Virus record (IMG/VR): IMGVR_UViG_3300030419_003589
Location: 100,787 to 122,431 of that record
From: a virus
Strand: one strand, 5' to 3'
DNA: 21,645 nt
Both the position numbers and the translations under genes were made by a program. Numbering within the stretch: the first letter of the stretch is position 1; each line of letters begins with the position of its first letter. Shown here piece by piece: positions 1-21,645 of this stretch. Below the pieces are notes generated by a model. That model saw only the letters and a program-made list of their open reading frames with translations. It was not told the DNA's origin and searched no databases.

Positions 1-2
1 CC

Positions 3-926
3 CTATAAGTATGATGTTGTGCCGTAATCTGGAAGACTCCTAGCTGGGAAGCCATCCACATCACTAAATACCCAAGCTCCTTGTTGTGCTAACATCCCTC
101 TAGCATCCTTCTCTCTAATCCAAAAACTCCCTTCTGGTTGATCGTGTACTCTGGGGCCACTGTTCCATTTACCCCAGCTATTTTGAACTAGGAACAGGGT
201 TTCTTTAAATCTTTTATTAGTATCATCGCAAGCGATCCAAGCCATAGCATGGTTCCAGCCAGAGCCACGTTTGGCAATTCCATTACTGTCCCTACGACTG
301 CTGAACCCATACCCAGAGCATACAGAGATAGCATACCCGTTGTTGAGTGCATCTCTGGCCTCCTGCACGGTAGTTATTAAAGATATAGTTTTTACTTGGT
401 GTTTTTTAGCCTCGGTTGTATAAATACTCGAAGGTATTTTGTGTTTAGCACCAAGGTTGGAATTGTATTTAGATAGATCTACTTTTCCGTAGTCTTTTCT
501 TATTAATAGCCCGCCCTTAGAGTGGACGTATTTAGCGGCACCAGAACAGGTCATACCCTGACCTCTATGCCCTCTAGATTGATAAATTGCTTCGTTAGCA
601 CCCCGAGCCTCAAAGGACTCTGGTTCTTTTTTAATGTCTATCTCCACCGCCCTCGTTATGTCAACCGCATTTCTCGTGGAGTGAGCAACACAGTCGCCTG
701 TCGTTTGCCTTTCAGACGGCCCAAAGCCAGCATCAAACTTTAATAAAGACTTAAACGGCAGGGAGAGTTTTCCCTCTCCACTACCGTGTAGTCTATAAGC
801 TGTTGCACCAAATAGAGGTGTCTTTAATTTAGCTAGAAGTTCTGCTGTTTCTTCTGGATCACATACGCTCCCAGCGAAACCTTCTCTGTAGGCATTTAAC
901 AGGTCTCTAGGACTGTTAAATTCCAT
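3..926 (-). CDS. Papain-like (C1 family) cysteine peptidase
   Basis: A complete 307-residue protein with the three landmarks of a C1 papain-fold peptidase. The nucleophile Cys79 lies in a Q-TTGDC-VAH context (Gln74 is a plausible oxyanion Gln). The catalytic His226 is in GWNHAMAW and Asn249 is in VQNSWGKW. No signal peptide or membrane segment is visible, so it would act in the cytoplasm, in the virion, or leave through a holin. It sits 2 bases downstream of a small holin-like gene and next to a membrane PAS-like gene. That placement suggests a lysis, tail or virion-maturation role, but this is inference. The domain fills most of the chain, with a 70-residue N-terminal part of unknown function. 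Family assignment is confident; the substrate is unknown. Confidence 0.88.
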   Translation of the reverse strand: MEFNSPRDLLNAYREGFAGSVCDPEETAELLAKLKTPLFGATAYRLHGSGEGKLSLPFKSLLKFDAGFGPSERQTTGDCVAHSTRNAVDITRAVEIDIKKEPESFEARGANEAIYQSRGHRGQGMTCSGAAKYVHSKGGLLIRKDYGKVDLSKYNSNLGAKHKIPSSIYTTEAKKHQVKTISLITTVQEARDALNNGYAISVCSGYGFSSRRDSNGIAKRGSGWNHAMAWIACDDTNKRFKETLFLVQNSWGKWNSGPRVHDQPEGSFWIREKDARGMLAQQGAWVFSDVDGFPARSLPDYGTTSYL

Positions 927-928
927 TG

Positions 929-1141
929 TTACTCCTCGTTTTTGTTGTCTTTAAGCCACTTAATAGCGGTATCCAAACCAACAGCAACGATAGGTACAAA
1001 AAGTGTACCAAGAGTACCCAGATCAATTTGATCTAAATTGCCAGCTACGTAGGTAAGAGCAGCTGCCCCACCCACCAATAAGGCGTTTTTGCCGATCTTA
1101 GAAATGTCGGCCCAATTAAGAGTGAATTTTTTAGAACCCAT
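929..1141 (-). CDS. Small membrane protein, holin-like
   Basis: A 70-residue protein with two hydrophobic stretches (about residues 19-34 and 43-60) separated by a short polar turn, a charged N-terminus and a Lys/Glu-rich C-terminal tail. Size and topology fit small phage holins or holin-like membrane proteins. It lies between the PAS-like membrane protein (1 base away) and the cysteine peptidase (2 bases away), so the three are almost certainly one transcript. No sequence motif proves holin activity; topology and position are the only support. An unrelated inner-membrane phage protein is possible. Confidence 0.6.
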   Translation of the reverse strand: MGSKKFTLNWADISKIGKNALLVGGAAALTYVAGNLDQIDLGTLGTLFVPIVAVGLDTAIKWLKDNKNEE

Positions 1142-1142
1142 T

Positions 1143-1727
1143 TTAGTTCTCCTTGTAAATATGAATTAAGAATCCTTCATGATCTCTATCCGTAATCCTG
1201 TACGGGTATCCTAGAAAATGTATACTATCATTTTTGATAGAGTTTGTGACGATATCTATCTTCCTGCACATTTCAATGCACGAGGTTACTTCTTTTACAA
1301 ACTCTTCTCTTTTATCTTCGTCTACTATGTTAACCCAATCGAAACCTTCTCTTGGGCTGTCGCTGTCCATTGTTAGTTTTTCAAATTTCTCATTAAACCA
1401 AGACATCCTACCAAAGCTGTCAACCTCGAATAGTGCTCTATCATGATAGTGCAATGAGGCCTTTGATCTTTGGTCTAAAACCTTTTGTGTTTTCTCTATG
1501 TTTCCACATGTAGTTCTTAAACAGTTTATTGCGTCTTTCATAGAGCCTCCGCCGTTTGGCGTTACCTCAGACTTAATAGTTTCTATTGATTTTTTTAAGT
1601 CTTCTTGGTCATCCAGAAACTTTATCGCTGGTTTCATCAGCTTTTTCCACATAAAAACACCTGCTGAGAAAACCGCCCCAGCCAGTGTTGTGGCCCATGT
1701 TATAGTTTCTGCATCAAAGCTAGTCAT
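1143..1727 (-). CDS. Membrane-anchored protein with a PAS-like domain
   Basis: A 194-residue protein when started at the ATG at 1727. A longer frame to 1760 exists, but its first codons lie inside the upstream gene's terminator, so the internal ATG (GGGG-rich stretch about 8 bases upstream) is preferred. Residues about 7-26 form one membrane segment, followed by a charged coiled linker and an NGGGS stretch. The C-terminal half (about 90-190) resembles a PAS fold: a hydrophobic beta strand (ALFEVDSFGRMSWFNEKF), then a DWVNIVDEDKREEF segment like the usual W-x-x-x-HPDDR element, and closing strands. No kinase or other output domain follows. It may sense a small molecule or simply mediate protein contacts. 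The neighbours are holin and peptidase genes. The PAS call rests on pattern recognition and is moderate. Confidence 0.6.
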   Translation of the reverse strand: MTSFDAETITWATTLAGAVFSAGVFMWKKLMKPAIKFLDDQEDLKKSIETIKSEVTPNGGGSMKDAINCLRTTCGNIEKTQKVLDQRSKASLHYHDRALFEVDSFGRMSWFNEKFEKLTMDSDSPREGFDWVNIVDEDKREEFVKEVTSCIEMCRKIDIVTNSIKNDSIHFLGYPYRITDRDHEGFLIHIYKEN

Positions 1728-1738
1728 TTTTATTCCCC

Positions 1739-1779
1739 AAAAAATACCCCCCACACACACTTTTGCGTGTAGGGGGGTA
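1739..1779 (-). terminator. Intrinsic terminator of the virion-protein gene
   Basis: On the minus strand an 8-bp outer stem (TACCCCCC at 1779-1772 with GGGGGGTA at 1752-1745) is extended by ACAC/GTGT pairs around a short loop and followed by six T residues (1744-1739). It starts about 20 bases after the stop of the 240-residue protein gene and overlaps only the discarded N-terminal extension of the next gene. This is a strong Rho-independent terminator, fitting a highly expressed gene. Confidence 0.88.
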
Positions 1780-1799
1780 AGAGTTACATTGCTAAAAGA

Positions 1800-2522
1800 T
1801 TAAGATGAAGTGTCGTCGGCAGCTTCAAATGCATCTTTCGCTTTGTATTCGTCAGTAATCGGACCGCTGGCGTGACCAAAGTGGTACGTCAGTTCGCCCG
1901 GAACTGATCTGCTTGGGTGAATCTCACTCGCAACAGCGGCTGAACCATCTGCCGGATTAACAAACGTCGCTGTGTGGGCAAACGTATTATAGCTAGCGGT
2001 GGCGTGAGTAAAATTAGGCGTGATATCCGTGCTAGGGGTAGCCATCGAATCAAACGAATTGTTAGGATTCGAGAAAGTACCCGACTGAGAGGCGATTAGC
2101 TGCTCGCTTACGCCCTGTTTAATAAGGCCATCATTGTGTGTTCTACTAGATGTAAGTTGAGTATTTGCAACTCCACCAATATGTGAAGACACACCCATCA
2201 TGACGAACTCTTTTTTTCTGTCATCAGCACTGACACCAGTAGTAGCTGGCGTAAACGCCAAGGTTCCACCGGATACAGCCTTTGCAACACCGTGTCGATC
2301 AGTAGTAGCGGCACCAGTTCCATCGTTTGCAACGACTTTAGAACCAATTGCAGTAGCAATACCATCGGGGTCATTGTTGAGAGGCATTCCCGACGAGAAA
2401 ACTCGTGAGCCTGCATCTTGAACGTGATCGTGACTGATGCCTCTTGCGACACCGCCATTGTTGTTGCCACTAGCGGTGACCCAGCCACCACCAGTTGCAT
2501 CTGTTGTACCTATAACGGCCAT
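1800..2522 (-). CDS. Probable abundant virion structural protein
   Basis: A 240-residue protein, unusually rich in Gly, Ala, Ser, Thr and Asn, with no Cys and only one Trp, and several loosely repeated GVA/GIA/GVS segments (for example near residues 23, 54 and 78). This beta-rich, small-residue composition is typical of phage capsid-decoration, tail or fibre-like proteins; no named family is recognised. It has an AGGAG ribosome site, a TATAAATA late-promoter box about 73 bases upstream, its own strong terminator, and a more GC-rich codon choice than its neighbours. All of this points to high late expression. The virion role is inference from composition and signals. Confidence 0.6.
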   Translation of the reverse strand: MAVIGTTDATGGGWVTASGNNNGGVARGISHDHVQDAGSRVFSSGMPLNNDPDGIATAIGSKVVANDGTGAATTDRHGVAKAVSGGTLAFTPATTGVSADDRKKEFVMMGVSSHIGGVANTQLTSSRTHNDGLIKQGVSEQLIASQSGTFSNPNNSFDSMATPSTDITPNFTHATASYNTFAHTATFVNPADGSAAVASEIHPSRSVPGELTYHFGHASGPITDEYKAKDAFEAADDTSS

Positions 2523-2594
2523 AACATTTCTCCTTAAATAGGAAATTTAAAAAAGGTTATGTTCCGATTCCTTGTAAAGTCCTATTGTCCTACT

Positions 2595-2602
2595 TATTTA
2601 TA
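2595..2602 (-). promoter_or_regulatory. T4-late-type promoter box TATAAATA
   Basis: The minus strand reads TATAAATA at 2602-2595, identical to the canonical late promoter element of T4-like phages, which needs no -35 box. It lies at the 3' end of the sigma-like gene, about 73 bases upstream of the ATG of the probable virion protein, as a late promoter should. One other exact copy exists in the window (10439-10446, plus strand, inside a gene) and looks incidental. Confidence 0.6.
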
Positions 2603-3113
2603 CACTAATTGTGCTCATTTTTGCCCTTAACTTTGACAAATTTTTCTTTATTTTTATTCTAATTGTCTCGCTGCAAACCCCTCTAGATAACGCAATCTCC
2701 CTGACTGACATGTTTTTATAGAACCTGTTATACACCAACTCAGGGTCGTCACAGTGGGTGTTAATCTCGTCAAGCATATCAATCGAGTCAATTTCTTTGT
2801 TCTTTGATGACAAAATGTTTTCGTAGATTTTGCTAGTAGGCTTGTTAAGGTTAAATTTCTTTTGGGTGAGACACTCCATCACTACCCCATTATAGAAATA
2901 TGTAGTGAACTTACAGTTCTTTGATGAGTTGAATTTCTCTGAGGCTTTCCAAAAAGCGTTCAATATACAAGACTCTATCTCGTCTGACGATAGCGTCCCA
3001 AAGAAGCTAAAAGAAGCCTTGCTAGCTATCCTTTCTAGGTCTCCCTTTGTTAGTTTTTGAGTTGATTCTTTGTTTTCAATTTGTTCCATTATTCTGGATA
3101 ATTCAATATTCAA
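2598..3113 (-). CDS. Sigma-factor-like transcription regulator
   Basis: A 171-residue protein built like a minimal sigma factor. Residues about 40-85 (SSDEIESCILNAFWKASEKF, then KFTTYFYNGVVMECL) match the region-2 pattern of small sigma factors. The C-terminus (about 125-165) carries a region-4-type helix-turn-helix (SVREIALSRGVCSETIRIKIKKNL). The start is a TTG at 3113 with an AGGAG six bases upstream; the first ATG is 24 bases further in and lacks a site. It directly precedes a TATAAATA box and a probable virion gene, so a late-sigma role like T4 gp55 is attractive. It is not visibly a gp55 orthologue, however. The family call is good; its promoter specificity is inference. Confidence 0.72.
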   Translation of the reverse strand: MNIELSRIMEQIENKESTQKLTKGDLERIASKASFSFFGTLSSDEIESCILNAFWKASEKFNSSKNCKFTTYFYNGVVMECLTQKKFNLNKPTSKIYENILSSKNKEIDSIDMLDEINTHCDDPELVYNRFYKNMSVREIALSRGVCSETIRIKIKKNLSKLRAKMSTISV

Positions 3114-3122
3114 TGGTTACTC

Positions 3123-3572
3123 CTATTTTTCATCTGGAATTATTTTTTCAATTTCTTTTCTGACTTCTTTGAAGTCAAACATTCTTCCGACCCCTACTAG
3201 GAATCTGTATCTGCTAAATATTTTTAAAAGCTCTACACCCTCCACGCTGTCTAGCTCGTCCCTTATACTTTCTGTTAGGTTGAAATTTGTGTGTGCTACC
3301 CAGCAATCAAAATTTGACGCTAGCGATATTTCACCTGCTAAATTCTCGTCGATGTTTAGCATTAGCGTTTCTTCTTGCGGGGGGTTTTCTAATTGCGAGG
3401 CGAGAATTTCTTCTATCTGCTCTAGCTCCTCTTCGCTAAGGTCTTGCAGGTTTGTGTATTCATTAGATCTTTTAATCATTGATTGATAGAGCTGGTCTAT
3501 TATGGGTGAGTTTATTTGAGATTCTAAAACATCTTCATATTTTTGCCACCCTATTTTTAGTGTCTTTCTCAT
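3123..3572 (-). CDS. Conserved-looking phage protein of unknown function
   Basis: A 149-residue acidic, soluble protein. The ATG at 3572 is chosen because GGAG lies six bases upstream; an ATG at 3584 in the same frame has no site. The N-terminal half is helical and charged (a Glu-rich segment around residues 45-60). The C-terminal half has a compact alpha/beta look: FDCWVAHTNFNLTESIRDELDSVEGV, then SRYRFLVGVGRMF. That pattern seems familiar from unknown proteins of large aquatic phages, but I cannot name a family. Its stop overlaps the ribosome site of the sigma-like gene, so the two are translated from one message. Confidence 0.65.
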   Translation of the reverse strand: MRKTLKIGWQKYEDVLESQINSPIIDQLYQSMIKRSNEYTNLQDLSEEELEQIEEILASQLENPPQEETLMLNIDENLAGEISLASNFDCWVAHTNFNLTESIRDELDSVEGVELLKIFSRYRFLVGVGRMFDFKEVRKEIEKIIPDEK

Positions 3573-3584
3573 GTGGTGCTCCAT

Positions 3585-4004
3585 TTATTTAATCATATCT
3601 GATGGTTTAATCCAAGGTTGCTCCTCCCTACTTTTACTTCCCTTATTTATTTTTTCTATTACGTCGGCCTCTTCTTCTGTGTATTCTATCATTTTAACTA
3701 CTATTCTGTTGAAAACTGCTTCATCTTCAGTGTCTTCAAAGCAGTCTCTAATCATTTGCAATGTTTCTAACTGGAATCTTATTGATGATAAGCCAGATAC
3801 TATTTTTGCAAATTTGCCAAGTGTTTCTTCTTCAAAATCACTTAGATGTACGTCCATAAATGTATCGTCAGAGGACTCTTTAAAGTAGTAGGTTATTGAG
3901 CCTAAAACTTCTTCCTCTCCATCAGCCTCGCACACTTCTTCAGGTGGTGGCTCTTTATGCTTGTCGCCGTTGCCACTTAGAATATTTCTTATTTTATTGA
4001 ACAT
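3585..4004 (-). CDS. Acidic protein of unknown function
   Basis: A 139-residue strongly acidic protein: a basic first 20 residues, a Pro/Glu-rich linker (about 18-33), then a mixed domain with long Glu-rich helices in the second half (about 90-125). No motif or family is recognised. The ATG at 4004 overlaps the end of the glycosyltransferase gene by 11 bases, and its stop lies against the next gene, so it is part of the 5049-2598 gene chain. It may be a small adaptor for a neighbour, but nothing in the sequence shows this. Confidence 0.6.
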   Translation of the reverse strand: MFNKIRNILSGNGDKHKEPPPEEVCEADGEEEVLGSITYYFKESSDDTFMDVHLSDFEEETLGKFAKIVSGLSSIRFQLETLQMIRDCFEDTEDEAVFNRIVVKMIEYTEEEADVIEKINKGSKSREEQPWIKPSDMIK

Positions 4005-5049
4005 AATTTATTATTTTTTCTGCTGAATTTTTCCAGCTAAACTCCTTAGCTGTTTCAATACCAGCCTCATTTGACGTACCCTTCTTATTTTCAATAAACT
4101 TTTGCATTTTAATACTTAGGTCAAAGACTTCATGCTGTCCTATTTTAGCCCATTTTCCTTGACCAAAGAACCATTTTCCGTCATGTGCTGGCTCTAGGTC
4201 TTTTATCGTCACTAGACCAGTGTTTTCTTTAGTGCAAAACTCAGTATGTGCAGAATAATCTGTTGCAATTACGTGTTTTCCACAAGCCATTAGTTCTAAT
4301 AGCTCTAGATTCCACCCTTCGCCACGAGAGGGAAACACCCCACAGTCAATTTGCGACATTATATTATACACTTCTTTTTGTGTCTCAGCCCTTGGAATAA
4401 TTCTAACCTTTGGATGGTAATAAAGTTGCCTCCAACGACTTTCTTCTTCAGGGGAGTTAAAGGGGTTATCGCACATCATCCATAATTCTACATTTGGATC
4501 GTGTTTTTCTACAATCTTAAAAGCTTCAATTAGTATATCATGCCCTTTACGAATTTCCCATTTGCCACAATTAAAGAAGATTGTTTTTTCACTACTCCGT
4601 GGTGTCGCTGGCTTAAAAATATCCATATCTACACCAAGTGGAACAACGTGGATCTTCTGGTGGTAATGCCCCCAATCGTAATTGCTTTTAATAACATCCT
4701 TCGCCCATTGTGAACAAACAAATAGCTCGTCGCATGATTGAAGGTGGTGTTTTTCTATATCAGTAAAGGTGTCTAGTTCAAAAATGGGAAAACCAACAAA
4801 TTTGCCTGACCCTATACGTTCTGCCATCTGGTTCTGATGCCAAATTTTGATGCAGGGTGCTTCTGGATCAAACATCTTAGATGTTTCTATACCTTTTGTT
4901 ACAGCGTCTGCATCTGCTTGGTTGGTAACTTGGGGTTGCCCTATCATGTGTAGAGCTGCGTTGTGTTCAGCCTGTAGAGCCTTCAAGATGTTGAGTCCAG
5001 CAACTCCGTAGCCAAGCTGGTTGATTGGAGCCATTAAATTTATATTCAT
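3994..5049 (-). CDS. GT4-type glycosyltransferase
   Basis: A 351-residue protein of normal length for a GT-B retaining glycosyltransferase of the GT4 group. The N-terminal domain begins with a glycine-rich loop (NQLGYGVAG, about residues 10-18). The interdomain region has VVPLGVDMDIFKP (about 135-147), followed by FFNCGKWEIRKGHDILIEAF, the usual nucleotide-sugar domain start. The EX7E motif is Glu244 to Glu252, in EGWNLELLE, followed by MACGKHVIATDYS. It would transfer a sugar from a nucleotide donor to an unknown acceptor (virion protein, DNA or host glycan). It overlaps the upstream membrane-protein gene by ATGA. The candidate sugar-activation genes at 9258-12152 could supply its donor (inference). 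Confidence 0.88.
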   Translation of the reverse strand: MNINLMAPINQLGYGVAGLNILKALQAEHNAALHMIGQPQVTNQADADAVTKGIETSKMFDPEAPCIKIWHQNQMAERIGSGKFVGFPIFELDTFTDIEKHHLQSCDELFVCSQWAKDVIKSNYDWGHYHQKIHVVPLGVDMDIFKPATPRSSEKTIFFNCGKWEIRKGHDILIEAFKIVEKHDPNVELWMMCDNPFNSPEEESRWRQLYYHPKVRIIPRAETQKEVYNIMSQIDCGVFPSRGEGWNLELLELMACGKHVIATDYSAHTEFCTKENTGLVTIKDLEPAHDGKWFFGQGKWAKIGQHEVFDLSIKMQKFIENKKGTSNEAGIETAKEFSWKNSAEKIINYVQ

Positions 5050-5498
5050 GATTTATAAACCTGTTGGATGAATGAATCGACTGTTTTTATTTCAGGGTTT
5101 TCTTTAAGAATTTTAGATGACTTCTTTTTAGCCTCCGTTTTGCTTTCTCCAAGACTGACCATCGTATTGATGCACTCTTCTAAAAAGTTTTTGTTAACTG
5201 GGCTTACATCTTCTTCTTGTAGCGACTTGAGTTCTTTTTTTAACTTAAGGAGCTGGATTTGTTTCTTTATTGATGCAACCTCGTCCTCCTCTTGTATAGA
5301 TACTTTTAATACTTCGCCGTTAGGCTCGTCAATATAACCTAATTGTATTTTATCTTCCTTTAGGTCTTGAATAATCGCTGGCGTACCTAAAGGTTTTGCT
5401 CTACCTAGATAGCCCGCCACACCACCTCCTATTAATACAAAGAAAAAGGCCCAAGATATTAGGGTCGCTGCAAAATCTGATACTTCTGGATTGTACAT
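5046..5498 (-). CDS. Single-pass membrane protein with RuvA-C/UBA-like tail
   Basis: A 150-residue protein. Residues about 9-31 form one membrane helix (TLISWAFFFVLIGGGVAGYLG). A charged coiled-coil stretch follows (about 70-95, alternating Lys/Leu/Glu). The last 45 residues (FLEECINTMVSLGESKTEAKKKSSKIL, then ENPEIKTVDSFIQQVYK) have the three-helix pattern of RuvA domain III and UBA-like folds, with a central LG-x-S-K-x-EA turn. RuvA's own DNA-binding domains are absent, so this is not RuvA. It may tether a partner to the membrane. It is coupled to the glycosyltransferase through an ATGA overlap. No clear ribosome site is visible at this start. Confidence 0.6.
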   Translation of the reverse strand: MYNPEVSDFAATLISWAFFFVLIGGGVAGYLGRAKPLGTPAIIQDLKEDKIQLGYIDEPNGEVLKVSIQEEDEVASIKKQIQLLKLKKELKSLQEEDVSPVNKNFLEECINTMVSLGESKTEAKKKSSKILKENPEIKTVDSFIQQVYKS

Positions 5499-5527
5499 AA
5501 TAAAAACACCGCAGTAGATTAATAAAA

Positions 5528-5932
5528 CTAGTTAATAGTAAACGTCTTTAACTTTTTATCTTCGGGCAAGACTGTCTCAAACGAGATGAATAACATACCA
5601 TCCTTCATTGAGACATCTTTTACCTCCTGATATTGACCAATCGAGAATTTAATAGTAAACGCTCTCTTGGCCACACCTCTATAATTATACTCTATATCGT
5701 CTTGTTTGTCAACCCCACTTGAGGAAATTGTCAAAACTTTATCCTGAACGGATACTTCGATGTCGTCCTTGCTGTATCCAGCAAGGGCTAGTTGAATCTC
5801 CGTTCCATCGTCCTCACTCTTTACGATATTGTATGGAGGGAAATTTGATCTATTGGTTGCAATAGAATCAAACAGATTATCCCATCCAATGCTACGATTA
5901 AGAAAATGTTGAATTAAAGTTGAGTTTGTCAT
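5528..5932 (-). CDS. hsp20: Small heat-shock protein, Hsp20/alpha-crystallin family
   Basis: A 134-residue protein of usual Hsp20 length. The alpha-crystallin domain spans about residues 34-125. It has a PPYNIVKSEDDGTEIQLALAGYS-type opening strand pattern, the DIEVSVQDKVLTISS strand pair, a YNYRGVAKRAFTIKF stretch and the DGMLFISFE strand that corresponds to the conserved GVL segment. The C-terminus ends LKTFTIN, close to the IEIN-type tail of IbpA. It would act as an ATP-independent holdase in the infected cell. Hsp20 genes are known from T4-like cyanophages, where roles in assembly have been proposed. Expression signals are a very strong AAAGGAGG site nine bases from the ATG and, 66 bases upstream, a terminator that may be regulated (see the RNA at 6030-6300). 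Confidence 0.9.
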   Translation of the reverse strand: MTNSTLIQHFLNRSIGWDNLFDSIATNRSNFPPYNIVKSEDDGTEIQLALAGYSKDDIEVSVQDKVLTISSSGVDKQDDIEYNYRGVAKRAFTIKFSIGQYQEVKDVSMKDGMLFISFETVLPEDKKLKTFTIN

Positions 5933-5997
5933 AATAAACCTCCTTTGTTACCCTATTAGGCATAACATAAACTTAACCTACTGCGGTGTGTATAGTT

Positions 5998-6034
5998 AAA
6001 AAAAGCCCCGCCAAACATCTTGCTTGGCGAGGCT
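5998..6034 (-). terminator. Intrinsic terminator upstream of hsp20
   Basis: Minus strand: an 11-bp stem (6034-6024 with 6014-6004, one G-U pair), a nine-base loop, then a T run (6003-5998). It ends the transcript coming from ssb and the candidate structured RNA. Its 5' arm (6034-6030) is also one arm of a small upstream hairpin (6045-6041 with 6034-6030). The two cannot form together, so the site could work as an attenuator for hsp20. Confidence 0.85.
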
Positions 6035-6300
6035 ACCAGCAGCCTGTTACTACGATCTGTCCTAATCAAAAGCTTAGGCTAGAGTGAACAAGTTCCTAGC
6101 GGCTTGCTGATTTATAAAAAGTGGAAGGGGTGGATTTTCAGTTGGTTACCACCAACGTTTCGGGGCAAAATCTGGCTACCCTTTGACAGGCTTCCCTACT
6201 TTGTACCATCGCCCAACAGCCTCATCCATTTGGACATACTCTATTGGGTGTGTGCCTTACCGTCTCCTGCTGGCTCCGGTTATTCGGCCACCTTCCTGAA
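6030..6300 (-). ncRNA. Candidate structured RNA between ssb and hsp20
   Basis: No credible protein fills 5933-6313. The minus strand folds by eye into a closed multi-helix domain. The closing helix is 6296-6288 with 6133-6123 (GGAAGG/CCTTCC plus TGG/CCA). Inside it are CCCAA/TTGGG (6248-6244 with 6216-6212), a GATTTT/AAAATC helix (6172-6167 with 6138-6133) and, nested in that, GTTGGT/ACCAAC with a four-base loop (6156-6141). A run of hairpins follows (6100-6078, 6078-6061, 6045-6030) and then the terminator. It is more GC-rich than its surroundings. I could not match it to RNase P RNA, 6S, SRP RNA, group I introns or common riboswitches. It may be an independent RNA or an hsp20 leader. Confidence 0.5.
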
Positions 6301-6313
6301 CTAGGGGGCGACC

Positions 6314-6646
6314 CTAGATCGTTTCATCTGCTGAGTCGGACGGCTCCCTGCCTAGAGAGATTTCGTCTGCCATAATGCAAACCGAACTTCTCTTATTTTG
6401 GTTTTCATCTTCGTAATCGTCAATATTTAACTTTCCTTGGATGGAAACCGGACGACCTTTTACCAGTCTCGGGTTAAGATTCTCTGCCATCTTGCCGAAG
6501 CAAAGAACGTTAATAAAAAGTGTCTTATCGTTTCGGCGGTCATTGACGGCCATTCTAAACTTAGACATAGGGGTGCCTTTTTTCGTAGTCGAAAACTCTG
6601 CATCTTTTGTAAGTCTACCGACACCGTTCCAACAGTTGCTATCCAT
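6314..6646 (-). CDS. ssb: Single-stranded DNA-binding protein, bacterial SSB type
   Basis: A 110-residue OB-fold protein. It shows the standard SSB opening (NCWNGVGRLTKDAEFSTTKKGTPMSKFRMAVND), the middle strand LFINVLCFGKMAENL, and the KGRPVSIQGKLNIDDYED stretch that matches the G-x-L-x-x-x-x-Y/W-E-D pattern of bacterial SSBs. Its C-terminus is short and ends SADETI, lacking the DDDIPF-type tip that recruits host repair proteins. This is common in small phage SSBs. It would coat single-stranded DNA during phage replication. It has a GGAG site overlapping the previous gene's stop, and its own stop codon sits in a 6-bp hairpin (6317-6301). Confidence 0.88.
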   Translation of the reverse strand: MDSNCWNGVGRLTKDAEFSTTKKGTPMSKFRMAVNDRRNDKTLFINVLCFGKMAENLNPRLVKGRPVSIQGKLNIDDYEDENQNKRSSVCIMADEISLGREPSDSADETI

Positions 6647-6648
6647 AT

Positions 6649-6966
6649 TTAAATCTCCAATGCTGATCTAATTTTTCCACGAACTACTTGAGTATTACCA
6701 CGGTTTGAAACGCCCGTAGTAGCGTTGTAAACATGACTTGTGAACTCACGAGTGAGACCAAGTGCTTTACCAGCCTTGAGTGTTTCTCGCTTATTTGTTC
6801 CGTAAACCTCTCCAGTGGTTCGATATGCGACCGCTGTTACTGGATTTACCGTAGCTCCACGGGCAGAACCGCGAGTTACCTGACCTGTAATTGTCTTTCC
6901 TTCTACATCGAAGCGATAGCTTGATGGCAGGGACGACAACGTTGAATAAAACTCATTGCTTTCCAT
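6649..6966 (-). CDS. Basic protein of unknown function
   Basis: A 105-residue basic protein with no Cys or membrane segment. The central part is Gly/Thr-rich (TITGQVTRGSARGATVNPVT). The second half looks helical with regularly spaced Arg/Lys (NKRETLKAGKALGLTREF, then NRGNTQVVRGKIRSAL), as expected for a nucleic-acid-binding protein. No family is recognised. It lies directly upstream of ssb, whose ribosome site overlaps its stop, and downstream of a coiled-coil gene. The neighbourhood hints at a DNA-related role, but that is inference. Confidence 0.6.
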   Translation of the reverse strand: MESNEFYSTLSSLPSSYRFDVEGKTITGQVTRGSARGATVNPVTAVAYRTTGEVYGTNKRETLKAGKALGLTREFTSHVYNATTGVSNRGNTQVVRGKIRSALEI

Positions 6967-6978
6967 AGTCTTTCCTTT

Positions 6979-7212
6979 TTAACTTGTGATACTATCAAAA
7001 TTACTGTTAATTTCAGGAGGTGCCGCCGCCGTGTTCGCCAGTGCTGCTTGTGCTTCCGACTTAGCTTCTTCTACAGCTTTAACACCACCCTGTAGATATT
7101 CTGTCAATCTTTCGATTTCGTTATTAATTTCCACCTGCCTACTTTGCAGGGTTTGTATTTCTCTCTGCACATTGAGAAGATGTGCTTCTGACATTTCTAA
7201 AACTGTGGTCAC
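6979..7212 (-). CDS. Small coiled-coil protein
   Basis: A 77-residue protein with a GTG start supported by AGGAGG five bases upstream. Residues about 5-60 form one long amphipathic helix with heptad spacing of Leu/Ile/Val (EIQTLQSRQVEINNEIERL, then EYLQGGVKAVEEAK), probably a parallel coiled coil. An Ala/Pro-rich disordered tail follows. Nothing more can be inferred about function. It is the first gene after the promoter at 7276-7248 and probably heads the 7212-6314 operon ending after ssb. Confidence 0.68.
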   Translation of the reverse strand: MTTVLEMSEAHLLNVQREIQTLQSRQVEINNEIERLTEYLQGGVKAVEEAKSEAQAALANTAAAPPEINSNFDSITS

Positions 7213-7247
7213 TGTTACCTCCTTTGTTTGTCTGTTTGATATACTAT

Positions 7248-7276
7248 ATTATATACTACTTGTAGCTAAAAGTCAA
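7248..7276 (-). promoter_or_regulatory. Sigma70-type promoter for the 7212-6314 operon
   Basis: Minus strand: -35 TTGACT (7276-7271), 17-base spacer, -10 TATAAT (7253-7248). The first gene starts at 7212 with a strong ribosome site. The -35 lies in the last codons of the deaminase gene. Confidence 0.8.
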
Positions 7277-7832
7277 TTGGTTTGTTAGATTTTTTTAGAT
7301 TTTTTAATACACATTCTAGTGTGTCCTTGTCTAAATATGTTTTAGGAATAAAGGACATTTCTATCTTATTGTCTATCAGCTCTAGGATTTGATTATACCT
7401 CTCTGAATATATTTCTGATTTTGGGTCTGATATGTCAGAAAACAATATCCTTTTTACCCCACATTGATATAACATCTGTAGGCAGTTTAAGCACGGTGTT
7501 GCTGTTACGTAGCATGTAGAGCCGAGTGTTGTTACACCATTTTTTGCTGCGTTGTAAATAGCGTTTGCTTCTGCGTGTACCATAAATGGATATTTGTCGG
7601 GTCTTTCTCTTGGTAAAACTGAATCATCTATACCTGAAACGAAGCCGTTGTATCCAGTAGATATTATTCTCTTGTCCTTAACTAAAATTGCACCGCATTG
7701 AGTCTGAGAGTCGTGACTTCTTACAGACCAAAGTGCCGCACTTAGAAAAAACGAGTTATCCCAACTGTCTGGATACTGATCTTTTAAGATTAACTGAGAC
7801 AGCTTTTTAATATTTGTTCCTTTACCAAACAT
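7266..7832 (-). CDS. Deoxycytidylate (dCMP) deaminase family
   Basis: A 188-residue zinc deaminase. The ATG at 7832 is preferred over an in-frame GTG two codons upstream, because the AGG-rich site is better spaced for it. The zinc site is complete: HAE (His86, Glu88, in VHAEANAIYNAAK) and PCLNC (Cys114, Cys117, in ATPCLNCLQML). The preceding segment DSQTQCGAILVKDKRIISTGYNGF is typical of dCMP deaminases of the ComEB/T4 CD type. The reaction is dCMP to dUMP, feeding dTMP synthesis. No thymidylate synthase is in view. A deaminase of slightly different nucleotide specificity cannot be excluded. It follows a small zinc-finger gene closely. Confidence 0.85.
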   Translation of the reverse strand: MFGKGTNIKKLSQLILKDQYPDSWDNSFFLSAALWSVRSHDSQTQCGAILVKDKRIISTGYNGFVSGIDDSVLPRERPDKYPFMVHAEANAIYNAAKNGVTTLGSTCYVTATPCLNCLQMLYQCGVKRILFSDISDPKSEIYSERYNQILELIDNKIEMSFIPKTYLDKDTLECVLKNLKKSNKPIDF

Positions 7833-7834
7833 TA

Positions 7835-8029
7835 TCACCTACCTAAAACCCTTTTTCTCAAAAGCCACAAAATTGTCTTGAATATGTTTTTATATCTGAC
7901 CTCTCCGTTCTCTTCATATAAGCCGAAGTGGTTAAGCGAGCAGTCTTCGCAATAATTAAGCTTGCAGATCCTACACCTGTAGGTTTCTTCGGGCTTAATT
8001 TCCTTAGAACATTCAGCACACTTAGTCAT
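7835..8029 (-). CDS. Small zinc-finger protein
   Basis: A 64-residue protein with six Cys in three pairs (CAEC, CRIC, and C-x-x-C in YCEDC) plus a His (NHFG). This treble-clef or double-ribbon arrangement probably binds one or two zinc ions. The C-terminus (about 46-64) is hydrophobic and basic (IFKTILWLLRKRVLGR) and may contact a membrane or nucleic acid. The start overlaps the preceding wHTH-like gene by eight bases. No specific family or target can be named; it could be an adaptor for the host transcription machinery or simply a structural finger. Confidence 0.65.
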   Translation of the reverse strand: MTKCAECSKEIKPEETYRCRICKLNYCEDCSLNHFGLYEENGEVRYKNIFKTILWLLRKRVLGR

Positions 8030-8477
8030 TTTTACGATTAAATAGTTTTTTGATGTATTTAGGTAACTTCATGCTCTTTATCCTGTCTTCCCCTTTATCC
8101 GTTAGCGTATAGTAGAAATTACCATCTTCGCCAACGAGCTGATCTACAATTCCTTGCTTCATTAATTTAATGATAGCTTGATCTAGGTCTTCCTGCATTT
8201 TCTTTTTTCTTTTTTTGAGCATACCTAACATCATAGGTTCTTCGTCCATCCTAAACTCAAGTACGTCGAACGTAATTTCAGATGGAGATGAAAAAAAAGT
8301 AGACCTTTCAGAAGCTGATTCTAATTCCGCAGCATACGACATAGCCGTCTTTAGATTAGAGTAGACTCCTACGGGGTCTATCCCTAAAGAATCTGTCATG
8401 GTATCGTAGGAGATGAGAACTACAACAAAAACAAATCCTTCTCCATCTTTCGGTAACCAATCAAAATCATCAGGCAT
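8022..8477 (-). CDS. Protein with winged-helix-like C-terminus
   Basis: A 151-residue protein. The ATG at 8477 has AGG seven bases upstream; an in-frame GTG two codons earlier is less well placed. The N-terminal half is alpha/beta (FVFVVVLISYDTMTDSLG, then a helix with YAAELESASE). A strongly basic stretch (KKRKKKM, about residue 92-98) leads into about 45 residues (DLDQAIIKLMKQGIVDQLVGEDGNFYYTLTDKG, then EDRI) that read as helix-turn-strand-wing of a winged helix. A regulator role is possible. No family is assigned. It is embedded in a run of overlapping small genes. Confidence 0.6.
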   Translation of the reverse strand: MPDDFDWLPKDGEGFVFVVVLISYDTMTDSLGIDPVGVYSNLKTAMSYAAELESASERSTFFSSPSEITFDVLEFRMDEEPMMLGMLKKRKKKMQEDLDQAIIKLMKQGIVDQLVGEDGNFYYTLTDKGEDRIKSMKLPKYIKKLFNRKND

Positions 8478-8700
8478 TATCACACCTAAAAACTTTTCTT
8501 AAAAGCCCTATCTTTTCTAGTCTATCGCTGGCATCAACCAGCTTGTCTAGCGATTCTTCTAGGTTTGATAGGAAATCACCCGTTGAGTGATCTCCGATAC
8601 CAACTGGCTTGTCCAACAATAGATCAAAAGAGAGCAATGCCGCCTCTTTGTCGGACTCTGCTTTTTTCTGAAGATAATTCAACGCTTTTTCTTTATTCAT
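8470..8700 (-). CDS. Small helical protein of unknown function
   Basis: A 76-residue, predominantly helical protein: an N-terminal EKALNYLQKKAESDKEAALLSF helix pair, a short DKPVGIGDHSTGDF loop, then helices ending in LRKVFRCDNA. It has no motif and no recognised family. The start overlaps the previous gene by ATGA, and its end overlaps the next start by eight bases. This tight translational coupling supports its reality more than its sequence does. Confidence 0.6.
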   Translation of the reverse strand: MNKEKALNYLQKKAESDKEAALLSFDLLLDKPVGIGDHSTGDFLSNLEESLDKLVDASDRLEKIGLLRKVFRCDNA

Positions 8701-8939
8701 TTAAATCTCCTGTTAGAATATCTATTTGGGTCAGCTAGTCCACTGTCCAATTTCTTCTTTTCAGTTACATAATAACCGTTATCATCTTTACATAACACTT
8801 GATCTTCGGAAAGTCTTACGTCTTTACCTCCGATTTGTATCTCAGAATGATCCACAACCATTGAGGCGTGCGAACCAAACCAAGTTGGGGTAGTGATACT
8901 GCGTCCGGTTACATGTCTTCCGCTTTTGCCTTTTGCCAT
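8697..8939 (-). CDS. Small basic protein of unknown function
   Basis: An 80-residue protein starting at the ATG at 8939, which has GGAG six bases upstream and lies right after the nuclease stop. A longer frame to 8975 would run into the nuclease gene. The sequence opens with a basic MAKGKSGRHVTGRS stretch, then a beta-rich middle (HASMVVDHSEIQIGGKDVRL) and a Lys-rich end. It looks like a small soluble, possibly nucleic-acid-binding or virion-associated protein. I recognise no family. Confidence 0.6.
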   Translation of the reverse strand: MAKGKSGRHVTGRSITTPTWFGSHASMVVDHSEIQIGGKDVRLSEDQVLCKDDNGYYVTEKKKLDSGLADPNRYSNRRFK

Positions 8940-8940
8940 A

Positions 8941-9255
8941 TTAGTCTCCATAGGGCCAAATTTTGGCCAGTTCATCAGTTACACCTTGAATATGCACGAT
9001 CCAGCGACCGTACTTTCCCGTCTTCTCTGTTCTAATTATTATCTTGCCCTCATAAGGAAATGAGGCGGCGGCCTTGTTTAATAGCTCTCTACACTTTTGA
9101 GTAGCGAGTAAGAAATCGGCTTGCCCTCGTTCGGGCGTGTCAACGCCAGCAAGTCTAGTGCGTATCTTCATACCGACGCTGAAACCTAGGTCAACATAAA
9201 AGTCAACTGTATCCCCGTCTACTACTCTGTCAACTATTGCTTTGTATTCGTACAT
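8941..9255 (-). CDS. Staphylococcal-nuclease-like (SNase fold) nuclease
   Basis: A 104-residue protein, about one SNase domain. All catalytic landmarks are visible. VVDGDTVDF supplies the calcium-binding aspartates (Asp13, Asp15). RLAGVDTPE supplies Arg34, Asp39 and Glu42, equivalent to the classic Arg35/Asp40/Glu43. KYGRWIV supplies Arg84, equivalent to Arg87. It should cleave single- or double-stranded DNA or RNA, with calcium. There is no signal peptide, so it acts in the cytoplasm, perhaps in host-DNA degradation or recombination. The domain is slightly short at its C-terminus compared with secreted thermonuclease. It lies between the nucleotidyltransferase and a small unknown gene. Confidence 0.88.
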   Translation of the reverse strand: MYEYKAIVDRVVDGDTVDFYVDLGFSVGMKIRTRLAGVDTPERGQADFLLATQKCRELLNKAAASFPYEGKIIIRTEKTGKYGRWIVHIQGVTDELAKIWPYGD

Positions 9256-9257
9256 AA

Positions 9258-9698
9258 TTAGTTATCTCTTACATTTCCCAGTAGGGTGCTGGATGATTCG
9301 GTTTTTCCACCACCAACATTGTATAGCAGAGAAATGCCGTTGTTCTCGCAGAAATCTGACTCTGGGGTATTGCCTTCTTTTCTGTCTCCGCCATTCATAA
9401 ATATAAAACCATAAACAAATGGGTCGTATTGGTTAGCTTCATAGATTTTCTTTATGCTCTCGACTACCGTTGAATCATTGTCTACCGATAATATAGCTCG
9501 ATCAACTGCCTTTAAAGCACCTGTAATTCTGACCCTCGATTCTTCCGGTAAAAATTTTGTAGAACCTTTAAGTTCAACCTGAGCGTCGTTGTTTACTATA
9601 ACATAAAGTTGGTCGCATTTATTCTTAGCGTCTTCAATGTAGTCTAAGTGTCCGGTGTGGATGGGGTTAAAATATCCGGATATAATACCAATTATCAT
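9258..9698 (-). CDS. Nucleotidyltransferase of the HxGH cytidylyltransferase-like family
   Basis: A 146-residue Rossmann-like nucleotidyltransferase. It has the signature GYFNPIHTGHLDYIEDAK with HTGH at residues 14-17, VIVNNDAQVELKG, an FLPEESRVRI segment, and a C-terminal GGGKTESSSTLL that fits the K-x-x-S-S-T phosphate-binding motif. Relatives are glycerol-3-phosphate cytidylyltransferase and the C-terminal adenylyltransferase of HldE. It would join CTP or ATP to a phosphorylated sugar or polyol. The neighbour at 9695 is a mannose-6-phosphate-isomerase-type cupin and a phosphomannomutase homologue is nearby, so a sugar phosphate is a good guess. Nucleotide and substrate cannot be read from the sequence. 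It overlaps the cupin gene by ATGA and has a GGGAG site. Confidence 0.85.
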   Translation of the reverse strand: MIIGIISGYFNPIHTGHLDYIEDAKNKCDQLYVIVNNDAQVELKGSTKFLPEESRVRITGALKAVDRAILSVDNDSTVVESIKKIYEANQYDPFVYGFIFMNGGDRKEGNTPESDFCENNGISLLYNVGGGKTESSSTLLGNVRDN

Positions 9699-10180
9699 TC
9701 TAATCTCCCGTAGTCGTCCTCTATCCTAACAATATCATCTTCCCGACAGTCACCAGTTTGCAGTTCTAAAATCACTAATGGTACGTCGCTCTCGTTCGTA
9801 ATCCTGTGTACCTCAAGTTTGCCTATCTCAACCCTGTCCCCAGTCTCAACATCCCAAACAGCATTCCCGATCTGCATCTCACCTTTTCCAGAGAGTATGT
9901 GCCAAGTCTCCATTCGATTGCGATGTAGTTGTAGGCTAAGTCTCTGGTCACGATTTACAACGATCTTCTTGACCTTGTAGCCCTCTTCGTCTAATAGGTT
10001 TTCAAATGAACCCCAAGGTCTTGTTTCTTCTTTTTTGTCGCCAGAGAATCCACCCATCAGAACAACGTGTTCTTCTTTGTCTAGTTCCTCTGCAAAGAAA
10101 CTTGTTTTACCACACGAGCGACACTCGTATGGAACTTTATTTATTATAGCACCGCAGCAACTAAGCTTGTATTGTCTCAA
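9695..10180 (-). CDS. Zinc-ribbon plus ManC-type cupin (mannose-6-phosphate isomerase type II domain)
   Basis: A 161-residue protein started at the TTG at 10180, because the first ATG would remove a Cys-rich N-terminus. Residues about 8-24 (CCG and CRSCG) look like a zinc ribbon. From about residue 53 it matches the C-terminal cupin of bifunctional ManC/AlgA: RPWGSFENLLDEEGYKVKKI, then RLSLQLHRNRMETWHILSGKGEM (metal-binding cupin motif) and EVHRITNESDVPLVILELQTGD, ending DDIVRIEDDYGR. The nucleotidyltransferase half of ManC is absent, but a stand-alone nucleotidyltransferase follows with an ATGA overlap. The likely role is mannose-6-phosphate/fructose-6-phosphate isomerisation or a related sugar step. 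The zinc ribbon on this cupin is unusual. Confidence 0.83.
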   Translation of the reverse strand: MRQYKLSCCGAIINKVPYECRSCGKTSFFAEELDKEEHVVLMGGFSGDKKEETRPWGSFENLLDEEGYKVKKIVVNRDQRLSLQLHRNRMETWHILSGKGEMQIGNAVWDVETGDRVEIGKLEVHRITNESDVPLVILELQTGDCREDDIVRIEDDYGRLE

Positions 10181-10799
10181 TTATCCAGTCCTCCTCTACG
10201 AACCAGTTGTTAAAATCTCTTTGTTTTAAGACTATACCTTGTTTTCCTCCCATATAATTTATCGGTCGAAACAGATCGTTGTCTTTAGCGTATTCGTAAA
10301 ATTGTTTGACTCTAGGAGACCACATTATACCCCACTTGATTTCTCCTTTGGTTGCCTTTAATTCTATCTTTTTAATATGCTTTGAAAGGTTGTAATCCCT
10401 TTTTGGAATTCTTAAATCTTCGTCGCATCTAACAGAGTTATAAATAAATAGAATGCTAGCGTTCTCCCTAACGTATGCTTTTAAATCATTCTCTTTTAAG
10501 GTAAACTTGCCAGCGGTCGGAACCCATTTAATTTCCAGTGGCTCATCTTTAAGTGTGGCATCAATACCTTCTCCCCGTATTGATCCGCTAATTTTATAAT
10601 CAGCACCCGCCGTATTTCCGGAGGCGATAAATTCGCCATCGTTTCCACAGCCATTATCTCCCCATTCGGAAACATAGATACTTGAACTTGTTTTTATTAC
10701 TTCAAGCCACTTGTTGAAAAAGTATTTTTCTAGCATCGTACTGAACTTAATGTGCTTTTTAAATTGCTCTTTACTTCTATTATCAAATCTACTTGACAC
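10161..10799 (-). CDS. Candidate PD-(D/E)XK nuclease
   Basis: A 212-residue protein if started at the GTG at 10799, which has AAGGAG seven bases upstream. The same frame opens at an ATG at 10865, but its AGGAG is only two bases away and it would overlap the previous gene widely. Residues about 76-92 read GEGIDATLKDEPLEIKW, giving an Asp (80) and an E-I-K (89-91) spaced as in PD-(D/E)XK endonucleases. A helix (LKAYVRENASILFIYN) follows, as in that fold. A DNA-cleavage or repair role is possible. The remainder is not recognised, and the fold call is tentative. A promoter lies at 10913-10886. Confidence 0.55.
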   Translation of the reverse strand: MSSRFDNRSKEQFKKHIKFSTMLEKYFFNKWLEVIKTSSSIYVSEWGDNGCGNDGEFIASGNTAGADYKISGSIRGEGIDATLKDEPLEIKWVPTAGKFTLKENDLKAYVRENASILFIYNSVRCDEDLRIPKRDYNLSKHIKKIELKATKGEIKWGIMWSPRVKQFYEYAKDNDLFRPINYMGGKQGIVLKQRDFNNWFVEEDWIIETIQA

Positions 10800-11004
10800 C
10801 AAAAAACTCCTTAATTCTTGTCCAAATTGTTTTTCTACGTTTAGGCGGCTTGGCCTTTGCCTCATATCTCCTTCTTCGCATCTCCATTGTACTATATCTT
10901 TCTATTTTGTCAAGGGAGTCTTTGTGTTTTTCTAAGAAAAACTTTTGCGATCTATAAAACCCACTGTCAGAAAGACCGGAATCTCCTCTTAGGTTAGACT
11001 TCAT
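10789..11004 (-). CDS. Small very basic protein
   Basis: A 71-residue protein from an ATG at 11004 that overlaps the end of the preceding gene by 11 bases. GAGG lies nine bases upstream. The C-terminal half is extremely basic (MEMRRRRYEAKAKPPKRRK) and ends with an amphipathic WTRIKEFFGVK. This fits nucleic-acid or membrane-surface binding. A longer open frame extends to 11139 but would cover another gene. Its stop overlaps the GTG start of the candidate nuclease. A promoter-like element lies inside it. Its reality is supported by gene spacing, not by a family match. Confidence 0.5.
   Translation of the reverse strand: MKSNLRGDSGLSDSGFYRSQKFFLEKHKDSLDKIERYSTMEMRRRRYEAKAKPPKRRKTIWTRIKEFFGVK
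10886..10913 (-). promoter_or_regulatory. Sigma70-type promoter inside the small basic gene
   Basis: Minus strand: -35 TTGACA (10913-10908), 16-base spacer containing GATATAG, -10 TACAAT (10891-10886). It would drive the candidate nuclease and the sugar-related genes downstream. It lies within coding sequence, so chance resemblance is possible. Confidence 0.55.
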
Positions 11005-11194
11005 AGTTTTTATCCTCGTCTTGCCAGAGTTTAAAGTGTATGTCATCATCTTCTTCGATGAAGCAAATATTAAACTCCTGTTCAACTCTATCAAATAAGT
11101 GCTGAGGAAAAGTGATGTGGATACCACTATCATCGGCAATATAGCTCGCCTTCTTTAGCATTTTTTCCCACGCTTCTTTTAAATCGTAAAACAT
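10994..11194 (-). CDS. Small acidic protein of unknown function
   Basis: A 66-residue acidic protein: an N-terminal helix (YDLKEAWEKMLKKA), then beta strands (GIHITFPQHLFDRV, FNICFIEEDDDIHFKLW). No family is recognised. It overlaps the previous gene by 16 bases and the next by 11, so it is one link in a translationally coupled chain. Nothing specific can be said of its function. Confidence 0.58.
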   Translation of the reverse strand: MFYDLKEAWEKMLKKASYIADDSGIHITFPQHLFDRVEQEFNICFIEEDDDIHFKLWQDEDKNYEV

Positions 11195-11445
11195 TCTTTA
11201 GGCTCCATGTAAATAGGTGTTGATTCTCCAACCCAAGCATTCAGGGTATTATATTGGAGGTATTCTGCCGCTTCATCGTATGGCATACCTGCATCATTAA
11301 ATAATGTGTCCAGCATTTTACCTATGCAGTATACCACTCTGGTTGTTCCAAAGTCTTCGCAGACACCGACTATGCAATCATCGAAGCCGTCTGCAAATAA
11401 CAAAGTTTGATCGTACTTATCTTGTAGCTCTTCTCTTATACTCAT
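11179..11445 (-). CDS. Phage protein of unknown function
   Basis: An 88-residue acidic protein. The ATG at 11445, six bases after the upstream stop, is preferred over a frame extension to 11493 that would enter the phosphomannomutase gene. The sequence MSIREELQDKYDQTLLFADGFDDCIVGV, then VVYCIGKMLDTLF, AAEYLQYNTLNAWVGE and TPIYM resembles a family of small unknown proteins I associate with many phages (an E-A-x-E-Y-x-x-x-N-x-x-x-A-x-V-G-E core). Function is unknown. There is no strong ribosome site, so translation may be coupled to the upstream gene. Confidence 0.65.
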   Translation of the reverse strand: MSIREELQDKYDQTLLFADGFDDCIVGVCEDFGTTRVVYCIGKMLDTLFNDAGMPYDEAAEYLQYNTLNAWVGESTPIYMEPKECFTI

Positions 11446-11450
11446 TTTAT

Positions 11451-12152
11451 TTAACCATAATAATTTTTTATAACGTACATTGTTTCTTTCCATCCGTTTA
11501 CTTGGTGGTACTTGTCTACATTTTGCGATATTGTGTAGTCGTTTCCACCTTCATAACATTTATCTCCAAAAAAGATTGTCTTGCCTTTCATGTATTCTAG
11601 GACTTGGCTTTTGTCTTTCCCCTTCGGGTAAATATCGGTGCTTATTTCTCCACCGATATCAAATTGGATTCTGGGGTATCTCATTGAAAGCCACTCAGCG
11701 TTTTTTTCTCTTTCACCAGCAGCTTTATCCCATAAGGCGTAAGCCTTTCTCTGTTGTGGTGTTGCAGTCCTACCTATCGTGGAGAAGTTAGCCATCCCTA
11801 CACGCTCCTCTATGTTGTTTTCAGCCTTGCCATACCAAGGACTTCTTTCCGCTAGTATATGTAAATCTAGTCTGAGGTGTGCAGAGATCATCCACTTAGA
11901 TTCATAAATCAGAGAATGCCTGTAGAACAACTGATTTCCACAGTTTTGGTAGACACCATCCATCAACCTATATATGGGTTGTCCGACTTGACTTAATGTC
12001 TTTTCTTTGTTTGAACCTGTAACAAGAAATACCTCGTTTCCAGAATTTTGTTCTTCATGAACCCACTTACCAAAAAATGAGTTCATATCGGGGTTTATCG
12101 GTTCTCTTGAGTTTGTTAGAGTTCCGTCTACATCAAATAAATAACTTATCAT
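11451..12152 (-). CDS. Phosphomannomutase-like HAD hydrolase (eukaryotic PMM type)
   Basis: A 233-residue HAD-superfamily protein close in size to eukaryotic phosphomannomutases (about 245). Motif I is FDVDGTLT (Asp7 nucleophile, Asp9). The VFLVTGSN stretch supplies motif II. NFSTIGR (122-128) matches the N-x-S-P-I-G-R cap motif of PMM. DIYPKGKDKSQVL (173-185) matches D-V-F-P-x-G-W-D-K. FFGDKCYEGGNDYTI (194-208) matches F-F-G-D-K-T-x-x-G-G-N-D-Y-E-I, holding motif IV. The known family reaction is mannose-6-phosphate to mannose-1-phosphate through an aspartyl phosphate. Bacteria normally use an unrelated PMM family, so this type in a phage-like contig is unusual. It may instead be a phosphatase. 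It overlaps the upstream gene by ATGA. Confidence 0.83.
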   Translation of the reverse strand: MISYLFDVDGTLTNSREPINPDMNSFFGKWVHEEQNSGNEVFLVTGSNKEKTLSQVGQPIYRLMDGVYQNCGNQLFYRHSLIYESKWMISAHLRLDLHILAERSPWYGKAENNIEERVGMANFSTIGRTATPQQRKAYALWDKAAGEREKNAEWLSMRYPRIQFDIGGEISTDIYPKGKDKSQVLEYMKGKTIFFGDKCYEGGNDYTISQNVDKYHQVNGWKETMYVIKNYYG

Positions 12153-12331
12153 AGCCCCTTAAAAATCCCTATAAAAAAATCCATTAGAACGTGGTGAAAT
12201 AATATAATAAATAAAATAACCACAACAAAGAAGAACCCGCCCCAATCCGTTTCATCTCTGTCGTTTATTGTCTCTAGGTATCTATCGTATTTTCTCGTAT
12301 CAGTCTTTGGTGGATCGTAGGGGTTTCTCAT
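12149..12331 (-). CDS. Small single-pass membrane protein
   Basis: A 60-residue protein with a polar, charged N-terminal half (PYDPPKTDTRKYDRYLE, presumably cytoplasmic) and one strongly hydrophobic segment at about residues 31-57 (GGFFFVVVILFIILFHHVLMDFF). It has an AAGGAG-containing ribosome site and overlaps the phosphomannomutase start by ATGA. Function unknown. It is one of a chain of three tiny membrane proteins (12149-12629). Confidence 0.65.
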   Translation of the reverse strand: MRNPYDPPKTDTRKYDRYLETINDRDETDWGGFFFVVVILFIILFHHVLMDFFIGIFKGL

Positions 12332-12440
12332 TCCTTCTCCTTACGACCTTTTTTTCTTCATGTCTTAATAATAAAAACATTAGAGATGCTATAGCTATCT
12401 CAATAGTCCATGCCAATAGGCCAGCTTTAACCGCATCCAT
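12300..12440 (-). CDS. Tiny membrane protein
   Basis: A 46-residue frame whose ATG follows the upstream stop with no gap (TAAATG). Residues 6-25 (AGLLAWTIEIAIASLMFLLL) form a membrane helix and the rest is strongly basic (RHEEKKVVRRR), placing the tail in the cytoplasm. It overlaps the next gene by 32 bases. It lacks a strong ribosome site of its own, so expression would depend on coupling. Its good hydrophobic pattern and tight placement support it as a real gene; function unknown. Confidence 0.5.
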   Translation of the reverse strand: MDAVKAGLLAWTIEIAIASLMFLLLRHEEKKVVRRRNEKPLRSTKD

Positions 12441-12629
12441 TTACACGAACTTAAAAATTAAGTAGCCAACGATTACTGCGGCGATCATAAGGAATAACCA
12501 TTTTCTCTTGGCGGCAACAGCGTATGCTTTTGCCGTAACCTCTTGTATCTTGGCTAACCTAAAATCCCGTCTGCTTTCTTTTCTATCGTTTGGTTTATTC
12601 TCTTTATCTTTCTTTTTAAACAGTGGCAT
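12441..12629 (-). CDS. Small tail-anchored membrane protein
   Basis: A 62-residue protein: a very basic, charged N-terminal 30 residues (PLFKKKDKENKPNDRKESRRD), a short Ala-rich helix, then a C-terminal membrane helix at about 44-62 (WLFLMIAAVIVGYLIFKFV). This is a tail-anchored layout with the basic part in the cytoplasm. No family is recognised. It is followed without a gap by the 46-residue membrane protein. Confidence 0.6.
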   Translation of the reverse strand: MPLFKKKDKENKPNDRKESRRDFRLAKIQEVTAKAYAVAAKRKWLFLMIAAVIVGYLIFKFV

Positions 12630-12637
12630 TAACTTAT

Positions 12638-12877
12638 CTATTTATTCTCCTTGTAGTTTTGTTTGTTATCTTCGTAATATTGTTTGTTTTCTAATACAGA
12701 AATTGCTTCATGCTCATGCTTGAAGTAATGCTTGAATTGTTTGTACAACGCCTTGACTTGCTCGAAAGCCTCGTTCTCGTCAATTTTACCTCCCTGCTCT
12801 AAGTCACAAATTATTGACATCTGTATATTAAAAGCTCTGAAAGGATCGTCGTACTTTTCAAATTTGAATTTACTCAT
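12638..12877 (-). CDS. Small charged protein of unknown function
   Basis: A 79-residue protein started at the ATG at 12877, which has GGAG seven bases upstream. A longer frame reaching 12955 would cover the previous small gene. It is rich in Lys, Glu and aromatic residues (FKFEKYDDPFRAFNIQM, then ALYKQFKHYFKHEHE) and predicted helical, ending in a Asn/Lys-rich tail. No motif or family is recognised. The start overlaps the preceding gene's stop by eight bases. Confidence 0.6.
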   Translation of the reverse strand: MSKFKFEKYDDPFRAFNIQMSIICDLEQGGKIDENEAFEQVKALYKQFKHYFKHEHEAISVLENKQYYEDNKQNYKENK

Positions 12878-13034
12878 CGTATAGCTCCGGAAAATTTTCT
12901 CTACAGTATTCTTCAAATGCTTTTTCTGCTTCATCATAAGAAGGGTAATGACCAATGGTCATTTCTGATTCGTCATATACAGCCCAAGAGCCGCAGGAAA
13001 CCCACCTTATGTGTGAGTGTGAGTCCTGCATCAT
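12870..13034 (-). CDS. Tiny protein of unknown function
   Basis: A 54-residue frame whose start overlaps the stop of the dipeptidase gene (ATG at 13034 or 13031). The sequence has a beta-strand look (HIRWVSCGSWAVYDESEMTIGHY), followed by a helix (YDEAEKAFEEYCREN). This is the pattern of a small strand-strand-helix domain of the kind seen in many short phage proteins. It contains two Cys. It fills the gap between the dipeptidase and the next gene exactly, with overlaps at both ends, which is the main support. Confidence 0.5.
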   Translation of the reverse strand: MMQDSHSHIRWVSCGSWAVYDESEMTIGHYPSYDEAEKAFEEYCRENFPELYDE

Positions 13035-14272
13035 CTCCAACCTTCACGCAACACTCTAAGTGCGTTGCCTCCTAAAAACTTAGCTATCGTTTCATCTGAA
13101 TATTTTGGTTTTCCTAAGCCGCTTGTGAGACAGGATAGGTATCTTGTTATTCTTGGTAATTCTGACATATCTGTAATTTCATCTGGAGGATCTGTAAAGC
13201 CATCAAAGTCAGTACCTATACCTACAATATCTGAGCCTCCAATTTTTATAGCGTGGTCGAGGGTTCTCTCGATACATTTTAACCCCAGAGGAGTGTCCAC
13301 AGGGCTAATCCAGTAATTCATAAAAATAATGCCGAGGACTCCACCGTGTTGGCTAAACCAGCTTAACTCCCAGTCATGTAGATTATATGGGTCTGGATTA
13401 ATCTCAAAAACCCCAGCATGACTATTAATAACTCGGTTTTGTTTATCACCCACTATGTCGTACACATCGCATCTAGCTTGTGGGGTACAGTGAGCAATAT
13501 CAATAATCATTTTAAGGTCGCACATTCTTTCAACAACCAACTTGCCTAGTTTGGATAATCCAACATTCATATCCCACTTAGACATAAGGTGCTTCCAGTT
13601 ACTTCTCTTGATACCATAATTGGGGTAAGGGAACACCGGATGAGCTAAGACGTTTGGGTAGAAGTGTGCAAGAGTAAGGTAGGCTACGCCTCTCTCAGCT
13701 AGATACTCTAGGTTCTGTAAAACTTCCGCTTCTATAACTTTGTTGTCAGAAGATGTTTCACAGTCTAGCCCCTGTAAGCTGTGACCCCCTTCTACGGAAT
13801 GGATTAAAGCTATATGTCCTTTATTTAGGCAGTTGTCCAGACCTTCTCTGTCGGTCACAACCTGTATAGGTCTACCGCTTGATTTGTCATCCTGAAACAG
13901 TTTTTTGTTGTAGTTAAATACCTGCTTCTCCATGTCGTCGATCATATTGACGGTTGCATCGAAATAAAATGGATCAAACGCCCTTCTCCTAACATCTGGA
14001 GCTAAAGCTAATGCCCACTTAACTAAGGGTTGGTCTTCTAGCCACTCTCTTTCAGGTATGTAGCACGTCGAAAGAACAACATCCATACCACCCTTTTCAA
14101 TTAGTGGAAATGTGCTACGTTGACTTAGAGGCCAAAAGGCTCTCTTAAATAGTCCTGCCAAGAACTTAACCTTACTAGAAGATAAATCCCTATTTAGTAG
14201 AAATCTTTTCAGTACAGCGTGATTGTGTAAATCAACTACTGGTGACTCTCTGTGTAAATCTCTCCAATTCAT
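13031..14272 (-). CDS. Membrane-dipeptidase-like (M19 family) metallopeptidase
   Basis: A 413-residue protein of full length for the M19 TIM-barrel dipeptidases. Visible metal-site motifs are VVDLHNH (residues 12-18), HSVEGG (Glu161, bridging ligand), IDIAHC (His261), INSHAG (His285) and GIGTDFDG (Asp355). The C-terminal FLGGNALRVLR matches the family's closing G-G-N-x-x-R-V. In the first motif the usual H-x-D is His16-x-His18, so one zinc ligand differs. M19 enzymes hydrolyse dipeptides, often with a D-amino acid at the C-terminus. There is no signal peptide, so it acts in the cytoplasm. This is an unusual phage cargo; peptidoglycan-peptide turnover is one possible role. It overlaps the HAD gene by one base (TAATG). 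Confidence 0.85.
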   Translation of the reverse strand: MNWRDLHRESPVVDLHNHAVLKRFLLNRDLSSSKVKFLAGLFKRAFWPLSQRSTFPLIEKGGMDVVLSTCYIPEREWLEDQPLVKWALALAPDVRRRAFDPFYFDATVNMIDDMEKQVFNYNKKLFQDDKSSGRPIQVVTDREGLDNCLNKGHIALIHSVEGGHSLQGLDCETSSDNKVIEAEVLQNLEYLAERGVAYLTLAHFYPNVLAHPVFPYPNYGIKRSNWKHLMSKWDMNVGLSKLGKLVVERMCDLKMIIDIAHCTPQARCDVYDIVGDKQNRVINSHAGVFEINPDPYNLHDWELSWFSQHGGVLGIIFMNYWISPVDTPLGLKCIERTLDHAIKIGGSDIVGIGTDFDGFTDPPDEITDMSELPRITRYLSCLTSGLGKPKYSDETIAKFLGGNALRVLREGWR

Positions 14273-14766
14273 TAAACTAAGTAGGACTTGACCCCTACCT
14301 CCTTTGCTAACTCTATATTTGTTTCATTGTCGTCGTAAAAATACGTTTTGTCATGCTTTTCCATAATTGATAGCAGGACGGTTCTTTTATTTTTTGCTAT
14401 ACTTTCTTTATCTCCACCGACACAAAATACAGTCCTTGTTTGTATGTTATATTCACTTAGCCATAAATTAATTGCGTCTGATACATCACCCTCTCTTGCT
14501 GTGAGTATGTAAACGCTATGGCCTTCTGCATGTACCTCTTTAGCCAAATCTATTAGGAACGTAGGTTGGGCTGTTCTTATAAACTCCGAATCCCTAAACT
14601 CGTCAAAGTTGAAATATTCAAAGTCTCCAAGTTGGTAGGAATTAAATTCTTGTGGTGTTATTTTAGCCACAAGTTTATCACGGGGGGTATGTCTCTCGTA
14701 AACATTTATCTTGCATTTTGTCTTAGCAAGAGTGTCGTCAAAGTCAAATACAAATGCTTTCTTCAT
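14272..14766 (-). CDS. HAD-superfamily phosphatase, polynucleotide-phosphatase-like
   Basis: A 164-residue HAD protein. The start is the ATG at 14766 with GGAG six bases upstream. A frame extension to 14796 would begin at the expected transcription start. Motif I is FDFDDTLAKT (Asp8, Asp10), motif II is YILTAREG (Thr), a Lys lies in the AKNKRTVL region, and motif IV is YFYDDNETNI. This spacing resembles the phosphatase domain of T4 polynucleotide kinase and other small phage HADs, though no kinase domain is present. Likely substrates are a 3'-phosphate end or a nucleotide. It is the first gene after a consensus promoter and is coupled to the dipeptidase gene. Confidence 0.78.
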   Translation of the reverse strand: MKKAFVFDFDDTLAKTKCKINVYERHTPRDKLVAKITPQEFNSYQLGDFEYFNFDEFRDSEFIRTAQPTFLIDLAKEVHAEGHSVYILTAREGDVSDAINLWLSEYNIQTRTVFCVGGDKESIAKNKRTVLLSIMEKHDKTYFYDDNETNIELAKEVGVKSYLV

Positions 14767-14799
14767 ACCGATCTCCTCTACACAGTTCTCCAACATAAT

Positions 14800-14828
14800 A
14801 TTATAGCATATAGACGTTAGAATGTCAA
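14800..14828 (-). promoter_or_regulatory. Consensus sigma70-type promoter for the HAD/dipeptidase operon
   Basis: Minus strand: perfect -35 TTGACA (14828-14823), 17-base spacer, perfect -10 TATAAT (14805-14800). The expected start is near 14793, giving a leader of about 27 bases. The -35 overlaps the TGA stop of the upstream gene. Confidence 0.9.
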
Positions 14829-15304
14829 GGGGAATTTGTGTTTTTATGATTTTCTTGTTGGGTTTTTATTTTTTCTAGTATGTTATGTAACGCTTGAGCC
14901 TGAAATAGACTTCCCGAAGCCAGTGATCTAATGCCTAGTTTTATTTCTATCTGGTCTTTGGCAATTTGTTCAAAGGTAAGGTTGACTTCCTCATCTCCGT
15001 CTTCGATCTTGAACTCTGGCTGGTCAGACAGGAGTAAGCCGTTGATACTCTTTGGTAGCTCCTTTACTGGTTTGCCATTTAGTGCGTTTAATATCTGTAA
15101 TATAATGTCTGCATTGTCTGATTGTTTTTCTGCCGCTAAAGCTACAGATTGAATTAAATCCGTATCCCCATCAATAACTTTCTGTATATTCAGGTCTAGG
15201 CTTTTAGCTGTCCAATTTCTCTCTTGCCCTAGATAAAATCCAAATACTGCCGCACCAATAATGATAAACCAACCAAATATAACCGTCTTGATGTCATGCC
15301 TCAT
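14825..15304 (-). CDS. Membrane-anchored protein of unknown function
   Basis: A 159-residue protein with a basic N-terminus and one membrane segment at about residues 8-25 (VIFGWFIIIGAAVFGFYLG), probably an uncleaved signal anchor. A mostly helical acidic domain follows (residues 30-150), with Leu/Ile heptads near the end (LFQAQALHNILEKIKTQ). No family is recognised. It has an AGGAG site six bases from the start and sits one base after the conserved gene upstream. Its stop codon is part of the next promoter. Confidence 0.65.
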   Translation of the reverse strand: MRHDIKTVIFGWFIIIGAAVFGFYLGQERNWTAKSLDLNIQKVIDGDTDLIQSVALAAEKQSDNADIILQILNALNGKPVKELPKSINGLLLSDQPEFKIEDGDEEVNLTFEQIAKDQIEIKLGIRSLASGSLFQAQALHNILEKIKTQQENHKNTNSP

Positions 15305-15305
15305 G

Positions 15306-15851
15306 TTAAACTCCTAATAAAGATTCTGGGATTGGGTCACTGTTGTAGTGGTCTGATGAATGAATACTGTTTTTCCACCAGTTAGGTTCGCTCCTGTTAG
15401 TCCACACACACTTAAAACTGTTACGCTTATCTACATTGTAGAAATGTCTGTACGCTGTTACGCTGTCGTCGTCCTTGAATCGGTCTGGCATACACTGAGG
15501 CATCTTGGTTTGCTGACCCTCTGGGATGCTCGGTATATTGTCTGCACACCACTTAATAATCGACTGACTAGCGTGAATCTTTCCATAGCGATGTGTGTAT
15601 TCTTCGCATAACGCAAGGGCGTGGTCAATCATCCAGTCATAATTACCTGTGGTGGTGCGAACCCAAATAGTCGAGGGATGGTTAAGATGTGCTTGCTTGT
15701 AAAACTTCTCTGGTCGCTGTGCGTCCGTAGGGCAGGCGTGATGAGCCGTACACAACATCTGTGCTGACTCTAGTATCATCTTAACAACGTGCTTATCACA
15801 CTGGTACTGTGCGGCCTCTACAGGACACTCTGACAGGTAAAAAATATTCAT
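15306..15851 (-). CDS. Conserved phage protein, CDKHVVKM type, function unknown
   Basis: A 181-residue soluble protein. The N-terminus MNIFYLSECPVEAAQYQCDKHVVKMILESAQML (quoted here as its key parts: FYL, CDKHVVKM, ESAQML), a Y-x-x-x-H-x-NHPS-x-W segment, a TGNYDW-M helix, CEEYTHRYGK and a Trp-rich end all match a family I associate with many phage genomes. That family has conserved Cys, His and Trp residues suggesting a metal or nucleotide site. No reaction is known to me. It has its own promoter (15900-15873) and a leader of about 15 bases. It is not the pyrimidine-dimer glycosylase family, despite occasional annotation of similar proteins that way. Confidence 0.72.
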   Translation of the reverse strand: MNIFYLSECPVEAAQYQCDKHVVKMILESAQMLCTAHHACPTDAQRPEKFYKQAHLNHPSTIWVRTTTGNYDWMIDHALALCEEYTHRYGKIHASQSIIKWCADNIPSIPEGQQTKMPQCMPDRFKDDDSVTAYRHFYNVDKRNSFKCVWTNRSEPNWWKNSIHSSDHYNSDPIPESLLGV

Positions 15852-15872
15852 ATCATCCTCGCTTTCAATCTT

Positions 15873-15900
15873 ATTATAGTCTCTATATCGGCAAAGTCAA
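15873..15900 (-). promoter_or_regulatory. Sigma70-type promoter with CGATA spacer motif
   Basis: Minus strand: -35 TTGACT (15900-15895), 16-base spacer containing CCGATATAGAGAC, -10 TATAAT (15878-15873). It drives the 15851-14825 genes. The spacer shares CGATA and a following TAGA/ATAG with three other promoters here. Confidence 0.85.
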
Positions 15901-16225
15901 TAGGCATCTTTAATTTATTTTATAATTCCGTACCGACAGCGTTTATACCTGTTGAAGAACTAGAAAAGCCTTAACAGGTAATTAATAGTCTTAGTAAGCA
16001 ATATGGTCTTTAGTGCTAAAAAATTTTCAAATGCTAGTTAAATTCAGTTGATACTTCAACAGGTCTAGGTTACTCGCCAGTAGAGCCTAGTTTAATTTTG
16101 CCATATCTCGGAGTGGTCGGACACTCGCCTGTAACTTACTTACATCACAATGGGTAAGGAACGCTAAACTTCACCCTATTACGTCTTTATACAATTTTAT
16201 GTGAGTGGATGATACTTTACTATCA
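15901..16225 (-). other. Gene-free region with several inverted repeats
   Basis: No protein gene is visible on either strand. On the minus strand the 11-base ACCTGTTGAAG (16064-16054) is perfectly complementary to CTTCAACAGGT (15957-15947). The latter can instead pair with a second ACCTGTT copy (15980-15973 with 15953-15946, 8 bp). Upstream are hairpins AAT-GGGT/ACCC-ATT (16180-16149), GAGTG/CACTC (16126-16111) and CTAGG/CCTAG with an inner TACT/AGTA (16090-16065). It follows the tRNA/tmRNA operon and precedes a promoter. It could be a structured RNA or 3' leader, or a regulatory or replication site; the strand is assumed from its neighbours. Confidence 0.45.
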
Positions 16226-16411
16226 TTAACATCTCTTATCAATTTTTTGATTTAGGTATTTAATTATATTAGAGGCGGTTGAATCGCACATAAAGGGGGC
16301 AACAGAGTGTGCCAAGCAGCAGAACCCACCCACAAATAATAAAGTGGATATGAATAATGCGTGACGCATATGCTGAAAATAGCTCATGCCTGTTTCTTCT
16401 AAATGTTTCAT
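16226..16411 (-). CDS. DUF6356-like small membrane protein
   Basis: A 61-residue protein from the ATG at 16411, with GGAGG five bases upstream; an in-frame TTG at 16429 is not needed. The pattern MKHLEETGMSYFQHMRHAL, a membrane helix (FISTLLFVGGFCCLAHSV), then the P-F-M-C short turn and SNIIKYLNQKI matches the DUF6356 group. That group has a G-x-S/T-Y-x-x-H-M-x-x-A-x motif before a hydrophobic helix and an H-x-x-x-P-F turn. Its function is unknown; a small inner-membrane protein is all that can be said. It follows tRNA-Arg and is probably the last gene of the stable-RNA operon. Confidence 0.72.
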   Translation of the reverse strand: MKHLEETGMSYFQHMRHALFISTLLFVGGFCCLAHSVAPFMCDSTASNIIKYLNQKIDKRC

Positions 16412-16433
16412 TCCTTCCTCCGTTTCCAAAAAG

Positions 16434-16505
16434 TAGCCCGACGAGGAATCGAACCTCGAATTGCGGTTTAGAAGACCGCTGTTATATCCGTTTAACTATC
16501 AGGCC
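16434..16505 (-). tRNA. tRNA-Arg (UCU anticodon)
   Basis: A 72-nt cloverleaf: a 7-bp acceptor (GGCCTGA with TCGGGCT, including a G1-U72 wobble), the D arm GTTA/TAAC, an anticodon stem GCGGT/ACCGC with loop CTTCTAA (anticodon TCT), a four-base variable loop, and a T arm CGAGG/CCTCG with loop TTCGATT. The discriminator is A and CCA is not encoded (CTT follows). It would read AGA, a codon common in AT-rich phage genes. Confidence 0.93.
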
Positions 16506-16510
16506 ATAAG

Positions 16511-16584
16511 TAGACTGGGAGGGACTCGAACCCCCGACAAAGGGATTATGAGTCCCCTGCTCTAACCAACTGAGCTACCAGTCC
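16511..16584 (-). tRNA. tRNA with CAU anticodon (elongator Met or lysidine-type Ile2)
   Basis: A 74-nt cloverleaf: an acceptor GGACTGG with CCAGTCT (G1-U72 wobble), D arm GCTC/GAGC, anticodon stem GGGGA/TCCCT with loop CTCATAA (anticodon CAT), a five-base variable loop, and T arm GGGGG/CCCTC with loop TTCGAGT. It lacks the three G-C pairs at the bottom of the anticodon stem and the unpaired 1-72 of an initiator. Whether the C34 is modified to lysidine, making it Ile2, cannot be told. CCA is not encoded. Confidence 0.93.
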
Positions 16585-16591
16585 AGAGGTT

Positions 16592-16822
16592 TTAATCTCT
16601 CAAAAACCCAATCTTTGTATCGGGTTTCTTTTTACCAATACAAATAAAGTCATCAGCAGAGAACCAGTCTTTTGTCCTACTATCTCCGTTCCACCATGCA
16701 CATTCATAGGTAACTGTGTTGTCTTGGTGGATTCCAACTGTAATTATCTTAGCTTCTACTTTTTCCGTTAGACTTACAGTTGTACCTACTCCATAAATGT
16801 CAATAGAATCTTTAGCTGTCAT
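16592..16822 (-). CDS. Small beta-rich protein of unknown function
   Basis: A 76-residue protein with the pattern GVGTTVSLTEKVEAKIITVGI, then VTYECAWWNGDSRTKDWFSADDF. This is a short beta-barrel-like sequence seen in small unknown proteins (V-x-Y-x-x-x-W-W-x-G followed by a hydrophobic W/F-x-x-x-E/D). It may be an SH3-like or Tudor-like fold, but no function is known to me. It overlaps the upstream 57-residue gene by 11 bases and is followed seven bases later by tRNA(CAU), so it lies within the tRNA transcript. Confidence 0.65.
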   Translation of the reverse strand: MTAKDSIDIYGVGTTVSLTEKVEAKIITVGIHQDNTVTYECAWWNGDSRTKDWFSADDFICIGKKKPDTKIGFLRD

Positions 16823-16985
16823 CTTTATAACCCTCTTTCCAAGTTCCTTTATCCTTATCCCACCACTTCCTATACGTTTCAGAAATGGCCTTTATCTTTT
16901 CTTCTATTATTTTTGAGTGCTTCTTAAATTCCTCCAATTCTTTTTTATCTGTCTTGGGCGGTGTGTATTTTTTCTTCTTTGCCAT
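16812..16985 (-). CDS. Small lysine-rich protein
   Basis: A 57-residue, strongly basic helical protein (MAKKKKYTPPK, then KKELEEFKKHSKIIEEKIKAI, and a WWDKDKGTWKEGY end). It starts with AAGGAG eight bases upstream and overlaps the next gene by 11 bases. It sits between a tRNA and the beta-rich small gene. The Lys/Glu-rich helices and Trp-rich end suggest contacts with RNA or protein. No family is recognised. Confidence 0.6.
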   Translation of the reverse strand: MAKKKKYTPPKTDKKELEEFKKHSKIIEEKIKAISETYRKWWDKDKGTWKEGYKDDS

Positions 16986-17006
16986 TATCAGTTCTCCTTG
17001 TTTAAG

Positions 17007-17077
17007 TAGTACGGGTAGGAATCGAACCTACGGAGGCGGGTATATAAGACCTGCTTGGATAACCGATCCACCGTACC
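17007..17077 (-). tRNA. tRNA-like gene, probable anticodon UAU (Ile)
   Basis: A 71-nt cloverleaf with some irregular parts. The acceptor GGTACGG pairs with CCGTACT (G1-U72 wobble), and the T arm GTAGG/CCTAC with loop TTCGATT is perfect. The D arm is short (GGA/TCC or GAT/ATC with a small GG-containing loop). The anticodon stem CAGGT/ACCCG has one A-C mismatch around loop CTTATAT, giving anticodon TAT. It would read AUA as Ile. The mismatch and small D arm leave some doubt about identity or function. It directly follows the tmRNA coding piece. Confidence 0.75.
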
Positions 17078-17081
17078 ATAA

Positions 17082-17345
17082 TGCCAGTTTGGGTAACAAG
17101 GTACTGGCAAACCCCGTGACCTAAAAGGTCAGTTGGCCGCTAGGCGGCCAGTGCGAAATTCTCTTCGACACTTGAAAAATTGATTAGATTTTTTGCGTAG
17201 CCCTTCTAATCACCTACGACATGCAGTTATTATATCCACAACCAGTCGAACCCATTTCACCCCCATAGTTTGGTAAGTGGAGGCGGCGGGAATCGAACCC
17301 GCGTCCTGTATTGATTCAATAACAACGTCTACATGCTTAGTCCAC
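17082..17345 (-). ncRNA. ssrA: Circularly permuted (two-piece) tmRNA gene
   Basis: tmRNA rescues stalled ribosomes by acting as a tRNA and then as a message for a degradation tag. Here the 3' part comes first: CTAAGCATGTAG (17340-17329, as in standard tmRNAs), then a perfect T arm GCGGG-TTCGATT-CCCGC (17302-17286), acceptor strand CGCCTCC (17285-17279) and discriminator A (17278). After a 13-base spacer comes the 5' part: GGGGGTG (17264-17258), pairing with that acceptor strand in seven pairs (two G-U), and the tmRNA signature GGGTTCGACTGG. The P2 helix is seen as AATAAC with GTTATT. The tag frame (17196-17140) ends in ALAA and a stop inside a hairpin; two further hairpins follow (to 17082). 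Exact processing ends are not visible, and the 5' end upstream of about 17345 is uncertain. CCA is not encoded. Confidence 0.9.
17140..17196 (-). other. tmRNA tag reading frame
   Basis: Read from a GCA resume codon, the tag is AKNLINFSSVEENFALAA followed by TAG. The C-terminal ENFALAA closely matches the ENYALAA end of the E. coli tag that ClpXP and its adaptor recognise. The N-terminal A-x-N-L-I-x-F-S is reminiscent of cyanobacterial tags (A-N-N-I-V-x-F-S). The stop lies in a 7-bp hairpin TGGCCGC/GCGGCCA, a usual position in tmRNA. Confidence 0.88.
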
Positions 17346-17405
17346 AGTGGACATTTTCACTTGTCACAGGAGCTTGAGCATTACCCTAATTGTTTGGGTA
17401 ATACT

Positions 17406-17786
17406 TTATCTCCAGCTTCTAACTCTGACTACAGTTCCGTTCTCCATGATCGCTGTAGCATCGCCAGTAAGTTTCATTCGGTATCTAGGAACGCAAGTGT
17501 TTGGTTTTGGATTACCACTACGGCTCCAACCAATCCCCTCAAATCTCCCAATACATTTACCAACATGGCATAGCTTATTAAACTTAACCATGTAGTTGGC
17601 TTCTGCTTGACATCTCTCTTGGTCTGTCTTAGCGTCACCCCAGATAGATTCAGGTTTCATTTCGCCCTCGATCTTTTCCCAGAACTCGGCTAACTCAATT
17701 TCGCTGACCACACTGATTGCTTCGTATACGTCTTGACTGCTTGGCTGTGGAATTAAAGCACACAACAACATCAAAGACTTGAACAT
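17406..17786 (-). CDS. Predicted secreted protein within the tRNA/tmRNA operon
   Basis: A 126-residue protein with a short signal-peptide-like N-terminus (MFKSLMLLCALIPQPSSQ, cleavage probably near residue 18) and an AGGAGG site. The mature part has four Cys (RCQAE, LCHVGKC, NTCVPR), which could form two disulfides in the periplasm. The first half is helical and acidic and the second half beta-rich and basic. No family is recognised. It lies between tRNA-Glu and the tmRNA gene, so it is co-transcribed with stable RNAs. A host-envelope role is possible but unsupported. Confidence 0.65.
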   Translation of the reverse strand: MFKSLMLLCALIPQPSSQDVYEAISVVSEIELAEFWEKIEGEMKPESIWGDAKTDQERCQAEANYMVKFNKLCHVGKCIGRFEGIGWSRSGNPKPNTCVPRYRMKLTGDATAIMENGTVVRVRSWR

Positions 17787-17831
17787 AAATCCCTCCTAAA
17801 AGTTACTTGGTGTGTAAAGAAAAACGTCTAG

Positions 17832-17904
17832 TACCCCGTAGGAGAATTGAACTCCTGTTTTCGGCGTGAGAAGCCGATGTCCTAGTCCACTAGACGAACG
17901 GGGC
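17832..17904 (-). tRNA. tRNA-Glu (CUC anticodon)
   Basis: A 73-nt cloverleaf: acceptor GCCCCGT with ACGGGGT (G1-U72 wobble), T8-C9, D arm GTCT/GGAC, anticodon stem TCGGC/GCCGA with loop TTCTCAC (anticodon CTC), and T arm AGGAG/CTCCT with loop TTCAATT. It has the GTCTAG D-arm sequence typical of tRNA-Glu. It is the first gene after the promoter at 17941-17914. CCA is not encoded. Confidence 0.93.
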
Positions 17905-17913
17905 GGCCACCTT

Positions 17914-17941
17914 ATTATAGTCTATGTATCGTAATTATCAA
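17914..17941 (-). promoter_or_regulatory. Sigma70-type promoter of the tRNA/tmRNA operon
   Basis: Minus strand: -35 TTGATA (17941-17936), 16-base spacer containing TTACGATACATAG, -10 TATAAT (17919-17914). Transcription should start a few bases before tRNA-Glu. No terminator is seen before 16226, so the tRNAs, the tmRNA and the small genes are likely one transcript. Confidence 0.85.
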
Positions 17942-17965
17942 GACCCAAACCTCAGATTTTTTGAA

Positions 17966-18070
17966 TTAGATCATATCAATCTTGTAGAAGATAACTGTCA
18001 TCACTAATGTAACGCCAAACAAAAACCCAAGAGTAAAATCTTTTACGTCAAATCTTATAGGTTGCATCAT
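17966..18070 (-). CDS. Tiny membrane protein (34 residues)
   Basis: A 34-residue frame with an AAGGAG site five bases upstream. Residues about 12-29 (FTLGFLFGVTLVMTVIFY) form one membrane helix with short charged ends (FDVKD before it, KID after it). It lies just downstream of a strong terminator and upstream of the tRNA operon promoter, so its own promoter is unclear. Good ribosome site and hydrophobic pattern are the support; function unknown. Confidence 0.5.
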   Translation of the reverse strand: MMQPIRFDVKDFTLGFLFGVTLVMTVIFYKIDMI

Positions 18071-18108
18071 AAACTCTCCTTACAAAAAACACAAACTTAA
18101 CACTGGTT

Positions 18109-18139
18109 AAAAAAACCAGAGAGTTATCAAGCTCTCTGG
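18109..18139 (-). terminator. Intrinsic terminator of the 18572-18174 gene
   Basis: Minus strand: CCAGAGAG (18139-18132) pairs perfectly with CTCTCTGG (18123-18116) around an eight-base loop, followed by seven T residues (18115-18109). It lies about 35 bases past the stop of the secreted-protein gene. Confidence 0.92.
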
Positions 18140-18173
18140 CAGGGCGGAATAAAGTAATAGATAAAACTCGCCC

Positions 18174-18572
18174 TTAAAATTTATTCACCGTTATAAACTT
18201 ACCATCTTTCGGATCGTAGTGTGGGAGGTATTGTAGATTACTTCTCTCCCCATCTTCGATTCTCAACTCAGGAACCTCATACAAACGGCTAGGAACCCAA
18301 TGTCCTCGCTCCCATTTATAGGTTCTAAGTTTAGGCAAGCAAATCTTAGTCTTAAAAGGTGCTGAGACAATCTTGCCCGCCCCCTTCAATACAGCCTTAC
18401 TCACATTTACAGTGTAACAAGCAACGCCCTTAACAACGTCTGCTGGCTTTACACACTTAAAGGTAACGGTTTTTTGTGTACTAACAACCACTTGGTCTTG
18501 AGCTTGAGCCGTCTGTGCCTGAACAAAAAGTCCCGCCAAACAAACGAGTCCTACGGCGATAAAATTCTTCAT
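18174..18572 (-). CDS. Predicted secreted protein
   Basis: A 132-residue protein with a textbook signal peptide: MKN, a hydrophobic core (FIAVGLVCLAGLFV) and an AQA-x-AQA end (cleavage probably near residue 25). The mature part has three Cys (TFKCVKP, GVACYTV, TKICLPK) and a basic, aromatic second half (TYKWERGHWVPSRLYEVP). It has a GAGGAGG ribosome site and its own terminator, so it is probably expressed well. It would act in the host periplasm or envelope. No family is recognised. Confidence 0.7.
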   Translation of the reverse strand: MKNFIAVGLVCLAGLFVQAQTAQAQDQVVVSTQKTVTFKCVKPADVVKGVACYTVNVSKAVLKGAGKIVSAPFKTKICLPKLRTYKWERGHWVPSRLYEVPELRIEDGERSNLQYLPHYDPKDGKFITVNKF

Positions 18573-18583
18573 AGTTTCCTCCT

Positions 18584-18682
18584 CTAAAGGTTCATTAAAA
18601 AATTGCAGTTAAGCAACAAAATTATTATTAAAAGCAAAATCAATCCTACGGTTAATTTAAGCAAGTCCTTCATTGGCTTCAT
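18584..18682 (-). CDS. Tiny membrane protein (32 residues)
   Basis: A 32-residue frame whose ATG overlaps the stop of the membrane protein upstream (ATGA). After a short basic start (MKPMKDLLK) it is one hydrophobic helix (LTVGLILLLIIILLLNC). It is short and lacks its own strong ribosome site, so it depends on coupled translation. Function unknown; it may be a chance frame. Confidence 0.42.
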   Translation of the reverse strand: MKPMKDLLKLTVGLILLLIIILLLNCNFLMNL

Positions 18683-19080
18683 GGCAAATGTTTTCCTTGA
18701 TAAAATTCAATAAACAATTTAATTGCCCTACCCCAGTCTGAAATAAAGAATGTATTATTTCCCACAGTGTAAAAGGTAAGGTAAAAAAATAAGCAAAGCT
18801 GAAACAAAAATACTGGCAGTATTACTACTCTATACTTAGTTTTTATCAGGCTCAACATAACAACGACCGCTATCATGGTTGTAATAGCCTTTGTTTGAAC
18901 AAGCCCAGCCACACCAGCCTTGCTTATAATCCAAGATGCCACAGGGTTTTGTTCAGTTCTAGGCAAATCCTCATAAAAAACCACGTTCATTACGTTGTCA
19001 TAAACCGAGATTAAACCAGATAAAAATACTAACGACGCTAAAAGTAAAAAACTACTGCTAATCTTTTTTAAGAAGCTCAT
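18679..19080 (-). CDS. Multi-pass membrane protein of unknown function
   Basis: A 133-residue protein with three or four membrane segments (about residues 8-26, 52-77, and 83-105). The region between the first two (YEDLPRTEQNPVASWIISKAGV) has an N-P-V-A-S-W element like that of small membrane proteins grouped as DUF5658, an uncertain match. A GGAG lies nine bases upstream of the ATG. It is followed by a 32-residue membrane frame. No function can be inferred. Confidence 0.68.
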   Translation of the reverse strand: MSFLKKISSSFLLLASLVFLSGLISVYDNVMNVVFYEDLPRTEQNPVASWIISKAGVAGLVQTKAITTMIAVVVMLSLIKTKYRVVILPVFLFQLCLFFYLTFYTVGNNTFFISDWGRAIKLFIEFYQGKHLP

Positions 19081-19141
19081 GTGTCACAACTCCATGCAAG
19101 GTTATTTTCTGGAGTCCTACGCTTTCCATTTTCTCACATGA

Positions 19142-19303
19142 TTATACACTTGAATCCTCTTTTTCCCAATCAAATTCAGTGTTGATTTTATCTTCACTGA
19201 TAGTCTCTAGGTATAGTTCGCTGACGTAATTATAAGGGTTGTAATCTTCCCTAGCTCTCTCATTTATTTCGTCTTGGTAACGCTCAATCTCGATCTCGTT
19301 CAT
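19142..19303 (-). CDS. Small acidic protein
   Basis: A 53-residue, very acidic frame (MNEIEIERYQDEINERARED, then ELYLETISEDKI) rich in Glu, Asp and Tyr, probably helical. Its ATG overlaps the end of the preceding small gene by 20 bases, with GAGG close upstream. Its stop lies on a TATAAT sequence (19147-19142 region), which may be the -10 of a weak promoter for the 19080 gene. No family is recognised. Confidence 0.5.
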   Translation of the reverse strand: MNEIEIERYQDEINERAREDYNPYNYVSELYLETISEDKINTEFDWEKEDSSV

Positions 19304-19457
19304 CCTCAAGTTTCCTTAAACTAGCCCTTAGAGCGTGTATACTTTGTTCATACTGGTAAATTTCTGAGACAGACCAAGCGTTTTGAATTGCCTTTTCAAA
19401 ATACTCAATAGCCATCCAGACCTGTTCGATCTCCCATTCAACGTCTTTAGTCTTCAC
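19284..19457 (-). CDS. Small helical protein with GTG start
   Basis: A 57-residue frame starting at GTG with a very strong AAGGAGG site six bases upstream. The sequence is helical (VEWEIEQVWMAIEYFEKAI, then YEQSIHALRASLRKLE) with Trp and heptad hydrophobics, suggesting a small helical hairpin. It follows the RIIB-like gene's terminator directly. The ribosome site is the best support; function unknown. Confidence 0.55.
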   Translation of the reverse strand: MKTKDVEWEIEQVWMAIEYFEKAIQNAWSVSEIYQYEQSIHALRASLRKLEDERDRD

Positions 19458-19469
19458 TGTACAACCTCC

Positions 19470-19508
19470 TTAAAAGAAAAAGAGGGGGGCAGAGCGAATC
19501 ATACCCCC
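19470..19508 (-). terminator. Probable intrinsic terminator of the RIIB-like gene
   Basis: Minus strand: GGGGG (19508-19504) pairs with CCCCC (19489-19485) around a 14-base loop, followed by a T-rich tract (TCTTTTTCTTTT, 19483-19472). It lies about 20 bases after the RIIB-like stop. The stem is short but all G-C. Confidence 0.65.
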
Positions 19509-19527
19509 ACAGTCTAACCAACCACGA

Positions 19528-20364
19528 TTAGAAATCTACTCCTTGATCGTAATAATCTTCGCTGTAATCCTCTGAGTAATACTCATCATCCATGTACACT
19601 TCTTCTTCGAGTTGCTCACGGGCAACGCTAACCACAGTGTACTTGCTGACTCGCATCTTAGAGAATTTGCAGTCAGTAGGGACGCTAACGATGTCGGCGG
19701 GGTCAAACTTGACAAGCAAGACAACTCCACCGTGACCAGCCCAGTCATTTGCGTACTCGTAAGTACCCACATGCAGACCGGCGGCACATCCTTCATTGCA
19801 GTTGTCGCTGACCTTGCGACGATTCATACTGCACTCGTCACCGACGTTGTTACGGAATGAGTTACCAGTGTACTTGTCAACGTGGTCGCCTTCCGTAAGA
19901 GGACGACCGTTCTTGTCTTTACGATCTTCGCCACTGTAGATGGAAACACCCTTGTAACCGATTAACATTCCGTCATCAGTAATTGGCAGTCCCTTGTGAC
20001 TACACCATGTGTAGGACTCTTGTACAGCACGATTGCTGACGTTCTGATAGAGTCGGTCTAGGTAGGCAAGCATAGGCTTATGATCCCAGCCGTTCTTAAT
20101 CATATTTAAGATACGTTCAGTAGGCTGATTAGCTACCTGCTCGTCCTCGTAGTAGAGGAAACCATCTCGAAACTCAAAGTTTCCCTCTGACCAGTCCTCA
20201 ATAACTGTACCCCTGCTAACGAGATTCACAAACTCATCTGCATCACCAGCCATGACGCACTCACATAACCCATTATATTCTGGGTGAGTATGGTCAAACT
20301 GAAATGGCTGACCTCCAAGCACGACCGTCCAGTGATTGTCATTTGATTTGATGTGACTAAGCAT
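19528..20364 (-). CDS. rIIB: RIIB-like phage protein
   Basis: A 278-residue protein. The core (about residues 90-245) matches the RIIB-like family of many phages. It has NGWDHKPMLAYLDRLYQNVSNRAV, the LPITDDGMLIGYKGV segment, DKYTGNSFRNNVG with RRKVSDNCNEGCAAGLHVGTYEYA, and VVLLVKFDPADIVSVPTD with KMRVSKYTVV. T4 RIIB is known for membrane-associated exclusion and lysis-timing phenotypes; the biochemical activity is unknown. The last 20 residues are an acidic, Tyr-rich repeat (YYSEDYSEDYYD). The length is shorter than T4 RIIB (about 312). It has its own promoter (20442-20415) and a probable terminator. Confidence 0.8.
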   Translation of the reverse strand: MLSHIKSNDNHWTVVLGGQPFQFDHTHPEYNGLCECVMAGDADEFVNLVSRGTVIEDWSEGNFEFRDGFLYYEDEQVANQPTERILNMIKNGWDHKPMLAYLDRLYQNVSNRAVQESYTWCSHKGLPITDDGMLIGYKGVSIYSGEDRKDKNGRPLTEGDHVDKYTGNSFRNNVGDECSMNRRKVSDNCNEGCAAGLHVGTYEYANDWAGHGGVVLLVKFDPADIVSVPTDCKFSKMRVSKYTVVSVAREQLEEEVYMDDEYYSEDYSEDYYDQGVDF

Positions 20365-20414
20365 AGTTCTTTTCCTTTGCTAAATTAAAAGTGATTGGTT
20401 ACTCGGTGCTTCCT

Positions 20415-20442
20415 ATTATATCCTAATTATCGTCATTGTCAA
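20415..20442 (-). promoter_or_regulatory. Sigma70-type promoter of the RIIB-like gene
   Basis: Minus strand: -35 TTGACA (20442-20437), 16-base spacer containing TGACGATAATTAG, -10 TATAAT (20420-20415). The -35 overlaps the TGA stop of the previous gene. The start of transcription would be near 20408, with a 43-base leader. Confidence 0.9.
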
Positions 20443-20882
20443 GAGGTAACTTTAATTTTTTTGTGATATTCTTCAAGTTTTTTTGTGTGACATGGATTTC
20501 GTCTGTTTCTGTCTATTCCTCCATTGTCGCCTTCATCGTAAACGTATTCTACTTCCTCGCCCTTTTTGACATCAAACCATTCAGTGTATACAGGATTGTC
20601 TGACCGTCTAATCCCACCGTCACACCAATCTGATATATCGACAGTTTGACCGTAGAAGTCAACTGGTGTAATACTTACAGCGTGTTCTTTATTTAGCAAC
20701 TTACTTTGACCATCCAAACAGATGACATCAATAAACTCGCCATCCATGTCCATGTCAGTAACATACTCGTACCATTTACTGCCACCCATGCCGCCGCCAC
20801 ATGACATCAGAATCCTATGGCCTCCTTCTATCTTGTGAGTGTCTAGTCTCTTTGTTGGATGTAAATTAAATCCTATCTTCAT
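20439..20882 (-). CDS. Protein of unknown function
   Basis: A 147-residue acidic protein. The ATG at 20882 (AGGAG seven bases upstream) is preferred over a longer frame to 20945. It is Gly- and Asp-rich, with a GGGMGGSKWYEYVTDMDMDGEFIDVI stretch (key part: GGGMGGSKWYEYV), then IDISDWCDGG-like turns and a basic C-terminal helix (KKLEEYHKKIKV). It looks beta-rich and soluble. No family is recognised. It is transcribed from the promoter at 21057-21030 and its stop is built into the next promoter's -35. Confidence 0.62.
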   Translation of the reverse strand: MKIGFNLHPTKRLDTHKIEGGHRILMSCGGGMGGSKWYEYVTDMDMDGEFIDVICLDGQSKLLNKEHAVSITPVDFYGQTVDISDWCDGGIRRSDNPVYTEWFDVKKGEEVEYVYDEGDNGGIDRNRRNPCHTKKLEEYHKKIKVTS

Positions 20883-20883
20883 T

Positions 20884-20961
20884 CTAATTCTCCTGTGGTT
20901 GGTTTTGAAAAAAAACTGGCTTATCCGACTTACGCAACTCCTCAAAGGGATGGTATATCAT
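20884..20961 (-). CDS. Possible 25-residue leader peptide
   Basis: A 25-codon frame (MIYHPFEELRKSDKP, then VFFQNQPQEN) that ends one base before the next gene's ATG, in the leader from the promoter at 21057-21030. The tight coupling is suggestive, but the ribosome site is poor and there is no family match. It may be a chance frame. Confidence 0.25.
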   Translation of the reverse strand: MIYHPFEELRKSDKPVFFQNQPQEN

Positions 20962-21029
20962 GTTGCTCGGTTACGGTTTTGGATCACACCGTCACTTGTG
21001 ACCTCGCCAGTAATTTGAAACTTTCTTTC

Positions 21030-21057
21030 ATTATACCCTATCTATCGTCAATGTCAA
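21030..21057 (-). promoter_or_regulatory. Sigma70-type promoter with CGATA spacer motif
   Basis: Minus strand: -35 TTGACA (21057-21052), 16-base spacer containing TGACGATAGATAG, -10 TATAAT (21035-21030). The -35 overlaps the TGA stop of the tiny gene upstream. It drives the 20882 gene after a leader of about 140 bases. Confidence 0.9.
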
Positions 21058-21197
21058 GAGGGGTCTTTAATCTTTTTTTGATTTTTTCCTTTTTTTCCAA
21101 ATAACTTTCCATAGCTAAGTATTATCGGTGCGGCACATGCCGAACATATAGCTAATGCTTGTGCTATGCTAAAGAAACATTGTCCACATGCTATCAT
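21054..21197 (-). CDS. Tiny Cys-rich membrane protein (47 residues)
   Basis: A 47-residue frame whose ATG overlaps the upstream stop (ATGA), with GGAG eight bases before it. It has two C-x-x-C pairs (CGQC at 4-7, CSAC at 18-21) around an Ala/Ile-rich hydrophobic segment (residues 8-29), then a strongly basic tail (KLFGKKGKNQKKIK). This is a small membrane protein that might bind a metal through the two pairs. Function unknown; similar short C-x-x-C membrane proteins occur in phages. Confidence 0.55.
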   Translation of the reverse strand: MIACGQCFFSIAQALAICSACAAPIILSYGKLFGKKGKNQKKIKDPS

Positions 21198-21457
21198 TCG
21201 ATAGGCTCCAATTTGTTTTGCATTTCTTCTGAATATGTGGTCTTACGATACTCCATTAAGACATCGACTGCTTGTACTAATTCATCATGCAAGTCTATAG
21301 CCTCAGATAAACTGTAAACATTATTTGTTATTGTTATCTCAGGGGTTTCATCGACCACCTGAATGGTTATATAATCGCTATTGTACACATCAGTGATGAT
21401 ACTTTCCCGTACTTCACCTTCATTAAAAAGAAGCTGTTGTTTTTTACTCACGTTCAT
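21194..21457 (-). CDS. Small acidic protein of unknown function
   Basis: An 87-residue acidic protein from the ATG at 21457, with GGGAG four bases upstream. A longer frame to 21511 would cover the previous gene. The middle is beta-rich (SDYITIQVVDETPEITITNNVY), followed by a long helix (LSEAIDLHDELVQAVDVLMEYRK). No family is recognised. It overlaps the partial gene upstream by 14 bases and the tiny gene downstream by four. Confidence 0.62.
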   Translation of the reverse strand: MNVSKKQQLLFNEGEVRESIITDVYNSDYITIQVVDETPEITITNNVYSLSEAIDLHDELVQAVDVLMEYRKTTYSEEMQNKLEPIE

Positions 21458-21645
21458 AGTTCTCCCAATCTTCATCATAAACACCAGTCTCGCCATCAAA
21501 GATGTTCTCAAAAACTACTGATACATCATTATCTAAAATTCGATCAATAAATTTTGCCTTAGCCTGCTCGATAAGAGTTTCTGGATCAGTTCCAATGGGA
21601 GCATTAACAGCAACACAACTATCAAGAGTAAAATCATATGATATT
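21444..21645 (-). CDS. Partial gene, 3' end only
   Basis: The last 66 codons of a gene that begins beyond the window edge. The visible part reads YDFTLDSCVAVNAPIGTD, PETLIEQAKAKFIDRI, then an acidic end (FENIFDGETGVYDEDWENYE). The strand, helix (E-x-L-I-x-x-A-K-A-K-F), strand order is common in small unknown phage proteins. It overlaps the next start by 14 bases. Function unknown. Confidence 0.6.
   Translation of the reverse strand, partial: ISYDFTLDSCVAVNAPIGTDPETLIEQAKAKFIDRILDNDVSVVFENIFDGETGVYDEDWENYERE

Follow-up and report, generated by a model that had tools for sequence, protein, structure and literature searches.

A permuted tmRNA gene in the tRNA cluster of a T4-like phage, with one-piece tmRNAs of sister phages as its closest kin beyond its own clade

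The window, meaning the whole 21,645-nucleotide stretch analysed here, belongs to an IMG/VR record of 122,431 bases from a T4-like phage and contains a real permuted (two-piece) tmRNA gene at 17352-17082 on the minus strand, in which an acceptor piece, a 13-nt spacer and a coding piece follow one another in that order (Table 1). We judge it probable, at about 0.7, that this is a working gene of the phage which arose in the phage lineage and did not come from the permuted genes of alphaproteobacteria, betaproteobacteria or cyanobacteria. Independent origins of two-piece tmRNA are assumed for those few bacterial lineages, and mitochondria have a two-piece form too; the proposed route is tandem duplication with loss of the outer parts. 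A permuted tmRNA in a phage is, as such, already published and not new: 53 of 133 unique phage tmRNA structures are two-piece, 50 of the 53 come from marine or aquatic phages, Melnitz included, and capture of the permuted gene from the host has been proposed for Melnitz and the pelagiphages (PMC9004378). What seems to be novel is the lineage of this one.

Table 1. Features of the permuted tmRNA gene and the neighbouring tRNA genes (window positions).
Feature	Position	Strand	Evidence or remark
Acceptor piece (3' tRNA-like part, first in gene order)	17278..17352	-	Rfam match, alignment of relatives, covariation
Short hairpin in acceptor piece	17340-17352	-	
P2 3' strands	within 17278..17352	-	
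T arm	17286-17302	-	perfect
Acceptor 3' strand	17279-17285	-	
Discriminator A	17278	-	
13-nt intervening sequence CTTACCAAACTAT between the pieces	17265..17277	-	
Coding piece (acceptor 5' strand, D-like region, P2 5' strands, PK1, tag frame, stop hairpin, PK2)	17082..17264	-	
Acceptor 5' strand	17258-17264	-	
Pseudoknot PK1, stems CGTAG/CTACG and TGATTAGA/TCTAATCA	17181..17218	-	covariation
Tag reading frame VEENFALAA + stop TAG; resume codon GTC	17140..17169	-	ARAGORN and comparison
Stop-codon hairpin GGCCGC-CTA-GCGGCC	17135..17149	-	covariation
Additional hairpin TGACC/GGTCA	17117..17131	-	missing in some relatives
Pseudoknot PK2, stem TGCCAGT/ACTGGCA	17082..17115	-	this stem included in the pair count
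tRNA-Glu(ctc)	17831..17904	-	upstream of tmRNA
tRNA-Ile(tat)	17006..17077	-	next gene downstream, same cluster
tRNA-Met(cat)	16510..16584	-	
tRNA-Arg(tct)	16433..16505	-	

The general model RF04321 (tmRNA_permuted; cut-off 47), into which the alpha, beta and cyanobacterial models RF01849, RF01850 and RF01851 have been merged (PMC11915505), matches the gene over its full length at 91.7 bits (E 7e-17). With the separate models, RF01850 (75.7 bits) and RF01851 (50.8 bits) fall below their cut-offs of 84 and 70; RF01849 passes just above its own (62.7 bits against 50), yet identity to alpha-type genes is at most 46%, the gene lies apart from them in trees, and AU tests of that grouping gave p 0.07-0.11. 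With 38.3 bits the standard one-piece model RF00023 stays short of its cut-off (47), and a one-piece fold at the site was ruled out on this score. ARAGORN independently calls a permuted tmRNA (tmRNA*) with the tag VEENFALAA. The acceptor piece precedes the coding piece, the tag ending is hydrophobic and PK1 lies upstream of the tag frame, as in the general form of a permuted tmRNA. An earlier note, made from the letters alone, had recognised such a gene at 17082-17345, its 3' tRNA-like part with a perfect T arm coming first and its acceptor strands pairing across the spacer; gene and arrangement (7/7 pairs over 13 nt) were borne out at nearly the same coordinates. It had named two results that would speak against the gene, no model above threshold or a better-scoring one-piece fold, and found was the reverse of both. 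Since RF04321 passes and RF00023 falls below its cut-off, the observation stands.

The structure was examined by aligning 13 related permuted genes and counting 63 pairs; PK2's second stem with GGGG was left out of the count, and only its TGCCAGT/ACTGGCA stem was included. Pairing holds in 97.5% of pair cells, as against 33-45% with partners slid, and two-sided changes occur in 17 pairs, a number reached in 0 of 500 shuffles (mean 7.7); the structure itself came from the window sequence, a bias in its favour in the slid comparison and none in the shuffle comparison. The inter-piece helices, namely the acceptor stem and P2 in three sections (helices 1, 2, 3 and 5), are paired in 97-100% of cells, with two-sided changes in six pairs, and PK1 and the stop hairpin are likewise supported. 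Two-strand folding energy did not discriminate (gain -14.9, against a mean of -9.0 and a minimum of -16.4 with the acceptor piece shuffled). The 3:70 pair is G.U in all 13 relatives; G3.U70 is an alanine identity mark. Spacers in the relatives are mostly 12-20 nt long, and a few measure from 70 to about 125 nt or more. In L381 (1444-1825), L383 and L479 (4905-5338) an inverted repeat, CAGAAGCACACTA ... TAGTGTGTTTCTG, flanks the long spacer, an arrangement that closely resembles the hairpin in the spacer of beta-type permuted tmRNAs.

ARAGORN and the comparison of the relatives agree on a tag of nine residues, VEENFALAA; all 13 relatives have the last nine codons open and begin them with a G-starting resume codon. 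Tags among them include VEENFALAA, VEKNFALAA, GVENYAMAA, ADESLALAA and AEPCFALAA, and the hydrophobic LAA/MAA ending is conserved. The 18-residue tag AKNLINFSSVEENFALAA read in the earlier note was ruled out: it begins inside PK1, its extra first nine codons overlap the PK1 3' strand, and 9 of 13 relatives have stops within them. For the same reasons the tag is no chimera with a cyanobacterial-looking start. The stop codon does lie in a hairpin, as had been seen, and covariation supports that hairpin.

The record also encodes a T4-like DNA polymerase, a DnaB/gp41-type helicase, UvsX, NrdA/B and RIIB. No close isolate phage was found: all cultured phages share less than 60% with its helicase, and those listed about 25-28%. 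The gene order tRNA-Glu, tmRNA, tRNA-Ile, tRNA-Met, tRNA-Arg is retained in the relatives L136 and L154, where tRNA-Glu(ttc) immediately adjoins the tmRNA. A pattern scan of IMG/VR for the same arrangement, a check that the note had proposed, returned at least 119 stretches; among those listed most are permuted tmRNAs by ARAGORN and several sit in tRNA clusters. A first viral scan with too strict a pattern gave 0 matches. Elsewhere in the window an M19 membrane dipeptidase (13031-14272) and a phosphomannomutase-like HAD protein (11451-12152), unusual cargo for a phage, are both retained in relatives, and a 307-aa ORF (3-926) with no Pfam or PHROG match resembles, by eye, a papain-fold cysteine protease (GDCVAH ... 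GWNHAM ... QNSWG). In record G000 (L005:11474-15359, minus strand) the T4-like DNA polymerase is broken up into a pair of ORFs (13731-15359 and 11474-13042), and a 224-aa ORF (13064-13738), possibly a homing endonuclease, lies between them.

Relatives were sought through the neighbouring M19 dipeptidase and helicase genes, and their tmRNAs are permuted in some and one-piece in others; many of the records are fragments, so that absence of a tmRNA there says little. One-piece and permuted carriers have neighbourhood genes in common (PMM, cupin, nucleotidyltransferase, SSB, M19). After the pieces had been put into a common order, identity of the window gene to long one-piece phage tmRNAs was 64-74%, to the one-piece tmRNAs sampled from bacteria at most 57%, and to beta-type permuted genes at most 55%; when each piece is taken apart, the group means put the same one-piece phages first. 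The one-piece genes of sister phages (L142, L144, L149, L162, L387 and the compact L388, L390, L392) are similar in tag, P2, PK1, resume context and acceptor stem, and differ in their conventional order; the long forms are about 340 nt with a PK3/PK4 region, which in the compact 277-nt forms is replaced by a hairpin. RF00023 scores four of them (L142, L144, L149, L387) above its cut-off, at 82-122 bits. Tags run close across the two forms, AEKNFALAA (L149) beside VEKNFALAA and AEPSFAIAA (L387) beside AEPCFALAA. A coding-piece model built from permuted and one-piece phage genes together found the left-out members L075, L488, L479, L381 and L162 at 81-126 bits; the best score among the bacterial tmRNAs sampled was 41 bits, and Melnitz scored 27.

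Like the window gene, Melnitz (a Methylophilales phage, MZ577097) and the pelagimyophages carry a phage-encoded permuted tmRNA with a full tag frame in a T4-like phage (PMC9004378). Melnitz is of alpha type, however, with 106.7 bits from RF01849, a tag, ANDNYVPVDYALAA, unlike VEENFALAA, a spacer of more than 100 nt and a glutamine riboswitch after the gene. Bacterial permuted tmRNAs share with the window gene the order of the pieces, their joining by acceptor stem and P2, and the loss of the PK3/PK4 region. They score about 125-165 bits with RF04321, against about 80-96 for the window gene's clade, and differ from the clade in PK1 and in acceptor-piece sequence, where the clade has GACTAAGCATGTAGA as in one-piece tmRNA.

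Three trees group the permuted and one-piece phage genes in a single clade (support 99-100/99), apart from the alpha, beta and cyanobacterial-type permuted genes and from Melnitz; in a larger tree with many long branches the backbone did not resolve. These trees and the AU tests use only about 180 columns, and joining the clade to the alpha, beta, cyanobacterial or all permuted genes gave p 0.02-0.11, mostly above 0.05. The helicase (gp41) tree has permuted and one-piece carriers interspersed, suggesting recombination among phages. The compact one-piece genes L388 and L390/L392 fall among the permuted genes, on long branches, and retain a hairpin at the position of the one in the permuted acceptor piece; reversal from the permuted form may account for them, although holding all permuted phage genes together was not rejected (p 0.09). 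The data do not root the trees; we infer the direction of change, and one-piece to permuted is the simpler one, because bacteria ordinarily have one-piece genes and the long one-piece phage genes retain PK3/PK4. As the window gene is nearest to the normal-order version of its sister phages, the rearrangement probably took place inside this group of viruses and not in bacteria. A separate origin of two-piece tmRNA in the phage lineage, perhaps with later reversals, is the simplest reading and probably the right one. More tentatively, gene order may have switched more than once in this one T4-like clade, from one-piece to permuted and, on at least one branch, back to a compact one-piece form.

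The main competing explanation, which we think unlikely, is that an already permuted gene was taken from an alphaproteobacterial, betaproteobacterial or cyanobacterial host and that its likeness to the one-piece phage forms reflects convergence or recombination. The earlier note had implied such kinship. There is the published precedent (PMC9004378), RF01849 passes, and the AU tests stop short of firmly rejecting joint clades; on the other side the beta and cyanobacterial models stay below their cut-offs, both pieces are most similar to one-piece tmRNAs of sister phages, well ahead of the alpha- and beta-type genes, and the phage clade is strongly supported. A narrow pattern scan over species genomes found no matching bacterial tmRNA, nor did model R1 over 399 Pseudomonadota genomes at E<=1e-8, run without a positive control; the same gene could be present in a host lineage outside these samples. 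Identity ranking and trees together make an origin from a host-type permuted gene the less likely one.

Origin within the phages, then, would mean permutation of a one-piece phage tmRNA, with PK3 lost and PK4 reduced to a hairpin. The tRNA/tmRNA cluster would be transcribed as a single RNA, host RNase P and tRNA 3' processing enzymes would cut on either side of the spacer, and the pieces would be held together by pairing over 7 bp in the acceptor stem and about 20 bp in P2. No CCA is encoded after the acceptor piece, and it must therefore be added, after which charging with alanine would be expected. A search of the 122-kb record found no SmpB, and function would therefore depend on the host: with host SmpB, the RNA would rescue stalled ribosomes and add A-VEENFALAA, an ALAA-type degradation tag. 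To judge by its anatomy, a tmRNA inside the phage tRNA cluster presumably does provide the ribosome rescue and tagging that the note had envisaged. It is very improbable that the RNA is instead a decoy which attaches to SmpB, AlaRS or ribosomes of the host and blocks trans-translation there rather than performing it. Lack of SmpB in the record would suit a decoy, and two papers cite a precedent in phage DS6A, whose tmRNA retains only the tRNA-like domain and inhibits the host tmRNA (PMC11915505, PMC4131195); the complete tag frame, PK1, the resume context and the LAA/MAA ending, all conserved or covarying here, would be needless in such an RNA. Least credible of all is that the gene is a remnant in decay and without function, or that the resemblance is due to chance. 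The general model gives low scores for some relatives (39.3 bits in L383) and ARAGORN misses some, but compensatory changes across the 13 relatives far exceed those in shuffles, the tag frame is open in every one, and the E value with RF04321 is very small.

One-piece and two-piece forms thus occur in closely related phages that share genes and have similar tags, so the two can be compared directly and intermediates could be sought. This suggests that phage tmRNAs have a history of their own and are not all recent captures from hosts; if repeated switching of order is true, these phages would be a natural laboratory for the permutation of RNA genes.

ARAGORN misses the permuted tmRNAs of L378, L154 and L136 and mis-tags those of L135 and L157; RF04321 gives 82-89 bits for L378, L154 and L157. 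Published phage counts are based on ARAGORN, which these cases suggest misses or mis-tags part of the phage tmRNAs. A further arrangement is seen in L008 (5632-5730) and also in L074: the acceptor piece of the tmRNA occurs a second time, with GGGGATGCACTG behind it and after that what, by eye, appear to be the anticodon arm, T arm and acceptor strand of a tRNA-Ala(TGC) that lacks a D arm. In L008 this apparent tmRNA/tRNA chimera lies about 740 bp upstream of an intact cyanobacterial-type permuted tmRNA.
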